Source of the DNA: Nesterenkonia sp. Act20
GTDB lineage: Bacteria; Actinomycetota; Actinomycetes; Actinomycetales; Micrococcaceae
Assembly: GCF_019173455.1 (NCBI RefSeq)
Contig: NZ_JADPQH010000001.1
Location: forward strand, 620,001-684,000
Length of the DNA: 64,000 bases
Direction of reading: 5' to 3'
Positions within the stretch are counted from its first letter, which is position 1. Every line of letters starts with the position of its first letter. The notes under the pieces were generated by a model that did no database searches, was not told where the DNA came from, and worked only from the letters and a program-made list of their open reading frames with translations. Positions 1-64,000 of this stretch are shown here, piece after piece. Made by a program: the position numbers and the translations under genes.

Positions 1-2007
1 GGGCGCGACGTCGTCACCGTGAGCAGCGCCGAACGTCCCGTGCCGCTGAGCTTCGAATACTCCACCACTCCCCTGCAGACCAAGCTCGAGGAGCTCGTCA
101 CCACGCACCAGGCTCCGGTCTATGTGGTGCACTTCTCCCAGAGGGAGGCGGCCGAGCGCGCCGTCGGCCTGGCCTCGCTCAATGTGGTCTCCAAGGAGGA
201 GCGTGAGCTGATCCGGGTGAAGCTGGAGACCTTCCGCTTCGCCAAGGGCTTCGGCAAGACGCTGAACCGGCTGCTCAGGGCAGGCATCGGCGTGCACCAC
301 GCCGGGATGCTGCCGAAGTATCGCCGGCTGGTGGAGCAGCTCTCCCAGCAGGGTCTGCTCAAGGTCATCTGCGGCACCGACACTCTCGGCGTCGGGATCA
401 ACGTGCCCATCCGCACTGTGCTGCTGACTGCGCTGAGCAAATACGACGGCACACGCACCCGGCAGCTCAACGCCCGTGAGTTCCACCAGATCGCCGGCCG
501 TGCCGGACGCGCCGGCTATGACACCGCCGGGACTGTGGTGGTCCAGGCCCCGGAGCACGTGATCGAGAATGAGCAGGCCATCGCCAAGGCTCGGTCCAAG
601 CACGGCGACGATGAGAAGAAGGTCTCCCAGGCGATCCGCTCCGCCGGCAAGAAGAAGCCCCGCGAGGGATTCGTCTCCTGGAGCGAGAAGACCTTCGAGC
701 GGATCATCACGGCGACGCCGGAGCCGATGGTCTCGCGCATGCAGGTCAGCTATTCGATGGTGCTGCATCTGCTGGAGCGTCCCGAAGATCCGATCCGTGC
801 CATGCGACGGATGATCCTGGCCGCCGATGAGACCCCGGTCCGCAAGGCGCAGCTCCAGCGGCAGGCGCTGCAGATCCTGCGCGAGCTGCTCACGGCGGGG
901 GTGCTCGAGCGCCTGGAGCGCCCCGACGAGGACGGACGCACGGTCGACCTGACCCTGGACCTGCAGGACAACTTCGCGCTGAACCAGCCGCTGGCGCCCT
1001 TCGCGATGGCGGCCGTGGAGCTGCTCGACGCCGAGTCGGAGTCCTATGCGCTGGACGTGATCAGCGTGATCGAGTCCATCCTGGAGACCCCCCACCAGAT
1101 CACCGGCGCGCAGATGAAGCAGCTGAAGTCGGAGAAGATCGGCGAGCTCAAGGCCGAAGGGGTGGACTATGTGGAGCGCATGCGCATCCTCGATGAGCTC
1201 ACTCCCCCGCAGCCGCTGGCGGAGCTGCTGACCCAGCAGTTCGAGGTCTACCGGGGCAGCGCCCCGTGGGTCTCGGATTATGCGCTGCAGCCCAAATCAG
1301 TGGTGCGGGACATGCTCGAGCGAGCCTTCGGGTTCACCGATATGGTCAACCACTACCAGATCGCGCGCTCGGAAGGTGTGCTGCTGCGCTACCTCAGCGA
1401 CGCCTACAAGGCGCTGAAGCAGACCGTGCCGGAGAACCGGCTCACCGAGGAGCTTCAGGACCTCTTGGAGTGGCTCGGTGAGGTCGTCCGGCAGACCGAC
1501 AGCTCGCTGCTCGAGGAGTGGGAGCGTCTTCAGGCGGGAGACGATCCTGAGAAGCTGGCAGAGCTCGCCGCCATGGAGTCCGACATCTCCGCGCTGGACC
1601 ATCCAGACCGGGTGACCTCCAACCCGCGCGCCTTCAAGGTGATGGTCCGCAACGCGATGTTCCTGCGCGCGGAGCTCTTCGCCCAGGAGAAGGAGGCGAA
1701 GCTCGCCGAGCTCGACGCCGAGCACGGGTGGGACGCTGATCGCTGGGGCCAGGCGCTCGATGCGTACTTCGACGTCTACGAGGACCTCTACACCGACGCC
1801 CAGTCCCGCGGACCGTCACTGGTCCGCATCGACGTCTCACCGAAGGACACCCCCGATCCCGAGCGCCGGTGGTGGCGTGCCGTGCAGGTCCTGGATGACC
1901 CCGACTCCCACCACGACTGGGGAATCCACGCCTGGATCGACCTCACCGCCTCGGATGAGACCGGCACCCCGGTGGTCATCATGGACCGAGTGGGCGAACT
2001 GGGATGA
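1..2007 (+). CDS. DEAD/DEAH-box helicase, Ski2-like with DUF3516 region (5' partial)
   Basis: This is the C-terminal two thirds of a superfamily 2 helicase. The reading frame is open from base 1, so the GTG at 19 is internal and the true start lies left of the window. The second RecA-like domain is visible: GVHHAGMLPKYRRLVEQL, GTDTLGVGINVPIRTVLLT (motif V) and QIAGRAGRAG (motif VI). The Walker A and DExH motifs must lie upstream. The remaining ~430 residues match the helical/winged region typical of actinobacterial DUF3516 helicases. Such proteins are predicted ATP-dependent RNA or DNA helicases; the substrate is not known. The stop overlaps the next gene by ATGA, suggesting translational coupling. 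The family call is firm and the cellular role is inferred. Confidence 0.9.
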   Translation, partial: GRDVVTVSSAERPVPLSFEYSTTPLQTKLEELVTTHQAPVYVVHFSQREAAERAVGLASLNVVSKEERELIRVKLETFRFAKGFGKTLNRLLRAGIGVHHAGMLPKYRRLVEQLSQQGLLKVICGTDTLGVGINVPIRTVLLTALSKYDGTRTRQLNAREFHQIAGRAGRAGYDTAGTVVVQAPEHVIENEQAIAKARSKHGDDEKKVSQAIRSAGKKKPREGFVSWSEKTFERIITATPEPMVSRMQVSYSMVLHLLERPEDPIRAMRRMILAADETPVRKAQLQRQALQILRELLTAGVLERLERPDEDGRTVDLTLDLQDNFALNQPLAPFAMAAVELLDAESESYALDVISVIESILETPHQITGAQMKQLKSEKIGELKAEGVDYVERMRILDELTPPQPLAELLTQQFEVYRGSAPWVSDYALQPKSVVRDMLERAFGFTDMVNHYQIARSEGVLLRYLSDAYKALKQTVPENRLTEELQDLLEWLGEVVRQTDSSLLEEWERLQAGDDPEKLAELAAMESDISALDHPDRVTSNPRAFKVMVRNAMFLRAELFAQEKEAKLAELDAEHGWDADRWGQALDAYFDVYEDLYTDAQSRGPSLVRIDVSPKDTPDPERRWWRAVQVLDDPDSHHDWGIHAWIDLTASDETGTPVVIMDRVGELG

Positions 2008-3383
2008 CCGGTGCAGGCGCGTGGGATGCGGAGTCGCCCGGTTCACGCGCGAGGGATGGGAGCGTGAATGACGACGGCGCGAGCGCCACGCTGCTGGACG
2101 GAACCCGCATCACCGATCACCGGCTGAGCGTGCCGCTGGATCACCGCCGGCCCACGGGCGAGCAGATCACGCTCTATGCCCGCGAGTTCGTCGCCGCAGA
2201 GAACGTCAAACAGGGGGCCGAACGAGTGGACTCTCTCCCCTGGCTGCTCTTCCTCCAGGGCGGTCCCGGCGGCAAGGGCAGCCGACCCGCGAAGCTGGGT
2301 GGTTGGATGGCCGAGGCAGGCAAAGCGTTCCGCATTCTGATGCTCGATCAGCGCGGCACGGGTCTCTCGGCGCCGCTGAACCGGCAGTCTCTGCGCCCAC
2401 GCGGCGACGCCGCGGCCCAGGCCGCACATATGCGCCATTTCCGAGCCGACTCCATCGTCCGAGATGCGGAGGCCTTCCGACGCAGCCTGGGGCTGAGCTC
2501 CTGGAGCGTGCTCGGGCAGAGCTTCGGCGGCTTCGCCACATTGAGCTACCTCTCCTTCGCGCCCGAGTCTCTGGACCGCGCTCTGATCACCGGTGGCCTT
2601 GCGCCCTTGTCGGGACACGCTGACCGGGTCTACCGCGCCACCTACGTGAAGATGCGCAGCCGCAACCGCGAACACTTCGCCAGGTTTCCACAGGATCGCG
2701 AGATCCTCGACGCCGTCTTCGCCCACGTGCGCACCCATGCCGTACATCTTCCAGACAGGTCACCGCTGACTCCGGCTCGACTGCAGATGATCGGCATGCT
2801 CCTGGGCGGCAACACGCGGGCGGACGCACTGCACTACCTGCTCGAGGAAGCGTTCACCTCCGCCGATCGGACCGAGCTCTCAGACACCTTCCTGAGCGCA
2901 GTGGGCCAGCAGCTCTCCTTCGCGGCAAACCCGATGTACGCCGTGATGCATGAGTCGATCTACGGACAGCCGGCGGAGCTCACCGAGGGCCGCCCGGCCA
3001 CGAACTGGTCGGCCGAGCGAGTTCTGGTCGAATTCGAGGACTTCGACCCCGCTTCAGGTTCTCCCCTGCTGCTCGGGGAGATGATTCTGCGCGAGCATCT
3101 GCAGCTCGACCCGTCGCTGCAGGAGCTCGCGGCGGCAGCAGATGAACTGGCCTCCGTAGACGATTGGGAGCCGCTCTATGACCTGGCGCAGCTGCGCCGC
3201 AACCGTGTTCCCACGGCTGCGGCGCTGTACACCGATGATGTCTACGTCGCGCGTGAACTGTCCTGGGAGACGGCGAACGAGGTCGCCGGCATCACCGTCT
3301 GGGAGACCGACGAGTTCCATCACGACGGGCTGAGCGAGGAAGGCGGCCGCGTCTTCAGCGAGCTGCTGCAACGAACCTCCTGA
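2004..3383 (+). CDS. alpha/beta hydrolase, prolyl aminopeptidase-like (family S33)
   Basis: A 459-residue cytosolic-looking alpha/beta hydrolase. It shows the oxyanion motif LQGGPGG, the following LDQRGTG, the nucleophile elbow GQSFGGF and a late histidine in EFHHDGL, the order expected of proline iminopeptidase-type S33 enzymes. These enzymes remove N-terminal proline or related residues from peptides; the exact substrate here cannot be read from sequence. The ATG at 2004 overlaps the helicase stop. An in-frame GTG at 2064 has a GAGG-rich stretch about 9 nt upstream and removes a low-complexity N-terminus, so it is a serious alternative start. The gene converges on terC, with only 7 nt between the stops. 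Confidence 0.85.
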   Translation: MTGAGAWDAESPGSRARDGSVNDDGASATLLDGTRITDHRLSVPLDHRRPTGEQITLYAREFVAAENVKQGAERVDSLPWLLFLQGGPGGKGSRPAKLGGWMAEAGKAFRILMLDQRGTGLSAPLNRQSLRPRGDAAAQAAHMRHFRADSIVRDAEAFRRSLGLSSWSVLGQSFGGFATLSYLSFAPESLDRALITGGLAPLSGHADRVYRATYVKMRSRNREHFARFPQDREILDAVFAHVRTHAVHLPDRSPLTPARLQMIGMLLGGNTRADALHYLLEEAFTSADRTELSDTFLSAVGQQLSFAANPMYAVMHESIYGQPAELTEGRPATNWSAERVLVEFEDFDPASGSPLLLGEMILREHLQLDPSLQELAAAADELASVDDWEPLYDLAQLRRNRVPTAAALYTDDVYVARELSWETANEVAGITVWETDEFHHDGLSEEGGRVFSELLQRTS

Positions 3384-3395
3384 CCTTGGGTCAGG
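3379..3395. terminator. short hairpin spanning two convergent stop codons
   Basis: Seven-base arms CCTGACC and GGTCAGG are separated by three bases and contain the stop codons of the hydrolase and terC. There is no T-tract, so this may be only a weak bidirectional terminator. Confidence 0.35.
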
Positions 3396-4614
3396 CCTTC
3401 GGCTCTCCGTCGGGAGAGACTCCCGCCCGCAGACCGCGCGCCTTCTCCAGAGTCGCCAGGTAATGCTCACGGTGCGCGATGAGGTCTTCCTGGTAGCGCT
3501 CCGGCACGGCCTGAGCCTTGCCGGTCCAGTAGTCAGACTGCTCGGCGGTCTTGACCAGGTTGAACTCGCGATCCTCAGGGTCTTTACCAGCCAGGTCCAC
3601 ATACCGCAGCGAGTATTTCTCGGCGTTCTGGATGGCACGCAGGGCGCGGCCCTTGGGCGCGAGGAGCGAAGCGGTGACGGTCACCGCCAGGACGGCCATG
3701 ATGACCACCAGCGAGAGTCCGGTGGAGATCTCGACGACTGAGACATCGTCGCCTCCGTTGATGAAGCCGAGGTTGTTCTCGTGCAGCGCGTGAATCATGA
3801 GCTTGACGCCGATGAATCCCAGGATGAGCGCCAGGCCGTAGGACAGGTAGATGAGCCGGTCCAGGAGACCGTCGATGAGGAAGTAGAGCTGCCGCAGGCC
3901 CATCAGTGAGAAGGCGGTGGCTGCGAACACGATGAACGGCTCCTGGGTGAGCCCATAGATCGCCGGGATCGAGTCCACCGCGAAGAGCAGGTCAGTGCCG
4001 CCGATCGCGATCATGACCAACAGCATCGGGGTGAACATCCGCTTGCCGTCGACCCGGGTGGTGATCTTGTCGCCATGGTACTCGTCGGTGGTGTTCAGAT
4101 GCCTGCGCGCGAAACGGATGATGAAGTTGTCCGCCTCGTCCTCCTCCGAATCCCCGGCAAGCTCCTTCTTCAGCAGCTGGCCAGCCGTCATCAGCAGGAT
4201 GATGCCGAAGAGGTAGAAGACGTCACTCCACAGGCTGATGAGCCCGGCGCCCACGAAGATGAAGACGCTGCGCGCAATCAGGGCGAACACGATGCCGAAG
4301 AGCAGAACCTTCTGCTGATACTCCCGCGGCACGTTGAAGCTGCCCATGATCACCAGGAACACGAAGAGGTTGTCCACCGAAAGAGCCTTCTCGGTGACAT
4401 AGCCCGCGTAGTACTCGGTGGCCATCTCGGGGTGTCCCAGCGCGAAGAACCCCAGGCCGAAGAGCAGGGCGACGCCGACGTAGAAGGCAGACCAGAGAGC
4501 CGCCTCCTTGATCGTCGGAGTGTGCGCCTTACGCACGTGGAAGACGAAGTCGAAGAGCAGCAGGCCGATGATCAGAACAAGAGTGACGATCCAGACCAGA
4601 GGGGATATGTCCAT
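3391..4614 (-). CDS. TerC/Alx family integral membrane protein (probable Mn2+ exporter)
   Basis: A 407-residue polytopic membrane protein with about eight hydrophobic segments. Family acidic motifs are present in membrane segments: EKALSVDNLFVF and GTDLLFAVDSIPA. Between them is a charged cytoplasmic loop, and there is a hydrophilic C-terminal tail of about 90 residues. TerC/Alx/MeeF proteins export manganese or help metallate exported proteins. In Actinobacteria the gene often neighbours uvrB; here glycosyltransferase genes separate the two. The ATG at 4614 is preceded by AAAGG at 7 nt. The leader contains a yybP-ykoY-like riboswitch (4650-4750), so expression is probably raised by Mn2+. The resistance name TerC should not be taken as evidence of tellurite resistance. 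Confidence 0.92.
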   Translation of the reverse strand: MDISPLVWIVTLVLIIGLLLFDFVFHVRKAHTPTIKEAALWSAFYVGVALLFGLGFFALGHPEMATEYYAGYVTEKALSVDNLFVFLVIMGSFNVPREYQQKVLLFGIVFALIARSVFIFVGAGLISLWSDVFYLFGIILLMTAGQLLKKELAGDSEEDEADNFIIRFARRHLNTTDEYHGDKITTRVDGKRMFTPMLLVMIAIGGTDLLFAVDSIPAIYGLTQEPFIVFAATAFSLMGLRQLYFLIDGLLDRLIYLSYGLALILGFIGVKLMIHALHENNLGFINGGDDVSVVEISTGLSLVVIMAVLAVTVTASLLAPKGRALRAIQNAEKYSLRYVDLAGKDPEDREFNLVKTAEQSDYWTGKAQAVPERYQEDLIAHREHYLATLEKARGLRAGVSPDGEPKA

Positions 4615-4649
4615 AGAGAGGCCTTTCGAGGAGGAGGATACAGCGATGT

Positions 4650-4750
4650 CGTCGCGAGTCTCTCCGCCTGTGCTCAGGCCCCTGCGTCCGGCGAAGCCTC
4701 ATTGCTTCGCGTGCTGACGTCCACAGTGTTTGGGATACTCCCCCACGCTT
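4650..4750 (-). ncRNA. yybP-ykoY-type Mn2+ riboswitch in the terC leader
   Basis: Read on the minus strand, the leader holds the L1 hallmark GGGGAGTA (about 4735-4744). It is followed by GACGTCAGC, a perfect hairpin GCGAAGC-AATGAG-GCTTCGC, then CGGACG, a second hairpin GCCTG-AGCA-CAGGC, and GGAGAGACTCGC, which closes on the 5' GCG. This order of elements matches the class: L1 loop, junction with GTCA and CGG flanking a variable hairpin, and a 3' GAGAC strand. It lies 36 nt upstream of a TerC/Alx gene, a classic partner of this riboswitch. The match was made by eye, not by a covariance model. Confidence 0.8.
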
Positions 4751-4918
4751 GGATGATGTTACACCGAATGGTGCTCTCCGGAGGACGACCTCACATCCCG
4801 TCTGTTTCGGTGACTTCTGGATCCGCAGGGCCTAAGGTGCTGTGTGACGGTGAAGAAGGACGATGAAGAAGTGTGGCGACGTGACAGCTGAAACGGAGTC
4901 GGCCCGAGGATGGTCAGG
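4751..4918. other. divergent intergenic region, no gene seen
   Basis: This stretch separates the terC leader from the plus-strand glycosyltransferase. It must hold promoters for both, but no convincing -35/-10 pair was identified. A GAGGA ribosome-binding site at 4906-4910 serves the glycosyltransferase. Confidence 0.4.
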
Positions 4919-5947
4919 ATGACAGGCTCGCCCCCGCTGGTGAGCATCATCATTCCGGTCCATAATTCTCGTGCGCACATTCCTGCGCTCCTCGAGCGCC
5001 TCACTCAACAAGTGCAGGACCGCGATGAGATTCTTCTGGTCGATGACGCTTCGACCGACGACGGAACACCCCTGTTAGAGGCCTTCGTTGCGGCGCACCC
5101 CCAAGCCAGGCTCATCCGGCTGGACTCCCCGCATGGGGTGGCGCGGGCGCGGAATGCAGCCCTGAAGCTGGCCCACGGTCAGTATGTTTGGTTCGCGGAT
5201 GATGACGACCTCTGGGCTCCCCACATCTTGGATGTTCTCCTGGAAGCCGCGACTCGCAGCGACGCCGACGTCGTCGTCTGCCAAGCGGAACTCCGTCATC
5301 CAGGACATCAATCTGGTGCAATCATCGACGGCACTGACCATGAGCTCATTATCTCCCGGGAGCGTGCGTGGACGCTCGTCCTCGAGGGAGCAATGCAGGG
5401 ATACCTGTGGAACAAACTCATCAGACGTTCGACATTGGGCACAGACCCATTCACCGACATGTCCTCTCAATCGGACTTCACAGGTGTGGTCCGGGCACTG
5501 GCCAACAGCGACTGCGTCCACCTGATACCAGCGGTTCTCTATTTTCATCTTGTCCGCGAAGGATCGATCACTCGACGCAAGACTCCGAATCTGGCGAACC
5601 TGGAGCGCGCCCACGATCTGGCTATCGAACTGATTCCAGGCGAGGAGGCGACCGGACTCACCGGCTCGATGAACTACTTTCGCGCGTGGTTCCTGGTCCT
5701 GCCACTGGCGCATACACCCACCCGGGTCCGCGCCCCCTGGTCAATCCGCCGTGACGGCCTCCGCAGGGCCCGGGAAGCTGCCCAGCATCTGGACATGGTT
5801 GAACTGCACGTCCGTTCACGGCGCATCCACCACCAGGTGTGGCTGGTGACGCGGCTGGGAACGGTCTACCTCCTCGCGCTCCACGCTGCGCAGGTACTCA
5901 AGAGGCTTGACCGGAGAATCCGCAGCGATGCGCGCCGGGGCGCGTAA
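4919..5947 (+). CDS. glycosyltransferase family 2
   Basis: A 342-residue GT-A fold transferase. The N-terminus VSIIIPVHNS, the nucleotide-binding LLVDDASTDDG, ARNAAL and the metal-binding WFADDDDLW follow the family order. It probably transfers a sugar from a nucleotide sugar to a surface polysaccharide or lipid carrier; donor and acceptor are unknown. ATG 4919 is chosen because GAGGA lies 8 nt upstream; ATG 4910 is in frame three codons earlier. The gene is convergent with the minus-strand glycosyltransferase operon at 5997-8879 and probably belongs to the same polysaccharide island. Base composition in its 5' half looks less GC-rich than its neighbours, which may reflect transfer. Confidence 0.88.
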   Translation: MTGSPPLVSIIIPVHNSRAHIPALLERLTQQVQDRDEILLVDDASTDDGTPLLEAFVAAHPQARLIRLDSPHGVARARNAALKLAHGQYVWFADDDDLWAPHILDVLLEAATRSDADVVVCQAELRHPGHQSGAIIDGTDHELIISRERAWTLVLEGAMQGYLWNKLIRRSTLGTDPFTDMSSQSDFTGVVRALANSDCVHLIPAVLYFHLVREGSITRRKTPNLANLERAHDLAIELIPGEEATGLTGSMNYFRAWFLVLPLAHTPTRVRAPWSIRRDGLRRAREAAQHLDMVELHVRSRRIHHQVWLVTRLGTVYLLALHAAQVLKRLDRRIRSDARRGA

Positions 5948-5996
5948 AGATCCTTGCATGCGCGCGCACGACCGTGCAGCGCCCTCGAGCAGATGA

Positions 5997-6947
5997 TCAC
6001 GTCAGCGTCTTGTGGACGCTGGTGGCAGCCGCCCGCAGCAGATGCTTCAGCTCCAGATCTGGGGCCTCGACGCTCTGCAGAAGCCCTGCCGCCTCGAGCT
6101 TGCTCGCCACCTGTGTCTGATGATCGTCGACGTGCTCGGCCCGCGCTTTCCTCCGGGGAACGAGGATGGGTGATATTCCCAGCTCCATGAGCCGGAGCGT
6201 TGAGCCGACACCGGCATGGCTGACCACCACGTCAGCCTGTGTCGCTTCTCGGTCAAAGTCCTCGACAGAGATGGTGCGGTGGACCCGCCCGGGGAGATCA
6301 ACACGGTCCGTCTCCCCCAGCTGCCATACGATCTCAGCTCCCGGCGGGGCAGCCGCGAGTACCGCATCGACCAGGGCGTCGAAGCGGTAGGGGCGGATCG
6401 TCCCCAACGTCACAAAGATCCGCGACACCGCGAAGTTCTCGCCGAGGGGCTTCTCCACCGACTGGTAGGCACTCAACAGCGAATACCGGTAGTGCCACTG
6501 ATCCGTCGCCCACTCGGGGTGCTGGGTGAATGTCCGGGCGAGCCCCATGCGCCGGGTCATGCGTCCCGTCAGCGAGGGGCCCTCGAATCGTGAGACGCTC
6601 TCGATGTAGAAGGTCGGGGTCCGGCGCAGACGTGCGACGGGGAAGACAGAGAGTGCGATGGCCGCTCCAGTGCTGATCACCACATCGATGCTGTCCCAGT
6701 CCAGTCTCGCGGCGTGTCTGGCGGCGTGCATGACGCCACGCCAGTCCCGTGACGCGATGTAGGGCACGATGGTGGCATCACGACCCGCGAGAAGCGAGGC
6801 GGACTGCGGCGAGTCAAATGTCATCCACTGTGACTGCGGGGACACCGCCAGCACGGACTCCAGCTGTACGAGCTGCTCCAGATGGCCCCCTGTGGAGGCG
6901 ACCAGGAGGGCACGTCGACCCGCGAGCTCGGGGAAAGGTTCGTTCAT
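5997..6947 (-). CDS. Alg14/Alg13-type fused glycosyltransferase (GT28-like)
   Basis: A 316-residue protein joining two halves that are often separate polypeptides in capsule loci. The N-terminal Alg14/CpsF-like half begins LLVASTGGHLEQL. The C-terminal Alg13/GT28-like half contains FVTLGTIRPYRFDALV and the donor-site VVSHAGVGSTLRLMELG. It likely adds a sugar to a lipid-linked precursor on the cytoplasmic face of the membrane. ATG 6947 is chosen because GGAGG stands 6 nt upstream and the start lies one base past the stop of the preceding GT4 gene; the longer frame to 7079 runs inside that gene. It is the last gene of a three-gene minus-strand operon. Confidence 0.85.
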   Translation of the reverse strand: MNEPFPELAGRRALLVASTGGHLEQLVQLESVLAVSPQSQWMTFDSPQSASLLAGRDATIVPYIASRDWRGVMHAARHAARLDWDSIDVVISTGAAIALSVFPVARLRRTPTFYIESVSRFEGPSLTGRMTRRMGLARTFTQHPEWATDQWHYRYSLLSAYQSVEKPLGENFAVSRIFVTLGTIRPYRFDALVDAVLAAAPPGAEIVWQLGETDRVDLPGRVHRTISVEDFDREATQADVVVSHAGVGSTLRLMELGISPILVPRRKARAEHVDDHQTQVASKLEAAGLLQSVEAPDLELKHLLRAAATSVHKTLT

Positions 6948-6948
6948 G

Positions 6949-7989
6949 TCAGACCTCCGTGCCCGTCTCCAGCGTGGAGAGCCAGTTCTGCTCCAGGACC
7001 GGCACAAGGATCTCCCGGTCATGTCGGCTTTGAATACGTTCCCGCGCCGCATCAGCCAGCTCTGCTCGACGCTCGTCATCCTGAGCCAGCTGGCGCAGAG
7101 CGTCCGTGAGAGACCGGACGTCGCCGGGGTCCGTGATCAACCCGGCCTCCCCCACCACCTCACGGACCTGTCCCACGTCTGTGGCCACGACAGCACACCG
7201 ACGAGCCATGGCTTCGAGCACGAACATGGGCATAGCTTCGCCCCTCGAGGGCAGCACCGCGATGCCGGCCTCGTCGAGCAGCGACATCATCTCTGTGTGG
7301 TGGAGGGTGCCCAGCCAGCGGCAGGAGGGCACCGAGGAATCGGCCTCGACCCCATCAGCCGGCCCCGCAATGATCAATGTCCACGTCGCATGCATCTCGG
7401 TGAGTGCGCTCCACGCCTCGAGGAGAACGTCCACTCCCTTGCGGCGACCCACCGCACCCCCGAAGACGATGGTGCGCTTCTTCGGAGACCGATCCGCAGG
7501 AACCGTGACAGCATTGGGGATTCGCACCACCGCGGACTCGGGCGCCAGCTCACGGCAGATCTGCTCAGATTCCTGGGTGAGCACGAGGACGACGTCGGCA
7601 GACGCGAGGGCTCTTCGGACGGTGACCGGATGGCGGCGCGCAAAATCGGCGAACCCGCTGCCATGCAGATGCACGGCGATCCCCAGACCGAGCATGTGAG
7701 CCCACCGAGCGAGGCCTCCCTCGCGGAGGAACGAGCCCCCCTGTGACATGTGGACCGCGACCACCGACCTTCGGCTCCTTGCCCGCAGGGCCGCAATGCG
7801 GGCGGCTGAGCCTGCCGAACGGAACACCGCAAGCCGATCTCCCTTTCCCATCGTGGAACGGCTGCCCTCGATGCGGACGCGTGTGTAGGTCCAGCTCAGG
7901 TAGGCATTGACGACCTGAGCCATGCCACCAGCGATGTTTCCCTGGGGACCGATGTGAAGCACTCTGGGCAGATCAGCGGCGGGCGTCAC
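6949..7989 (-). CDS. glycosyltransferase family 4
   Basis: A 346-residue GT-B fold transferase. The N-terminal acceptor domain starts VLHIGPQGNIAGGMAQV. The C-terminal donor domain has VFGGAVGRRKGVDVLLEAW and the E-x7-E segment within LPSRGEAMPMFVLEAMAR. The GTG start at 7989 has AGGAG 6 nt upstream and overlaps the preceding GT2 stop by four bases (GTGA). Its own stop lies one base before the next start, so the three genes are tightly coupled. It is likely a retaining transferase for a cell-surface polysaccharide; sugar specificity is not predictable. Confidence 0.87.
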   Translation of the reverse strand: MTPAADLPRVLHIGPQGNIAGGMAQVVNAYLSWTYTRVRIEGSRSTMGKGDRLAVFRSAGSAARIAALRARSRRSVVAVHMSQGGSFLREGGLARWAHMLGLGIAVHLHGSGFADFARRHPVTVRRALASADVVLVLTQESEQICRELAPESAVVRIPNAVTVPADRSPKKRTIVFGGAVGRRKGVDVLLEAWSALTEMHATWTLIIAGPADGVEADSSVPSCRWLGTLHHTEMMSLLDEAGIAVLPSRGEAMPMFVLEAMARRCAVVATDVGQVREVVGEAGLITDPGDVRSLTDALRQLAQDDERRAELADAARERIQSRHDREILVPVLEQNWLSTLETGTEV

Positions 7990-8879
7990 GGGCGTCTCCT
8001 TCTCGATGCAGCGCGGAGCAGATTGGTGTGGGACACCAGCAGGGCGCGCGGACCGGGGGCGGACTTCGCGCGGGCGTCGCGGATGACCCGCCTGCTTTCA
8101 GCCAGATCGCCCCGCAGCAGCGGAAATCGGGCAGAGATGAGCACGAGGAAGTCTCCGTGTTCGCGCGGGCGAGCGCGGAGGACCTGATCTGCCCAGTCGA
8201 CGCTGAGCTCCGAGCCCGAACGCGAGGTGATTCCCTGCTCCAGCTGCTCATAGCGCACGAGATGACGGTCGACGATCAGAACACGCGCTCCACGCTGACT
8301 CTGTGTCTTGATCAACCAGTCCCAGTCCATGTGGATCTTGACAGATCCGTCGAAGGGCACCGCCAATGCAAGTTCCTGCGGGAAGAACAAGGTTGAGGAC
8401 TGTAGCTGGTGCCGAGCTGAGCGCCAGCTGTCGCGCCTGAACAGGTAGCGCGGCACATCGGTCACTTCAGCGTCGAATTGCCGGGGCCACAGCTCGACGG
8501 CGGAACGGCGGACCTTCTCCACGCCGCACGATATGACCCAGTTCTTCGAGGAGAGCAGACCACGATCCTCGGCGAGTCCGAACTGAAGCTCGAGCTTCTG
8601 CGCCGACCAGCGGTCGTCATCGTCGAGCAGCGCCACGTGTGGATACCGAGCTGCTCGTATCCCCGTCTGACGAGCAGCATTGCTGCCCGGCTCCGCCGCC
8701 TTGATGACTCTCACCCGGGGATCGGGATGCGACCAGGTGTCATCCTCGGCGTTGTTCAATACCACAATGACCTCGACGTTGACCGAGGTCTGCGCGAGCG
8801 CGTCGGCGACTGCGTGCCCGAGACTCGCGCGACCAGTCGAAGGAATGACCACGGAGCAGTCACGGGCGCTGTCAGTCAA
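7986..8879 (-). CDS. glycosyltransferase family 2, first gene of three-gene operon
   Basis: A 297-residue GT2 protein. CSVVIPSTGR begins the first strand, NAARQTGIRAA and VALLDDDDRW supply the nucleotide- and metal-binding elements, and MDWDWLIK is a probable ED-like catalytic segment. The start is read as TTG at 8879: GGAGG lies 4 nt upstream, and later in-frame starts would delete the first beta strand. It is followed by a GTGA overlap with the GT4 gene. It probably acts in the same polysaccharide pathway as its two downstream partners. The start codon choice is the least certain point. Confidence 0.83.
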   Translation of the reverse strand: MTDSARDCSVVIPSTGRASLGHAVADALAQTSVNVEVIVVLNNAEDDTWSHPDPRVRVIKAAEPGSNAARQTGIRAARYPHVALLDDDDRWSAQKLELQFGLAEDRGLLSSKNWVISCGVEKVRRSAVELWPRQFDAEVTDVPRYLFRRDSWRSARHQLQSSTLFFPQELALAVPFDGSVKIHMDWDWLIKTQSQRGARVLIVDRHLVRYEQLEQGITSRSGSELSVDWADQVLRARPREHGDFLVLISARFPLLRGDLAESRRVIRDARAKSAPGPRALLVSHTNLLRAASRRRRP

Positions 8880-9004
8880 CGGACCTCCAGAACGCCGCTG
8901 AACGGCAGCGTCGGCGAAGCAGACGTGAATTCATTTATCAGGTCCTAGCCAAAACGATCAGGAATGGGATTGACCCCTACGGTGATGGGCTGAGCCTAGT
9001 CCTG

Positions 9005-9028
9005 TTTCCCGCCTCGCTCAAGGGGAAA
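9005..9028 (-). terminator. possible weak uvrB terminator
   Basis: Arms TTTCCC and GGGAAA flank a 12-nt loop about 55 bases downstream of the uvrB stop. There is no clear T-tract. The rest of 8880-9081 holds no gene and must contain the promoter of the glycosyltransferase operon. Confidence 0.3.
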
Positions 9029-9081
9029 TGAAGTTCCGTTCACCGCTGGTGGCGGGGCAGACCGCACTACGAGGTGAGCTG

Positions 9082-11226
<2,145 letters not shown>

Positions 11227-11232
11227 AGATCA

Positions 11233-11238
11233 ATGCTA
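11233..11238 (-). promoter_or_regulatory. -10 box TAGCAT of leaderless uvrB; overlaps coaE stop
   Basis: TAGCAT stands 6 nt before the uvrB ATG, so transcription should start at or next to the start codon. Its first three bases are the TAG stop codon of coaE. Confidence 0.65.
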
Positions 11239-11850
11239 CTGCCGGGCTCTGACACGTCCCTGGAGTTTCTCGTACAGCTCATCGACCTGTCGCCACAGGT
11301 CCTCGACGGTGCCAGAGTTGTCCAGAATGACGTCCGCCGCCGCGGCCCGCTCGGCATCGGTGGCTTGTGCAGCGATGCGCGCTCTCGCGTCCTCCTCCGT
11401 GGAGCCGCGGTTCTCCACGATGCGCGTGATCCGCTGCGACTCAGGCGCCTGCACCACCAGGACCAGGTCGAACCGGTCCTGCTGGCCGGTCTCCACAAGC
11501 AGCGGAATGTCCTCGACCACCACGGTTCCCGCCGGGGCCTCCTCTCGCAGGCGTGCGGCCGCGGCACGCACCCGCGGATGCACGATCGCGTTGAGCTTTG
11601 CCCGGGCCTCCTCATCGCTGAAGACCACCCGACCCAGAGCGCCCCGGTCCAGCTCTCCGGCCTCGGTCACCAGTTCACGGCCGAAGGCCGAGACCACCTC
11701 CTCGAGTCCCGAGCTCCCGGGTTCCAGCGCCTCGCGGGCAAGGCGGTCGGCATCGACGATCAACGCCCCGTGCTCGGCCAGCCGGGCCGCCACCGCTGAT
11801 TTGCCGGAGGCGATGCCCCCGGTCAGTCCCACTGAATAGATCTCCGCCAT
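11236..11850 (-). CDS. coaE: dephospho-CoA kinase
   Basis: A 204-residue P-loop kinase that phosphorylates dephospho-CoA in the last step of coenzyme A synthesis; coaD at 39.9 kb performs the step before. The N-terminal GLTGGIASGKS is the Walker A loop. DADRLAREAL, a lid region with HPRVRA and VVEDIPLLVE follow in family order. Length is typical of the single-domain enzyme. It is transcribed with lysR upstream and uvrB downstream, but its own leaderless promoter is present. The stop TAG is shared with the uvrB -10 box. Confidence 0.96.
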   Translation of the reverse strand: MAEIYSVGLTGGIASGKSAVAARLAEHGALIVDADRLAREALEPGSSGLEEVVSAFGRELVTEAGELDRGALGRVVFSDEEARAKLNAIVHPRVRAAAARLREEAPAGTVVVEDIPLLVETGQQDRFDLVLVVQAPESQRITRIVENRGSTEEDARARIAAQATDAERAAAADVILDNSGTVEDLWRQVDELYEKLQGRVRARQ

Positions 11851-11856
11851 GCCCCG

Positions 11857-11862
11857 ATCCTA
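11857..11862 (-). promoter_or_regulatory. -10 box TAGGAT of leaderless coaE; overlaps lysR stop
   Basis: TAGGAT lies 6 nt before the coaE ATG. Its first three bases are the TAG stop of the LysR gene, the same arrangement as at uvrB. Confidence 0.65.
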
Positions 11863-12798
11863 GTGCTCAGGGCCCGGGGCGCTGCTCATGGGAACCGCGT
11901 GAGCACGCGTGACCTCCTGTCCGATCTGCACCAGCTGCTCGGTGACGGTTCTCACTGCCAGGCGCTGGAAACGATCACGTCTGCTCAGTGCGACGATGCT
12001 GCGCTCCGCGTGGACGCCGATCAGTGGCCGCAGAATCACTCCGTCGCTGGGCCGCGTGGTGAACCGGGGAAGCAGGCCGATCCCTGCACCGGCAGCGACC
12101 AGCGACTCCACGAGGTGATTGTCCCTGAGTCGAAATGAGCGGTGCGCGGGTCGACCGGTGAGCTGCTCGATGGCGAGTGGTATCGCGTCGAAGGGGTACC
12201 CTTCGGGAACACCGATCCAGTCATGGTCGACGAGATCCTCAGGGGTGAGCCGCGGCATGGAGGCCAGCGGATGCTCCCGAGGGAGCGCCACGTCGATGGG
12301 CTCCCGCGCGAGCAGCGTGCTGCTGAGACCTTCTGCGCCGATCGGGGTCTCCCCGGTGAGGCTGTGGCTGATGACGATGTCGGCATCCAGAGCACGCGCG
12401 GCGAAATCGGCCTCAGCGATGTCAAAGTCGTCGAGCGCCAGGGCAATGGCGCTCCCCCGAAGCCGTTCGACCAGCGCTGGCAGCAGCGCCTGGCCTGCGC
12501 TGGGCAAGGTGCCCACCCGCACGAGTCCACGTGGCTTCCCGGTGCTCTCCTCCAGGCGCGCCTGGAGCCTTGCGAGACTCTCAGACACCTCTTCGGCTCC
12601 TTCTGCGAGCAGCTGCCCCGCAGAGGTCAGCCGCAGCCCCCGGGAATCTGGTTCGACAAGCTTCACGCGGAGGTCGCGTTCGGCGGAGCGAAGCTGCTGG
12701 GACAGCGCCGACGGCGTTCTATGGGTGGCACGAGCCACGGCCGTGAGCGTGCCCCGTGCGGCGATCTCGCGCAGCAGCTCCAGATGACGAAGTTCCAT
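11860..12798 (-). CDS. LysR-family transcriptional regulator
   Basis: A 312-residue LysR regulator. The winged helix-turn-helix occupies about residues 1-60 (MELRHLELLREIAARGTLTA, then SALSQQLRSAERDL), followed by a periplasmic-binding-protein-like effector domain. It is divergent from an EamA transporter gene, and the 71-bp gap contains a palindromic T-N11-A site, so it most likely controls that exporter. This resembles LysR/RhtA-type pairs for amino acid or metabolite efflux. The effector is unknown. The ATG at 12798 has a -10 box 6 nt upstream and is probably leaderless. Confidence 0.92.
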   Translation of the reverse strand: MELRHLELLREIAARGTLTAVARATHRTPSALSQQLRSAERDLRVKLVEPDSRGLRLTSAGQLLAEGAEEVSESLARLQARLEESTGKPRGLVRVGTLPSAGQALLPALVERLRGSAIALALDDFDIAEADFAARALDADIVISHSLTGETPIGAEGLSSTLLAREPIDVALPREHPLASMPRLTPEDLVDHDWIGVPEGYPFDAIPLAIEQLTGRPAHRSFRLRDNHLVESLVAAGAGIGLLPRFTTRPSDGVILRPLIGVHAERSIVALSRRDRFQRLAVRTVTEQLVQIGQEVTRAHAVPMSSAPGPEH

Positions 12799-12804
12799 GT
12801 AGCC

Positions 12805-12810
12805 AAGCTA
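12805..12810 (-). promoter_or_regulatory. -10 box TAGCTT of leaderless lysR
   Basis: TAGCTT lies 6 nt before the LysR ATG, with no Shine-Dalgarno sequence at normal spacing. Confidence 0.55.
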
Positions 12811-12829
12811 CACCCTCCTCGCATAACAA

Positions 12830-12844
12830 TTCAGTAGACCTGAA
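12830..12844. promoter_or_regulatory. candidate LysR operator, TTCAG-N5-CTGAA
   Basis: A perfect 15-bp inverted repeat TTCAGTAGACCTGAA lies between the divergent lysR and EamA starts. Its inner 13 bases fit the LysR T-N11-A consensus (T at 12831, A at 12843). It is the only clear palindrome in this gap. Confidence 0.65.
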
Positions 12845-12869
12845 GTCAATCAACCCCGAGTATGAAGTC

Positions 12870-13862
12870 ATGCCTATGCGCCACATCTCCCTCGCACTGC
12901 TCGTCGCCCTGCTGTGGGGTCTGAACTTCCTGGCTATCCGTTTCTCCCTTGACCAGTTTCCGCCGCTTTTCCTCGCCGGTATGCGGTTCCTGATCCTGGC
13001 ACTGCCGGCCCTGCTCTTCGTACCCTGGCCTGGTGTCAAGATCCGGTACCTCCTGGGCTACGGCCTCGGCTTCGGCACCCTGCAGTTCTTCGGTCTCTAC
13101 CTGGGCATGTCCGCAGGATTCCCCACCGGGCTGGCCTCCCTGGTCCTCCAGGCCTCGGCGCCGTTCACGGTGCTCCTGGGCGCCCTCGTGCTCAAGGAGC
13201 ACATCACCGCCCGCCGTGCGGCGGGCGTCGGCGTCGCCGTTCTCGGACTGGCGCTGGTGGGGCTCTCTCGGGGCGTCCTGGACGGGTGGACCCCGTTTCT
13301 GCTGGTCCTCTTCGGGGCCTTCGGCTGGGCACTGGGCAACCTCGCCTCGCGAAAGGCCCAGACGGACCGGCCGATGGCGCTGGTGCTGTGGATGGCGGTG
13401 GTGCCGCCGGTCCCGCTGCTCACGGTGGCCTTCCTAGTGGAGGGCCCGGAGCAGATCGGCGCAGCGCTGGCCACCTCCGTCAGTCTTGAGGCGATCCCGG
13501 CGTGGGTGGGCCTGGCCTACACGATCCTCTTCGGCACGGTGGTGGGATCGGGGATCTGGGTCTGGCTGATGCGCAGGCACCCGGCCGGCGTCGTCGCGCC
13601 CTTCTCCATGCTGGTGCCGGTGGTCGGGATTCTCGCTGCCTGGCTTATCCTGGGCGAGGTGCCGACCTGGTTGGAGCTGGCTGGGGGCATGCTGGTGGTC
13701 GGCGGCGTCGTGTACGCCTCGCGGCGCGGCGCTTCTCCAGCGCAGCCAGTGCAGCCAGCACCCCCGGGGCAAGAGAAGGTGGAGGCTGCCGAACGGGCGA
13801 CCCCTCACGAGTCGGTCTCTCGACCCAGGTACTCGACGACCGCGGCTCCGAACCGCTCTTGA
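12870..13862 (+). CDS. EamA/DMT-family transporter (probable metabolite exporter)
   Basis: A 330-residue inner-membrane protein with about ten hydrophobic helices arranged as two EamA repeats. The first begins LALLVALLWGLNFLAIRFSL and contains MRFLILALPALLF; the second includes FGAFGWALGNLASRKAQ and PVVGILAAWLILGE. Relatives export amino acids, nucleosides or drugs. ATG 12870 or ATG 12876 is preferred to the longer upstream frame, which would run into the divergent lysR gene. The hydrophilic Pro/Ala-rich tail overlaps the 3' end of the convergent SGNH gene by 58 bp, so the last ~20 residues are read through that gene. Regulation by the divergent LysR protein is likely. Confidence 0.88.
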   Translation: MPMRHISLALLVALLWGLNFLAIRFSLDQFPPLFLAGMRFLILALPALLFVPWPGVKIRYLLGYGLGFGTLQFFGLYLGMSAGFPTGLASLVLQASAPFTVLLGALVLKEHITARRAAGVGVAVLGLALVGLSRGVLDGWTPFLLVLFGAFGWALGNLASRKAQTDRPMALVLWMAVVPPVPLLTVAFLVEGPEQIGAALATSVSLEAIPAWVGLAYTILFGTVVGSGIWVWLMRRHPAGVVAPFSMLVPVVGILAAWLILGEVPTWLELAGGMLVVGGVVYASRRGASPAQPVQPAPPGQEKVEAAERATPHESVSRPRYSTTAAPNRS

Positions 13863-14497
13863 GCCTCTGGGGTGAGATGGATCCCGTCGTAGGTCATTCC
13901 CTCGACGAACCCGCCGTCCGGACTCCGCAGGAATTCGAAGCCGTCGAAGTACTCCCACCCCCGGTCTTCAGCGAGCTCCCGGAGCGATTCGTTGAACACG
14001 CCGCTCGTAGGCATGACTTCCTGCTCCAACGGCGGGATGGCCAGCACGAGCACACGGTCGGCCGGCGCCTTGGCGACGATAGCCTCGAGGCTCGAGGCGG
14101 TCTGATCGAAGGGGACTCCCTGGACGAGATCGTTGGTTCCCGTCATCACGATCATGACATCTGCACCCATGACCCCGCGAAAACTCTCAGCCTGGAGGGT
14201 CGAGGTGGCCCCGGCCACAGCCCAACCGCCGGCGAACCGATATCCCTCCGAGATCAGGGTGGAGACCCAGGACTGGTCCCCGATCCTTCCCGCAGCGAAG
14301 TTCAGCGAGTCCATCTCGGTGTGCGAATCTCCTACCACCGCGACGCCGCCGTGCTCGGCCACCTCAGGCTCCCCAGCGGCGACGTCGGTCTCGCGCTCGG
14401 TCAGGACCAGCAGCGCCCCCATGGTGAGGGCCAGCACGACGGGGAGAACGTACGTCCACACGCTCGACGCACGTCGGTGCCGAAGGTTCTGGCTCAT
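13805..14497 (-). CDS. membrane-anchored SGNH/GDSL hydrolase
   Basis: A 230-residue protein with one N-terminal transmembrane segment (about residues 14-33) after a basic stretch, then an SGNH hydrolase domain predicted outside the membrane. Catalytic blocks are GDSHT (Ser58), GTND (Asn122) and DGIHLT (Asp204, His207). Such enzymes are esterases, lipases or O-acetyl-polysaccharide deacetylases; which one cannot be read here. A cell-envelope role fits the anchor. It overlaps the EamA gene tail and is separated from the BCCT gene by a strong hairpin. Confidence 0.85.
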   Translation of the reverse strand: MSQNLRHRRASSVWTYVLPVVLALTMGALLVLTERETDVAAGEPEVAEHGGVAVVGDSHTEMDSLNFAAGRIGDQSWVSTLISEGYRFAGGWAVAGATSTLQAESFRGVMGADVMIVMTGTNDLVQGVPFDQTASSLEAIVAKAPADRVLVLAIPPLEQEVMPTSGVFNESLRELAEDRGWEYFDGFEFLRSPDGGFVEGMTYDGIHLTPEAQERFGAAVVEYLGRETDS

Positions 14498-14536
14498 GCG
14501 CGCCTGGTGATCACGCGCGCGACATGAGTGCAGACA

Positions 14537-14573
14537 GAGATGCCCGGCTCCCGATGCGGGTGCCGGGCATCTC
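14537..14573 (-). terminator. 12-bp perfect stem-loop downstream of the BCCT gene
   Basis: Arms GAGATGCCCGGC and GCCGGGCATCTC form a perfect 12-bp stem with a 13-nt loop, between the BCCT stop and the SGNH start. There is no T-tract, so it acts as a strong intrinsic hairpin or an RNA-stabilising end. Confidence 0.65.
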
Positions 14574-14605
14574 CAGGCAGAACACGGCGAATCACTCGAC
14601 GCAGC

Positions 14606-16393
14606 TCAGTGACTCACGTGAGGGCCCCCGGGGTCCCTCGGCCCCACTGTGGGCAGATCGCCGGTGCGCACCCGGTACTGCTCCACGATAGGGGGCTGAT
14701 CCGCGTGGTCCACGTCCGGAGCGTTCTCCGGCTGGGTGCCCTCGTGATAATCCGGGGCGACCACTGCTTCCTGGAGCGACTCGTCCGGCTCCTCCATGCG
14801 GCGCTCGTACTCCTCGGGGGGAAGCGTCTTGAGCCAGCGACGGGTCCTCAGGAAGCCGATCTCGCCGGCGTCCTCACGCATGGCACGGGAGAGGTTGTAC
14901 ATCATGAAGTAGCCCAGGATGAAGAACGGAAGCCCCAGGACCAGGGCCACGTTCTGCAGCGCCGCCAAGCCACCCTCGCCGGTGGCGGTGAGCAGCACGG
15001 CCGCGATGGTGCCGATGGCGATGGTCCAGAAGGCTCGCTGGTGCAGCGGGGCCTTGCCCTCGTAGCCGTTGCACATGTCGTCGAGGACCAGTGAGCAGGA
15101 GTCCATCGAGGTGACGAAGAAGATGCCCACGAGCATGATGGCGATCGAGGAGGTCAGGGTGGCCAGCGGGAACTCATTGAGGAATGCGAAGAGAGCACCC
15201 TCGACGCCGTCGTCCAGCACGGTGTCCACCAGTCCACCGTCACCATTGAGCTCGATGTCGAAGACACCGGCGCCCCAGATCCCGAACCAGATGATCGTGA
15301 ACAGCGTAGGCAGTCCCAGCACGCCGGCGACGAACTGACGCACGGAGCGTCCCCGGGAGATGCGGGCGATGAAGATGCCCACGAAGGGAGCCCAGGCCAC
15401 AGTCCAGGCCCAGTAGAAGATGGTCCAGGAATTCTGCCAGCCGGTGTCGGCGAGCGTGTCGTTCCAGAACGCGAGCTCGGGAAGCATCGAGACGTAGACG
15501 CCGGTCCATTCGATCATGCCGCGCAGCATGAAGACGGTGGGACCGGTGACCAGCACGAAGAGCAGCAGCGCGATCGCGGTCCAGATGTTGAAGTTCGAGA
15601 GCCGCTTGATGCCTTTATCGACGCCGAGGACTGCGGAGATCGTGGCGATCACCGTGACCACGGCGATGATCATGATGAAGTTCCAGGCGGAGTCGCTGAT
15701 GCCCAGCAGGCTGGCGAGCCCGGCGTGGATCTGCAGGGTGCCCAGGCCGATCGAGACGGCCACGCCGAAGATCGTGCCCACGATCGCCAGGATGTCGATG
15801 CCTTTGCCGATCGGGCCGTGGATCTTGTCGCCGAGCATCGGCTGGAAGATCGAGGAGACGCGCGGGGGCAGGTTCCTCTTGTATATGAAGTAGGCGAAGG
15901 CCAGGCCAGGCAGCGCGAAGATCGTCCAGGTGTGCAGACCGAAGTGGTAGAGCGTGAAGCCCATGGCCTCATTGGCGGCTTCCATGGAGCGCGGCTCCAC
16001 GCCCATCTGCTCTCCGCGCGGGGGGTTGGCGAAGTGGTTGGCGGGCTCCGCGACGGCCCAGAACATCAGAATGGTGCCGATGCCTGCGGCGAAGAGCATG
16101 CCGAACCAGGCGACATCTGAGTGCTCTGGCTCGTCGCCGTCGGCACCGAGCTTGATCCGTCCGAAGCGACCAGAAGCCTTATAGATGAGGAAGACCAGGA
16201 AGATGGTCACTCCGGAGATGTAGAACCATCCGAGGTTCTCGTAGATCCAGGAGGACCAGGTCCCGAAGAACTCACCCATTCCGGTGGGGATGAGCAGGGT
16301 CAGGATCACGAACCCGATGACGATGGCAGCAGAGCCGAAGAACAGGATCGGACTGGTTCTCAACCTGAAGAAATCGTGGAGGCGGAGCAGCAT
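14606..16393 (-). CDS. BCCT-family betaine/choline/carnitine transporter
   Basis: A 595-residue, roughly 12-helix transporter. Family signatures include WAVAEPANHF in the early loop, GLHTWTIFALPGLAFAYF and the tryptophan-rich TIFYWAWTVAWAPFVG of the substrate-site helix. BCCT carriers import glycine betaine, choline, carnitine or ectoine using the Na+ or H+ gradient, chiefly as osmoprotectants. A hydrophilic C-terminal tail of about 80 residues may sense osmolarity, as in BetP, but that is inference. ATG 16393 is chosen over ATG 16396 because AAAGG is then 5 nt upstream. A betaine-type transporter fits a salt-tolerant lifestyle. Confidence 0.94.
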   Translation of the reverse strand: MLLRLHDFFRLRTSPILFFGSAAIVIGFVILTLLIPTGMGEFFGTWSSWIYENLGWFYISGVTIFLVFLIYKASGRFGRIKLGADGDEPEHSDVAWFGMLFAAGIGTILMFWAVAEPANHFANPPRGEQMGVEPRSMEAANEAMGFTLYHFGLHTWTIFALPGLAFAYFIYKRNLPPRVSSIFQPMLGDKIHGPIGKGIDILAIVGTIFGVAVSIGLGTLQIHAGLASLLGISDSAWNFIMIIAVVTVIATISAVLGVDKGIKRLSNFNIWTAIALLLFVLVTGPTVFMLRGMIEWTGVYVSMLPELAFWNDTLADTGWQNSWTIFYWAWTVAWAPFVGIFIARISRGRSVRQFVAGVLGLPTLFTIIWFGIWGAGVFDIELNGDGGLVDTVLDDGVEGALFAFLNEFPLATLTSSIAIMLVGIFFVTSMDSCSLVLDDMCNGYEGKAPLHQRAFWTIAIGTIAAVLLTATGEGGLAALQNVALVLGLPFFILGYFMMYNLSRAMREDAGEIGFLRTRRWLKTLPPEEYERRMEEPDESLQEAVVAPDYHEGTQPENAPDVDHADQPPIVEQYRVRTGDLPTVGPRDPGGPHVSH

Positions 16394-16472
16394 CATTGCC
16401 TTTCATAGTGTCTGGCTGAGGCCTGACCGGCGGGTGATCGTTCCTACGCTATGGAATTCTCGCGCAGAATGC

Positions 16473-16491
16473 ACCCGCGATCGCGGCGGGT
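16473..16491. promoter_or_regulatory. inverted repeat ACCCGC-N7-GCGGGT upstream of the BCCT gene
   Basis: Six-base arms around GATCGCG lie about 80 bp upstream of the transporter start, between it and the divergent methyltransferase. It is a possible operator; no regulator gene is adjacent. Confidence 0.3.
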
Positions 16492-16633
16492 CGGCCGATT
16501 CCTGCCCTCTCAGACGGGGTGTTGAACCCGGATTCTCTGGGTCTCGCCCGCCATCTCCCGGAGCAGCGTCCGCGATCTCATTCGAATAACGATTCCCCTC
16601 TGCATTCCGGGACCAGCGGATCAGCAGAGCCTC

Positions 16634-16639
16634 TAAGCT
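16634..16639 (+). promoter_or_regulatory. -10 box TAAGCT of leaderless methyltransferase gene
   Basis: TAAGCT is 6 nt before ATG 16646 and no Shine-Dalgarno is present, so the mRNA is probably leaderless. Confidence 0.6.
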
Positions 16640-16645
16640 TGAAAC

Positions 16646-17881
16646 ATGTCACTTCCTGCGGGGCAGACCCCCGACGTCCACCCTTCTCAGCTCACCGAGA
16701 CGTTCGATTTCACCCGGCTGAGCCCCCCGGCAGATGCGGTGGACATGTTGCTGCTCGACACCGCCGCCGCATGGTGGGAGCACGGCCACGCGCGTGACGG
16801 TGTGCTCATCCTCGATGACCGGTCCGGAGCTCTCACCCTGCCCGTGCTGGCTTCGCTGATCTCCGACGCCGGCAGGCCTCGCGCAGCCTGCGCCGCCGTG
16901 GAGGACGCCGTCTCCGCCGTTCGCGTCGTCCAGGACGAGCTGGGGGCCGAGCTTGGTCTCCAGCGCAACGCGAGGCGCTACGAGCTGCCCGCCCCCGTCC
17001 CCGCGGAGCTGCCCGCCCTGAACGACGCGGAGCCAGAGGCCTTCGCCGGGGTGCACACGGTGCTGATGCATCTCCCCCGCTCCCTGGAGACGCTCGCCGA
17101 CTGGGCCTGGCTCATCCGCCAGCATGCCGCAGCCGACGTGGTCGTGCTTGCCGGGGGCAGGGACAAGCATATGAACCATTCGATGAATCAGGTTCTGGAG
17201 AAGAACTTCTCCGACGTGTCGGCGGGCCGCGGACGGTCCAAGTCGCGGATCCTCACGGCGCGGGCGCCACGCGGCGATGTGCCCGCGGCCGAGCCGCGCA
17301 CGCAGGCCCACCAGATCAGCGTGCCCGGGGCGGCACCGACCGATCTCATCCTATGCAGCATGGGCGCCACCTACGGAGGGACCAAGCTGGACCCCGGCAC
17401 GCGGCTGCTGCTGCAGACCGCCGAGGCCCACGCGGAGTTCCCCGGCGCCGAGGAGGCCGTGGACTTCGGCTCCGGCAACGGGACCGTCAGCGCGTTCCTG
17501 GCGCTGCGCCACCGGGAGCTGCGCATGATCGCCACCGATCACTCCGCCTCGGCAGTGCAGTCCACCCGCCTGACGGCCGCCGCCAATGGCGTGGCAGACC
17601 GGATCGAGGCGATGCGCGACGATGCGCTGTCCCGTCTTGCCGACTCCTCGGCTGAGCTCATCCTGCTCAATCCGCCGTTCCACCAGGGCAACGCGGTGGA
17701 CCCGGCGGCGGCCAACCGGCTGATCCGGGCCGCTGCGCGGGTGCTCGCGCCAGGAGGAAGGCTGTACTGCGTCTATAACTCGCATCTGAAGCACCGAGCG
17801 GTGCTGACTCGAGAGATCGGACCCACCCAGCAGCTCGCACGCGATGCGCGCTTCACGGTGACGGTCTCCACGGCCAGCTGA
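16646..17881 (+). CDS. RsmC/RlmG-like rRNA guanine-N2 methyltransferase
   Basis: A 411-residue class I SAM-dependent methyltransferase with a degenerate N-terminal MTS-like half and an active C-terminal half. This two-domain layout is that of RsmC (16S G1207) and RlmG (23S G1835). The SAM loop is VDFGSGNGTVSAFLALR and the catalytic motif is NPPFHQG, as expected for exocyclic-amine methylation. FSDVSAGRGRSKSR in the linker resembles the RlmG/RsmC linker. Which rRNA site it modifies is not settled. The gene is convergent with rpsA across a shared terminator and is probably leaderless. Confidence 0.85.
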   Translation: MSLPAGQTPDVHPSQLTETFDFTRLSPPADAVDMLLLDTAAAWWEHGHARDGVLILDDRSGALTLPVLASLISDAGRPRAACAAVEDAVSAVRVVQDELGAELGLQRNARRYELPAPVPAELPALNDAEPEAFAGVHTVLMHLPRSLETLADWAWLIRQHAAADVVVLAGGRDKHMNHSMNQVLEKNFSDVSAGRGRSKSRILTARAPRGDVPAAEPRTQAHQISVPGAAPTDLILCSMGATYGGTKLDPGTRLLLQTAEAHAEFPGAEEAVDFGSGNGTVSAFLALRHRELRMIATDHSASAVQSTRLTAAANGVADRIEAMRDDALSRLADSSAELILLNPPFHQGNAVDPAAANRLIRAAARVLAPGGRLYCVYNSHLKHRAVLTREIGPTQQLARDARFTVTVSTAS

Positions 17882-17899
17882 TCCCCACGGCGCACGAAA

Positions 17900-17934
17900 A
17901 GGGCCCGTCCCACCAGATCGGTGGAACGGGCCCT
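17900..17934. terminator. bidirectional intrinsic terminator between methyltransferase gene and rpsA
   Basis: A 15-bp stem with one mismatch (17900-17914 with 17920-17934) and a 5-nt loop. On the minus strand it ends in TTTT, so it is a good rpsA terminator. On the plus strand it is followed by CTTCTC. Confidence 0.85.
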
Positions 17935-17965
17935 CTTCTCATTCAGCTGAGATCAGCCGTGAAGA

Positions 17966-19474
17966 TCAGCCGTTTCCGGTGAGCTTCTCACGCAGAGCAG
18001 CCAGCGCCTCATCGGAGGCCAGCGTGCCGGCATCCTCAGTGGTGGTGTTCTGCGAGGAGGAGTAGTTCGACGGAGCAGGCTCCGACTTGCTGCTGGAGCT
18101 GCTGCTGCTCGAGGAGCTGGAACCGACAGTTGCCTGAGCGGCAGCTTCGGCGTCTGCTTCGATAGCTGCGACGACCTGCTTCTTGTGCGCTTCCCAACGC
18201 TCCTGGGCCTTGGCGTACTGAGCCTCCCAGACGGAACGCTGCTCGTCGTAGCCTTCCATCCACTCGTTGGTCTCCGGATCGAAGCCCTCGGGGTACTTGT
18301 AGTTGCCGGCGTCGTCGTACTCGGCATCCATGCCGTAGACGGCGGGATCGAACTCTGCACCCTCGGGGTCGACACCTTCGTTGGCCTGCTTCAGCGAGAG
18401 GCTGATGCGGCGGCGTTCGAGGTCGATGTCGATGACCTTGACGAAGAGCTCGTCACCCACGGAGACGACCTGCTCGGCCAGATCAACGTGGCGCACTGCC
18501 AGCTCGGAGATGTGCACCAGACCCTCGATGCCGTCCTCCACGCGGACGAATGCACCGAAGGGCACCAACTTGGTGACCTTGCCGGGGACGACCTGGCCCA
18601 GCGCATGAGTGCGGGCGAAGGTCTGCCACGGGTCTTCCTGCGTGGCCTTGAGCGACAGGGAGACGCGTTCGCGATCCATGTCCACCTCGAGGACCTCGAC
18701 GGTGACTTCCTGGCCGACCTCGACAACCTCGTTCGGGTGATCGATGTGCTTCCAGGACAGCTCGGAGACGTGAACCAGACCGTCGACGCCGCCGAGATCC
18801 ACGAACGCACCGAAGTTGACGATCGAGGAGACGGTGCCCGTGCGGACCTGACCGCGCTCGAGCTTGTTGAGGAAGGAGGAGCGGACCTCGGACTGGGTCT
18901 GCTCGAGCCATGCACGGCGGGACAGGACCACGTTGTTGCGGTTCTTGTCCAGCTCGATGATCTTGGCTTCAATCTCCTGGCCGATGTAGGGCGCCAGGTC
19001 GCGGACACGGCGCATCTCCACCAGCGATGCCGGCAGGAAGCCGCGCAGACCGATGTCCAGGATGAGGCCACCCTTGACGACCTCGATGACGGTGCCGGAG
19101 ACGACGCCGTCCTCTTCCTTGATGCGCTCGATGTCGCCCCAGGCGCGCTCGTACTGAGCCCGCTTCTTGGAGAGGATCAGGCGGCCTTCTTTGTCCTCCT
19201 TGGTGAGGACCAGAGCCTCCACCAGATCGCCGACGGCGACGACTTCGTCCGGGTTCACATCGTGCTTGATGGAGAGCTCGCGGGACGGGATGACGCCTTC
19301 GGTCTTGTACCCGATGTCGAGGAGGACCTCGTCGCGGTCGACCTTGACGATGGTGCCCTCTACGAGGTCTCCGTCGTTGAAGTACTTCATAGTCGCATCT
19401 ACTGCGGCGAGGAACTCTTCTGCGGTGCCGATGTCATTGACGGCGACCTGTGGGGCAGTGGTAGTGGTGGTCAT
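17966..19474 (-). CDS. rpsA: 30S ribosomal protein S1
   Basis: A 502-residue S1 with four S1/OB-fold RNA-binding domains, beginning near residues 33 (VEGTIVKVDRDEVLLDIG), 121 (VVSGTVIEVVKGGLILDIG), 208 (VRTGTVSSIVNFGAFVDLG) and 293 (VPGKVTKLVPFGAFVRVE). Actinobacterial S1 has four domains rather than the six of E. coli. The last ~140 residues are acidic then serine-rich and probably disordered; they include a run of serines encoded near 18090-18120. S1 loads mRNA on the 30S subunit, though leaderless messages need it least. It has a strong promoter about 215 bp upstream and hence a long leader. Confidence 0.97.
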   Translation of the reverse strand: MTTTTTAPQVAVNDIGTAEEFLAAVDATMKYFNDGDLVEGTIVKVDRDEVLLDIGYKTEGVIPSRELSIKHDVNPDEVVAVGDLVEALVLTKEDKEGRLILSKKRAQYERAWGDIERIKEEDGVVSGTVIEVVKGGLILDIGLRGFLPASLVEMRRVRDLAPYIGQEIEAKIIELDKNRNNVVLSRRAWLEQTQSEVRSSFLNKLERGQVRTGTVSSIVNFGAFVDLGGVDGLVHVSELSWKHIDHPNEVVEVGQEVTVEVLEVDMDRERVSLSLKATQEDPWQTFARTHALGQVVPGKVTKLVPFGAFVRVEDGIEGLVHISELAVRHVDLAEQVVSVGDELFVKVIDIDLERRRISLSLKQANEGVDPEGAEFDPAVYGMDAEYDDAGNYKYPEGFDPETNEWMEGYDEQRSVWEAQYAKAQERWEAHKKQVVAAIEADAEAAAQATVGSSSSSSSSSSSKSEPAPSNYSSSQNTTTEDAGTLASDEALAALREKLTGNG

Positions 19475-19686
19475 GTAGTAGGGGCTCCGATATGGATCGT
19501 GTGCTGGCGTGGTCAGTGCACGGGCGTGCCGTGCAGGGCGACGTTCTGGTGCACCGAGCGATGGACAGATGAACAGGGTGAACTCGTCAGGTCCCGATTC
19601 CGGCGTGGACGCCGAAGGGCGGACTGTTGAGTTGAATCTGCATCAGATGTCGGAGACGACTCTGTGCGCAGAACGCGCCCGGTCAG

Positions 19687-19714
19687 TTTATACCGGCAAT
19701 CCAATACGAATCAA
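19687..19714 (-). promoter_or_regulatory. strong promoter of rpsA (TTGATT-N16-TATAAA)
   Basis: The -35 TTGATT and -10 TATAAA are 16 bp apart, unusually close to consensus for this window. Transcription would start near 19680, giving a leader of about 200 nt before the rpsA ATG. CCGG repeats flank the spacer. Confidence 0.65.
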
Positions 19715-19738
19715 CCGGCAGTCCGGGCTGCTCACGGC

Positions 19739-21136
19739 TCAGAAGTGCGTGGCACAGAACGGGGCGGTCGGCAGATCCATGATGCGGGAGATCCGCTCCA
19801 CGTCCTGCTCCGTGCTGGACCCGAGTCGACCCGCGGCGTGCAGCGTCCGGACGGAGACGTCGCCGAGATACATCGAGCCCAAGGACTCGACGCTGATCTG
19901 GAGCGAGGGCAGCTCTGCTGGGGAGGAAGCCTCCGCAGGAGTGACCGTGGCGGCGCCGTCGTTGACGCTGACCGTGAAGTGGCCACCGGTGATTCCCAAC
20001 GGATCCTCCACCTTGAGGGCGAACTCGCCATCGCCGTTGAACGCACGGGCCTCGAGCGCCTTCTTCACGTCGAGGATCCGCACCCAGAGCAGATCCCTGA
20101 GTGACTCCACCCGATAGCTGCGCGGATTCACCAGCGCCGCCTGCAGCGGGTCCACGAGCGGCGCGGTGCGCATGGTCGCCCGACGGACGAGGTCGAGGCT
20201 CGCCACGTAGTTCCAGAGGGCGAGATGACTCTGGTCATCCCCGGCGATCAGGTCGTAGAGGCGGATGGTGCTGGGCTCGGTGTCCCAGCCTTCGTGCTTG
20301 AAGGTGACATACCCGCCGACGCTGCCGTCCTCGCGGATGTGGACCGCGGCGCGGAGGTTCCGGTTCCACGCGCTCTGGTCCTCGGGGTTCAGCCGTGCGG
20401 TGCTGATCATCTGATAGGTCTGCTGACGCCCGATGGATCCGCGGGTGCGTGCATGGAACGCAGCGAAGCTGGTGCCGATGACCTCGTCGAGCTTGACCGG
20501 ATCGGCGGAGATCACCCGGCCGGGGGGCTGGGTGCGCAGGGCGAACCCCTCCCCGGTGCCCTCGCCCAGATCCACCCGGATCCGTGCCTCCCGGGTGGCG
20601 CAGCCGAAGCCGAAGCGGCCGTAGATGCCGCCCTCGGAGACGGTCAGCGCGGCGACCGGCAGCCCGTCCGCCACGGCCCGGGAGAGTGCGGAGGTCATCA
20701 GGTGCTTGAGGATGCCTCGGCGGCGGAAGCTTGGGTTCACCGTCACCACGGTGATCAGCCGCGCCGGCAGCGGACCGTTCGGGCCACCCGCATTGAGGGT
20801 CTTGTCATAGTCCACGAAGGTGCCCACGGGGTGCTCGGCGTCGAAGCCGACCTCTGCGAGCGCGGGGCCCCAATACTCCTGGGAAGCAGCATCGCGGTCC
20901 ACATAGACCGCGGAGAGAGTCTGCTCGTCGGCCACCAGGGCTCGCCCGATCCGGTCGATCTGTTCATCGGAGAACCACGGCTCGTAGAAGCCCTGTTCGG
21001 CGGTCCGGGCGAAGGCGGCCGTCTGGGGGTTCACGGACTTGCCATCCGTGGTCAGCGCCGCGGGGAAGGTCTCGCTGCGCAGCCCCTTCGCCAGGGGTGC
21101 GATCGCGGGCTGCTGGGGTGCCTGTAGGTCTGCCAC
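19739..21136 (-). CDS. Eis-like GNAT-family N-acetyltransferase
   Basis: A 465-residue protein of the Eis family, which has tandem GNAT domains and an SCP2-like C-terminal domain. Diagnostic are the acetyl-CoA segment RRRGILKHLMTSALSRA, the SEGGIYGRFGFG block and the C-terminal PFCATHF: in Eis the terminal carboxylate of the last Phe serves as catalytic base. Mycobacterial Eis acetylates aminoglycosides and other amines at several positions; the natural substrate here is unknown. GTG 21136 is used as start. The gene is upstream of rpsA on the same strand, with the rpsA promoter just beyond its stop. Confidence 0.9.
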   Translation of the reverse strand: MADLQAPQQPAIAPLAKGLRSETFPAALTTDGKSVNPQTAAFARTAEQGFYEPWFSDEQIDRIGRALVADEQTLSAVYVDRDAASQEYWGPALAEVGFDAEHPVGTFVDYDKTLNAGGPNGPLPARLITVVTVNPSFRRRGILKHLMTSALSRAVADGLPVAALTVSEGGIYGRFGFGCATREARIRVDLGEGTGEGFALRTQPPGRVISADPVKLDEVIGTSFAAFHARTRGSIGRQQTYQMISTARLNPEDQSAWNRNLRAAVHIREDGSVGGYVTFKHEGWDTEPSTIRLYDLIAGDDQSHLALWNYVASLDLVRRATMRTAPLVDPLQAALVNPRSYRVESLRDLLWVRILDVKKALEARAFNGDGEFALKVEDPLGITGGHFTVSVNDGAATVTPAEASSPAELPSLQISVESLGSMYLGDVSVRTLHAAGRLGSSTEQDVERISRIMDLPTAPFCATHF

Positions 21137-21158
21137 AGTAGTTCACGATATCGGTCCG

Positions 21159-21720
21159 GAGGTGCAGGTGCCAGACGAGGCGCGACTGGTGCCCATCAGG
21201 CAAGGCGTCTATGCCTCGAGCCGCGCGCCAGGTGGGGCTGCACGCAGAACCTGGGCGGTTGAGTCATCCCGCGCCGTTGCGTGAGCCTCCGCTCCCCCGC
21301 GGCGTGACGCGGGCGGAGCTTCGCGCAGCCTCGGCAGCAGACCGTGTGATCCCGAGTGAGCAGATGACACCGGCGTGCCTCGCTGGACTGACCTCAGATT
21401 CGGCCGGTCTGACGGCCTCGGTGGAGCCGCTCGCCCTCGCACTGCTGGACACGGTGCCCCGTATGCCCTTCGATCCAGCGGTCGTGGTGTTTTATGCCGC
21501 GCTCGGGCGAATCACCAAGACCGAGCTCCCTCGAGGAGGCCCTGTCGCAGTGGCGGCCCCTTCTCTGCACCAGGCGGTTTCGTGCGGCCTGGGACCGCGC
21601 CGTCGACTTCGCGGACCCACGTTGCGCGAGGATGCCATCCGCAGCACCGGTCGGCGGGTGGTGCGCTGGAGCTGGGAGGCTCAGCGGAGCCTTCGAGAAG
21701 ACTTCAGGGGCCGCTCAGGA
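21159..21720 (+). pseudogene. decayed DUF559/AbiEi-like (Vsr-fold endonuclease) gene
   Basis: No intact gene fills the ~570 bp between the Eis-like start and the isomerase stop, but pieces of one protein family occur in order on the plus strand in shifting frames. ARLVPIRQGVYASS (21180-21220) looks like the N-terminal winged-helix segment. SVEPLALALLDTVPRMPF followed by DPAVVVFYAALGR (about 21418-21510) resembles the family middle. LSQWRPLLCTRRFRAAWDRA then VDFADPR (about 21545-21625) is in another frame. REDAIRSTGRRVVRWSWEA (about 21630-21690) is the typical C-terminus. At least two frameshifts are needed, and the Vsr-like core between DPR and RED is missing. The identification is from recalled family patterns and needs a profile search. 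Confidence 0.6.
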
Positions 21721-22558
21721 CGGGTGGTGTCACGGCGCTTTCGCCGACACGTCCTGCTGCGAGCGGGAGGAGGGGGTACCGCTCCGTCGGTCCGGGTCCG
21801 GACTGCTCACGGTTCGCCGTGGTGCGCAGCAGCGTCTGCCCTTCGCCGTTCGCGAACTTCGCCAACCGCCGCAGCCCGGCCCACACGATGGCCTGGTTGG
21901 CGGTGATGATGGGCTTCCCCAGTTCGGCCTCGAGCGGTGCGATGAGGTCGTACGTCGGAAGATTGGTGCAGCTGACCACGACGACCTCGGCGGCGGGCGT
22001 ATTGGCCCGGCGGATCAGCTCCGCGGTCTGCGCATAAGGGACCTCCCAGATACGCCCATCGAGCCCGAGCTCCGCGCTGCCGGTCACGGTGACGCCGTAT
22101 TCATGGAGGAAGGATTCCAGCAGCAGCGACAACGACGGCGTATATGGGGTCGCCGTCGAGACCCTTGTGATGCCAAGGACGGAGAGCGCTTCGACGATCG
22201 CACCGGAGGACGTCACCGCCTCGCGCGCTCCGACATCCGTCATCGCGCGCACGAGATCCTCCTGCCCTGCCCGACCACGCACGAAGCTTCCGGATGTGCA
22301 GGCGTACAGGACCACGTCCGCACGACCGGCCGTGACGCGGCGGACGCCATCGGTGACGACACTCGTCTCCGCCACCTCCCGTGCGAACTCCACCGTGACG
22401 ACGTCGTCCAGAAACGGAGTCCTGGTCATCAGCAGGTCGACATCGCCGGGGAGCCAACGCCACAGCTCTGCGTCGAGCTCCATGTCGAACGGCGTGACGA
22501 CACCGATCGCCGCGCGGATGGGCGGGCCAGACGGGAGGCCCTGAACTTCCGGTGCCAT
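21704..22558 (-). CDS. maleate cis-trans isomerase / arylmalonate decarboxylase family protein
   Basis: A 284-residue member of the Asp/Glu racemase superfamily, AMDase/maleate isomerase branch. Both catalytic cysteines are present: YACTSGSF (Cys87) and VVSCTNLPT (Cys197), followed by PIITANQAIVWAGLRRL. A two-cysteine site predicts isomerase or racemase chemistry rather than decarboxylation. The last ~45 residues look like a loose tail running into the decayed gene. ATG 22558 has AGGAG 5 nt upstream and is preferred to 22600. It is downstream of the DUF3830 gene on the same strand, and a paralogue lies at 23383 on the other strand. The substrate is unknown. Confidence 0.88.
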   Translation of the reverse strand: MAPEVQGLPSGPPIRAAIGVVTPFDMELDAELWRWLPGDVDLLMTRTPFLDDVVTVEFAREVAETSVVTDGVRRVTAGRADVVLYACTSGSFVRGRAGQEDLVRAMTDVGAREAVTSSGAIVEALSVLGITRVSTATPYTPSLSLLLESFLHEYGVTVTGSAELGLDGRIWEVPYAQTAELIRRANTPAAEVVVVSCTNLPTYDLIAPLEAELGKPIITANQAIVWAGLRRLAKFANGEGQTLLRTTANREQSGPGPTERYPLLPLAAGRVGESAVTPPVLSGP

Positions 22559-22752
22559 GTGTGCTCCTAGACCTGGCAGGAATGTTGGCGTGAAGTACAA
22601 AGGTTCGCCTAGGGTGCCCCGTCACAGCTGATCCGCACTGTGTCAGGAGAATTCTGACTATAGGGGCTACCACCCGCACGGAGGTTTCCAGCAGATGAAG
22701 ACCGTGGAAGAGCCTGCGCCCCGGGACCAACCGGTTCGAACCTGGGATCGGC

Positions 22753-23265
22753 TCAGGGGGTCAGAGGCCCCTCGGCGCGAGCAAAGCTCAGCGTCTCCCC
22801 GCGGGCGCCACCCATCCACACGTCCTGGCATGCGGCGGCAAGCTCGGCGAGCCCCTCCTCGATCGTCGCGAAGACGTTCCCCGGGACCCACCCAACGTCG
22901 CCGTTGACCAGCAGATTGTTGCGCCCATAGAAGACGGCGAGGTCGATCAACAATCGGTTCTCGGCGGTTCCCGCAGACGCCTCGTATCCGTAGGCGGGAT
23001 TCTCCAGCACGCCCTCGAAGGTGAAGTAGCAGAGGTCCCCCGGAATCGGCGTGATCGTCTGGTTCTCCGGACCGGGTTCCTCGGCGGCGAAGGCGGGGAA
23101 CAGTGCGTAGACCTCATTGCGTGCGAACTTTCCGTGAAAAACCTGCCCGGACTGGGGAAGAGCTTTCCACACGGCCTCGGCGGTGCGGGGGGCTTCCTCG
23201 TCGAGCAGTCGGGCTCGGGCGGTGACGCCGCGCTTCTCCAGCGTGACGGTGAGATACCGGGCCAT
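22753..23265 (-). CDS. DUF3830 family protein (cyclophilin-like fold)
   Basis: A 170-residue protein without signal peptide or membrane segment. Family blocks are YLTVTLEKRGVTARARLLDE, FHGKFARNEVYALF, ENQTITPIPGDLCYF, LAVFYGRNNLL and DVGWVPGNVFATI. DUF3830 proteins have a predicted beta-barrel, cyclophilin-like fold and no established function. From memory they often sit beside AMDase/isomerase-like genes, as here. ATG 23265 has GGAG 8 nt upstream. The gene shares a divergent promoter region with the isomerase-like gene at 23383. A role as substrate-binding or accessory enzyme for the same pathway is inference. Confidence 0.85.
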   Translation of the reverse strand: MARYLTVTLEKRGVTARARLLDEEAPRTAEAVWKALPQSGQVFHGKFARNEVYALFPAFAAEEPGPENQTITPIPGDLCYFTFEGVLENPAYGYEASAGTAENRLLIDLAVFYGRNNLLVNGDVGWVPGNVFATIEEGLAELAAACQDVWMGGARGETLSFARAEGPLTP

Positions 23266-23320
23266 CAGCAGTCTCCATTCGACGGAGGGAAGGCGTCACA
23301 CAACGGCACCCTATGAATGT

Positions 23321-23337
23321 CTACAACTTAACTGTAG
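23321..23337. promoter_or_regulatory. candidate operator CTACA-N7-TGTAG in divergent promoter
   Basis: A perfect 5-bp inverted repeat with 7-bp spacer lies in the only AT-rich part of the 117-bp gap between the DUF3830 gene and the plus-strand isomerase-like gene. Possible -10 boxes overlap or flank it: TAGGTT at 23335-23340 on plus and TAGGGT at 23308-23313 on minus. The spacing resembles GntR- or TetR-type sites; no regulator is adjacent. Confidence 0.45.
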
Positions 23338-23382
23338 GTTTTCCGGGAAGACACGCAATGCCTCACGAGAAGCCAGGCCGCC

Positions 23383-24093
23383 ATGCACACCGTCGCCATC
23401 CTTTACCCCGGCCACAGTGCGGAGGACGAGTACCCCGCCCTCGAGCAGCTCATCCCAGACACCTCCTTCCCAGTGATCCACACCTGGGAGGGCAGCACCG
23501 ACCACGACGTCGACGCGTTGCTGACCCTGGGCTCTCGAACCAACCTGGTTCCCTCCGCGGAGAAGGCCCGCGAGTTCGCGCCCGGAGCCGCGATGTGGGC
23601 CTGCACCTCGGGCAGCTTCGTCTATGGCCTGGATGGATGCCGGGAGCAGGCCGGGTGGATCGAGCGGGCCGTCGGCGTCCCGTCCTCCTCCACTTCCCTG
23701 GCGTTCGCGGAGGCCGTGCGCCACTTAGGTCTGAGCAAGGTCGCGGTGGCCGCGACATACCCGGAGGAGGTCGCCTCCCACTTCCTCCGATTCCTGGAGC
23801 AGGATGGGATCACGGTGACGGCGCTGTCCGCCTACCACGTTCCCAGCGGCGAGGATGCTGGCCTGTTGGACGCCGAGTGGGTGCTCGAGACCGCCCGCGC
23901 CGCCGATCTCACCGGCGCGCAGTGTCTGCTGATCCCCGACACCGCCCTGCACACGATCGCCCTGCTGCCGAGACTCGAGAAGGCCCTGGGCGTTCCCGTG
24001 CTCACTGCCAACCAGGTCACAGCCTGGCAGGGGCTGCGATCGGCAGGCCATCCCGCTCGCGCCGAGGGTCTCGGGGCACTCTTCAGCTGCTGA
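23383..24093 (+). CDS. Asp/Glu-racemase-superfamily enzyme with Cys-to-Asp change at second catalytic position
   Basis: A 236-residue relative of maleate isomerase and arylmalonate decarboxylase. The first catalytic block is intact: MWACTSGSFVYG (Cys74). At the second block the paralogue has SCTNLPT, while this protein reads LLIPDTALHT, placing Asp186 where Cys is expected. PVLTANQVTAWQGLRSAG then follows as normal. One catalytic Cys plus one Asp suggests altered chemistry: a lyase, hydrolase or one-sided isomerase. It is divergent from the DUF3830 gene over a shared promoter region and convergent with polA. ATG 23383 is the only sensible start. Superfamily is certain; reaction is unknown. 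Confidence 0.85.
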   Translation: MHTVAILYPGHSAEDEYPALEQLIPDTSFPVIHTWEGSTDHDVDALLTLGSRTNLVPSAEKAREFAPGAAMWACTSGSFVYGLDGCREQAGWIERAVGVPSSSTSLAFAEAVRHLGLSKVAVAATYPEEVASHFLRFLEQDGITVTALSAYHVPSGEDAGLLDAEWVLETARAADLTGAQCLLIPDTALHTIALLPRLEKALGVPVLTANQVTAWQGLRSAGHPARAEGLGALFSC

Positions 24094-24140
24094 GCAGGCC
24101 GACTGCCGGAATCAGCTCGGGAGATCTGCAGCGCCCTCGC

Positions 24141-27026
24141 CTAGTGTGCGGCTTCGTGCCAGGAGGAGCCCACGCCCACATGCACGTCCAGCGGGACGTC
24201 GAGTTCCGCGGCGGCGCCCATGTGGGTCACCACCAGGGTCTCCAGGGCTTCACGCTCCCCCGCGGCCACCTCGAAGATGAGCTCATCGTGGACCTGCAGC
24301 AGCAGCCGGGACTTGAGTCCCTCCGCGCGCATGGCTGAGTCCACGCCGATCATCGCCTGCTTGATGATGTCCGCCGCGGAACCCTGGATGGGGGCGTTCA
24401 GCGCAGCGCGTTCGGCCATCTGGCGCAGCTGCCGATTCTCACTGGTCAGGTCCGGCAGGTAGCGACGACGCCCGAAGATGGTCGAGGTGAACCCGTCCTT
24501 CTTGGCCTGGGTGACCACCTCACGCAGATAGTCCCGGACTCCGCCGAAGCGCTCAAAGTACTCATTCATCAGGTTCCGAGCCTCATCGACTCCAATGCCG
24601 AGCTGCTTGGAGAGCCCGAAGCTGGACAGCCCATAGGCCAACCCGTAGCTCATGGCCTTGACCTTCGAGCGCTGCTCGGGCGTGATCTCGGAGGCGTCCA
24701 CGCCGAAGACCCGGGAACCGACGAAGCTGTGCAGGTCCTCCCCTGCCCGGAAGGCCTCGATCAGTGCCTGGTCCTGAGACAGGTGGGCCATGATGCGCAT
24801 CTCGATCTGCGAGTAGTCTGCGGTGAGCAGGGTCTCGTAGCCGGAGCCGACCACGAAGGCGTCACGGATCTTCCGTCCCGCCGCGGTGCGCACCGGAATG
24901 TTCTGCAGGTTCGGGTTGAGCGACGAGAGTCGACCCGTGGCGGCCACAGTCTGCGCATAGGTGGTGTGGATCCGCCCATCCCCGGTGATCGTCTCAGTCA
25001 GACCCGTGACGGTCTGGCGCAGTCTGCTGGAGTCCCTATGGTTCATCAGGTGCACCAGAAAGTCGTTCTGCGTCTTGATCAGCAGCGCCTGCAGGGTCTC
25101 CACATCGGTGGAGTACCCGGTCTTGTTCTTCTTCACCCCTGCGGTGGGGAGCTCGAGCTCCTCGAAGAGCACGGTCTGCAGCTGCTTGGGCGAGCCCAGC
25201 TTCACCTCATGCCCCACCACCGCGTAGGCGTCCTGCGCCGACTGCTCGATGGCGGCGGCGAACTCCGCGTCCAGCGACTCCAGCTTCTCGGTGCTCACGG
25301 CGATCCCGGTGAGCTCCATCTGCAGCAGGATCTCGGCCAGCGGGATCTCCATCTCCCGCAGCAGCTTCTCGCCGTTGCGCTCCACCAGCTGCTCCCCCAA
25401 CGCCTGAGAGAGCTGATGCAGCAGCATCCCATGCAGAGCCGCAGCGTCCAGATCCTCCGCGGTGACCCCGGGAAGCAGGTCCTGGGAGGAGAACAGGTCA
25501 GGCCCCTGGGAACCGGGCGCCTCGGCGTCGTCGGCGCTGTGGCCTCCGAGGTAGGAGGCCGGATCGGTGGAAGCACCCAGGTACTGGGTGACCAGCTCGG
25601 TGAAGGCGAAGTTCCGGCGATCCGGCTGGATCAGGTACCCGGAGATCAGCGTGTCCTCCACGGCCCCGCGCAGGTGCAGCCCACGCCAGGCCAGCCGCTT
25701 GCCGGCGTCCTTGATGTCATGGACCAGCTTCGGCGCCTCCGGATCCTGCAGCCACTCCGCAAGCACTGCATCGGCCTTCGCGTCGAGGGCGCTCAGCGAG
25801 ACCGCCATCGCGGGGAGGCCGGACGGCTCAGCGGCGGATTCCCCGGCGTCGTCATCGGTTTCGCCGGCCTCGGCAATCTCCGCCGCTTCGGTCGCCGCGG
25901 CCACCTCCCCGGAGGCTGCCGGCACCAGCACGACGGCGAGCGCCTCCGCCACGCGGGCTGCCTCGTCCCGCTTGGGCTTGGTGGTCAGCGATTCGCCGCT
26001 GCGGTCCAGGCAGAGCGCGATCGCCATCGGCGCCCCCGCGTGGGTCTTGAGGAAAGCTGCAAGCTCCTCAACCTGCTCGGTCACCATGACCGCGGGCAGC
26101 GCCTCGGTGGGCTCGGGCGCCACCACGGCCTCAGGGAAGCGCGCAGAGAAGGTCTCGAAGAGCCGTTCACGGATCTGGTTGAACTGCAGTGCGTCGAAGA
26201 GCGGGTCCAGGACCTCACGGTCGGGGAGCTGCAGCTCGGCATCCTCCAGCGCCACGGGGAGATCGAGGTCACGCAGCAGCAGGTTCAGCTCCAGGTTGCG
26301 CTCCACATCGGCGAGCGCCTCGCGGAGGTTCTCCCCCGCCTTGCCGCCGATGGCGTCCGCGTTCTCGATGATCCCGCGGGTGGAGCCGTATTCGGCGATC
26401 CACTTCGCGGCCGTCTTGGGGCCGACCTTGGGCACGCCGGGCAGGTTGTCTGCGGACTCCCCCACCAGTGCGGCGAGGTCCGGGTACTTCAGCGGCGGCA
26501 CGAGGTACTTCTCTTCCACCGCGGCCGGGTCCAGCATCGCGACCTTGGACAGGCCAGAGGTGGGGTACATCAGCGTGGTCCGTTCGGTGACCAGCTGCAG
26601 GGTGTCACGGTCCCCGGAGACGATCAGCGTCTCCCACCCGGCGGTGTCCGCACGGGTGGCGTAGGTGGCGACGATGTCATCGGCCTCGTATCCCTCCAGG
26701 GTCACCACGGCGATGTTCATCCCCTCGGCGACCTGCTTGATCAGGTCGATCTGACCGCGGAACTCCTCGGGAGTCTTCGCACGGCCGCCCTTGTACTCGG
26801 CGTAGGAGGTGTGCCGGAAGGTGGGGGTGTCCAGGTCGAAGGCGAGGATCACATGAGTGGGGAGCTCCTCGCGGATCAGCTTGAGCAGCATGTTCGTGAA
26901 GCCGTGCACCGCGTTGGTGTATTGGCCGGAATCCGTGAGGAAGCTCTCGGTGGGCAGGGCGTAGAAGGCCCTGAACGCCATGGAGTGACCGTCGATGACC
27001 AGGAGTTTATGGGGGCTAGTTGACAC
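24141..27026 (-). CDS. polA: DNA polymerase I
   Basis: A 961-residue family A polymerase for Okazaki-fragment processing and repair. The N-terminal 5'-nuclease domain includes VIDGHSMAFRAFYAL and LEGYEADDIVATYA. The middle 3'-5' exonuclease-like domain carries an Ala/Glu/Asp-rich insertion (around 25.83-25.93 kb) and appears degenerate, as is usual in Actinobacteria. The polymerase domain has motif A DYSQIEMRIMAHLS, motif B KVKAMSYGLAYG and motif C LLQVHDEL. The Tyr in SYG sits where E. coli has Phe762, which predicts weak dideoxynucleotide discrimination, as in M. tuberculosis Pol I. GTG 27026 is chosen over 27110: it places the start at a leaderless -10 and begins the conserved sequence. 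Confidence 0.97.
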   Translation of the reverse strand: MSTSPHKLLVIDGHSMAFRAFYALPTESFLTDSGQYTNAVHGFTNMLLKLIREELPTHVILAFDLDTPTFRHTSYAEYKGGRAKTPEEFRGQIDLIKQVAEGMNIAVVTLEGYEADDIVATYATRADTAGWETLIVSGDRDTLQLVTERTTLMYPTSGLSKVAMLDPAAVEEKYLVPPLKYPDLAALVGESADNLPGVPKVGPKTAAKWIAEYGSTRGIIENADAIGGKAGENLREALADVERNLELNLLLRDLDLPVALEDAELQLPDREVLDPLFDALQFNQIRERLFETFSARFPEAVVAPEPTEALPAVMVTEQVEELAAFLKTHAGAPMAIALCLDRSGESLTTKPKRDEAARVAEALAVVLVPAASGEVAAATEAAEIAEAGETDDDAGESAAEPSGLPAMAVSLSALDAKADAVLAEWLQDPEAPKLVHDIKDAGKRLAWRGLHLRGAVEDTLISGYLIQPDRRNFAFTELVTQYLGASTDPASYLGGHSADDAEAPGSQGPDLFSSQDLLPGVTAEDLDAAALHGMLLHQLSQALGEQLVERNGEKLLREMEIPLAEILLQMELTGIAVSTEKLESLDAEFAAAIEQSAQDAYAVVGHEVKLGSPKQLQTVLFEELELPTAGVKKNKTGYSTDVETLQALLIKTQNDFLVHLMNHRDSSRLRQTVTGLTETITGDGRIHTTYAQTVAATGRLSSLNPNLQNIPVRTAAGRKIRDAFVVGSGYETLLTADYSQIEMRIMAHLSQDQALIEAFRAGEDLHSFVGSRVFGVDASEITPEQRSKVKAMSYGLAYGLSSFGLSKQLGIGVDEARNLMNEYFERFGGVRDYLREVVTQAKKDGFTSTIFGRRRYLPDLTSENRQLRQMAERAALNAPIQGSAADIIKQAMIGVDSAMRAEGLKSRLLLQVHDELIFEVAAGEREALETLVVTHMGAAAELDVPLDVHVGVGSSWHEAAH

Positions 27027-27033
27027 GGTCCTC

Positions 27034-27039
27034 AGCCTA
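27034..27039 (-). promoter_or_regulatory. -10 box TAGGCT of leaderless polA
   Basis: TAGGCT lies 7 nt before GTG 27026 and supports that start over the longer frame. Confidence 0.6.
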
Positions 27040-27153
27040 TCGTGACCCCCGCCGCTCACCCCAGAGGTGCCCCGCCCCTGGCGCACCCCCGGAAGCATGC
27101 CCGGGAGCATCCCCGTGCGCCTGCACTAGGTCATTCGCTGCGCCAGCAACATC

Positions 27154-27159
27154 TAAGCT
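27154..27159 (+). promoter_or_regulatory. -10 box TAAGCT of leaderless thioesterase gene
   Basis: TAAGCT lies 7 nt before ATG 27167, the same hexamer as at 16634. Confidence 0.6.
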
Positions 27160-27166
27160 GGAGCCC

Positions 27167-27700
27167 ATGACTTCTCAGCATGATGCACTGAACCACGTCT
27201 CCGGCCACCAGGAACCCGCCGCCCCCACCCCGTTCCCCAACGAAGAGGAACGCCTCGCGCGCATGGAGGCCGCCGGGATTCCCCCGGAGTATCAGCCGTG
27301 GACCGGCCCCCATGGGGTCACCCCGCTGGGTGTGAAGATGGGGCTGCGCTACGTGGAGATGCACCCGGACAAGCTGGTGGCCACCCTCCCCGTAGCGGGG
27401 AATGAGCAGAACATGGGGCTGTTCCATGGCGGCGCCCACATGGTGCTCGCCGAGACGCTCGGCTCCATCGCCGCGATCCTGCACGCCCGGGTGAACCTCG
27501 GCGTGGACAACGCCGTGGTCGGCACCGAACTCGGCGCCACACACCACCGGTCGGTCACCGAGGGACTGGTCACGGCGACCTGTACCCCGATCAACCTGGG
27601 CCGTCAGCTGACCAGCCACCAGATCGTGATGACCGACGACGCCGGCCGTCGCCTCTCCACCGCGCGGATGACGAACATGATCCTGCCGAACCGGAGCTGA
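27167..27700 (+). CDS. PaaI/YdiI-type hotdog thioesterase
   Basis: A 177-residue single hotdog-fold protein. The active-site helix is MGLFHGGAHMVLAETLGSIA, with the HGG turn and the catalytic-type acidic residue of the PaaI/EntH branch; TELGATHHRSVTEG follows. These enzymes hydrolyse acyl-CoA or aromatic acyl-CoA thioesters, often as proofreaders. A ~40-residue hydrophilic N-terminal extension precedes the fold. ATG 27167 is chosen because the upstream frame overlaps the divergent polA start and a leaderless -10 lies 7 nt before it. The substrate is not predictable from sequence. Confidence 0.87.
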   Translation: MTSQHDALNHVSGHQEPAAPTPFPNEEERLARMEAAGIPPEYQPWTGPHGVTPLGVKMGLRYVEMHPDKLVATLPVAGNEQNMGLFHGGAHMVLAETLGSIAAILHARVNLGVDNAVVGTELGATHHRSVTEGLVTATCTPINLGRQLTSHQIVMTDDAGRRLSTARMTNMILPNRS

Positions 27701-27706
27701 CCCGGC

Positions 27707-28846
27707 TCAGCGCTTTGCGCCGGACCGCCTCGCAGCGCGGGCGAGCAGCACGTCCAGGGCGTTCTCGATCGCCTCGGCATGCTTCTCGGCGGTATAGCGA
27801 TCCCGCACGACGTCGAGGCTCGCCTCCCCCAGCTGCCTCAGCTGCTCCGGGGACGCCAGGAGCTCCGTGAGGACCCGGAGCAGAGAGTCCGCGTCACCAC
27901 TCTGGTAGTACCGCCCGGTGACGCCCTCGATGACTGCCTCGATCTCGGGGCTCGAGTCGGGGTTTCCGTCCTCGGCGAGCACCGGCACCCCGAAGCTCAT
28001 CGCCTGGGTGACGTTCAGTCCGGCCCCGCCCACCGAGACGGCGAGATCAGCCTGCGCATAGAGCCCGCGCAGCTCGGCGTAGTCATAGACGGCGCCGAGG
28101 AACTCGGCGTCCACACTGAGAGCGGCGAAGACCTCCTCGAGCCGGGGACGCTCGGCACCCTCGCCGACGATCAGGACCTTGGGCCGCGCCTCGGCCTCCA
28201 TGCCGCCGAGGGCTTGGGCGAGCAGGTCCAGACGATGCCGGGCGGTGAGCCGGGAGCTGTAGATGATCGTGGCGGGCGAGGCGGCGACGTCGTCGTTCTC
28301 TCGGGCTGCACCGATCTTCGACTCCGGATAGATGCTGTTGTAGATGACCTGGATCTTCTCCGCTGGGACCCCGTAGGAGCTGCCCAGCTCCTTGGCCCGG
28401 TCACCATAGACCAGCAGGCCGTCGGTCAGCCGGTAGAAGGCGAGTCGGATGCGGCGCTTGAGCCCGTCCTCTGGGCGCTTCCAGCCGTGGCCCCACATGA
28501 TCAGCGTGCGTCCGCGCAGCGCCGCCGATGCAGAGGCGACCCAGGCAGAGACGGTCGGAATACGCCCTGCGATCACATAGGCATCATGCTCGCCGCGCCA
28601 GATCTCCCGGATCTGGCCATGCTCCCACCAGAACTGGCGGACTGCCGAGAACCGCAGCGGACGGACCTTGGCGAGGACCTCCTCTGCGGCGGAATGGATG
28701 GTGTCTGCACTGGAGGATTCCGAGTTCTTGAAACGCCCCACGAGGTCAAAGTCGTAGCGAGAGGACTCCAGCAGCCGGCGCAGCAACGGTTCGCGATAGT
28801 GGGCCACGGTCGGCTGGACCACGAAGTAGATCCGGGGACGCGCCAT
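27707..28846 (-). CDS. glycosyltransferase family 4
   Basis: A 379-residue GT-B transferase. The acceptor domain begins IYFVVQPTVAHYREPLLRRL. The donor domain carries IIYSSRLTARHRLDLLAQAL, VLIVGEGAERPRLEEVF and AVSVGGAGLNVTQAMSFGVP, matching the GT4 donor pocket. It is likely cytoplasmic, adding a sugar to a surface glycan. It is separated by the tRNA-Gly gene from the polysaccharide block at 29-35.6 kb and may belong to that pathway. It is convergent with the thioesterase gene, with a 6-nt gap. The C-terminus is basic. Confidence 0.87.
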   Translation of the reverse strand: MARPRIYFVVQPTVAHYREPLLRRLLESSRYDFDLVGRFKNSESSSADTIHSAAEEVLAKVRPLRFSAVRQFWWEHGQIREIWRGEHDAYVIAGRIPTVSAWVASASAALRGRTLIMWGHGWKRPEDGLKRRIRLAFYRLTDGLLVYGDRAKELGSSYGVPAEKIQVIYNSIYPESKIGAARENDDVAASPATIIYSSRLTARHRLDLLAQALGGMEAEARPKVLIVGEGAERPRLEEVFAALSVDAEFLGAVYDYAELRGLYAQADLAVSVGGAGLNVTQAMSFGVPVLAEDGNPDSSPEIEAVIEGVTGRYYQSGDADSLLRVLTELLASPEQLRQLGEASLDVVRDRYTAEKHAEAIENALDVLLARAARRSGAKR

Positions 28847-28890
28847 GGGTTCCTCTCACTCCGGAGATCTCTCAGCAGGCAGATACACGA

Positions 28891-28939
28891 AAAGCCTCCC
28901 CTGCGATGACCGATAAGGCCAGCTGAGCGGGAGAGGCTT
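28891..28939 (-). terminator. intrinsic terminator of tRNA-Gly
   Basis: On the minus strand AAGCCTCTCC pairs with GGGGAGGCTT around a ~28-nt loop and is followed by TTTTCG, 10 nt past the tRNA 3' end. Confidence 0.75.
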
Positions 28940-28948
28940 GTACTTGAC

Positions 28949-29022
28949 TGGAGGGGATGACGGGAATCGAACCCGCATCGTTGGTTTGGAAGACCAAAGC
29001 TTTACCACTAAGCTACATCCCC
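28949..29022 (-). tRNA. tRNA-Gly(UCC), CCA encoded
   Basis: Acceptor stem GGGGATG/CATCCCC, D-arm AGCTTAGTGGTAAAGCT, anticodon stem TTGGT/ACCAA around loop CTTCCAA (anticodon TCC), T-arm GCGGGTTCGATTCCCGT, discriminator T and genomic CCA give a complete 74-nt tRNA that reads GGA/GGG glycine codons. Confidence 0.97.
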
Positions 29023-29078
29023 ATATGCGCCCGGAATCAGACCATTGAAGATCCGATCATCCGCCGCAACGAGACCCT

Positions 29079-29084
29079 ACTCTA
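29079..29084 (-). promoter_or_regulatory. possible -10 box TAGAGT of tRNA-Gly
   Basis: TAGAGT lies about 56 bp upstream of the mature tRNA 5' end. The -35 region is not clear. Confidence 0.4.
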
Positions 29085-29125
29085 GCAAGGCGGACTGCCT
29101 GCTCCAAACCCAACACGCCTCGGGA

Positions 29126-29131
29126 TAGTGT
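29126..29131 (+). promoter_or_regulatory. -10 box TAGTGT of leaderless CgeB-like gene
   Basis: TAGTGT is 6 nt before GTG 29138. Confidence 0.6.
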
Positions 29132-29137
29132 CGAAGG

Positions 29138-32100
29138 GTGAATCGCCCAGACGAAGCCTCTGCACAGTCCGCCCACGGCCCCGCCTCCGCCGCAGCTGTT
29201 CCCGAGACCTCCGCGATCGCGACGGCGGCGGAACGGGCGGCCCTGGCTCACGACGCCGCGGCCCATGAACTCTCCAGCTCAGCGCACCACGAGCAGCTCT
29301 GGACCCCCCTGGAACGGGCTCACCGCGAGCGCGCCGCCGATCTGCGCCGCCGTGCCCACATCGCGACCCGCGGTGGCGTGGTCTCGGATCTGCAGACGCC
29401 GCCGGCGTCCGCTGAGGCGCCGCTGGCCGCTCCGCTGGCAGCACAGCCGGTCCAGGACTCGCTGGCCGCCGCCCAAGCCGCCGCTGCCCAGCTGCCATCC
29501 ACGGAGGCCGGCGTCTCACGGCCCCGGCTGGACCTGCGGATCGGAATCATCTGCGACCGGTTCCTCTTCGACACCTACTCGGGGGCGGCCCAGCTGTTTC
29601 CGATCACCCCGCAGAACTGGAAAGACCACGTCGGCGAGGTGGACCTTCTGCTGGTGGCCGCCACCTGGCGCGGTCACGATGGGATCTCCTGGGACAACAC
29701 CTCCCCCGAGGCTCCCGCGCGCCGTCGGCTCCTGATCAACACCATCATCCCCGCCTTCCGGTCCGCGGGTGCGCCCCCGGTCTACTACGGCAAGGAGGAC
29801 CCGCCGGACTACCGGCAGTTCCTCGATGTGGCCCGAGCCTGCGATCACATCCTCACCACGGCCGCCGAGGTCATCGAGGACTATCGGCGCGACTGCCCCG
29901 CCGCGCACAGCATCGAGGTGCTGCCCTTCGGGGTCAATCCGCTGCTGCACTCCCCAATCGGCTCGCGCAGCGCCCCATCTCAGGCTCGCGAGCTGGTCTT
30001 CTTCGCCGGCTCCTGGATGGGGAGGAAGTACCCCGAGCGGGCCCGCTTCGCAGAGTGGATTCTCGACGGGGTGCTCGCCGCTGGCAGGCCGCTGGCGGTC
30101 GTGGACCGCTGGTGGGATGAGGTCTCCGCGCAGCTCGACTCGGAGCACCCGATGCTCAGCGGCAATCAGCTGATCCCGGTCAGATATTGGCCCTATCGGG
30201 TCCCCGCCATGGATCATCACGAGCTCATGGACCTCCAGCGCGTGGTGGACATCGCGGTGAATCTGAATTCGGTGATCGGTTCCCAGACGATGTTCGCCAA
30301 CCGGGCGCTGGAGCTGCAGGCCTCCGGCACCCTGGTGCTCTCGAGCTATAACCAGGGCCTGAATTCGTATCACCCGCAGGTCCGCATCGCGAACTCGACG
30401 GCGGATGTGGAAGAGAGCCTGCGCGGGCTTGACCTGGAGGAGCTGCGGCGGGCCCAGGGCGACGGCGTCCGGGAGGTCTTCCTGCGCCACCATGTCTCCG
30501 ACCTGCTCACCCGCGTGGCGCGGATCGCGGGCACAGCAGAAGCTCCCCAGCCGGAGTTGGTCGTGGCCGTGGCCGAGACCGTGACCCCGGAGCTCGTCCA
30601 GGACATGGCAGCCCAGGACCTGGCGTCGCGTGGCCTGGGGCAGGTGGAGCTGCTGAGCTGGGACCAGCTGGGCGCCCGCGCAGCGGACCCGCTGGCCCGA
30701 GAGATCGATGTGCTGCTGCCGCTGGATGCGAAGCGGCGATACCTGCCGCACTACGCGGCCGATCACGTGGCCGCCTTCCGCTACCAGGCTGCGACGATCA
30801 CCACGAAGCTCAGCGGATCCGCTGCGGAGGCTGACAGCTGGTCCCATCGGCACCACCGTGGTCTCGCTTCGCTCCCTGATCCCCATGACATGGGGCTAGA
30901 CCTGGGTCTGACTGCGTGGTGGCGCCCCGAGCCTGCGGCGCTCGTCTCAGCTCCCGTGCTGGCGGCCTCCGGGCAGGACGCTCGCGTCTACGCCATCGAC
31001 CACCTGGGTCATGCACCTGCGGCATCCATCAGCGACAATGCGCTGCTCCCTGCGTCGCTGCCGCACTCCGGCGATGACATCACTGCTGCCAAGGAACAGG
31101 TCCGCCAGAGCGCGCAGGCAGGGGGTCTCGAGCTCTCGGTGATCGTCCCGGTCTACAACAACGGTGATCACCTGCGCCATAAGGCCTTTGCCTCATTGCG
31201 CCGTTCACCGCACTTCCCCCGCACTCAGGTGCTGTTGGTCGACGACGGCTCCACAGACCCGGTGACCGTGGCCACCGTGGAGGAGCTGGCACGGGCACAC
31301 CCCAATGTGTTCGCCTTCCGCCACAACACCGGGGGCTCCGGCTCCGCCTCCCGCCCGCGCAACACCGGGCTGGAGCTCGCCGCCACGGAGTTCGTGACCT
31401 ACCTTGATCCCGACGACGAGGAGCTCGAGGCCGGCTATCACGCACTGCAGCGGAGCCTCGCCGAGCACCCCGAGGCGGACTTCGCGCTGGGCACCCAGGT
31501 CACCTGGACGGACCGTCACATGGTCTTGCCGGTCCATGACTGGTACTCGGCGATCGAACGACGCTCCGGGCTGTGCAGACCCACGCGCGACTCGCTGCGT
31601 CAGATCCGATTCCGGCCAGCTTCCATCGAAGGGCTCCTGGCCCGCACCGACTGGCTGCAGGGTCTGGGGCTGACCCAGCCGGAGGGCGCCACCGGGCAGG
31701 ACACCTTCTTCTTTCAGCAGCTGCTCTTCCACGCGCGCGCCTACGTCCCGGTCGACCGGCCGGCCTATGTCTACTACGGCGCAGTGGACACCTCGATCGT
31801 CAACGTGGTCAGTCCCGGCTACTTCCGCAAGTACCTGATCCTGGAGGCCGCCCGGTCGTCCTGGCTCGAGGAGGAAGGACTGTTGCAGGACTATCTGGAC
31901 ACCCGCTTCGAGCACTTCTTCGTCACCTGGTACCTGTGGAAGTACTCGCGGGTGCCCACGGCTCAGCGGGCCGAGGCTGCAGAGGTGCTGCAGGAGATCG
32001 CCTCGTTCTACGTCGGGGATCCGAGTCAGTACCGGTGGCAGACTCCGGAGGCGCTGCAGTTCTTCGGTCAGCGCCGCCTGCCCTCAGCGCGGAAGCTGCG

Positions 32101-32362
32101 ACCGGCGGCGGGACGGCTCAAGCGACGTGCGCGCGCGGCGGCGACGCTGCAGCTCGCCCACTTCAAGCGCACACGCTGGGGCCGGGGCGCGGGCGTCGTG
32201 TATCGCCGCACGCTGAAACCCAGGTCCGCCGATCAGGTGAGTGCGCTGCGTGAAGTGGCCGCCGAGGTGGAGCGGGTGCATCGTCGCGCGAGGGATCACT
32301 GGGGCATCACCGCGGCAGAGACGGCCTACTGGCTGGCAGTTCAGCGGCCGTATTCCTCGTAG
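29138..32362 (+). CDS. two-domain glycosyltransferase: CgeB-like GT1 plus GT2 fusion
   Basis: A 1074-residue protein. Residues 1-130 are Ala/Glu-rich and probably disordered or coiled. About 135-480 resemble the CgeB (spore-surface glycosyltransferase) family: IGIICDRFLFDTYSGAA, FFAGSWMGRKYPERARFA and MFANRALELQASGTLVLSSY. From ~665 a GT2 domain follows: LSVIVPVYNN, LLVDDGSTDP, RPRNTGLELAA and TYLDPDDEEL. The C-terminus is basic. Two catalytic modules in one chain suggest a bifunctional enzyme that adds alternating or sequential sugars, for example to a teichoic-type or capsular chain. This is inference. The gene overlaps the convergent GT2 gene by 22 bp. GTG 29138 is leaderless. Confidence 0.85.
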   Translation: MNRPDEASAQSAHGPASAAAVPETSAIATAAERAALAHDAAAHELSSSAHHEQLWTPLERAHRERAADLRRRAHIATRGGVVSDLQTPPASAEAPLAAPLAAQPVQDSLAAAQAAAAQLPSTEAGVSRPRLDLRIGIICDRFLFDTYSGAAQLFPITPQNWKDHVGEVDLLLVAATWRGHDGISWDNTSPEAPARRRLLINTIIPAFRSAGAPPVYYGKEDPPDYRQFLDVARACDHILTTAAEVIEDYRRDCPAAHSIEVLPFGVNPLLHSPIGSRSAPSQARELVFFAGSWMGRKYPERARFAEWILDGVLAAGRPLAVVDRWWDEVSAQLDSEHPMLSGNQLIPVRYWPYRVPAMDHHELMDLQRVVDIAVNLNSVIGSQTMFANRALELQASGTLVLSSYNQGLNSYHPQVRIANSTADVEESLRGLDLEELRRAQGDGVREVFLRHHVSDLLTRVARIAGTAEAPQPELVVAVAETVTPELVQDMAAQDLASRGLGQVELLSWDQLGARAADPLAREIDVLLPLDAKRRYLPHYAADHVAAFRYQAATITTKLSGSAAEADSWSHRHHRGLASLPDPHDMGLDLGLTAWWRPEPAALVSAPVLAASGQDARVYAIDHLGHAPAASISDNALLPASLPHSGDDITAAKEQVRQSAQAGGLELSVIVPVYNNGDHLRHKAFASLRRSPHFPRTQVLLVDDGSTDPVTVATVEELARAHPNVFAFRHNTGGSGSASRPRNTGLELAATEFVTYLDPDDEELEAGYHALQRSLAEHPEADFALGTQVTWTDRHMVLPVHDWYSAIERRSGLCRPTRDSLRQIRFRPASIEGLLARTDWLQGLGLTQPEGATGQDTFFFQQLLFHARAYVPVDRPAYVYYGAVDTSIVNVVSPGYFRKYLILEAARSSWLEEEGLLQDYLDTRFEHFFVTWYLWKYSRVPTAQRAEAAEVLQEIASFYVGDPSQYRWQTPEALQFFGQRRLPSARKLRPAAGRLKRRARAAATLQLAHFKRTRWGRGAGVVYRRTLKPRSADQVSALREVAAEVERVHRRARDHWGITAAETAYWLAVQRPYSS

Positions 32363-33255
32363 CGTCGTCCAGCCGCTGCCTGGAGCATGCCCAGACCCTC
32401 CCGATGGTAGATGCTGTCCACATACCGCACGGGTGCCCGCTGCAGCCGCCGAGCGGCAGTCCGAACGAGACCGTAGCCGATGCGACCGAAACCCTCGGCG
32501 GCGATCCGTCCCCGCAGCCGGAGCCCCGGGTGCTCCCTGCCGGCCCCGCGTAGGAGCTTCGTCGCGCGCACGTGCCCGGCCCGAATCCCGCGCTGGCGCA
32601 TCCAGGCGGGACTCAGGCGGTCGGCGGGCACATCCTCGAGGACCACCGCCTCGGCGCACCACCAGGACCGCGCCCCCGCCGCCTGCATTCTCCCGAAGAG
32701 GTCCGAATCCTCCCCGCCGATGAAGCTAAAGGCCTCATCGAAGCGGAAGCCTGCCGCGCGGAACCAGGCTGCGCGGACCAGCACATTGTTGGTCGCGGGA
32801 CGGTAGTCCCAGGGCCCGGTGGGGAAATCGGTGCGCCGGATGAAGCCGGACTCCAGCAGCCAGGCGGGGGGATCCTCGCCGAAGTGTGAGATCACCGGCC
32901 CCGAGACGGTGTCCGCCCCAGACTCGTTCGCACAGTCGATCAGCGTGGCCAGCCAGTTCGCGGCGGCCCGTTCGTCGTCGTCGAGGAACAGCACCGCCTC
33001 GGCCTCTGCCGGCACGGCCTCGAGAGCCGCATTGCGAGCCGCGGCGATTCCCGGACGTGGCTCGTGGACGTACCGTGCCTCTGGATACTGGTCTCTCACC
33101 TGATCCCTCGCCGCGCCGTCGGGCGAGTTGTCCACCACGATCAGGTTCGGCAGCGCCACGCGCTCCTGGGCCCGCAGGGAGCTCAGCAGCTGGGCGAGCG
33201 GTTCCGGACGCCGAAATGTGCACACACAGACATAGGCATTGGCTGCGGTGATCAC
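32341..33255 (-). CDS. glycosyltransferase family 2
   Basis: A 304-residue GT2 enzyme. It begins AYVCVCTFRRPEPLAQLLSS, with LIVVDNSPDG, PGIAAARNAALEA and the metal-binding LFLDDDERA; FIGGEDSDLFGRM supplies the ED catalytic-type segment. The GTG start at 33255 overlaps the upstream GT4 stop by GTGA, so it is translated together with GT4 and LCP genes. It is likely a cell-wall polysaccharide or glycoprotein glycosyltransferase. Its 3' end overlaps the convergent 1074-residue transferase. Confidence 0.87.
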   Translation of the reverse strand: MITAANAYVCVCTFRRPEPLAQLLSSLRAQERVALPNLIVVDNSPDGAARDQVRDQYPEARYVHEPRPGIAAARNAALEAVPAEAEAVLFLDDDERAAANWLATLIDCANESGADTVSGPVISHFGEDPPAWLLESGFIRRTDFPTGPWDYRPATNNVLVRAAWFRAAGFRFDEAFSFIGGEDSDLFGRMQAAGARSWWCAEAVVLEDVPADRLSPAWMRQRGIRAGHVRATKLLRGAGREHPGLRLRGRIAAEGFGRIGYGLVRTAARRLQRAPVRYVDSIYHREGLGMLQAAAGRRYEEYGR

Positions 33256-34478
33256 CGGTGCGCCTCGGCTCGCAGATCTGCGAGCAGAGCAGCGTAGCGG
33301 GTGCCCAGCCCGGGAAGATCGGCGTACTCCGCGACCCAGCTGCGGCCCCGCGGGTCCACCGGCGTGGAGTCCGGGTCCGCAGCCAGCTCGGCGAGCTGCT
33401 CGGCGAGCTGCTCGGTGCCACCGCTGAGGTAGGTCACGTTCTGCGCATGACCCAGCACCCAGGCGGCCTCCCCGGTGACGGCCGCCGTGATGTGCTTGCC
33501 CAGGCCCATCAGCTCGAAGGTCTTCGAGGGCACGGTCCAGGCGAAGGAGGCCCAGTCGGTGCGCAGACTCACCAGCGCGGAGTCGGCCCAGCGGTAGTGG
33601 TCCCAGACCTCGTCGCCGTGGACGGGCTCGCAGAACTCGACAGCTCCGCTGGCAAGAGCGCCGGTGGCGAGGGCCACCTGGCGCAGCTGCTCCTTCTGGG
33701 TTCCGGAGCCGACGAGGCGCAGCCTGACGTCGAGTCCCTGGTCTCGTGGAATCGCGGCCACCGCCCGGATCATCCGTTCAAGGGCCTGACTCTCACCGTG
33801 ATTTCCGAGATAGACGAGCCGCAGCTCCCCGGGAGCACGCCGTCGCTGGTCCAGCTGGGGCACCTGATCGAGCGCCACGCCGTTGCTGATGGTCTCCACC
33901 GGCGAGACCTGGCGTTCACGGAGCCGCTGCGCGAATCCTTCGGTCACCGTGACCACCAGCTCGGCTCGCCGCTGGACGCTGATGACTGCGGCCTCCATCA
34001 GCCGTCCCAGCGGTCCCGCCCTGACCTCGGCCTCGCGGGCCAGCTCGGGCCAGGCGTCGCGCATATCGACCACCAGCGGAATCCCGCGGGCCCGGGCCAC
34101 GACCCATCCCGCGCAGATCGTGGGCAGCGCCGGCACGGTGGCCACCACGAGATCGGGCTTGGGTGCGGCCAGCGCCCGCGGCACCATCAGCACTCCTGAG
34201 GCGAGATCGGAGGCGAACCTGCCCGCGCGCGAATTCCGCAGCAGCACATAGGGGGTCCGGTGCACCCGCTCACCGGACGGGCCGATGACTGGTGCAAGGC
34301 TGAACCGACCCTGCTCGCGATGCTGGACCGGGGTGTGGTGCTTATTGGCCGCAGGAGCGACGACGTCGACCGTCCAGCCGTCCTCTCGCAGTGACGCGAC
34401 CAGGCGCTCCCAGCGCCGCTGGGGTGCGGTGCGCTCGGGCCAATAGCTGTGCGTCAGCAGCTGCACACGTGGAGTCAC
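33252..34478 (-). CDS. glycosyltransferase family 4 (WcaI/ExoX-like layout)
   Basis: A 408-residue GT-B protein. The N-terminal half starts VQLLTHSYWPERTAPQRRWE, typical of GT4 family members with the HxYxPE motif. The donor half contains LRLVYLGNHGESQALERMI, VRLRLVGSGTQKEQLRQVAL and a late membrane-associating region. It is in a three-gene operon: LCP, this gene, then GT2, each joined by a GTGA overlap, implying coordinated production. Its GTG start is at 34478. Acceptor and donor are unknown. Confidence 0.87.
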   Translation of the reverse strand: MTPRVQLLTHSYWPERTAPQRRWERLVASLREDGWTVDVVAPAANKHHTPVQHREQGRFSLAPVIGPSGERVHRTPYVLLRNSRAGRFASDLASGVLMVPRALAAPKPDLVVATVPALPTICAGWVVARARGIPLVVDMRDAWPELAREAEVRAGPLGRLMEAAVISVQRRAELVVTVTEGFAQRLRERQVSPVETISNGVALDQVPQLDQRRRAPGELRLVYLGNHGESQALERMIRAVAAIPRDQGLDVRLRLVGSGTQKEQLRQVALATGALASGAVEFCEPVHGDEVWDHYRWADSALVSLRTDWASFAWTVPSKTFELMGLGKHITAAVTGEAAWVLGHAQNVTYLSGGTEQLAEQLAELAADPDSTPVDPRGRSWVAEYADLPGLGTRYAALLADLRAEAHR

Positions 34479-35629
34479 TGCTGCTCTTCCTGGGATTCAC
34501 GCAGCTCCACATACTCCAGGAAGCCCTCCATGTTCTCGTTCTTCAGGGAACGTTGGAGCAGCTCGAGCGTCTCCTCGTCCTTGAGGATCACCTGCGCTCC
34601 GCTGGCGGTGGTCGCGAGGTCCCCGGTGGGGATGGTGAACATGTGGATGTCCTCGGAGCGCATGTCTCGCATCTCGAGGGCGTAGGAGGCGATGGTGTCG
34701 GCGTCGAGTCCGTCGTCGACGCTGAGGTAGGGCACGATGCCGTTGACGATGTCCATGACCCGCTGGGGGTTGGTCAGCGTATCGGCGGAGAGCAGCCGGT
34801 CCACGATCCCGTTGACGACCAGCTGCTGGTTCTGCACTCGGACGAAGTCGCCGGTGGGGAAGGCCTTGCGTTCGCGCACGAAGCGCAGCGCGTTGTCGCC
34901 TTCGAGCCGGATGGTGCCCTCGGGGTAGAACGCCGGGTTGTGCTGTCCGGTCGAGAAGGGACGGGGATTGTCGATGTAGACGCCGCCCAGCGCCCGGGTC
35001 AGATCGGCGAACCCGTCGAAGTCGATGATCGCCACATGGTCGATATGGGTGTTCAGCAGCTCCTCCACGGTGTCGACCACCAGCGGATAGCCGCCCACTC
35101 CCAGCGCGGAGTTGACGCGGCCTTGGCCCTCCCCGGGCACGTCCACCCAGAGGTCGCGCACGATCGACATCACGTACACCCCGGAACGGTCCTCGGGGAT
35201 GTGGACGAACATCATCGTGTCCGAGCGTTCCGAGGCGTTGTCACCGATGCTTCCGCGGTATTCGATGTCATCCTCGCCGCGGCTGTCCGAGCCGAGCAGG
35301 AGCATGTTGATCGTCCCCTCCTCGGTGCGCTCGGCAGAGTCGTCGCCGTCGAGCTGGAGGTCGAGCACGTTGCGCTGGTCGTCGAAGGCGCTGCGCAGCT
35401 GTTGGACGTAGATCAGCCCGGCACCGACCGCCACGACGAGCAGCACGGCCACCGCGATGAGCACCGTGCGGATGGTGCGGCGACGTCGTCGGGGGTCTCG
35501 TGCCTTCTTGGCCGAGGCGGGTGAGGAGGAGTCGTCGGTCGAGTGCGCAGAGTTCGCCGAGTCTGCAGGCATCCGCGCCGCCCGGCGGGGTCGGTGCGGC
35601 TGCGGCTCGGGGGGATTCCTATCCGCCAC
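34475..35629 (-). CDS. LytR-CpsA-Psr (LCP) family protein
   Basis: A 384-residue membrane protein with a basic cytoplasmic N-terminus, one transmembrane helix (about residues 52-75) and an extracellular LCP domain. Motifs include MLLLGSDSRG, RSDTMMFVHIPEDRSG, SIVRDLWVDVPGEGQGRVN and RFVRERKAFPTGDFVRVQNQ, holding the Asp and Arg residues that bind the pyrophosphate of a polyprenyl donor. LCP enzymes attach wall teichoic acids, arabinogalactan or capsule to peptidoglycan. Being first in an operon with two glycosyltransferases suggests it attaches the polymer they make. GTG 35629 has AGGAG 5 nt upstream. Confidence 0.93.
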   Translation of the reverse strand: MADRNPPEPQPHRPRRAARMPADSANSAHSTDDSSSPASAKKARDPRRRRRTIRTVLIAVAVLLVVAVGAGLIYVQQLRSAFDDQRNVLDLQLDGDDSAERTEEGTINMLLLGSDSRGEDDIEYRGSIGDNASERSDTMMFVHIPEDRSGVYVMSIVRDLWVDVPGEGQGRVNSALGVGGYPLVVDTVEELLNTHIDHVAIIDFDGFADLTRALGGVYIDNPRPFSTGQHNPAFYPEGTIRLEGDNALRFVRERKAFPTGDFVRVQNQQLVVNGIVDRLLSADTLTNPQRVMDIVNGIVPYLSVDDGLDADTIASYALEMRDMRSEDIHMFTIPTGDLATTASGAQVILKDEETLELLQRSLKNENMEGFLEYVELRESQEEQQ

Positions 35630-35662
35630 AGACTCTCCTTTACACGTTCGTCGATCCGATTC

Positions 35663-35668
35663 ATGCTA
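35663..35668 (-). promoter_or_regulatory. -10 box TAGCAT of LCP-GT operon
   Basis: TAGCAT about 34 nt before the GTG start gives a short leader that includes the AGGAG site. No convincing -35 was seen. Confidence 0.45.
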
Positions 35669-35768
35669 GCCCACCAGCTTCGCGGTCCCCGCATCAGCTG
35701 GTATCACGAGGCCGACGTCGGGGGCTGCCCCTGGCGGAGCTGCGAAGCGAGGACACCTCAGTGTCAGC

Positions 35769-36752
35769 TCAATCCCGGGCGCGGCGCGGGCGGGGCTGGC
35801 AGGTGGGGCACCAGTAGGAGGAGCGCCCCATGAAGGGGTCACGGCGGATCGCGGCGGCGCGCGGGGTCCCCGCGCAGCGGCGGCAGGGCTGACCGGCGCG
35901 CCCGTAGCTCTGCAGCGACCGGTCGAAGTAGCCCGAGGCCCCGTTGACGTGGACGTAGAGCGAGTCGAAGCTGGTCCCGCCGGCCTCCAGGGCCGCCGCC
36001 ATCACCGATTCCACGCTGTCCAGCAGCCGGCGGGCTTCACTGCGGGTGATGGTCTCGGTCGGTCGGGTGTAGTGCAGCTGGGAGCGCCACAGGGCCTCGT
36101 CCGCGTAGATGTTGCCGATGCCCGAGATCATGCTCTGATCGAGCAGCGCCCGCTTCAGCCCGGTCCTGCGTCGCCGCAGGGTGCGGAAGAAGACCTGGAC
36201 ATCCATGCTCGGTTCCAGCGGGTCGGCGGCGATATGGGCGGCGGCGACGGGCACGGCGCCGCTGGGGTGCGTCGAGGCGACAAGCTCTGAGATCTGCATC
36301 CCGCCGAAGATGCGCTGATCGATGAAGCGCAGCTGACTCGGGGCCTCCCCCTCAGTCGTCAGTCCGAGGGTGATCTTGAGGTGTTTCTGGCTCTCGGTCT
36401 CTGGCGTGTTGATCAGCACCTGGCCACTCATGCCCAGATGGATCAGCAGCGCGCGCGCCGGACCGGGCTGCGCGACAGAGCCGGTCTGTTCCGTCAGTCG
36501 GGCGTGCCGCGGAGCGTCGGAGGGATGCTGCAGCGGGATCCAGAGAAATTTGCCCCGCCGCTGAGGTGCCAGCAGGGTGTTTCCTCGCAGCGCAGAGCTG
36601 AAGGACTCGATCCGCGTCTGCTCATCGGGGATGCTCGGGGCGTGTCGACGAAGGCTGCGATGGTCATGGACCTGCACCGAGTCGACTCTGCGCCCGGTGG
36701 CCCAGCGGTCCACGCCGCGGCGCACCACCTCCACCTCGGGCAGCTCAGGCAT
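35769..36752 (-). CDS. mutM: formamidopyrimidine-DNA glycosylase
   Basis: A 327-residue bifunctional glycosylase/AP lyase that removes 8-oxoguanine and formamidopyrimidines. The N-terminal PELPEVE contains the catalytic Pro and Glu. GIGNIYADEALW is the helix-two-turn-helix, and the C-terminal zinc finger has CRRC and CPTC pairs around RRDPFMGRSSYW. It is slightly longer than the usual ~290 residues because of loop insertions after residue 75. It sits 12 nt after rnc in the conserved rpmF-rnc-mutM order. No Shine-Dalgarno is clear, so coupling to rnc is probable. Confidence 0.96.
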   Translation of the reverse strand: MPELPEVEVVRRGVDRWATGRRVDSVQVHDHRSLRRHAPSIPDEQTRIESFSSALRGNTLLAPQRRGKFLWIPLQHPSDAPRHARLTEQTGSVAQPGPARALLIHLGMSGQVLINTPETESQKHLKITLGLTTEGEAPSQLRFIDQRIFGGMQISELVASTHPSGAVPVAAAHIAADPLEPSMDVQVFFRTLRRRRTGLKRALLDQSMISGIGNIYADEALWRSQLHYTRPTETITRSEARRLLDSVESVMAAALEAGGTSFDSLYVHVNGASGYFDRSLQSYGRAGQPCRRCAGTPRAAAIRRDPFMGRSSYWCPTCQPRPRRARD

Positions 36753-36764
36753 GGGTCACCAGAC

Positions 36765-37532
36765 TCATCGAGAGCTGGAGGGCGCTGTGTCTTCGAACCG
36801 GTCAAGGACAAGGGTCAGGATGTCGCCCTGCTCCCCTCGGCCGGAGGTCAGCGTCTCCACGGTCCTCCGGGCGGCCTCGCGCTCGGCCTCTTTCTTGGAG
36901 GGCCCCGAGCCGGAACCATGCTCGACGCCGCCGATGACCAGGGTGGCGGTGAAGGACTTGTGATGGTCGGGCCCGAAGTCCGCGATCAGGTAGCGGATCT
37001 CTCCCATGCCGCGTCCCGCGGCGATCTCCTGGATGGTGGTCTTCCAGTCCTTGCCGGCGGTCATCGCGTCCTTGTCGCTGAGCAGCGGGACGACCAGGCG
37101 CAGCACGAGCCGGCGCGCGGTCTCGATGTCGGTGGACAGGTAGGCGGCACCGATGAGCGCCTCCATGGTGTCGGCGAGGATCGAGTCCTTGTCCTTGCCC
37201 TCGGTCAGCTGTTCGCCGGCGCCGAGGCTGATATAGGGGCCGATGCCGAGTCCGCGGGCCACACGGGCCAGTGCGCGGGTGCTCACCAGAGCGGCACGAA
37301 GCTTGGCGAGGTCTCCTTCGGCAAGATCCGGGAAGCTGCGGTAGAGGTAGTCCGTCACGGCCAGGCCGAGGACCGAGTCGCCGAGGAACTCCAGCCGCTC
37401 GTTCGTTGGCAGCCCGGAGTTCTCGTAGGCGTAGGACCGGTGCGTCAGGGCAAGACGAAGAGCCTCGGGGGCGATGTGCACCCCGAGGCTCTTCGCAAGC
37501 TCTTCGTGTTTCGTCACTGCTTGGTTCTCCAC
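36765..37532 (-). CDS. rnc: ribonuclease III
   Basis: A 255-residue RNase III that cleaves double-stranded RNA, including rRNA precursors. The nuclease signature NERLEFLGDSVLGLAVTDYL and the second metal-binding segment ADTMEALIGAAYL are intact. The C-terminal double-stranded RNA-binding domain ends with SGSGPSKKEAEREAARRTVE. GTG 37532 follows the rpmF stop by 25 nt; GTG 37517 is a close alternative with GGAG 9 nt upstream. The longer frame to 37592 would overlap rpmF. The operon order yceD-rpmF-rnc-mutM is typical. Confidence 0.95.
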   Translation of the reverse strand: MENQAVTKHEELAKSLGVHIAPEALRLALTHRSYAYENSGLPTNERLEFLGDSVLGLAVTDYLYRSFPDLAEGDLAKLRAALVSTRALARVARGLGIGPYISLGAGEQLTEGKDKDSILADTMEALIGAAYLSTDIETARRLVLRLVVPLLSDKDAMTAGKDWKTTIQEIAAGRGMGEIRYLIADFGPDHHKSFTATLVIGGVEHGSGSGPSKKEAEREAARRTVETLTSGRGEQGDILTLVLDRFEDTAPSSSR

Positions 37533-37557
37533 TGCTCGATTCTTCCGTGCAGGAGAA

Positions 37558-37761
37558 TCAGGCGTCAGCGACCTTGCGACCCTTGTACTCATAGAACAGC
37601 GGGGTGCCGGCGGAGTCCGTGACCAGCTTGGCCTGGTGAGGCTGGCTGTAGACGACGCGACCGTTCTCCACGGTCTTCACCAGCTTCGGGGTTGAAGCCT
37701 TCCACTGGGAGCGGCGGTGACGGGTGTTGGATCGGGACATCTTCCGCTTTGGAACAGCCAC
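37558..37761 (-). CDS. rpmF: 50S ribosomal protein L32, zinc-independent form
   Basis: A 67-residue L32 starting with [20 protein letters not shown]. It contains no cysteine at all, so the zinc ribbon of the C+ form is absent. This is the C- type, which in several bacteria replaces the zinc form under zinc limitation but in many Actinobacteria is the standard copy beside rnc. GTG 37761 is the start. The yceD-rpmF pairing is conserved. Confidence 0.97.
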
Positions 37762-37810
37762 GGTGTCTCTTTTCTCTCTCGATGATGGACAGGGTCTTCT
37801 TGACTTGGTT

Positions 37811-38374
37811 CTAGGTGCTGGATTCGGACGATGAGTCCGGATCCGGCATTCCGGCGGCCACGTCTTTCAACGCTGCCCACCGGGGATCGAGCTGCTCGTG
37901 GAAGTGCTCGGGGTCATCCTCCATGCGGAATCCGCATTCGGAGCACAGTCCCGGGCAGTCTTCGCGGCAGACCGGCTGGAACGGCAGTGCTGAGACCATG
38001 AGGTCACGCAGCACCGGTTCCAGATCGATGGTGAGGTCGTGAGGGATCAGGCGCGTGTCCTCATCCTCGGCGTCAGCAGCTGCCTGGGCCTTCTGGGGCC
38101 AGCTGAACAGCTGCATCACGTCGACGGTGAGCGGGTACCTGATCTCATCCAGACAACGTCCGCACTGGCCGCTGACCTCGGCAGAGGCCGTGCCAGTCAT
38201 CAGCACACCTTCGTGCACCGATTCCAGGCGCAGATCCAGGTGCAGATCACTGCCCTGCGGAATCCCGATGAGGACCGTTGCAAGGTCCTTCGGGGCAGGG
38301 ACAGTTCTGGAGAGTTCATCCTGAGTTCCGGGCCTGCCCCGGAGCTCCTGGACATCTACAGTGAGAGCAGTCAT
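37811..38374 (-). CDS. YceD family (DUF177) 23S rRNA accumulation protein
   Basis: A 187-residue protein with four cysteines in two pairs: [11 protein letters not shown] and, near the C-terminus, [13 protein letters not shown], the DUF177 signature, probably metal binding. YceD-family proteins sit next to rpmF across bacteria and affect 23S rRNA maturation or accumulation. ATG 38374 has GGAG 10 nt upstream and starts [13 protein letters not shown]; the 13-residue extension to 38413 is not supported. The C-terminal Ser-rich tail is likely disordered. Confidence 0.92.
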
Positions 38375-38411
38375 CGCTGAACCACTCCTTAATGATCTAG
38401 ACCGACGTGCC

Positions 38412-38417
38412 ACTCTA
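38412..38417 (-). promoter_or_regulatory. possible -10 box TAGAGT upstream of yceD-rpmF-rnc-mutM
   Basis: TAGAGT is 38 nt before the yceD start, in the short gap after galU, so the four-gene operon can be transcribed independently. Confidence 0.4.
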
Positions 38418-38449
38418 CCAGTCGGGGCAGGTGGCGTGCGAACCGAGGA

Positions 38450-39373
38450 TCAGATCTCCGCGACGAACTCCTTCAGCCACTCCCGCAGGTCCGGCCCGAG
38501 GTCCTCGCGGTCCACGGCCAGGGTGACGACGGCCTTGATATAGCTGAGCTTGTCGCCAGTGTCGTAGCGACGACCGCGGAAGATCACCGCGTGCACTCCG
38601 CCGCCGTCTTCGACCGGCTTGCCCGCCATCTCCTGGAGGGCATCGGTCAGCTGGATCTCGTTGCCGCGTCCCGGTGCTGTCTGCTCGAGCTCCGCGAAGA
38701 TCGCGGGGTGCAGGACGTAGCGTCCGATGATGGCCAGGTTTGAGGGGGCGTCCTCCGCCGCGGGCTTCTCCACGAGGGCGTGGACCGGGACGACGTCGGC
38801 GGTCCTGCCGTCCGAGTCGGTCTCCTTGTCCTTGCCGTCGGCGTCGATCACGCCGTAGGCGCTGATGTTCTCCTCCGGCACCTCCATCACGGCGATGACC
38901 GAGCCGCCGAGGCGCTGCTGGGTCTCCAACATGGTGGAGAGGAGCTCGTCCCGCTCGTCGATGAGGTCGTCGCCGAGGAGCACCGCGAAGGGCTCATCTC
39001 CCACGTGGCGCTTGGCGCAGAGCACGGCATGGCCGAGACCCTTGGCCTCCCCCTGCCGGATGTAGTGCAGGTCCCCGAGCTCGGTGGCCTGGCGTACGGC
39101 GGAGAGCTTCTTGGAGTCCCCCTTGGCCTCAAGTGTGGCTTCCAGGTCCGGCACGCGGTCGAAGTGGTTCTCCAGCGAGCGCTTGTTGCGCCCCGTGATC
39201 ATCAGAATGTCTTCAAGGCCGGCCTTCGAGGCCTCAGCCACGACGTACTGGATGGCCGGCTGGTCCACCACTGGGAGCATCTCTTTGGGCATCGCCTTGG
39301 TGGCCGGCAGGAAGCGTGTTCCCAGACCAGCGGCGGGAATCACAGCTTTGCGGATAGAAGTCGTTGAACTCAT
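38450..39373 (-). CDS. galU: UTP-glucose-1-phosphate uridylyltransferase
   Basis: A 307-residue nucleotidyltransferase that makes UDP-glucose from UTP and glucose-1-phosphate. The N-terminal AVIPAAGLGTRFLPATKAMP is the UTP-binding loop. QYVVAEA, GQGEAKGLGHAV-like RQGEAKGLGHAVLCAKR and VEKPAAEDAPSNLAIIGRY follow. With ugd at 55.6 kb it gives UDP-glucuronate, so both probably feed the surface-glycan genes of this window. ATG 39373 is chosen over GTG 39379 because TAAGGT lies 6 nt before it. galU interrupts the otherwise conserved coaD-yceD-rpmF order. Confidence 0.96.
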   Translation of the reverse strand: MSSTTSIRKAVIPAAGLGTRFLPATKAMPKEMLPVVDQPAIQYVVAEASKAGLEDILMITGRNKRSLENHFDRVPDLEATLEAKGDSKKLSAVRQATELGDLHYIRQGEAKGLGHAVLCAKRHVGDEPFAVLLGDDLIDERDELLSTMLETQQRLGGSVIAVMEVPEENISAYGVIDADGKDKETDSDGRTADVVPVHALVEKPAAEDAPSNLAIIGRYVLHPAIFAELEQTAPGRGNEIQLTDALQEMAGKPVEDGGGVHAVIFRGRRYDTGDKLSYIKAVVTLAVDREDLGPDLREWLKEFVAEI

Positions 39374-39379
39374 GTACAC

Positions 39380-39385
39380 ACCTTA
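39380..39385 (-). promoter_or_regulatory. -10 box TAAGGT of leaderless galU
   Basis: TAAGGT is 6 nt before ATG 39373. Confidence 0.6.
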
Positions 39386-39466
39386 TCGTTATTCGGCCCG
39401 GGGACCAGTGAATCTTTTGCGCTGCGCTTTATCGGATTCTTCGAGTGGGAGGTTCCGCTCAGCGGT

Positions 39467-39946
39467 TCAGCTGCGTCGCCGCTCGTGCAGACGGCGCTGA
39501 ACGGCACGCGGCACGAACTCCGAGACGTCACCGCCGAGGGAATGGACTTCCTTGACCAGGGTCGAGGATAGGTGGGTATAACGGCCGTCCGCGGCGAGGA
39601 ACACCGTCTCAAGGCCGGAGAGATGGCGGTTCATCGTGGCCATGGGGCTCTCGTAGGCCAGGTCCTTGGGATCCCGCAGACCCTTGACCAGGGCGTTGGC
39701 CCCGACCTCCTTGCAGAACTCAGTCAACAGCCCAGAACCCAGCGGCTTGACGCTCACCCCGCGCACATAGGAGAAGGTCTCCCGCGCCATGTCCATGCGT
39801 TCCTGGACCGAGAACATCGGGTTCTTGTGCATGTTCGGCGAGATGGCGACGATCACCTCGTCGAAGAGATTCGAGGCACGCGCGACGATCTCCACGTGTC
39901 CGTTGTGCAGGGGGTCAAATGATCCGGGGCACACTGCTAGCTGCAT
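39467..39946 (-). CDS. coaD: phosphopantetheine adenylyltransferase
   Basis: A 159-residue enzyme that adenylates 4'-phosphopantetheine to dephospho-CoA, the substrate of coaE at 11.2 kb. The N-terminal VCPGSFDPLHNGH carries the nucleotidyltransferase (T/H)xGH motif. VKGLRDPKDLAYE and THLSSTLVKEV complete the active site. Length is standard. It has a leaderless promoter and is divergent from the aminotransferase gene. Confidence 0.97.
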   Translation of the reverse strand: MQLAVCPGSFDPLHNGHVEIVARASNLFDEVIVAISPNMHKNPMFSVQERMDMARETFSYVRGVSVKPLGSGLLTEFCKEVGANALVKGLRDPKDLAYESPMATMNRHLSGLETVFLAADGRYTHLSSTLVKEVHSLGGDVSEFVPRAVQRRLHERRRS

Positions 39947-39952
39947 GGAACG

Positions 39953-39958
39953 ACATTA
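39953..39958 (-). promoter_or_regulatory. -10 box TAATGT of leaderless coaD
   Basis: TAATGT is 6 nt before ATG 39946. Confidence 0.6.
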
Positions 39959-40019
39959 CTCCAGGTGGAGACGGCCCTGCTGGGGGCGCGCAGGAAATGT
40001 CCAGGATTCGTGTGCGTTC

Positions 40020-40025
40020 TACCAT
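40020..40025 (+). promoter_or_regulatory. -10 box TACCAT of leaderless aminotransferase gene
   Basis: TACCAT is 7 nt before ATG 40033 and favours that start among several in-frame ATGs. Confidence 0.5.
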
Positions 40026-40032
40026 GGTGTCC

Positions 40033-41361
40033 ATGTCCATTTCCTCTTCCAGCCCAGATCCGCTCGCCTTCGAGATGCCCTGGGCGCGCAGCGCCGCCGG
40101 TGCCAACACCCTTGAACCGGAGTCCCCACGCTCCGCACCCCAGGTCGTGCCCACCATCTACGAACGCACGACGGCGTCCGCACTCGCGCACGGGGCCATC
40201 AATCTCGGCCAGGGCTTTCCGGACACCGAGGGCCCGGACTGGCTGCTCGAGCTCGCGTCGCTGTCCATCACCGATCCCGGCTCGGGCCCCCGGAACCAGT
40301 ACGCGCCCGGAATGGGGCTGGGCGAGCTGCGATCCTCCATCAGCTCCGCACAGCGACGTCGGCAGGGCTTGGACCTGGACCCGGAGACCGAGGTCATGGT
40401 CACCACCGGAGCCACCGAGGGCATCTCTGCGACGATCCTCGCCTTCGCCCGCCCGGGCAGCGAGGTGCTCACCTTCGAGCCGCACTACGACTCCTACGGC
40501 GCCTGCGTCGCGCTGGCTGGCGCCCGGATGGTCGGGGTGCCGCTGCGCGGCCCGGGGTTCCGACCGGATGTGGACGCGCTCGAGGCGGCGATCACCGAGC
40601 GCACGTCGATGATCCTGCTGAACACGCCGCATAACCCCACCGGGACCGTCTTCAGCGCCGAGGAGCTGGGACGGATCGTCAAGCTGGCGAAAAAGCATGA
40701 CTTGCGGATCATGTGCGACGAGGTCTATGAGCATCTCGTCCTTTCCGATGCCGCCCTCCCCCACCGCAGCATCCTCACCGTGGAGGGGGCCGAGCAGGTG
40801 GCGGTCGCCGTGGGCTCTGCCGGAAAGTCCTTCTCGGTGACCGGGTGGAAGGTGGGATGGGTGACCGGCAGCGCGGAGCTGATCAGCCAGATCCGCGGGG
40901 TCAAGCAGTTCCTGAGCTTCTCTTCGGGACCTGCGTTCCAATGGGCCGTCGCTCAGGGCCTCGAGGACGACCGGGGGTTCTTCGCCCAGAACACGGCAGA
41001 GCTGGAGGCCGGACGCGACCTGCTGCGCGACGGCCTCCACGAGCTCGGGCTGGCCCCGAATGCGGCGGAGGCGGGCTATTTCGTGCTCGGGGATGTCTCT
41101 GGACTCACCTCACTCTCCGCCGTCGACTTCTGCCGGATCCTCGCCGAGGAGGTGGGAGTCGCCGCGATCCCGGTCGCAGCACTGACGATCCAGCACACGG
41201 CGCAGCCCACGGACGAGCTCCAGCGGCTGGTGCGCTTCGCCTTCTGCAAGGATCACTCCACCATCGCTGAGGCGCTGCGTCGCATGCGCGAGCATCTTCC
41301 GGCGGCACTGGCCGGGCACCCAGCCGAGGAGCGAGCCGGCGAGCCGGCGGCGCACCGCTGA
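40033..41361 (+). CDS. class I/II PLP-dependent aminotransferase
   Basis: A 442-residue fold-type I aminotransferase of the DapC/kynurenine-aminotransferase branch. Seen are INLGQGFPDTEGPDWLLE near the N-terminus, VTTGATEGISATILAFARPG, the PLP-phosphate and aspartate region MILLNTPHNPTGTVFSAEEL with CDEVYEHLV, and the Schiff-base lysine in VGSAGKSFSVTGWKVGW. Possible reactions are N-succinyl-diaminopimelate or methionine/aromatic transamination; sequence alone does not decide. Its stop overlaps the next start (TGATG), so the spermidine-synthase-like gene is coupled to it. Confidence 0.9.
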   Translation: MSISSSSPDPLAFEMPWARSAAGANTLEPESPRSAPQVVPTIYERTTASALAHGAINLGQGFPDTEGPDWLLELASLSITDPGSGPRNQYAPGMGLGELRSSISSAQRRRQGLDLDPETEVMVTTGATEGISATILAFARPGSEVLTFEPHYDSYGACVALAGARMVGVPLRGPGFRPDVDALEAAITERTSMILLNTPHNPTGTVFSAEELGRIVKLAKKHDLRIMCDEVYEHLVLSDAALPHRSILTVEGAEQVAVAVGSAGKSFSVTGWKVGWVTGSAELISQIRGVKQFLSFSSGPAFQWAVAQGLEDDRGFFAQNTAELEAGRDLLRDGLHELGLAPNAAEAGYFVLGDVSGLTSLSAVDFCRILAEEVGVAAIPVAALTIQHTAQPTDELQRLVRFAFCKDHSTIAEALRRMREHLPAALAGHPAEERAGEPAAHR

Positions 41362-42269
41362 TGCCGGCACGGGACGGGCTCGAACTCCCCCGCAGCCAGC
41401 GGCTGTCCTTCTCAGGCAGCCTGGCGGAGCTGCACCGCGATGACCTGACCGAGGACGGCGTCGTGCTGAGCATCGGCGGGGCTGAACAGTCCCATGTCGA
41501 GGTCGGAGACCCGGGGTTCCTGCTGCATGACTACCTGATCAGGATGGCAGCGGTGCTGCAGACCTGCGCCCGCGAGCGCCTGTCCGCTGGCGGGACGCAG
41601 GCTCCACAGGTCCTGCATCTGGGGGCCGGTGCGCTGACCCTGCCGCGCTGGCTGGAGCACCATTTCCCGGGAGTCGAGCAGACGGTGCTCGACATCGAGC
41701 CGGAGCTGGTGGAGTTCGTGCTCGATCACCTGCCGATGCACACCCGGCCGCACAGCCTGATCGCGGACGCCGCGACGGCGATCGCTCCCGGCGGCGTTCT
41801 TCACGGGCGCACCTTCGACGTCGTCGTCGTCGACCTGTTCAACAGCGCGGAGGCGCCCGCACAGCTGACCAGCGCCGAGTTTCACTCCCGAGCCTTCGAA
41901 CAGGTCGCGCCGGGAGGCGTGCTGCTGATGAACCTCGGGGATGAACCGCCCATGGACTTCGTCCGCGCCCAGGTGGCGTCGCTGCTCGAGGCCTGGGCCG
42001 GCCCCGGCGATGGCGACGACTCTGGAGACTCTGGAGACTCTGGCGACTCTGGCGACGCCGCGCTGTTGAGCGCGCCCGCCGATGTGCTCGAGGCCCGCGC
42101 GGAGGGGAATCTGACCTTCGCCGCGCGCCGGTCGGCTCCGCTGGAGCAGACCGAGCTCAACGCCATCTGGGCCGCTGGCCCGCATCCGGGCGACGTGCTC
42201 AGCGGGGAGGAGCTTCACCAGTGGGCTCGGCCAGCCACACGTGGGTTCCCCCGTAAGACTTCTCACTGA
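41361..42269 (+). CDS. spermidine synthase-like methyltransferase-fold protein
   Basis: A 302-residue class I SAM-fold protein of the SpeE/fused-spermidine-synthase type. VLHLGAGALTLPRWLEHHFP is the nucleotide-binding loop, QTVLDIEPELVEFV ends with the acidic residue that holds the ribose, and FDVVVVDLFNSAEAPAQL is the following strand. The classic GGG(D/E)G loop reads HLGAGA, and the aspartates used for putrescine are not obvious, so true polyamine synthesis is doubtful. A Gly-Asp-Ser repeat linker (42014-42056) interrupts the C-terminal half. The gene is coupled to the aminotransferase and overlaps the convergent rsmD by 71 bp. Confidence 0.78.
   Translation: MPARDGLELPRSQRLSFSGSLAELHRDDLTEDGVVLSIGGAEQSHVEVGDPGFLLHDYLIRMAAVLQTCARERLSAGGTQAPQVLHLGAGALTLPRWLEHHFPGVEQTVLDIEPELVEFVLDHLPMHTRPHSLIADAATAIAPGGVLHGRTFDVVVVDLFNSAEAPAQLTSAEFHSRAFEQVAPGGVLLMNLGDEPPMDFVRAQVASLLEAWAGPGDGDDSGDSGDSGDSGDAALLSAPADVLEARAEGNLTFAARRSAPLEQTELNAIWAAGPHPGDVLSGEELHQWARPATRGFPRKTSH
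42014..42056 (+). repeat. 9-bp coding tandem repeat (Gly-Asp-Ser)
   Basis: About four and a half tandem copies of a GGMGACTCT unit encode GDDSGDSGDSGDSGD within the spermidine-synthase-like gene. Near-identical copies suggest recent slippage, and copy number may vary. Confidence 0.85.
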
Positions 42270-42774
42270 AGATCTCCAGTCCCTCGGGCATGGAGGGGCG
42301 TCCGCTGCGTTTCTCCCGTTCGATCACGACGGTGGCCGCCTCGTGCAGCTGGCCCACTGCCGCGGTGAGGACCTTCAGCAGCTCGGCGTCACCGAACTGA
42401 TAGGGCGGGTCGAGGAAGAGCAGCTCGATCGCGGGCCCTGTACGTGCGGCGAGGTACTTCAGTGCGTCTGCCTTGTGCACGCTGATCTCTGCCCCGGCTG
42501 CGTGGAAAGGCTCGGCGTTGCGGCGCAGGGTCTTGACCGCGGCCTCCGCCTTGTCGACCGCCTCCAGGCTGCGTGCTCCGCGGCTGAGGGCCTCGAAGCC
42601 CAGCGCTCCTGATCCGGCATAGAGATCTACGACGACGGCCTCTTCGAGCGCGTCATAGCCTTCAAGTCGGGAGAACAGGGACTCCTTGACCCGGTCGCTC
42701 GTGGGCCGGGTGGCGTCTGTGGGGACGGCCGTGAGGCGACGCCCCTTATGCGTGCCAGCGATGATGCGTGCCAT
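42199..42774 (-). CDS. rsmD: 16S rRNA (guanine966-N2)-methyltransferase
   Basis: A 191-residue RsmD that methylates G966 of 16S rRNA on the assembled 30S subunit. It starts MARIIAGTHKGRRL, followed by RPTSDRVKESLFSRL, the SAM loop DLYAGSGALGFEALSRGA and the catalytic LFLDPPYQ. It lies between recG and coaD, as in many Actinobacteria. The last ~24 codons overlap the end of the spermidine-synthase-like gene on the other strand. Confidence 0.95.
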   Translation of the reverse strand: MARIIAGTHKGRRLTAVPTDATRPTSDRVKESLFSRLEGYDALEEAVVVDLYAGSGALGFEALSRGARSLEAVDKAEAAVKTLRRNAEPFHAAGAEISVHKADALKYLAARTGPAIELLFLDPPYQFGDAELLKVLTAAVGQLHEAATVVIEREKRSGRPSMPEGLEIFSEKSYGGTHVWLAEPTGEAPPR

Positions 42775-42834
42775 GGCCTGCTCCTGTCTGGACTGTGCTG
42801 CTGTGTGTGGCTCTGGACTGCCCTGCGCTGCTCA

Positions 42835-42879
42835 GGGTTGCGCTGTTCTGGGTTGCGCTGTTCTGGGTTGCGCTGTTCG
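42835..42879. repeat. three tandem 15-bp repeats next to recG stop
   Basis: GGGTTGCGCTGTTCT occurs three times without gaps (the third copy ends TTCG) in the 106-bp gap between recG and rsmD, ending one base from the recG stop codon. It is not part of any gene. Confidence 0.9.
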
Positions 42880-42880
42880 G

Positions 42881-45157
42881 TCAGCCGCGCTGGATGAACT
42901 CGTCAGCGCCGGTGTGGAGATCGCGATACTCCGCCACCGCGTCGCGCAGCCCGGGGTACGCCTCCCATCGGGGGTCCGCCGCGCTGAGCTCCGCCAGCAA
43001 CGCAGCGGCGCGAGTGATGATCTTCTCATCTCGGATCGTGCGCAGCAGCTTCAAGGTGGAGGCACGTCCCGCCTGGGCCGCGCCCAGCACATTGCCTTCG
43101 CGGCGCCGCTCGAGGTCAAGCCTCGCCAGGGTCATGCCGTCCGAGTGTTCGGCGACCTGGTCCAGACGCTCCAGCGAAGGGTGTTCGTCGGGAAGCCGGG
43201 TCACCAGCAGACACAGTCCGTGGGCGCCGCCGCGACCGATCCTCCCGCGCAGCTGGTGCAGCGTGGAGACGCCGAAGGCATCGGCGTCGAGGATGGCCAT
43301 GACCGTGGCGTTGTGGACATCGACTCCGACCTCGATCACGGTGGTGCAGATCAGCACATCGATCTCGCCGCGTTCGAAGGCGGTCATCACCTCCTCTTTG
43401 GCGGAGGCGTCCATTCTGCCGTGGACCTGGGCCCGTCGGGTCTCACCGAGCAGCGGATGCTCGGCGAGCCGTTGGGAGATGAGCTCCACCGAGGCGTCCT
43501 GGTCCGTCTGGACTCCTGTGTCTGGATCCTCGCGGTGGTCAGCTTCGTTGATCTTGGGACACACCACATAGACCTGGTGCCCGGCAGCAACTTCTTCTGC
43601 GATGCGCTCCCAGACCCGCCCGATCATCCGGGGGCCCTGCACGGTGCGGACCACGTGGGTCGCGATCGGTTGGCGTCCGCTGGGGAGGCCCTCGAGCGTT
43701 GTCAGTTCGAGGTCGCCGAAGACGGTCATCGCCACCGACCGTGGGATGGGCGTGGCGGACATGACGAGCATATGCGGGGTCATCTCGTAGCGGTGGCGCA
43801 GCGCGTCCCGCTGCTCCACGCCGAAGCGGTGCTGCTCGTCCACCACGGCCAGTCCCAGATCCAGGAAGTGCACCTGCTCGCCGAGCACCGCGTGCGTGCC
43901 CACCACCAGGCGCGCGGTGCCGGAGGCGATGTCCAACAGCGCGCTGCGCCGCTGGGCAGTGGTCAGCGATCCGGTGAGCAGCGTCAGTCCGAGCTCATCC
44001 GCCAGGCCGCCGAGCATGCGGCGCAGGGACCGTTCATGCTGTGCGGCGAGGACCTCGGTCGGGGCGATCAGCGTGGCCTGCGCCCCGGTCTCGAGCACCT
44101 GCAGGATGGCTCGCAGCGCCACGAGAGTCTTGCCCGAGCCGACCTCGCCCTGCAACAGTCGATTCATCGGGCGCGGCCGATCGAGTTCGGCGGCGATGAG
44201 TTCACCGCAGTCCCGCTGTCCTGCTGTGAGCGTGAACGGCAGCGAGGCGTCGAAGCGGTCGAGGAAGCCCCCGGCACGTCGAGGCCTGGGCCGGGCTGCG
44301 CGGTCCTGGTCCTGAACGCGGCGCAGGTGCAGAAGTCCCTGCAGCAGGAACGCCTCGTGGAAGCGCATCCGATGCAGACCACGGTCCGGGTCTTCCAAGG
44401 TCTCGGGCCGGTGGATCAGCCGATACGCCTCCCCCAGACCGGGGAGCTCCTCGGCGGCTCGGACGGCAACAGGGATCGGTTCGGGCCAGTCCTCGAAGTC
44501 GATCATGTCGAGCAGGATCTCGATGCAGTCGAGGATGCGGAAGCTGCTGATGCTGGAGGTGGCGGGGTAGAGCGGCACCGGGGTGCGGCCCCGGCTGAGC
44601 ACCCGGGGAGCCTGGACGGCGCTCTCCGGATCCGAGGGGCTCGCCGCGGGGGTGTCCATCCCCCCGGAATGGACACCCTCCTGTGATTCCTGTGAGCCCT
44701 CGGGCGCCTTGGAGGTGTCCAGGGGATCCGTGTCGAGGAGCACCGTGAAGTCGGGATTGGTCAGCGTCGGTCGGTCCCGGTAGCTGCCGACCTTGCCGTG
44801 GAAGATCGCCCGCACTCCGGCGCGCAGCGTCCTGCCCACGGACCAGCCGTTGAAGAAGGCCATCTTCAGCGAGTTGCCCTCATCGTCGGCCACCCAGACC
44901 TCGGCGAGCGAGCCGCGTCGGTTCTGCATCTTGCGCACCGAGACCCCGGTCACCTCAGCGATCAGGCTGACATGTTCCCCCGCCTCGGGCAGGTCTCGGA
45001 AGGAGGAGAGATGTCCGAATTCGATCCAGCGGCGGGGATAATGCTGCAGCAGCTGCGCCGCGGTGGTGATGCCCAGTCCCTGCTCGAGAGTCTTGGCGGA
45101 CTCTGCGCCCAGAACTCGATGGAGTTCGGTGGTCGGTAGCACTGCCACGCCGGTCAC
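42881..45157 (-). CDS. recG: ATP-dependent DNA helicase RecG
   Basis: A 758-residue branch-migrating helicase for stalled forks and recombination intermediates. The N-terminal wedge/OB domain includes LQHYPRRWIEFG. Walker A is LLQGEVGSGKTLVALRA, the Walker B is DEQHRFGVEQR (motif II), and the C-terminal helicase domain has YVVCPKINEAD and LHQLRGRIGRGG. A Ser/Glu/Pro-rich insertion of about 45 residues follows the OB domain (around 44.58-44.72 kb), absent from most RecG. GTG 45157 overlaps the DAK2 stop by GTGA; the frame to 45265 is inside that gene. Confidence 0.96.
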   Translation of the reverse strand: MTGVAVLPTTELHRVLGAESAKTLEQGLGITTAAQLLQHYPRRWIEFGHLSSFRDLPEAGEHVSLIAEVTGVSVRKMQNRRGSLAEVWVADDEGNSLKMAFFNGWSVGRTLRAGVRAIFHGKVGSYRDRPTLTNPDFTVLLDTDPLDTSKAPEGSQESQEGVHSGGMDTPAASPSDPESAVQAPRVLSRGRTPVPLYPATSSISSFRILDCIEILLDMIDFEDWPEPIPVAVRAAEELPGLGEAYRLIHRPETLEDPDRGLHRMRFHEAFLLQGLLHLRRVQDQDRAARPRPRRAGGFLDRFDASLPFTLTAGQRDCGELIAAELDRPRPMNRLLQGEVGSGKTLVALRAILQVLETGAQATLIAPTEVLAAQHERSLRRMLGGLADELGLTLLTGSLTTAQRRSALLDIASGTARLVVGTHAVLGEQVHFLDLGLAVVDEQHRFGVEQRDALRHRYEMTPHMLVMSATPIPRSVAMTVFGDLELTTLEGLPSGRQPIATHVVRTVQGPRMIGRVWERIAEEVAAGHQVYVVCPKINEADHREDPDTGVQTDQDASVELISQRLAEHPLLGETRRAQVHGRMDASAKEEVMTAFERGEIDVLICTTVIEVGVDVHNATVMAILDADAFGVSTLHQLRGRIGRGGAHGLCLLVTRLPDEHPSLERLDQVAEHSDGMTLARLDLERRREGNVLGAAQAGRASTLKLLRTIRDEKIITRAAALLAELSAADPRWEAYPGLRDAVAEYRDLHTGADEFIQRG

Positions 45158-46113
45158 TCCTGGGTTCGGTGCAGGGGTGTGGCGGAGTAGGACTCCACCT
45201 CCCCTGCCGCGTGCACGGCCTCCGCGGTGCGGGGCTCCTCGCTGGTGTGGACGTGGATACGCCAACGGTAGCTGCCGTCCTCGGCGGCCGCCGAGTCGAT
45301 CGGGGTCACGATGACGGAGTCGCCGAGCGTGTTGAGCTCATGCCGCAGCGAAGCGGCGCCGAGGGGATCAAGCCGGACGGTGCACATGACTTCCACCCCG
45401 GTCGAGTCCTGCGTGGCCCGCGCGTCCTGGCCCTGGTTCCATCCAGGAAGCGTCTGCAGCGCGGAGAAGTCCATGTCGCGGCCCGTGATGGTGGCATGCA
45501 GCGCAATGAGCACGACCAGCAGACCGGCTCCCCCGGAGTCCACGACCCCCGCGCGCTGCAGGGCAGGCAGCTGCTCCTGCGTGGCTTCCACCGCGGCGAG
45601 GGCTCGCGAGACCACGCTGGGCATGACGGCCTCCAGGGCTGCTCGGCTCTCCGGCTCCTCGGCCTCGACCGCGCATCGGCGCACCTCATCGTGGACGGCG
45701 TCCAGCACCGAGAGCATCGTGCCGGCCACGGGGTCGGTGAGTGCGGACCAGGAGCGGACGCGGGCCCGCTCCAGGGCGTGGCTGAGTCCGGTGATGGTCA
45801 GGCGCTCCTGGCCGTGGAGCGGCTCCGCGAGGCCGGAGATCAGCACGGCCAGCAGGGTTCCGGAGTTGCCGTAGGCCTCGGACATCGCCCGGGAGCCCGC
45901 GGCGGCGAAGAGCTCTCCAAGGTCCTGGCTCGGTGCCTGTTCCACGCTGCTGCGGCAGGCGCGGATGGTGCCGAGCATGTTTTCCCCAGTGTCCGAATCG
46001 GGGATGGGGAACACGTTGAGCCGGTTGAGGCTGTCTCTGTTCTGCTCCAGAGCAGCCTCGGCGAGGAGGAACCAGCGGTGCACGGCGGCGGCGCCCTTGA
46101 CCTTGCCCCTCAT
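45154..46113 (-). CDS. DAK2 domain protein (YloV/FakA-like)
   Basis: A 319-residue protein with an N-terminal DAK2 (dihydroxyacetone-kinase L-like) domain: LNVFPIPDSDTGENML is the ATP/metal site, with MSEAYGNSGTLLAVLISG and VVDSGGAGLLVVL following. It resembles the kinase half of FakA/YloV, which phosphorylates fatty acids together with a FakB carrier, but the C-terminal part is short and a FakB gene is not in the window. It neighbours recG, the usual actinobacterial position. ATG 46113 has AGGGG 8 nt upstream and is better than GTG 46122, which abuts that site. Confidence 0.88.
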   Translation of the reverse strand: MRGKVKGAAAVHRWFLLAEAALEQNRDSLNRLNVFPIPDSDTGENMLGTIRACRSSVEQAPSQDLGELFAAAGSRAMSEAYGNSGTLLAVLISGLAEPLHGQERLTITGLSHALERARVRSWSALTDPVAGTMLSVLDAVHDEVRRCAVEAEEPESRAALEAVMPSVVSRALAAVEATQEQLPALQRAGVVDSGGAGLLVVLIALHATITGRDMDFSALQTLPGWNQGQDARATQDSTGVEVMCTVRLDPLGAASLRHELNTLGDSVIVTPIDSAAAEDGSYRWRIHVHTSEEPRTAEAVHAAGEVESYSATPLHRTQE

Positions 46114-46164
46114 CTGCTGCACCCCTCTCGGTGGATCTCTCGCTGCGCGCTCGGCCCCTCACCT

Positions 46165-46189
46165 GCGCTCCGGCCGCTGGCCGGGGCGC
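46165..46189 (-). terminator. GC-rich hairpin after the second LCP gene
   Basis: GCGCTCCGGCC and GGCCGGGGCGC form an 11-bp stem (one G-T pair) with a 3-nt loop just past the LCP stop. There is no T-tract. Confidence 0.5.
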
Positions 46190-46194
46190 TCACC

Positions 46195-47223
46195 TCATCT
46201 GCTGGCGGCATACTCGTCCAGGGTGTTGTCCTGGATCGCAGAGGAGATCTCCGCCATGGCCGCTTCGTCCTGGTAGAAGATCCACTGCCCGTCGTCCGAG
46301 TACCCGTTGCCGGCCGTGGGCACGGTGAACATGTCGATGTTGTTTGCGGCGCCGCGCATGTCCCAGGCCAGGGACGCCACGGTGGAGGAGTCGAGCGTGT
46401 CATCCACGATCAGGTGCGGGGAGAAGGTCTCCACCATGTCTTGGACGCGGCCGGGATTGCTGAGGTTCGCCGGGGTCAGCGTCTCGTCGATGACTGCACG
46501 GATGAAGGCCTGCTGATTGCGCACCCGCTGGAGGTCCCCATCAGGGAAGCTCTTGCGGTGGCGCACGAAGGACAGCGCCTCCTCGGAATTCATGGTCTGT
46601 TCGCCGGGCTGGAAGGTGTACCCCTCGCCCGTCGTGAACGCCTCGCCGTAGCTGGAGTTCACCGTCACTCCGCCGAGTGCGTCGACGAGCCCGGTGAAGC
46701 CGAGCATGTCCACGGCGGCGACATGATCGATGCGAGCGTTGAAGAGGGATTCGATGGTGCTGATGGTCAGCGGAAGTCCACCGAGGCTCAGTGCCGCGTT
46801 GATCTTGTGCTGGCCCTGGCCGGGAACGTCGACCCACAGGTCTCGCGGGATCGACATGACCTGAACGCCGTCGCGATCACTGGGGACGTGCACGAACATC
46901 ATGGTGTCCGAGCGTCCGCCCTGGGGGACGTCCGGCAGGTCCTCGGTCTCCCCGGAGCCTCCGTTGGCATCGGATCCCAGAAGCAGGATATTGATCGACT
47001 CATCATCCTCGGCCTTGACCGGGCGGCCCTCCTCCTCGGGGAAGCTCTCCTCGAAGACCTGGGCGTTGTCCTCGTACGCGCTGCTGAGCGAGTTGATGTA
47101 CATCATGGCCGCCACCAGGGCACCGACCACGAGCACGGCGACCACGCTGACGATGATCAGCGCGACACGGCGACCACGGCGCTTCGTGGGCTTGGGTTCG
47201 TCGTAGCCGAACTGGTGCGTCAT
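46195..47223 (-). CDS. LytR-CpsA-Psr (LCP) family protein, second copy
   Basis: A 342-residue LCP protein: a short basic cytoplasmic end, one transmembrane helix (about residues 20-43) and the extracellular catalytic domain. Motifs are ILLLGSDANGG, RSDTMMFVHVPSDRDG, SIPRDLWVDVPGQGQHKIN and SFVRHRKSFPDGDLQRVRNQ. It is paralogous to the protein encoded at 34475-35629, and both probably attach polymers to peptidoglycan, perhaps different ones. This copy has no glycosyltransferase partner. ATG 47223 has AGGAG 6 nt upstream and is divergent from the DUF3515 gene. Confidence 0.93.
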   Translation of the reverse strand: MTHQFGYDEPKPTKRRGRRVALIIVSVVAVLVVGALVAAMMYINSLSSAYEDNAQVFEESFPEEEGRPVKAEDDESINILLLGSDANGGSGETEDLPDVPQGGRSDTMMFVHVPSDRDGVQVMSIPRDLWVDVPGQGQHKINAALSLGGLPLTISTIESLFNARIDHVAAVDMLGFTGLVDALGGVTVNSSYGEAFTTGEGYTFQPGEQTMNSEEALSFVRHRKSFPDGDLQRVRNQQAFIRAVIDETLTPANLSNPGRVQDMVETFSPHLIVDDTLDSSTVASLAWDMRGAANNIDMFTVPTAGNGYSDDGQWIFYQDEAAMAEISSAIQDNTLDEYAASR

Positions 47224-47263
47224 GTGGTGCTCCTGAAATGGGCAAATGCTGTGGACTTCGTAC

Positions 47264-47269
47264 AGAATA
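47264..47269 (-). promoter_or_regulatory. -10 box TATTCT for the second LCP gene
   Basis: TATTCT is 40 nt before the ATG, in the 52-bp divergent gap, and lies almost against the DUF3515 start codon. Confidence 0.4.
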
Positions 47270-47275
47270 TGTCAT

Positions 47276-47812
47276 ATGCCGTTGAACCCTGGATATCACC
47301 GTGAGCGTGGTCGTGGCGTCCGCGCGGTTCTGGGGTCGGTGGTGATCGCCGCCGGTCTGGCGCTGAGCGGATGCGCCAGCACCGCCACCGTGGAGGCGGC
47401 CCCCGACGCCGCGAACCCCGAATGCGCCGATGTGATGCTCGCGATCCCGGAGGTCATCGGGGAGAACGAGCTGAGACCGACTGCCTCCCAGGGGACGGCG
47501 GTCTGGGGTGATCCCAGTGAGGTCGTGGTGCGCTGCGGCGTCGTCCCGCCGGGCCCCAGTCCGGAGTTCTGCGTCTCCGCCGACGGCGTCGACTGGCTTG
47601 CGTTAGAAGAGGATGACCAGACCTGGCGTCTGATCAGCTACGGCCGAGACCCTGCGGTGGAGGTGCTGCTGAATCTGGACGAGGTGGCCTCGTCCACGGC
47701 GATGCTGGCCATGTCGACGGCGGTGCAGCGGGTGGAGCAGACGCGCAGCTGCACGACCACGGAGCAGGACATCGAGCAGACCGAAGACGCGGACGCCGAG
47801 GAAGACTCCTGA
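47276..47812 (+). CDS. DUF3515 family lipoprotein
   Basis: A 178-residue secreted lipoprotein. A basic N-terminus and hydrophobic VLGSVVIAAGLALSGC end in the lipobox LSGC, so the mature protein starts at that Cys and is membrane anchored. Blocks such as WGDPSEVVVRCGV and ALEEDDQTWRLISYGRDPAVEV are typical of actinobacterial DUF3515, which commonly adjoins ddl and thiL; its function is unknown. Here ddl is adjacent on the other strand. ATG 47276 is chosen; the frame from 47246 would add residues before the basic region and overlap the LCP promoter. Confidence 0.87.
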   Translation: MPLNPGYHRERGRGVRAVLGSVVIAAGLALSGCASTATVEAAPDAANPECADVMLAIPEVIGENELRPTASQGTAVWGDPSEVVVRCGVVPPGPSPEFCVSADGVDWLALEEDDQTWRLISYGRDPAVEVLLNLDEVASSTAMLAMSTAVQRVEQTRSCTTTEQDIEQTEDADAEEDS

Positions 47813-47863
47813 CTGCGGGCCGGTTCCGGCTGCTGCCCGGTTCCGGCTGTCCGGAGGCTTCGC

Positions 47864-49012
47864 TCAGCGCAGACCGGCGGGACGCTCCAGCGCCAGCGAG
47901 ATGAGCTCGGTGATCAGCTCCGGGTAGTCGATGCCCGTGGCCTTCCACATCTGCGGATACATGCTGATCGGAGTGAATCCGGGCATCGTGTTGATCTCAT
48001 TGATGACCACCTCACCCGCGCCGGTGTAGAAGAAGTCCGCCCGGGAGATACCCTCGGCACCGAGCGACTCGAAGGCGATCACTGCCTGTCGGCGGATCTC
48101 GTCGCTCACGTCATCGGGCAGCTGGGCCGGGCAGGAGAGGTCCGCGGCGGTGGAGTCGGTGTACTTGGCGTTGAAGTCGTAGAACTGGTGCTCCTGGGAT
48201 CCGTCATGGACGACGATCTCGCCCAGCAGCGAGGCACGGGCCGGCTCGCCTGCTTGGGAGCCGAGCACGCCGCACTCGATCTCGCGGCCATCGATGCCCT
48301 GCTCCACGATGACCTTGGGGTCGTGTTTCCGCGCCGCGGCGATGGCTTCCTCGAGCTGGTCGAAGGCATCGCAGCGGGTGATCCCCATGGATGAGCCAGC
48401 GCGCGAAGGCTTCACGAACACCGGCAGCTCAAGCGCGCGCACGCGCTCCAGCGCCTCCGCGGGGTCCTGAGACCATTGCCGATCGGTGATGGTCACCCAG
48501 GGCCCGACGTGCAGTCCTGCCGCGGCGAAGGCGATCTTCATGTAGTGCTTGTCCATGGCCATCGCCGAGCTGAGCACGCCGGCACCGACATAGGGCAGTC
48601 CGGCAAGCTCCAGCAGCCCCTGCAGGGTGCCGTCCTCCCCGAAGGGGCCGTGCAGCAGCGGGAAGACCACGTCCACCTGACCCATGGCCGTGGAGGAGCC
48701 GTCCGGGTGGACCTCCAACAGCTCGGCGCTGCGCTCGGAGGACCCGGCCGCGCCGGAGTGCAGCTGCACCGTGGACGCGGTGGGCAGCACCCGCGGCAGC
48801 TCGTTCGCGCCGAAGGCATGGGTGCGCGGGTCGGTCACCGGACGGGTCCACTGGCCGGTGGCCGTGATGCCCACGGCGACGACGTCGAAGGCGTCGGTGT
48901 CGATGGCGCCGAGCACTCCTGCTGCGGTCACGCAGCTCACCGAGTGCTCAGAGGACTGACCTCCGTAGAGGACGAGGACGCGCGGCTTCAGGGCCGGGGC
49001 GTTGTCTGCCAT
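47864..49012 (-). CDS. ddl: D-alanine--D-alanine ligase
   Basis: A 382-residue ATP-grasp ligase that forms D-Ala-D-Ala for peptidoglycan. VLVLYGGQSSEHSVSCVTAA is the N-terminal D-Ala site, LLHGPFGEDGTLQGLLEL and VFVKPSRAGSSMGITRC mark the ATP-grasp fold, and VVINEINTMPGFTPISMYPQ is the C-terminal metal and D-Ala site. It is the last of plsC-gpsA-ddl, with 4 nt between gpsA and ddl. Nothing suggests a D-Ala-D-Lac (vancomycin-resistance) ligase. Confidence 0.97.
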   Translation of the reverse strand: MADNAPALKPRVLVLYGGQSSEHSVSCVTAAGVLGAIDTDAFDVVAVGITATGQWTRPVTDPRTHAFGANELPRVLPTASTVQLHSGAAGSSERSAELLEVHPDGSSTAMGQVDVVFPLLHGPFGEDGTLQGLLELAGLPYVGAGVLSSAMAMDKHYMKIAFAAAGLHVGPWVTITDRQWSQDPAEALERVRALELPVFVKPSRAGSSMGITRCDAFDQLEEAIAAARKHDPKVIVEQGIDGREIECGVLGSQAGEPARASLLGEIVVHDGSQEHQFYDFNAKYTDSTAADLSCPAQLPDDVSDEIRRQAVIAFESLGAEGISRADFFYTGAGEVVINEINTMPGFTPISMYPQMWKATGIDYPELITELISLALERPAGLR

Positions 49013-49016
49013 GGCT

Positions 49017-50036
49017 TTACTTTCCTTCGGCTTTGAGGTCTCGGGCGAGCAGCAGAGAAGCCAAACGGTCCACCGTCAGCTTCCCCTCGAGCACGGCCAC
49101 CACAGCTTCGCAGATGGGCATCTCCACCTGGTGCTGACGGGCGAGCTCCACGACGGCGGAGCCTGACTTCATGCCCTCGGCGGTCTGTGAGAGCTGCTCA
49201 GTGACCTGCTCGGCGGTGAGGCCCTCGCCCAGGAGACGCCCAGCGCTGCGGTTGCGGGACAGCGGTGAGGCGCAGGTCGCGACGAGGTCACCCAGCCCGG
49301 CGAGCCCGGAGAAGGTCTCCAGAGTTCCGCCCAGCTCGGTGGCGAGTCGGGTGGTCTCGGCGAGTCCGCGGGTGATGACCGAGGCCTTGGAGTTGTCCCC
49401 GAGCTTCTGTCCGTCACAGATCCCCACGGCGAGAGCGATCACGTTCTTGACGATTCCGGCGATCTCGACGCCGATCACATCGGTGTTCGTGTAGGGACGG
49501 AAGTAGGCGTTGTTGCACAGGGCGGCTATCCGCTCGGCCACGGACGCCTCGGCGCAGGCGACCACCGAGGCGGTGGGCTCCTCGCGGGCGATCTCCATCG
49601 CAAGGTTGGGACCGGAGATGACCACGCTCCGGTCGGGACCCACCGCAAGCTCCTCCGCGATGACCTCCGACATGCGCAGATCCGTTCCACGTTCGAGACC
49701 CTTGATCAGCGAGACCAGCACCGCCGCGGGGTGGAGATTCTCCCGGACCACGCTCAGGTGAGAGCGCAGCGACTGGGCCGGCACGGCGAGTACGACGATC
49801 TCGGCGCCCGTGACCGCCTCGGCCAGGTCGCTCGTCGCGGTGATCATCTCGGGAAGTGCGGTCTCCCCCAGGTAGGTCGTGTTCGTGTGGGCCCCGTTGA
49901 TCTCAGCGGCCACTTCGGCGCGGCGGGCCCACAGCGTCACGCTGGTCTCCTGGCCCCCCGTCACGGCGGCGTCGGCGAGGACCTTGGCGAAGGTGGTGCC
50001 CCAGCTGCCGGCGCCCAGCACAGCGATCGTGGTCAC
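49017..50036 (-). CDS. gpsA: glycerol-3-phosphate dehydrogenase [NAD(P)+]
   Basis: A 339-residue GpsA that reduces dihydroxyacetone phosphate to sn-glycerol-3-phosphate for phospholipid synthesis. The Rossmann loop is IAVLGAGSWGTTFAKVLAD. SLIKGLERGTDLRMSEVI and GVEIAGIVKNVIALAVGI carry the catalytic lysines, and GLAGLGDLVATCASPLSRN follows. GTG 50036 overlaps the plsC stop by GTGA with GGAGG 7 nt upstream; the long extension to 50414 lies within plsC. Pairing with plsC joins two steps of phospholipid synthesis. Confidence 0.97.
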   Translation of the reverse strand: MTTIAVLGAGSWGTTFAKVLADAAVTGGQETSVTLWARRAEVAAEINGAHTNTTYLGETALPEMITATSDLAEAVTGAEIVVLAVPAQSLRSHLSVVRENLHPAAVLVSLIKGLERGTDLRMSEVIAEELAVGPDRSVVISGPNLAMEIAREEPTASVVACAEASVAERIAALCNNAYFRPYTNTDVIGVEIAGIVKNVIALAVGICDGQKLGDNSKASVITRGLAETTRLATELGGTLETFSGLAGLGDLVATCASPLSRNRSAGRLLGEGLTAEQVTEQLSQTAEGMKSGSAVVELARQHQVEMPICEAVVAVLEGKLTVDRLASLLLARDLKAEGK

Positions 50037-50911
50037 GGTGAACCCTCCTCGGGCGTGGACTTCGGCGCGCGTCCGCCGCGGGGCTGCTGGCGCGGCACCC
50101 GCTGGCGCAGGCTGCGGTCCCAGATCAGCTCCGGGGGCTCTTCGCCGCGCAGTGCGGCGACGCCCTCGGTGAGCGCGGATTCGATGCGCTCGGTGGCCTC
50201 GGTGAGCACCGCGCGGGTCATCGGGACCGCGCGCAGGTCGGCGAGGTCGATCTCCTGGCCCACGGCGAGCCGGTAACGCCTGCGGGGCAGAACCTTCGGC
50301 AGCTTGGCGTAGGTCCCGAAGAAGTCCTGGACGCCCCAGTGAGTGATCGGGATCAGCGGTGCGCCGGTGCTCAGCGCCAGTCGCGCGGCGCCCGTCTTGG
50401 CGCGCATGGGCCAACCCTCGGGATCGCGGGTGAGCGTGCCCTCGGGGTAGATCAAGATTGCGCCGCCTGCGGAGAGGACATCGCGCGCCGCGTCGAGCGA
50501 GCGGCGCGCATCGGTCCGACTGTCCCGGCTCACCGGGATCTGCTTGAGCCCGCTGAGGAGCCTGCCCAGCACGGGGACCCTGAACAGCGAGTCCTTGGTC
50601 ATGAAGTGGAAGGTGTGGCCGCTGCGGTAGACGGCGTGCGCCACGGCCAGCGGGTCCGCCTCGCTGATGTGGTTGGCCACGACGATGAAGCCTTCCTCCG
50701 GCAGCGTGTCCAAGCCTCGCCAGCTGCGCCCCAGCAGCAGGTTCAGCACGGGGATGGCCGCCGCGGCGGTCACCCCGAATCCGATCCGGGTGCCGCGTCC
50801 CACCGTGTAGTCCACCTCATCCGCCCGCAGGGCTGCTCTACCGCGAGGATCTCGGGGTTTCGGGGGGCGTCGGCCCTCGATGGGTGCTGGGTCGCTGCTG
50901 TGGTCGGTCAC
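50033..50911 (-). CDS. plsC: 1-acyl-sn-glycerol-3-phosphate acyltransferase
   Basis: A 292-residue membrane-associated acyltransferase of the PlsC (LPLAT) family, making phosphatidic acid. The catalytic NHxxxxD block is ANHISEADPLAV, the glycerol-phosphate site is ILIYPEGTLTRDPEGWPMRA, and a hydrophobic helix (VTAAAAIPVLNLLLG) lies before it. Both ends are Pro/Arg-rich. GTG 50911 is preferred to the TTG at 50920; it has TAGGGT 8 nt upstream. It is cotranscribed with gpsA. Confidence 0.92.
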   Translation of the reverse strand: MTDHSSDPAPIEGRRPPKPRDPRGRAALRADEVDYTVGRGTRIGFGVTAAAAIPVLNLLLGRSWRGLDTLPEEGFIVVANHISEADPLAVAHAVYRSGHTFHFMTKDSLFRVPVLGRLLSGLKQIPVSRDSRTDARRSLDAARDVLSAGGAILIYPEGTLTRDPEGWPMRAKTGAARLALSTGAPLIPITHWGVQDFFGTYAKLPKVLPRRRYRLAVGQEIDLADLRAVPMTRAVLTEATERIESALTEGVAALRGEEPPELIWDRSLRQRVPRQQPRGGRAPKSTPEEGSP

Positions 50912-50919
50912 AGAGATCA

Positions 50920-50925
50920 ACCCTA
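50920..50925 (-). promoter_or_regulatory. possible -10 box TAGGGT of plsC-gpsA-ddl
   Basis: TAGGGT is 8 nt before GTG 50911, so the transcript would have a leader of only one or two bases. Confidence 0.4.
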
Positions 50926-50935
50926 CCGGGCAGAC

Positions 50936-52258
50936 TCAGCGTTCGGACATCTCGACATCCGCACCGAGCCCGACGAGCTTGTCCATGAAGTGCTCGTATC
51001 CACGGTTGATGACCTCGATGCCGGTCACGGTCGAGGTGCCCTTCGCCGCAAGCGCGGCGATGAGGTGGGAGAAGCCTCCGCGCAGATCTGGGACGTTGAT
51101 CTCGGCACCCTTGAGCTCCACGGGTCCGGAGATCACCGCAGAGTGCAGGAAGTTGCGCTGACCGAAGCGGCAGGGGCTCGAGCCCAGGCATTCCCGGTGC
51201 AGCTGGATGGAGGCGCCCATGCGTTCCAGCGCCTCGGTGAAGCCGAAGCGGTTCTCGTAGACCGTCTCGTGGACGATGGAGACGCCGTGCGCCTGGGTGA
51301 GGGCGACGACCAGCGGCTGCTGCCAGTCGGTCATGAAGCCTGGGTGCACGTCGGTCTCCAGGACCAGCGGCTTCAGCGGGTGTCCCGCGTGCCAGAAGCG
51401 GATGCCCTCATCGTCGACGGAGAACTCGCCGCCGATCTTGCGGTAGGTGTTCAGGAACGCGGTGAGGTCCCGCTGGGCGGCGCCCTTGACGTAGATGTCA
51501 CCCTGGGTGACCAGCGCGGCGGAGGCCCAGGAGGCCGACTCGTTGCGGTCGGGGATGGCGCGGTGGCGGTAGCCGGAGAGGCGTTCCACACCCTCGATGC
51601 GGATGACCCGGTCGGTGAAGACCGTGATGATCGCACCCATCTGCTGCAGGATCGCGATCAGGTCGTGGATCTCTGGCTCGACTGCCGCGTTGTCCAGCTC
51701 GGTGATGCCTTCAGCCAGGACGGCGGTGAGCAGGACCTGTTCGGTGGCACCCACTGAGGGGAAGGGAAGCGTGAGCTTGGCGCCCTTGAGCCCGCGGGGG
51801 GCGGAGATGTGGATGCCGGTGGGGGTCTTGTCGACGACGGCGCCGAAGTTGCGCAGCACCTCGAGGTGGTAATTGATCGGCCGGTCACCGATCCTGCAGC
51901 CGCCGAGATCGGGGATGAACGCCTCTCCGTTCTGATGCATCAGCGGCCCGCAGAAGAGGATCGGGATGCGGGAGTCCCCGGCATAGGCGTCGATCTCCGA
52001 ATGCGCGGCGCTGTAGGTGTCTCGCGGGTCAAGCGTGAGGTCGCCGGTGGCCGGGTCGGCGTCGACCTTGACGCCGTGGATCTGCAGCAGATTGGTGACG
52101 ATCTCGACGTCTTTGATCTCAGGGACATTGCGCAGCTGGGAGGGCTCGCTGCCCAGCAGGGCCGCGACCATCGCCTTGGGAACCAGGTTCTTGGCGCCCC
52201 TGACATGGACGGATCCCTCTAGTGGCTTTCCACCCTGGACGGTGAGCAGCTTGGCCAT
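50936..52258 (-). CDS. murA: UDP-N-acetylglucosamine 1-carboxyvinyltransferase
   Basis: A 440-residue MurA that adds enolpyruvate to UDP-GlcNAc, the first committed step of peptidoglycan synthesis. VHVRGAKNLVPKAMVAALL is the N-terminal substrate loop. The catalytic loop reads DLGGCRIGDRPINY, with Cys121 at the fosfomycin-reactive position, unlike the Asp of mycobacterial MurA. DLRGGFSHLIAALAAKG closes the C-terminal domain. ATG 52258 (MAKLLTVQGGKPL) is chosen; the upstream 42 codons lack family similarity. It is 24 nt upstream of plsC. Confidence 0.95.
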   Translation of the reverse strand: MAKLLTVQGGKPLEGSVHVRGAKNLVPKAMVAALLGSEPSQLRNVPEIKDVEIVTNLLQIHGVKVDADPATGDLTLDPRDTYSAAHSEIDAYAGDSRIPILFCGPLMHQNGEAFIPDLGGCRIGDRPINYHLEVLRNFGAVVDKTPTGIHISAPRGLKGAKLTLPFPSVGATEQVLLTAVLAEGITELDNAAVEPEIHDLIAILQQMGAIITVFTDRVIRIEGVERLSGYRHRAIPDRNESASWASAALVTQGDIYVKGAAQRDLTAFLNTYRKIGGEFSVDDEGIRFWHAGHPLKPLVLETDVHPGFMTDWQQPLVVALTQAHGVSIVHETVYENRFGFTEALERMGASIQLHRECLGSSPCRFGQRNFLHSAVISGPVELKGAEINVPDLRGGFSHLIAALAAKGTSTVTGIEVINRGYEHFMDKLVGLGADVEMSER

Positions 52259-52383
52259 TGGACTGGAAGTCCCTTCTTCGATAACGCGGAATGTAGCCAT
52301 GCCACTGTAACCAACACCGCTGGGATCCCTTCCCAGTTCCGCCGCTGGCTGAGACAACGATTCGGTCAAGGACGCCTCGGGCA

Positions 52384-52400
52384 CCGCAGGGCCGCTGCGG
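52384..52400 (-). terminator. short hairpin downstream of leuD
   Basis: CCGCAG and CTGCGG arms with a 5-nt loop follow the leuD stop by two bases. No T-tract, so it is weak. Confidence 0.35.
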
Positions 52401-52402
52401 CG

Positions 52403-53002
52403 TCAGACCTTTGCTGGCAGGGTTTTCGGCTTGAATCCGGGCCGAGTGGCCTCGAAGGTCCTAACGGCTGACTCCTCGCGCAGTGTGAGCGAGATATCGT
52501 CCAGCCCTTCGAGAAGGCGCCAGCGGGTGTAGTTGTCGATCTCGAAGCTGGTCTCGATGGTCCCGCAGGTCACGGTGCGGTTCACCAGGTCCACAGTGAT
52601 CTCGATGCCGGGATTGTTCTCCAGCTCCTTCCAGATCAGCTCCACATCGGGCTGGGCGACCTTGGCGGCGAGCAGTCCCTGCTTCGCGGAGTTCCCGTAG
52701 AAGATGTCGGCGAAGCGCGAGGAGATGACGGCACGGAAGCCGTAGTCCTTGAGCGCCCAGACCGCGTGTTCACGGGAGGAGCCGGTGCCGAAGTCCGAAC
52801 CGGCCACAAGCACAGAGCCGTGCTGGTAGGTGGGCTGGTTGAGCACGAAGCTGGGGTCTTTGCGCCAGGACGAGAACAGCGCGTCCTCGAACCCGGTCTT
52901 GGTGATCCGCTTCAGATACACGGCCGGGATGATCTGGTCGGTGTCCACGTTGGACTGCTTCAGCGGGACACCGACGCCGGTGTGCCTGGTGATGGGTTCC
53001 AT
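52403..53002 (-). CDS. leuD: 3-isopropylmalate dehydratase small subunit
   Basis: A 199-residue LeuD, the swivelling domain of isopropylmalate isomerase in leucine synthesis. [19 protein letters not shown] is the N-terminal block and [20 protein letters not shown] the substrate-binding loop; [19 protein letters not shown] follows. ATG 53002 has AAGAAGG upstream, and the 12-residue extension is not conserved. It follows leuC by 78 nt on the same strand and forms the heterodimer with it. Confidence 0.97.
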
Positions 53003-53080
53003 GATGACCTTCTTTGGCTGTCGAGCTTCGGCCCTCAAGAACGGAGCTCAGGACTGACGGTGTGCGGAGGGTGAGCGGTG

Positions 53081-54514
53081 TCAGGCGGGGAGCAGGATGT
53101 CGGCAGGAGCGGAGAGTGTGCCACGGATGGCAGTCGCGGCGGCCACCACGGGCGAGACCAGGTGGGTCCGGCCGCCCTTGCCCTGTCGACCCTCGAAGTT
53201 GCGGTTGGAGGTGGAGGCGCAGCGCTCGCCGGGGGCGAGCTGATCGGGGTTCATGCCCAGGCACATGGAGCACCCAGCAAAGCGCCATTCCGCGCCGAAG
53301 TCCTTGAACACCTGGTCAAGCCCCTCGGCCTCGGCCTGCAGTCGGACCTTCGCGGAGCCGGGGACCACGATCATGCGGACCTCCGGATCCTTCTCGCGTC
53401 CGGCGATGATCTCCGCGGCGGCGCGCAGGTCCTCCATGCGGGAGTTGGTGCAGGAGCCCAGGAAGACGGTGTCCACCCGGATGTCCTTCATCGGGGTGCC
53501 CGGGGTGAGGTCCATGTAGGTCAGCGCCCGTTCAGCAGATTCGCGGGCGACGTCGTCGGTGAAGTCGGTCGGTGCGGGGACCGTGCCGTTGAGGCTCACG
53601 CCCTGGCCGGGGTTGGTTCCCCAGGTGACGAACGGATCCAGGGTGTCGGCGTCGAGGATGACCTCGGCGTCGAAGACGGCGCCTTCATCGGTGCGCAGGG
53701 AGGTCCAGTATTCGACGGCGGCGTCCCAGTCCTCTCCCTGAGGAGCATGCGGCCGGCCCTGGATGAACTCGAAGGTGGTCGCATCCGGTCCGATCATGCC
53801 GGCGCGCGCGCCGGCTTCGATGGACATGTTGCAGATGGTCATCCGTGCATCCATGGAGAGCTCCTCGATGGCGCTCCCGCGGTATTCCAGGACGTAGCCC
53901 TGTCCGCCGCCGGTGCCGATCTCGGCGATGACCGCCAAAATGATGTCCTTGGAGCTGACCCCTGGGCGCAGCGACCCGTTGACGGTGATGGCCATGGTCT
54001 TGAAGGGCTTCAGCGGCAGGGTCTGCGTGGCGAGCACATGCTCGACCTCGGAGGTGCCGATGCCCATCGCCAGCGCGCCGAAGGCTCCATGGGTGGAGGT
54101 GTGCGAGTCGCCGCAGACCACGGTCATTCCGGGCTGGGTCAGGCCGAGCTGAGGACCCACCACGTGGACGATGCCCTGGTCGGCATCGCCGAGGGAATGG
54201 ATGCGCACGCCGAACTCTTCGGCGTTGGCGCGCAGCGTGTCCACCTGCTTGCGCGAGATGGGGTCCGCGATGGGTTTGTCGATCTCCAAGGTGGGGGTGT
54301 TGTGATCCTCCGTGGCGATGGTCAGGTCGGGACGGCGGACGGGCCGTCCGGCCAGTCGCAGGCCCTCGAAGGCCTGCGGGCTGGTGACCTCATGGACCAG
54401 GTGCAGATCGATGTAGAGAAGGTCAGGGGAACGCTGACCATCGGATTCTTTGCCGGGGACGACGACGTGATCGCGCCAGACCTTTTCAGGCAATGTGAGT
54501 GGCTTCTCTGCCAT
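53081..54514 (-). CDS. leuC: 3-isopropylmalate dehydratase large subunit
   Basis: A 477-residue aconitase-fold LeuC carrying a [4Fe-4S] cluster. Cluster cysteines are visible in [13 protein letters not shown] and [30 protein letters not shown] and [20 protein letters not shown] are standard substrate and metal blocks. ATG 54514 has a strong AGGAGG site 5 nt upstream. It is divergent from an IclR-type regulator that in relatives (LtbR/NdgR) represses leuCD. Confidence 0.98.
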
Positions 54515-54536
54515 GGGATCCTCCTGATGGGCTCAC

Positions 54537-54542
54537 ATACTA
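54537..54542 (-). promoter_or_regulatory. -10 box TAGTAT of leuCD
   Basis: TAGTAT is 22 nt upstream of the leuC ATG. The short leader includes AGGAGG. A recognisable -35 was not found. Confidence 0.5.
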
Positions 54543-54586
54543 GAGAAACACCAATGCCCGGCGGCATCTATACCCGGCCGCAGAGG

Positions 54587-54601
54587 TCTCATTATCTGAG
54601 A
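54587..54601. promoter_or_regulatory. candidate IclR operator TCTCA-N5-TGAGA
   Basis: A perfect inverted repeat TCTCATTATCTGAGA lies between the divergent leuC and iclR starts, about 45 bp upstream of the leuC -10 and 20 bp upstream of the iclR -10. It is the likely binding site of the adjacent regulator. Confidence 0.6.
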
Positions 54602-54620
54602 TCGTCGGTCGGATTGCCAG

Positions 54621-54626
54621 TATCAT
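54621..54626 (+). promoter_or_regulatory. -10 box TATCAT of leaderless iclR
   Basis: TATCAT is 6 nt before ATG 54633. Confidence 0.6.
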
Positions 54627-54632
54627 GGACCC

Positions 54633-55556
54633 ATGCCAGCTTCGCCGTCCTCGCCCCGTCCCGGGGAGCCGCGTCCGCCTCAGTCCTCTGAGATCTACTC
54701 ACCCCAGACGTCAACCGCGCGGCAGCGCCGCATGGTGGCGCAGAAGCTGGGCCCCGCAGACGCGGGCGCGACGACCCCGCCCACGCTGCCCCCGGATCCA
54801 CCGCGTCCGCTACACTCCCCCTCCGGGATCGGCGTGGTGGACAAGTCCGTGATGATCATGGACGCATTGGAGGCCGGGCCGGCCTCGTTGGCGCAGCTGG
54901 TGGAGTGCACCGGATTGGCGCGCCCCACCGTGCACCGACTGGCCAGCGCCCTGGTCCACCATCGTTTCCTCAGCCGTGATGTGCGCGGACGCTATGTGAT
55001 CGGCTCCCGGCTCGCTGAGCTGGCCTCCGCTGCGGGCGATGACCGGCTGGTCACCGCCGCGGGTCCGATCCTGCTGCGCCTGCGCGACGCCACGGGGGAG
55101 AGCTCGCAGCTGTACCGTCGCCAAGGAGATGCCCGGGTATGTGTGGCCTCCGCCGAACGGCCTATCGGACTGCGCGATTCGATTCCGGTGGGCACCCAGC
55201 TGTCCATGAAGGCTGGTTCCGCCGCGCAGGTGCTGCTGGCCTGGGAGGACCATGAGCGCCTCGTCGAAGGCCTGCAGGGCGCACGTTTCACCCCGACGGT
55301 GCTCGCGGGCGTGCGGCGTCGCGGCTGGGGCGAATCTCTCGGTGAACGCGAGGCCGGAGTCGCCTCCGTCTCGGCGGCGGTGCGCGGGCCCTCCGGCAGA
55401 GTGATCGCCGCGGTGTCCATCTCGGGACCGATCGAGCGGCTGACCCGCCAGCCCGGTCGGCAGTACGCCGGCGTCGTCGTCCAGGCCGCCCACCAGCTGA
55501 CGGAGCTTGTGCGGAAGAACCCAGACGCGGCGGAGCACGGCTTGGGCGAGCAATAG
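54633..55556 (+). CDS. IclR-family regulator, probable LtbR/NdgR orthologue
   Basis: A 307-residue IclR regulator. An unusual ~65-residue Pro/Ala/Ser-rich N-terminal extension precedes the winged helix (SVMIMDALEAGPASLAQLVE, then LARPTVHRLASALVHH). The effector domain includes SQLYRRQGDARVCVASAE and SMKAGSAAQVLLAW. Divergent placement beside leuCD is the arrangement of LtbR in Corynebacterium and NdgR/AreB in Streptomyces, which control leucine (and other) synthesis. The extension could be artefactual if a later start is used, but ATG 54633 has a well-placed leaderless -10. Orthology is inferred from context and family. Confidence 0.88.
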   Translation: MPASPSSPRPGEPRPPQSSEIYSPQTSTARQRRMVAQKLGPADAGATTPPTLPPDPPRPLHSPSGIGVVDKSVMIMDALEAGPASLAQLVECTGLARPTVHRLASALVHHRFLSRDVRGRYVIGSRLAELASAAGDDRLVTAAGPILLRLRDATGESSQLYRRQGDARVCVASAERPIGLRDSIPVGTQLSMKAGSAAQVLLAWEDHERLVEGLQGARFTPTVLAGVRRRGWGESLGEREAGVASVSAAVRGPSGRVIAAVSISGPIERLTRQPGRQYAGVVVQAAHQLTELVRKNPDAAEHGLGEQ

Positions 55557-55608
55557 CGGATTCGGCGCCCCCGTGATCCGGTATTCCCGGAATTGGACTT
55601 CAGGCCCT

Positions 55609-55614
55609 TATGAT
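55609..55614 (+). promoter_or_regulatory. -10 box TATGAT of leaderless ugd
   Basis: TATGAT is 7 nt before GTG 55622. It overlaps the upstream in-frame ATG at 55610, which argues that the GTG is the real start. Confidence 0.6.
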
Positions 55615-55621
55615 GAGGGGC

Positions 55622-56953
55622 GTGATTGAGAATATAAGTGTCATCGGAACCGGCTACCTCGGCGCCACCCATGCGGCATGCATGGCTGAACTGGGCTATA
55701 ACGTGCTCGGCGTGGACATTGATCCCGAAAAGATCGACTCGCTCTCCCGCGGAGAGCTCCCCTTCCATGAACCCGGCCTGCCCGAACTGATCCGCAAGCA
55801 CGTGGATTCGGGCCGACTGCGTTTCACCACAGATCTCGAGACGGTCGGCGCCTGGGGCGACGTGCACTTCATCGCCGTGGGCACCCCTCAGCAGGCCGGC
55901 GGCACGGGGGCGGACATGACCTTCGTCGATGCGGCCACCGCCTCGCTCGCCCGGGCCATCACCAAGGACGCGCTGATCGTCGGCAAGTCCACCGTGCCCG
56001 TGGGCACCGCGCGCCGGCTCGCCAAGCTGGTCGAAGAGGAGTCCGCACCCGATGTGCGCGTCACCCTCGCCTGGAACCCCGAGTTCCTGCGCGAAGGCTT
56101 CGCCGTCAAGGACACGATCAGCCCTGACCGCCTCGTAGTGGGCACCGCGGATCCGGCCGATGAGGCCATCCTGCGCGATGTCTACTCCGACGCGCTCGGC
56201 CGCGACACCCCCTGGATCAACACCGACTTCGAGACCGCCGAGCTCGTCAAGGTCGCCGCGAACGCGTTCCTGGCCACCAAGATCTCCTTCATCAATGCCT
56301 TCTCCGAGGTCACCGAGGCCGTGGGCGGCAACATCACCACGCTCGCGGACGCCATCGGTCACGACACCCGGATCGGGCGCAAGTTCCTCAACGCCGGCGT
56401 CGGCTTCGGCGGCGGCTGCCTGCCCAAGGACATCCGAGCCCTGCAGACCCGGGTGGGCGAGCTCGGCCTGGACCACACCATGCGGTTCCTCGACGAGATG
56501 GACCAGATCAATCTGCGCCGCCGCGACCGCGTGGTGAACCTGGCGGAGAACATCCTCTCCGGGGACCTCACGGGCAAGCGCATCGCCGTGCTGGGTGTGG
56601 CCTTCAAGCCGCTCTCCGACGATGTCCGGGACTCCCCCGGGCTCGACGTGGCCGTCCGGCTCTTCAGCGCCGGCGCCGACGTCGCGGTCTACGACCCGGA
56701 GGGCAATAAGAACGCCGCCAAGCGCTTCCCGCGCCTGGGGTACGTGGACTCGATGACCGAGGCCGTCACCAACGCAGACCTGGTGGTGCTGACCACCGAG
56801 TGGAACGAGTTCAAGGGCCTGGTCCCGGCCGACCTCGAGTCCCTGGTGTCTCAGAAGCAGTTCATCGACGCCCGCAACGTGCTCGACGCCGCACAGTGGG
56901 AAGGCGCCGGCTGGCGCTTCGCCCAGCTGGGCCGCCACTTCGTCGACGCCTGA
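55622..56953 (+). CDS. ugd: UDP-glucose 6-dehydrogenase
   Basis: A 443-residue NAD-dependent enzyme oxidising UDP-glucose to UDP-glucuronate. ISVIGTGYLGATHAACMAEL is the NAD Rossmann loop. The catalytic Cys lies in GVGFGGGCLPKDIRAL, and AVLGVAFKPLSDDVRDSP is the C-terminal UDP-binding part. It uses the UDP-glucose made by galU and provides an acidic sugar donor for capsule or teichuronic-type polymers, fitting the many glycosyltransferases here. GTG 55622 is chosen over ATG 55610 because of the -10 overlap. Its stop codon lies in a short direct repeat. Confidence 0.95.
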   Translation: MIENISVIGTGYLGATHAACMAELGYNVLGVDIDPEKIDSLSRGELPFHEPGLPELIRKHVDSGRLRFTTDLETVGAWGDVHFIAVGTPQQAGGTGADMTFVDAATASLARAITKDALIVGKSTVPVGTARRLAKLVEEESAPDVRVTLAWNPEFLREGFAVKDTISPDRLVVGTADPADEAILRDVYSDALGRDTPWINTDFETAELVKVAANAFLATKISFINAFSEVTEAVGGNITTLADAIGHDTRIGRKFLNAGVGFGGGCLPKDIRALQTRVGELGLDHTMRFLDEMDQINLRRRDRVVNLAENILSGDLTGKRIAVLGVAFKPLSDDVRDSPGLDVAVRLFSAGADVAVYDPEGNKNAAKRFPRLGYVDSMTEAVTNADLVVLTTEWNEFKGLVPADLESLVSQKQFIDARNVLDAAQWEGAGWRFAQLGRHFVDA

Positions 56954-56985
56954 GTCGCATCGTCACACGCGCCTGAGTCGCATCG
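56947..56985. repeat. 16-bp direct repeat across the ugd stop codon
   Basis: CGCCTGAGTCGCATCG occurs at 56947-56962 and 56970-56985. The first copy contains the ugd stop codon TGA, so the second is a duplicated gene end. Confidence 0.85.
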
Positions 56986-57014
56986 CGCGGCTTCGGCCCG
57001 AGGCGGACTCAGGC
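56971..57014. terminator. bidirectional hairpin between ugd and thiL
   Basis: GCCTGAGTC pairs with GACTCAGGC; inside is a second small stem GGCTTCGGCC. The thiL stop codon lies in the right arm. It can serve both convergent genes. Confidence 0.6.
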
Positions 57015-58085
57015 CCGCATCGAATCCCAGCCACGTTCATCGATGGCGCTCTCGAAGATCACGTCGGGGGCGCCATCGGCGTGTCCGGGCTCTTGCGGAT
57101 CCTCGGGCGCGAGGACCTCTCCCACCCGGAAGAAGCCCACCGGCAGGACGGCCTCGGCCGGGAACGTGGTCAGCAGGGCGTAGTCTTCACCGCCGGCCGC
57201 GGCCCAGCGCAGGGTCTGCGCCTCGGGAAGGTCCAGGGCGACGGCCGCAGGACCCAGTGCTCGCGCCTGCGCGCGCAGCGCCGCCTCGTCGACCCGAATC
57301 CGGACTCCGGAGGCGCGCGCGAGTCGTGCGGCATCGCGCAGCAGGCCGTCGGAGAGATCCATCCCCGCGGTGGCGCCCGCCTGAACGGCCTCGGCACCGG
57401 TGGTCAGCGCCGGTCTCGGGGCGATCTGCGCGTCGCGCAGTGCGGCAAGGTCTTCCTGAGCGCAGTCATGTCCGGCCTCCAGCAGCGCCAGCCCGGCCGC
57501 CGCCCGGCCCAGCGCAGCGGAGACGGCCACCTGGTCCCCCGCGTGGGCGCCCACGCGGGTCAGCGGCTGCTGTGAGGCTGGAAGCCGGCCGACCGCGGTG
57601 ATGCTCACGGAGAGCCCGGGGCCCGAGCCCAGGTCTCCCCCGGCGAGCACACAGCCCTGCACTCCTGGTGTCTGCAGCGCCTCGGCGAGTCCGCGGTAGA
57701 AGCCGCGCACCCAGTCCAGCGGCGTCTCGCTCGGCAGGGTGAGGCTCACCAGCAACGAGATGGGTGTCGCGGCCATCGCGTTGAGGTCTGAGAGGTTCTG
57801 CGCGGCGGCCTTCAGGCCCACGGCCCGGCCAGCGGGGAGGCCCTGGTCCTGCGTACTCCACCACTCGAGTCGGAAATCCTGGTCCTGACTCAGGGTGTCT
57901 GTGGTGAGCACGATGCGGGCTGGTTCGCCGTCGTCGGGAAGCTTGAGGACTGCGGCATCGTCACCGGGGGGCAACGTCATCTCCACCAGCGAGTTTGCGG
58001 CGGAGGCGAGACCATCCAGCTCTTCCATGATGATCTCGATCACGGCGTCCTCTCCGGCGGCCCCCACGTCGCGTGCGCTGCTCAT
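57009..58085 (-). CDS. thiL: thiamine-monophosphate kinase
   Basis: A 358-residue ThiL that phosphorylates thiamine monophosphate to the active pyrophosphate. PPGDDAAVLKL and the metal-binding LTTDTLSQDQDF, GLKAAAQNLSDLNAMAATP, CVLAGGDLGSGP and MDLSDGLLRDAARLARASG follow the PurM/ThiL-type kinase order. In Actinobacteria thiL usually sits near ddl and DUF3515; here it has moved about 9 kb away. It converges on ugd. Confidence 0.95.
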   Translation of the reverse strand: MSSARDVGAAGEDAVIEIIMEELDGLASAANSLVEMTLPPGDDAAVLKLPDDGEPARIVLTTDTLSQDQDFRLEWWSTQDQGLPAGRAVGLKAAAQNLSDLNAMAATPISLLVSLTLPSETPLDWVRGFYRGLAEALQTPGVQGCVLAGGDLGSGPGLSVSITAVGRLPASQQPLTRVGAHAGDQVAVSAALGRAAAGLALLEAGHDCAQEDLAALRDAQIAPRPALTTGAEAVQAGATAGMDLSDGLLRDAARLARASGVRIRVDEAALRAQARALGPAAVALDLPEAQTLRWAAAGGEDYALLTTFPAEAVLPVGFFRVGEVLAPEDPQEPGHADGAPDVIFESAIDERGWDSMRA

Positions 58086-58239
58086 CCGTCTTCCGCCCCT
58101 CTGCTCCGTGCTGCTCGTTCTCCCGGTGCTCGCTACGACGTTGTCCAGGCAGGCTGGACCCTGCGCTCGGCGTCCCGTTTCAGCCTACACAGCGCATGGG
58201 GTGGCTTGATCACGCCGCAATGGACATAGGCGTCCGCGA

Positions 58240-58254
58240 GGTGACATGGTCACC
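58240..58254. promoter_or_regulatory. palindrome GGTGAC-ATG-GTCACC at DUF421 start
   Basis: A perfect inverted repeat with 3-bp spacer ends two bases before the DUF421 ATG. It could be an operator at the transcription start or an mRNA hairpin that hides the start codon. Confidence 0.45.
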
Positions 58255-58256
58255 GA

Positions 58257-58790
58257 ATGGACATCACTCAATACTGGGCCGGGTGGGACCCGATTCTTCA
58301 CACGGCCATCACTCTGACGGCCGGCTATATAGCCCTCATCCTCATCCTGCGAATCTCCGGTCCGCGGACCATGGCGAACATGACGCCGCTGGACTTCATC
58401 GTGGCAGTCACCATCGGTTCTGCCTTCGGACGTACGATCACCGCAGTGGACGTGCCGCTGAGCCAGGCGGTGTTTGCCCTCGCGCTCATCGTGCTGCTGC
58501 AGTGGCTCATGGCGTTCGTGCGGGGCCGCTCCCCCAAGATGCGGCGCGTGCTGGATGCCCCGCCGGTGCTGATCTACTACCAGGGCAAGTTCCAGCGGAA
58601 GGCGCTGCGCAAGCACCAGCTGGTGGAAGACGACGTGCACACCGCTGCGCGCAACTCCGCACATGGCTCGCTGGAGAGTGTCTCGGCCGTGATCCTGGAG
58701 CAGAACGGCGGACTCGTCGTCATCGGCGGCGAGGGACTCGGTGACGGCTCCTCGGTGCTGCCCTTCACGGGCCGTCCCGAGCAGAACTGA
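58257..58790 (+). CDS. DUF421 (YetF-like) membrane protein
   Basis: A 177-residue protein with three N-terminal hydrophobic helices (HTAITLTAGYIALILILRIS; FIVAVTIGSAFGRTI; VFALALIVLLQWLMAFV) and a cytoplasmic DUF421 domain containing APPVLIYYQGKFQRKALRK and SAVILEQNGGLVVIG. YetF-type proteins are widespread; one relative in Bacillus (SpoVAE-like fold) links to spore membrane complexes, but the general function is unknown. It stands alone between thiL (divergent) and the tRNA locus. Confidence 0.87.
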   Translation: MDITQYWAGWDPILHTAITLTAGYIALILILRISGPRTMANMTPLDFIVAVTIGSAFGRTITAVDVPLSQAVFALALIVLLQWLMAFVRGRSPKMRRVLDAPPVLIYYQGKFQRKALRKHQLVEDDVHTAARNSAHGSLESVSAVILEQNGGLVVIGGEGLGDGSSVLPFTGRPEQN

Positions 58791-58803
58791 CCACACCCCA
58801 CCT

Positions 58804-58879
58804 GCGTTGAGCGGCGGATTCTCCGAGCACTTTGGGCCGAAAAGCCCATGAGATGCACGGAGAATCCGCCGCTCAACGC
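58804..58879. repeat. 22-bp perfect inverted repeat with internal mini-hairpin
   Basis: Arms at 58804-58825 and 58858-58879 are exact reverse complements (22 bp), starting GCGTTGAGCGGCGG. The 32-bp centre holds a second palindrome GGGC-CGAAAA-GCCC. It is not followed by a T-tract and sits 14 bp past the DUF421 stop, next to the real tRNA terminator. It looks like a REP- or MITE-like palindromic element, or a long plus-strand terminator. Confidence 0.85.
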
Positions 58880-58886
58880 GGAAAAA

Positions 58887-58920
58887 GAAGCGTCCGGCCT
58901 CTTACGAGACCGGACGCTTC
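58887..58920 (-). terminator. intrinsic terminator of the tRNA-Gln/Glu/Glu transcript
   Basis: On the minus strand GAAGCGTCCGG pairs perfectly with CCGGACGCTTC (11 bp, 12-nt loop) and is followed by TTTTTCC. Confidence 0.88.
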
Positions 58921-58934
58921 TTCGTCACTGATGA

Positions 58935-59010
58935 TGGTGACCCCAGCGGGATTCGAACCCGCGTTACCGCCGTGAGAGGGCAGCGTACTAGGCCGCTATA
59001 CGATGGGGCC
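58935..59010 (-). tRNA. tRNA-Glu(CUC), copy with encoded CCA
   Basis: GGCCCCA/TGGGGTC acceptor stem, anticodon loop CTCTCAC (anticodon CTC) and T-arm GCGGGTTCGAATCCCGC, with genomic CCA. It is identical over 73 nt to the tRNA at 59096-59168. Confidence 0.97.
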
Positions 59011-59061
59011 CTATGAAATTGACGCTCCAGCTGGGCTGGAGATCCTGCATGGAGAGTTCAT

Positions 59062-59085
59062 CCCCGATCTGCGAGCAGATCGGGG
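59062..59085. other. 9-bp hairpin between the two tRNA-Glu genes
   Basis: CCCCGATCT and AGATCGGGG flank a 6-nt loop. A second hairpin, CTCCAGC-N3-GCTGGAG, lies at 59025-59041. Both may guide processing of the polycistronic tRNA transcript. Confidence 0.55.
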
Positions 59086-59095
59086 CGAACGGCCG

Positions 59096-59168
59096 TGACC
59101 CCAGCGGGATTCGAACCCGCGTTACCGCCGTGAGAGGGCAGCGTACTAGGCCGCTATACGATGGGGCC
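59096..59168 (-). tRNA. tRNA-Glu(CUC), copy without encoded CCA
   Basis: The same 73-nt tRNA body as at 58938-59010, but the next bases are CGG, so CCA must be added by nucleotidyltransferase. Reads GAG codons. Confidence 0.97.
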
Positions 59169-59239
59169 GTATTCCATAGCTTTGGCCCCCGTCGCCGAGG
59201 GCCGGTCGTACTGTGTTAAAGACCACATGAGGGTCTTCG

Positions 59240-59311
59240 CTGGGCTACTAGGACTCGAACCTAGAACGACGGTACCAGAAACCGCTGTGTTGCCAATTAC
59301 ACCATAGCCCA
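59240..59311 (-). tRNA. tRNA-Gln(CUG)
   Basis: TGGGCTA/TAGCCCA acceptor stem with U1-A72, D-arm GGTGTAATTGGCAACAC, anticodon loop TTCTGGT (anticodon CTG) and T-arm CTAGGTTCGAGTCCTAG. 72 nt; discriminator G; CCA not encoded. It is first in the tRNA transcript. Confidence 0.96.
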
Positions 59312-59370
59312 ATATTCGCTTGTCAACGCTGTCGTCACAGGCGCATTTTCGCGCCCAGCAACGGGAATCA

Positions 59371-59376
59371 ACTATA
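59371..59376 (-). promoter_or_regulatory. -10 box TATAGT of the tRNA-Gln/Glu/Glu operon
   Basis: TATAGT lies about 60 bp upstream of the tRNA-Gln 5' end and just after the gltX terminator hairpin. A -35 is unclear. Confidence 0.5.
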
Positions 59377-59382
59377 CACACT

Positions 59383-59418
59383 GGTGGGGCCCAAGCACAA
59401 AATCACCGGGGCCCCACC
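59383..59418 (-). terminator. gltX terminator hairpin
   Basis: GGTGGGGCCC and GGGCCCCACC form a perfect 10-bp stem with a 16-nt loop, 21 nt past the gltX stop. It is followed by AGTGTG rather than a T-tract. Confidence 0.65.
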
Positions 59419-59438
59419 CGTGGCAGGTACAGCTCCGA

Positions 59439-60974
59439 TCACCCGCGAGCCGCTGCGAGCTCACGGAAGCGGCGCAGTCGGCTCAGCGAAGAGCCCCGAC
59501 CCAGCAGCTCCATGGATTCGAACAACGGCGGAGAGACCCGACGTCCGGAGATCGCCGAGCGCACGGCGCCGAAGGCCTTGCGTGGTTTCAGCTGGAGCCC
59601 GTCGATCAGCGCTTCGCGCAGCGCGGCCTCCACCGACTCGGTGGTCCACGTCTGCTCGTCCAGTGACTCGAGGGCCGCGATGGAAGCATCCAGGGTCTCG
59701 AAGACCTGGTCGCCCAGACCGCTGAAGGCCTTCTCCTCGATCTGAAGCGCGGAGTCCTCCACGAAGAGGAAGCTCATCATGTCTGCTCCCTCGTCCAGCA
59801 GGGCGATGCGTTCCTGCACCAGTGGAGCGGCGCCGTCGAGCATCGCGGCCTGCCGCTCATGCAGCGGCTCACCCACGAGCCCGCGGGCCTGCAGGTAGGG
59901 CACCAGTCGGTCCCGGAAATCTGCGGACTCGAGGCGACGGATATGAGTGCCGTTGATGGCCTCGGCCTTCTTCACGTCGAAGCGTGCGGGATTCGCCAGC
60001 ACGTCGGCGATGTCGAAGTGTTCGACGAGCTGCTCCACGGTGAAGATGTCTTCGTCGGCCGAGAGTGACCAGCCCAGCAGCGCGAGGTAGTTCAGCAGCC
60101 CTTCGCGGATGAACCCACGGTCCCGGTGGTGGAAGAGGTTCGATTCCGGATCGCGCTTGGAGAGCTTCTTATTGCCCTCCCCCATCACGTAGGGCAGGTG
60201 TCCGAAGACTGGCATGTGTTTGGCCACGCCCACGGCATACAGAGCGCGATACAGCGCCACCTGGCGTGGGGTGGAGGAGAGCAGGTCCTCCCCGCGCAGC
60301 ACGTGGGTGATCTCCATGAGCGCATCGTCGACCGGGTTGACCAGGGTGTAGAGCGGCTGGCCATTGGCACGGGCGACGACGAAGTCCGGGGCGGAGCCGG
60401 CACCGAAGGTGATGTCTCCGCGGACCGCGTCGGTGAAGGTGATCTCCTCATCGGGCATCCGGAAGCGCAGCACCGGTTCGCGACCCTCGGCCCTGTAGGC
60501 GTCGATCTGCTCCTGGCTCAGCTCACGGTCGAATCCGTCATAGCCGAGCTTCGGGTCTCGCCCTGCGGCGAGATGCCGCTCCTCGACCTCTTGCGGGGTG
60601 GAGAAGGCCTCGTAGACGAAGCCCGCCGCCTGCAGCTTCTGCAGCACCTCGGCGTAGATCTCCCCGCGCTGGGACTGTCGGTAGGGCTCATGCGGTCCCC
60701 CGGCCTCTGCACCTTCGTCCCAGTCGATGCCGAGCCAGCGCAGAGCCTCCAGCAGCTGCTCGTAGGACTCCTCGGAGTCTCGGGCGGCGTCGGTGTCCTC
60801 GATGCGGAAGATGAGCTTGCCGCCGGTGTGCCGGGCGTAGGCCCAGTTGAACAGCGCGGTGCGGATCAGCCCGACATGCGGGGTGCCGGTGGGTGAGGGG
60901 CAGAACCGGACGCGGACCTGGGTCTGCGGATCGACGGCGGGGATCTTCTCTGCGGGTGCTGCAGTGACAGTCAT
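59439..60974 (-). CDS. gltX: glutamyl-tRNA synthetase (probably non-discriminating)
   Basis: A 511-residue class I synthetase. The HIGH-type motif reads [20 protein letters not shown], and the KMSKS-type loop is [15 protein letters not shown]. Actinobacteria generally lack GlnRS, so this enzyme would also load Glu onto tRNA-Gln for GatCAB amidation; that is inferred from lineage. Directly downstream are tRNA-Gln and two tRNA-Glu genes, its likely substrates. It follows the fumarylacetoacetate-hydrolase-family gene by 8 nt on the same strand. Confidence 0.97.
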
Positions 60975-60982
60975 AGGGGGAA

Positions 60983-61756
60983 TCAGTTCCTGAAGTGGTT
61001 GACGAGTGTGCCGATGCCTTCGATCTCCGCCTCAAAGCGGTCACCGGAGCTGAGCAGTCCGACGCCGGCGGGGGTGCCGGTGAGGATGACATCGCCCGGG
61101 AGCAGGGTGAAGGCCTGGGAGATATAGGAGACCAGCTCGGCCACGCCGAAGATCATCTCCGAGGTGGAGCCGTCCTGGACGGTCTCGCCGTTGAGCCGAC
61201 CGGTGACCCGCAGGCCCTCCGTGTCCAGCTCGGTCTCGATCCACGGACCCAGGGGCGTGGATCCGTCGAAGCCCTTGGCGCGAGCCCACTGCCCGTCGGT
61301 GCGCTGCGCGTCGCGGGCGGTGAGGTCGTTGGCGACCGTGTAGCCGAAGATGACCTCATCGACCCGGTCAACCGGCACATCCTTGCAGATGCGACCGATG
61401 ACCACGGCGAGTTCGGCCTCGTAGCTGATCTCCTCAGAGAACGAGGGCAGGGTCACCGGCTCGTTCGGGCCGAGCACGGCGGTGTTGGGGATCATGAACA
61501 GCAGCGGGGAGACCGGGATCTCGCCGCCCATCTCGGCGACGTGGTCCGCGTAGTTCTTTCCCACTCCGATGACCTTGGAACGGGGAATGATGGGCGCCAC
61601 GAGGCGCACATCTTCGATCTTGTGGGTGGTCTCGGTCTGCTGGATGCCCTGATAGAAGGGGTCTCCTGCAAGTCCGATGATGGTCTCTTCGCCCTCTTCC
61701 CCGGTGACAAGTCCGTAGGAAGGTTCGGCGTCCGTGACAAAACGTGCAATGCGCAT
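60983..61756 (-). CDS. fumarylacetoacetate hydrolase family protein
   Basis: A 257-residue FAH-fold enzyme. [18 protein letters not shown], the metal-binding region [13 protein letters not shown], and [20 protein letters not shown], then [15 protein letters not shown] are typical. Members cleave or decarboxylate beta-dicarbonyl acids: fumarylpyruvate, 2-hydroxyhepta-2,4-diene-1,7-dioate, or oxaloacetate. The substrate is not clear. It is commonly cotranscribed with gltX in Actinobacteria, as seen here. A leaderless promoter precedes ATG 61756. Confidence 0.92.
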
Positions 61757-61762
61757 GGACCA

Positions 61763-61768
61763 ACTCTA
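61763..61768 (-). promoter_or_regulatory. -10 box TAGAGT of leaderless FAH-gltX operon
   Basis: TAGAGT is 6 nt before ATG 61756. Confidence 0.6.
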
Positions 61769-61802
61769 TCGTCCAGGCGCATCACCCACGTCGTTCAGCT
61801 GA

Positions 61803-62876
61803 TCACGCGAGCTGGTGCATCCAGCCGTGGCGATCCTCGACCGTGCCGGTCTGGATGCCGAGCAGCTCCTCGCGGATCGACGTGGTGACCTCGCCGGTGC
61901 CCGCGGAGGCGATGCTGTGCTCGCCGTCGACGAGTTCCCCGATCGGAGTGATGACCGCGGCGGTGCCGCAGGCGAAGGCTTCGGTGATGCTGCCATCGGC
62001 GATGCCTGCATCCCATTCGTCCAGGGTCACTCGGCGTTCCTCCACGGCCATGCCGCGGTCCTTGGCCAGCTGGATGACCGAGGCGCGGGTGATGCCCTCC
62101 AGGATGGTGCCGGTGAGCTCGGGGGTGATGAGCCGGTTGTCGGCGGTCACCAGGAACACGTTCATGCCGCCGAGCTCCTCGACGGCGTTCTCGCGGGTGG
62201 GATCCAGGAAGAGCACCTGGTCGCAGCCCTGGGCGGTGGCCTGCTGCTGGGCCGCCAGCGAGCCCGCATAGTTGCCGCCGGTCTTGGCCGCGCCGGTCCC
62301 GCCCGGGGCTGCACGGATGTAGTCGCGGGTCACCCAGATGCGCACGGGCTTGAGCTCGCCACCGAAGTAGTTCCCGGCCGGTGAGGCGATCACCCGGTAG
62401 GAGACCTCACGGGCGGCCCGGACACCGAGGAACGCCTCGGAGGCGAACATGAAGGGGCGCAGGTACAGCGCCTCGCCTTCGCCGTCGGGGACCCAGTGCT
62501 TGTCCGTCTGGACGAGCTCCTCCAGGGAGGCCACGAAGAGCTCCTCGGGCAGCTCCGGCAGCGCCATGCGCTTCGCGGAGCGGTTGAGCCGCTTGGCGTT
62601 CTCCAGCGGCCGGAACGTGTAGATGCCGCCGTCGGCGTGGCGGTAGGCCTTCATGCCCTCGAAGATCTCCTGGGCATAGTGCAGCACCGAGGCAGCGGGA
62701 TCCAGCGCGATGGGCCCGTAGGGCTCCACCCGCGGGTTGGCCCATCCACCCTCCGCGGTCCAGTCGATCACGGCGGTGTGATCAGCGAAGCTGGTCCCGA
62801 ATCCGGGGTTCGAGAGGATCTCCTCCAGTCGCGCGGCTGAGGTGGGATTCGGGTGGGCTGTGTGATCAAACTCCAT
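61803..62876 (-). CDS. ilvE: branched-chain amino acid aminotransferase
   Basis: A 357-residue fold-type IV PLP aminotransferase for the last step of Leu, Ile and Val synthesis. LHYAQEIFEGMKAYRHADGG, YLRPFMFASEAFLGV, the PLP lysine in AAKTGGNYAGSLAAQ and EAFACGTAAVITPIG are diagnostic. ATG 62876 has GAAAGG 5 nt upstream. It lies after leuB and before the FAH gene on the same strand, in a leucine-synthesis group. Confidence 0.97.
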   Translation of the reverse strand: MEFDHTAHPNPTSAARLEEILSNPGFGTSFADHTAVIDWTAEGGWANPRVEPYGPIALDPAASVLHYAQEIFEGMKAYRHADGGIYTFRPLENAKRLNRSAKRMALPELPEELFVASLEELVQTDKHWVPDGEGEALYLRPFMFASEAFLGVRAAREVSYRVIASPAGNYFGGELKPVRIWVTRDYIRAAPGGTGAAKTGGNYAGSLAAQQQATAQGCDQVLFLDPTRENAVEELGGMNVFLVTADNRLITPELTGTILEGITRASVIQLAKDRGMAVEERRVTLDEWDAGIADGSITEAFACGTAAVITPIGELVDGEHSIASAGTGEVTTSIREELLGIQTGTVEDRHGWMHQLA

Positions 62877-62930
62877 GGTGACCTTTCAGATGGCGAGCGA
62901 CGAGAAGCTCGCGGGCAGAGATTCGGTCCT

Positions 62931-62936
62931 ACTCTA
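62931..62936 (-). promoter_or_regulatory. possible -10 box TAGAGT of ilvE
   Basis: TAGAGT about 55 nt before the ATG gives a leader that includes the GAAAGG site, unlike the leaderless neighbours. Confidence 0.4.
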
Positions 62937-62957
62937 CGAGTTCTGCGCGGTGAGCGT

Positions 62958-64000
62958 TCAACCGCTCAGCCGCGCGACGAAGGCATCTCCGCGCTGGCTG
63001 GTGCTCAGCCCGGAAGCGCCCTCGGTGGCCCATTCGGTGAGCTGGCCCAACACCGCAGCCTCGATGCGCTCGGCGGCCTCGGACATCCCGAGGTGATCGA
63101 GCATGAGCGCTGCGGAGAGCACCGCGGCGGTGGGGTCGGCGATCTGCTGGCCGGCGATGTCCGGCGCGGAGCCGTGCACGGGTTCGAACATCGACGGCGC
63201 CGTGCCCGAGGTGTTGATGGACCCTGAGGCTGCCAGGCCGATGCCGCCGCTGATCGCCGGGGCGAGGTCGGTGAGGATGTCACCGAAGAGGTTGTCGGTG
63301 ACGATCACGTCGAAGCGCTGCGGGTTGTTGACCATGTGGATGGTGGCTGCGTCCACATGCATGTAGTCCCAGCGGACGTCGGGGAAGGATTCCGCGACGG
63401 CGGCGGTGGTCCGGGTCCAGAGGTCACCGGAGTAGGTGAGCACGTTGTTCTTGTGCACCAGGGTCAGGTGCTTGTCGCGAGCCTGGGCGCGGGTGAAGGC
63501 GTCTTCGACCACACGGCGGACGCCGTAGGCGGTGTTGACCGAGACTTCCGTGGCGATCTCCGCGGTGGTGCCGCGGCGCAGCAGTCCGCCGTTTCCGGCA
63601 TAGGGACCTTCGGTGCCCTCGCGCACCACGACGAAGTCGATCGGGTGCTCCTCATCGACTCCGCGCAGCGGTGAGGTGACGCCGGGGAACGACCGGGTGG
63701 GGCGCAGGTTCACGCAGTGATCGAGGTTGAAGCGCAGGCCAAGGAGCAGCTCGCGCTCGATGATGCCGGAGGGGACGCGCGTGTCGAGCGGGTCCGCGCC
63801 CACCGCGCCGAAGAGGATCGCGTCATGCTCGCGCAGCGCGTTGAGCGTCTCCTCGGTCAGCGTCTCCCCCGTGCTGAGCCAATGCGCAGCACCCAGGGAG
63901 TACTCGGTGTAGTTCAGCCGGGCGCTCTCCCCCACCACCGCGGCGTCGAGCACCTTGCGGGCCTCAGCGACGACCTCAGGTCCGATGCCGTCGCCACCGA
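62958..64000 (-). CDS. leuB: 3-isopropylmalate dehydrogenase (5' partial)
   Basis: The frame continues past the window edge: the last codons read [19 protein letters not shown], so the true start is a few codons beyond base 64000. This NAD-dependent decarboxylating dehydrogenase converts 3-isopropylmalate to 2-ketoisocaproate, following LeuCD. Seen are [57 protein letters not shown] and the metal-binding aspartates in [15 protein letters not shown]. It stands 81 nt upstream of ilvE on the same strand. Confidence 0.97.

Follow-up and report, generated by a model that had tools for sequence, protein, structure and literature searches.

The window analysed here, a stretch of 64,000 nucleotides from the Nesterenkonia sp. 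Act20 genome, contains three neighbouring genes that we refer to as A, D, and B. The genes and associated features were located as follows:

21704..22558, minus strand: gene A, a two-Cys protein of the superfamily comprising Asp/Glu racemases, AMDase, and maleate isomerase (284 aa if started at the ATG at 22558; Pfam Amdase, 4e-24)
22753..23265, minus strand: gene D, a DUF3830 protein of 170 aa with a cyclophilin-like fold (Pfam DUF3830, 2.4e-64)
23266..23382, no strand: divergent D/B regulatory region, 117 bp between the divergent starts
23316..23327, no strand: AATGTCTACAAC, probably a decayed GntR-type operator with two mismatches to ATTGTNNACAAT, positioned as in relatives
23383..24093, plus strand: gene B, a 236-aa paralogue of A that has Cys74 but Asp186 instead of the second catalytic Cys (Pfam Amdase, 1.2e-22)

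The trio reported in the earlier note is present in this Nesterenkonia genome, with a two-Cys A, a DUF3830 D, and an isomerase-like B on the opposite strand, and all three Pfam matches exceeded the curated cut-offs. D scored 216 bits against the DUF3830 (PF12903) cut-off of 26, and A and B both fell slightly below the cut-off of the wider Asp_Glu_race model. The A–D–B set is also kept in other genomes. The reading frame of A (21704–22600, minus strand) is open up to a TTG at 22600; the ATG at 22558 is the more likely start, since it is preceded by a GGAG just upstream. The promoter region that had been described as common to the genes is shared by D and B only, across their 117 bp; A is codirectional with D and lies about 194 bp downstream of it. 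Promoter and terminator scans of positions 21500–24200 returned no prediction.

Active sites of A and B

Both catalytic Cys residues were present in A in all 104 aligned orthologues, completing the pair that characterises two-Cys racemases and isomerases, whereas B departs from this pattern: Asp186 replaces the second catalytic Cys in 94 of 94 aligned orthologues, and Cys74 is found in 90, with Ser in the remaining four. Isomerisation needs both Cys residues. The closest PDB matches of A were AMDase and maleate isomerase; the same two folds were nearest to the structural model of B (pLDDT 97.7), for which the fold search extended to hydantoin and allantoin racemases. Compared with maleate cis-trans isomerase of Nocardia farcinica (2xec/2xed), the fold is alike (in A by profile) and A retains both catalytic Cys, but B is without the second one and no maleate-pathway gene was found among the labelled neighbours.

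Arylmalonate decarboxylases (AMDases) in the strict sense are defined by positions that, in Table 4 of PMC4996985, include Gly74 (replacing the second racemase Cys), Cys188, and Gly189. By these tabulated positions, Bordetella AMDase resembles A and B in fold, in the Thr-Ser of the dioxyanion hole, and in an equivalent of Tyr126, but differs at Gly74, which is Cys101 in A (104/104) and Cys74 (90/94) or Ser (4/94) in B, and at Cys188-Gly189, which corresponds to Cys211-Thr212 in A and Asp186-Thr187 in B. Neither A nor B thus has the full set of AMDase-defining positions. The AMDase model NF052327 gave 80.2 bits for A and 77.1 for B against a cut-off of 225, and the EutA model (TIGR02990, equivalog cut-off 318 bits) gave 90 and 61.1, respectively. 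When 54 sequences were placed in a tree rooted at its midpoint, A clustered with B, and the two EutA rows fell elsewhere. Asp39 of A was also invariant (104/104); in a gappy part of the alignment, this N-terminal site is Asn in two of eight outside proteins and Asp in both EutA rows.

With its invariant Asp, B deviates naturally from the Cys pair, much as does the engineered Gly74Cys-Cys188Ser AMDase (3ixl), and this residue therefore bears on how the fold chooses the proton face.

Co-occurrence and partner genes

Within the family of the window's genome, B was present in all 24 D-positive genomes and in none of the 125 D-negative ones (Fisher 3e-28, a value that overstates independence because the genomes are related), and each of the 24 carried a second, weaker match to the B query, corresponding to A. 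Two of the 26 DUF3830 matches in the family (G536 and G440) were dropped as under the cut-off, and 11 of 35 genomes with only weaker B matches (E 1e-15 to 1e-10) were entered as B-negative. Across 396 genomes of the phylum, 18 had both D and B, one had D only, six, all of one genus, had B without long-form D, and 371 had neither, with 24 of the 43 DUF3830 genomes, those holding the short form only, entered as D-negative. Long-form D and B are strict partners in the family, and with seven exceptions in the phylum the rare co-occurrence named earlier as grounds for rejection was not observed. At the level of gene content, these distributions show that A, B, and D travel together. A plasmid search with long-form D returned one record (Novosphingobium, 28% identity). 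The best plasmid match to B was a Rhizobium jaguaris record, whose context was uninformative.

The genome-context search suggested in the earlier note bore out the association: among 115 non-redundant D loci (120 minus five repeating the same contig stretch), A or B was found in 105 and both in 91. An amidase of the PRK06169 type was present in 91 loci, a D-2-hydroxyacid dehydrogenase in 74, and a GntR regulator, whose nearest model was PhnR but under the cut-off, in 68; a class-III aminotransferase (51) and an aldehyde dehydrogenase of the succinate-semialdehyde type (SSADH; 47) each occurred in about 40–45%, all of these per-locus counts missing genes beyond contig ends or flanks. Other neighbours included a TPP enzyme, labelled from an NCBIfam profile search, and two proteins that we take from their sequences to be an FAD-linked oxidase and RidA, the latter without an NCBIfam match at 1e-15.

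In the window's genome, relatives of these partner genes lie 0.7–0.8 Mb from the trio: the GntR–dehydrogenase–amidase group at 1.381–1.384 Mb, the aminotransferase and aldehyde dehydrogenase at 1.455–1.458 Mb, and an EhuB-like ABC operon at 1.350 Mb. As to the claim that no transporter or known catabolic gene accompanies the trio, a query of the 64 kb with the cluster's own families matched the trio itself and, weakly, a single aminotransferase-like ORF (48 bits); the relatives listed above are present elsewhere in the genome. We therefore dropped the view of a self-contained three-gene unit, as the set also takes in the amidase, hydroxyacid dehydrogenase, and GntR genes and, in about 40–45% of loci, the aminotransferase and aldehyde dehydrogenase. 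These partners point to a nitrogenous compound of the amide or amidine type. The window's genome has a second SSADH of equal score, and the aminotransferase/SSADH pair could serve GABA equally well.

A palindrome at trio and partner genes

Of the eight relatives examined, five (G460, G501, G409, G454, and G498) carry the exact palindrome ATTGTNNACAAT in the D/B region; G483 has it with one mismatch and G436 with two, and in G467 no similar site was found there. In the window's genome, the exact sequence occurs twice, both times at partner loci. AATGTCTACAAC in the D/B region is not significant by itself, as the window holds four matches with two or fewer mismatches against 3.6 expected.

A total of 222 exact ATTGTNNACAAT sites were detected in 97 of the 115 loci (none in the other 18), a set that includes the window's relatives in whose D/B and GntR regions the pattern was first read; 211 of the sites fell close to the starts of labelled genes, in regions that make up 19% of the bases. 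Two Markov draws of 120 loci yielded no site in either, and the reversed pattern yielded none. In eight whole genomes, 24 of 26 sites were at trio or partner genes (2 of 2 in the window's genome), and the reversed pattern gave a single site, in G498. Among loci with an EutD-like gene from genomes without the trio, nine of 13 carried the same palindrome; these 13 were taken from the 16 genomes that lack D and have a strong match to the EutD-like protein. The EhuB-like transporter locus of the window's genome (L211) had no exact site.

These counts show, in terms of site positions, one palindrome near the starts of the trio and partner genes, even when the genes are dispersed, which is the case in the window's genome. 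Because five of the eight relatives have the operator-like palindrome in the D/B region and it also occurs at partner genes, joint control of D/B and the partner genes is likely, and we infer that the GntR protein uses ATTGTNNACAAT as its operator.

Candidate chemistry and comparison with ectoine catabolism

The structure of a DUF3830 protein has been solved, although its function is unassigned, and the term DUF3830 was absent from the full text of 5.39 million open papers; co-occurrence, gene order, and the shared palindrome link it to one regulon, so that a role becomes testable with a few compounds and a single regulator. The solved homologue, 3kop (E 5.7e-81) from Arthrobacter sp. FB24, is close to D; its database entry describes it as uncharacterised and its fold as cyclophilin-like. 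It was also closest to the AlphaFold model of D, followed by the Pictet-Spenglerases KslB and McbB, which have longer chains and are about 15–20% identical to D. Given this resemblance in fold, a cyclic imine or amidine is a possible substrate of D.

The reading that we favour, at roughly even probability, is that A, B, and D form an accessory branch of a catabolic regulon of Actinomycetota that is under GntR control and of the ectoine type; (hydroxy)ectoine or a related cyclic amidine is our leading guess for the substrate. A small nitrogenous solute, most probably 5-hydroxyectoine or a related cyclic amidine, would be taken up, and D, with its cyclophilin fold and likeness to Pictet-Spenglerases, would open or equilibrate the ring. 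The amidase would remove an acyl or amide group, and A, whose Cys residues would serve as acid and base on the two faces, and B, with one Cys and Asp, would carry out inversion or elimination at the carbon adjacent to the carboxylate. The last steps on the carbon chain would fall to the aminotransferase and aldehyde dehydrogenase, with the 2-hydroxyacid dehydrogenase handling a 2-oxo/2-hydroxy acid intermediate. It is unlikely, in our judgement, that DUF3830 is a new ring-processing hydrolase (of a cyclic amidine or imine) that, with the PRK06169 amidase and A/B, gives Actinomycetota a second route, one that needs neither EutD nor EutBC, for using hydroxyectoine or a related tetrahydropyrimidine, with the Cys/Asp pair of B as a novel catalytic variant of the Asp/Glu-racemase fold.

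The regulon could also be correct and its substrate another nitrogenous ring (hydantoin, dihydropyrimidine, lactam, or ureide), with D processing the ring, A acting as a hydantoin-type racemase, and the amidase being decarbamoylase-like, which we consider possible if rather doubtful. Short-form DUF3830 genes of other phyla adjoin dihydropyrimidinase or lie beside two amidohydrolases and an Asp/Glu racemase, hydantoinase A/B, an amidohydrolase and a Zn-dependent hydrolase, uricase and allantoin-type genes, or ureidoglycine aminohydrolase, with one near urea carboxylase, and the fold of B reaches hydantoin and allantoin racemases. As the neighbours of the proteobacterial and haloarchaeal short forms are hydantoinase, allantoin, and urate genes, the DUF3830 family is not tied to ectoine. 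However, among the recurring neighbours of the actinobacterial long-form clusters, part of which are labelled, no labelled one is a hydantoinase or urate gene, and EutD-like, EhuB-type, class-III aminotransferase, and SSADH-type genes are included.

The dicarboxylic or aryl-malonic substrate proposed in the earlier note was not supported by the active sites, and the partners suggest another compound. A maleate, maleamate, or alkyl/aryl-malonate pathway, in which the amidase would yield a diacid for A to isomerise or decarboxylate, agrees with the nearest PDB matches of A and B and with both Cys residues of A; it was dropped as scarcely probable, since Gly74 and Gly189 are missing from both proteins and Cys188 from B, Asp39 of A is invariant, and aminotransferase, SSADH-type, and EhuB-type genes misfit a diacid. 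D might instead be a non-enzyme, a cyclophilin-like folding helper or regulatory partner beside ordinary racemases A and B, cyclophilin A and TM1367 being further matches to its fold. We regard this as quite improbable, because 13 polar residues (His44, Lys46, Arg49, Asn50, Glu51, Glu67, Asp77, Asp108, Arg115, Asn116, Asn117, Asn121, and Asp123) are invariant in 14 of 14 aligned sequences and, 3kop apart, the solved structures nearest to D are Pictet-Spenglerases, which act on small molecules. Routes of the pantothenate, nicotine/maleamate, and arginine-oxygenase kinds were set aside as accounting for only part of the gene set.

Catabolism of the stress protectant ectoine and of 5-hydroxyectoine is encoded by ehuABCD-eutABCDE-atf-ssd, in which EutD equals DoeA. 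A protein resembling EutD, the ectoine hydrolase, with 350 bits to the DoeA structure 6twk against 78 to the next match, was present alongside D in 33 of 120 loci (a count that leaves out L087, at 152 bits), so D does not simply replace it. These EutD-like proteins scored about 385–430 bits against the EutD equivalog cut-off of 613, and no match was found in the window's genome or six other searched genomes of its genus. EhuB-type proteins exceeded their cut-off in some cluster loci, while the transporter of the window's genome reached 158 bits against 190.9. EhuB was over the cut-off in 16 family genomes, eight D-positive and eight D-negative, and adjoined the trio's genes in only two of them (G008 and G517).

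The favoured ectoine-type regulon resembles the known system in having EutD-like and EhuB-type proteins in part of the loci, a class-III aminotransferase, an SSADH-type dehydrogenase, a regulator of the GntR superfamily, and an AMDase-like protein comparable to its EutA. It differs in that, going by neighbour labels alone, EutB, EutC, and EutE are not among the labelled neighbour families of the trio loci, in that the genes are scattered in the window's genome, and in adding DUF3830, the Cys/Asp paralogue B, the PRK06169 amidase, and the 2-hydroxyacid dehydrogenase. The GntR protein, nearest to PhnR though under the cut-off, also differs from EnuR of ectoine catabolism, which PMC8739950 assigns to the MocR/GabR type. 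Putative ectoine clusters of Gram-positive bacteria are described in the main text of PMC13188858 with an EutD homologue, aminotransferase, amidohydrolase, aldehyde dehydrogenase, and MFS or Ehu transport, and those of Bacillota with PucR, EutB, and EutC; this main text makes no mention of DUF3830 or GntR, single-gene overlap through its Figure 7 being possible, and calls Gram-positive ectoine use provisional and unconfirmed. For such use, the regulon would supply candidate genes, a candidate regulator, and a likely operator.

The A-D-B trio and its partners

The trio comprises a two-Cys protein resembling arylmalonate decarboxylase (AMDase), termed A, a DUF3830 protein, D, and a paralogue of A, termed B. 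It lies at 0.642-0.644 Mb in its genome and is arranged in the window as follows:

19739-21136: GNAT acetyltransferase, flanking the trio on one side
21704-22558 (or -22600), minus strand: A, Pfam Amdase above the curated cut-off
22753-23265, minus strand: D, Pfam DUF3830 above the curated cut-off
23383-24093, plus strand: B, Pfam Amdase above the curated cut-off
24141-27110: gene read from the sequence and presumed to be polA, flanking the trio on the other side

Both A and B scored just under the Pfam cut-off for Asp_Glu_race and far under those of the NCBIfam equivalogs for AMDase and EutA.

Of the 149 family genomes examined, 24 had long-form DUF3830; B orthologues (E below 1e-39) were detected in exactly these 24 and in none of the other 125 (Fisher 3e-28). 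Each D-positive genome also gave a second, weaker superfamily match, which was A; 11 D-negative genomes had merely weaker superfamily members. Across 396 genomes of the phylum, both D and B were found in 18, D only in 1 (G205), B only in 6 and neither in 371 (p 4e-25). The six B-only genomes (G023, G107, G182, G193, G246 and G369) all belong to one genus of the same class, g9, and lacked both long-form DUF3830 and the second (A) match. A tandem of three DUF3830 genes was observed in another phylum member (G177:C23:24402-25787). In 38 of the 40 D loci from the family and phylum searches, A and B were present within the fetched stretch. The two exceptions were a 5-kb contig and a locus where about 85 kb separates D from A and B.

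We then combined these 40 loci with 80 named loci from a GTDB scan, giving 115 loci after removal of 5 repeats. A or B was present in 105 and both in 91, together with an amidase (91), a D-2-hydroxyacid dehydrogenase (74), a GntR protein (68), a class-III aminotransferase (51) and a succinate-semialdehyde dehydrogenase (SSADH)-type dehydrogenase (47). These names denote type rather than proven function, as most of the proteins scored under the curated cut-offs of their models; the exceptions were the PRK06169 amidase and the M20 deacylase family.

The trio had been described in the earlier note as a self-contained three-gene unit, a view that did not survive the search of its own genome, where relatives of the partner genes were found elsewhere. 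GntR, dehydrogenase (55% identity to the query) and amidase (67%) genes are grouped at 1.381-1.384 Mb, and genes for an SSADH-type dehydrogenase (58%) and a class-III aminotransferase (67%; the sole match at 1e-80) diverge at 1.455-1.458 Mb. A second SSADH-type dehydrogenase of equal score (57%) is on the other contig, and an EhuB-like ABC operon lies at 1.350 Mb. The same split was found in four more genomes of the genus (G460, G436, G483 and G501); in G406 and G532 the dehydrogenase and amidase stay with the trio. At loci L061 and L057 a more divergent trio shares a single cluster with the amidase and dehydrogenase; both the joined and the split layout thus occur within the genus. D and A are not adjacent in G483 (L065, approximately 9780-12361), where a gap of about 2.6 kb implies something between them.

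A palindrome shared by trio and partner loci

The palindrome ATTGTNNACAAT, a putative GntR-type operator, was found between D and B in five of eight relatives; it carried one mismatch in G483 and two in G436, and none was found in G467. It also lies between GntR and the dehydrogenase in the five Nesterenkonia genomes with the split arrangement. Exact sites numbered 222, spread over 97 of the 115 loci, and 211 of them fell in the 19% of bases close to labelled gene starts. Two order-1 Markov draws of 120 loci gave 0 sites each, as did the reversed pattern in the same loci. Eight whole genomes contained 26 sites, 24 of which were at D/B, GntR/dehydrogenase/amidase, aminotransferase/SSADH or a EutD-like gene, and the reversed control gave 0 sites in seven genomes and 1 in G498. 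Exact palindromes away from known cluster genes were seen at G454:C1:2892484 and G498:C1:1533030 and may mark further regulon members.

The genome of the window has exactly two sites, 1383457 and 1456861, each at a partner locus. The sequence of its D/B site is AATGTCTACAAC; at up to two mismatches, 4 matches were counted in the window versus 3.6 expected, so this site rests on its comparative position and not on its own score. We infer that the neighbouring GntR protein binds the palindrome, and it is very probable that A, B and D belong to the regulon. Literature matches to the palindrome strings were unrelated to it, judging from titles and the beginnings of abstracts.

Ectoine-type neighbours

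A EutD-like protein was encoded in 33 of 120 loci, including all 12 loci (of 115) in which A was seen without B. It matched the ectoine hydrolase DoeA (6twk) with 350 bits, the next solved protein reaching 78, and scored under the EutD equivalog cut-off. Strong matches (E below 1e-100) occurred in 26 of the 149 family genomes, comprising 10 of 24 D-positive versus 16 of 125 D-negative genomes (p 0.002), and in half of those 10 D-positive genomes (5) no more than 15 kb separated the gene from D. None of the seven genomes searched from the window's genus gave a match.

For 13 of the 16 D-negative genomes, the gene context was retrieved. With varying completeness, the EutD-like gene was accompanied by an M20 deacylase, class-I and class-III aminotransferases, an SSADH-type dehydrogenase, an FAD-linked oxidase, a hydroxyacid dehydrogenase, a ProP-like MFS protein and GntR. 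The palindrome was present at 9 of these 13 loci, and A, B, D and the PRK06169-type amidase were detected at none. The ectoine ABC transport protein EhuB stands above its cut-off within the cluster at some loci; it was found in 16 family genomes, 8 of them D-negative, and with trio genes in only two (G008 and G517). Given this context and the palindrome in trio-less genomes, it looks as if A, B, D and the amidase form either an added branch of an ectoine-type degradation regulon or a branch feeding the same aminotransferase-SSADH trunk. An ectoine-type substrate is a tentative reading that falls a little short of an even chance. A Bradyrhizobium megaplasmid (L218) carries an A-like gene at 5983-6744, and the same stretch has genes annotated as ehuB, ehuD and ehuA and one for a PLP aminotransferase.

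Provisional ectoine clusters of Actinomycetota, defined by EutD homology, appear in the main text of PMC13188858 (2026), where neither DUF3830 nor GntR occurs. By title, no paper on this cluster was among the matches listed for Nesterenkonia ectoine degradation or actinobacterial ectoine hydrolase.

Candidate roles and known systems

The solved homologue of D, 3kop, is titled merely cyclophilin-like, and a full-text search of the open literature gave no match for DUF3830. After 3kop, the nearest structures to the D model (pLDDT 78.5, built with 14 sequences) were those of the Pictet-Spenglerases KslB and McbB, followed by cyclophilins and TM1367; the proximity to KslB and McbB suggests that D might act on a cyclic imine or amidine. 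In most of the eight records opened, hydantoinase, allantoin or urate genes adjoin the short-form DUF3830 genes of other phyla, in keeping with ring-nitrogen catabolism generally. In proteobacteria and haloarchaea (L175, L176-L183), most records place them by dihydropyrimidinase, allantoin/urate, hydantoinase A/B or urea-carboxylase genes.

The two Cys of A were conserved in 104 of 104 aligned orthologues; in B, Cys74 was present in 90 and Asp186 in all of 94. A tree of 54 sequences, rooted at its midpoint and made up of the two proteins from the window, 44 randomly chosen A and B sequences and 8 outside proteins, placed A and B as sister groups. A rhizobial protein with two Cys branched basal to B, so the Cys-to-Asp change in B looks derived. 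The predicted model of B (pLDDT 97.7) fitted maleate isomerase and AMDase best. By the AMDase criteria in PMC4996985, neither A nor B qualifies. In PMC5924519, the proposed role of EutA is inversion of the 5-hydroxyectoine hydroxyl, and this is the model for the role proposed here for A and B; each single-step assignment is individually unlikely to be correct. The whole is a catabolic system of known kind, here in a variant built around an orphan protein family.
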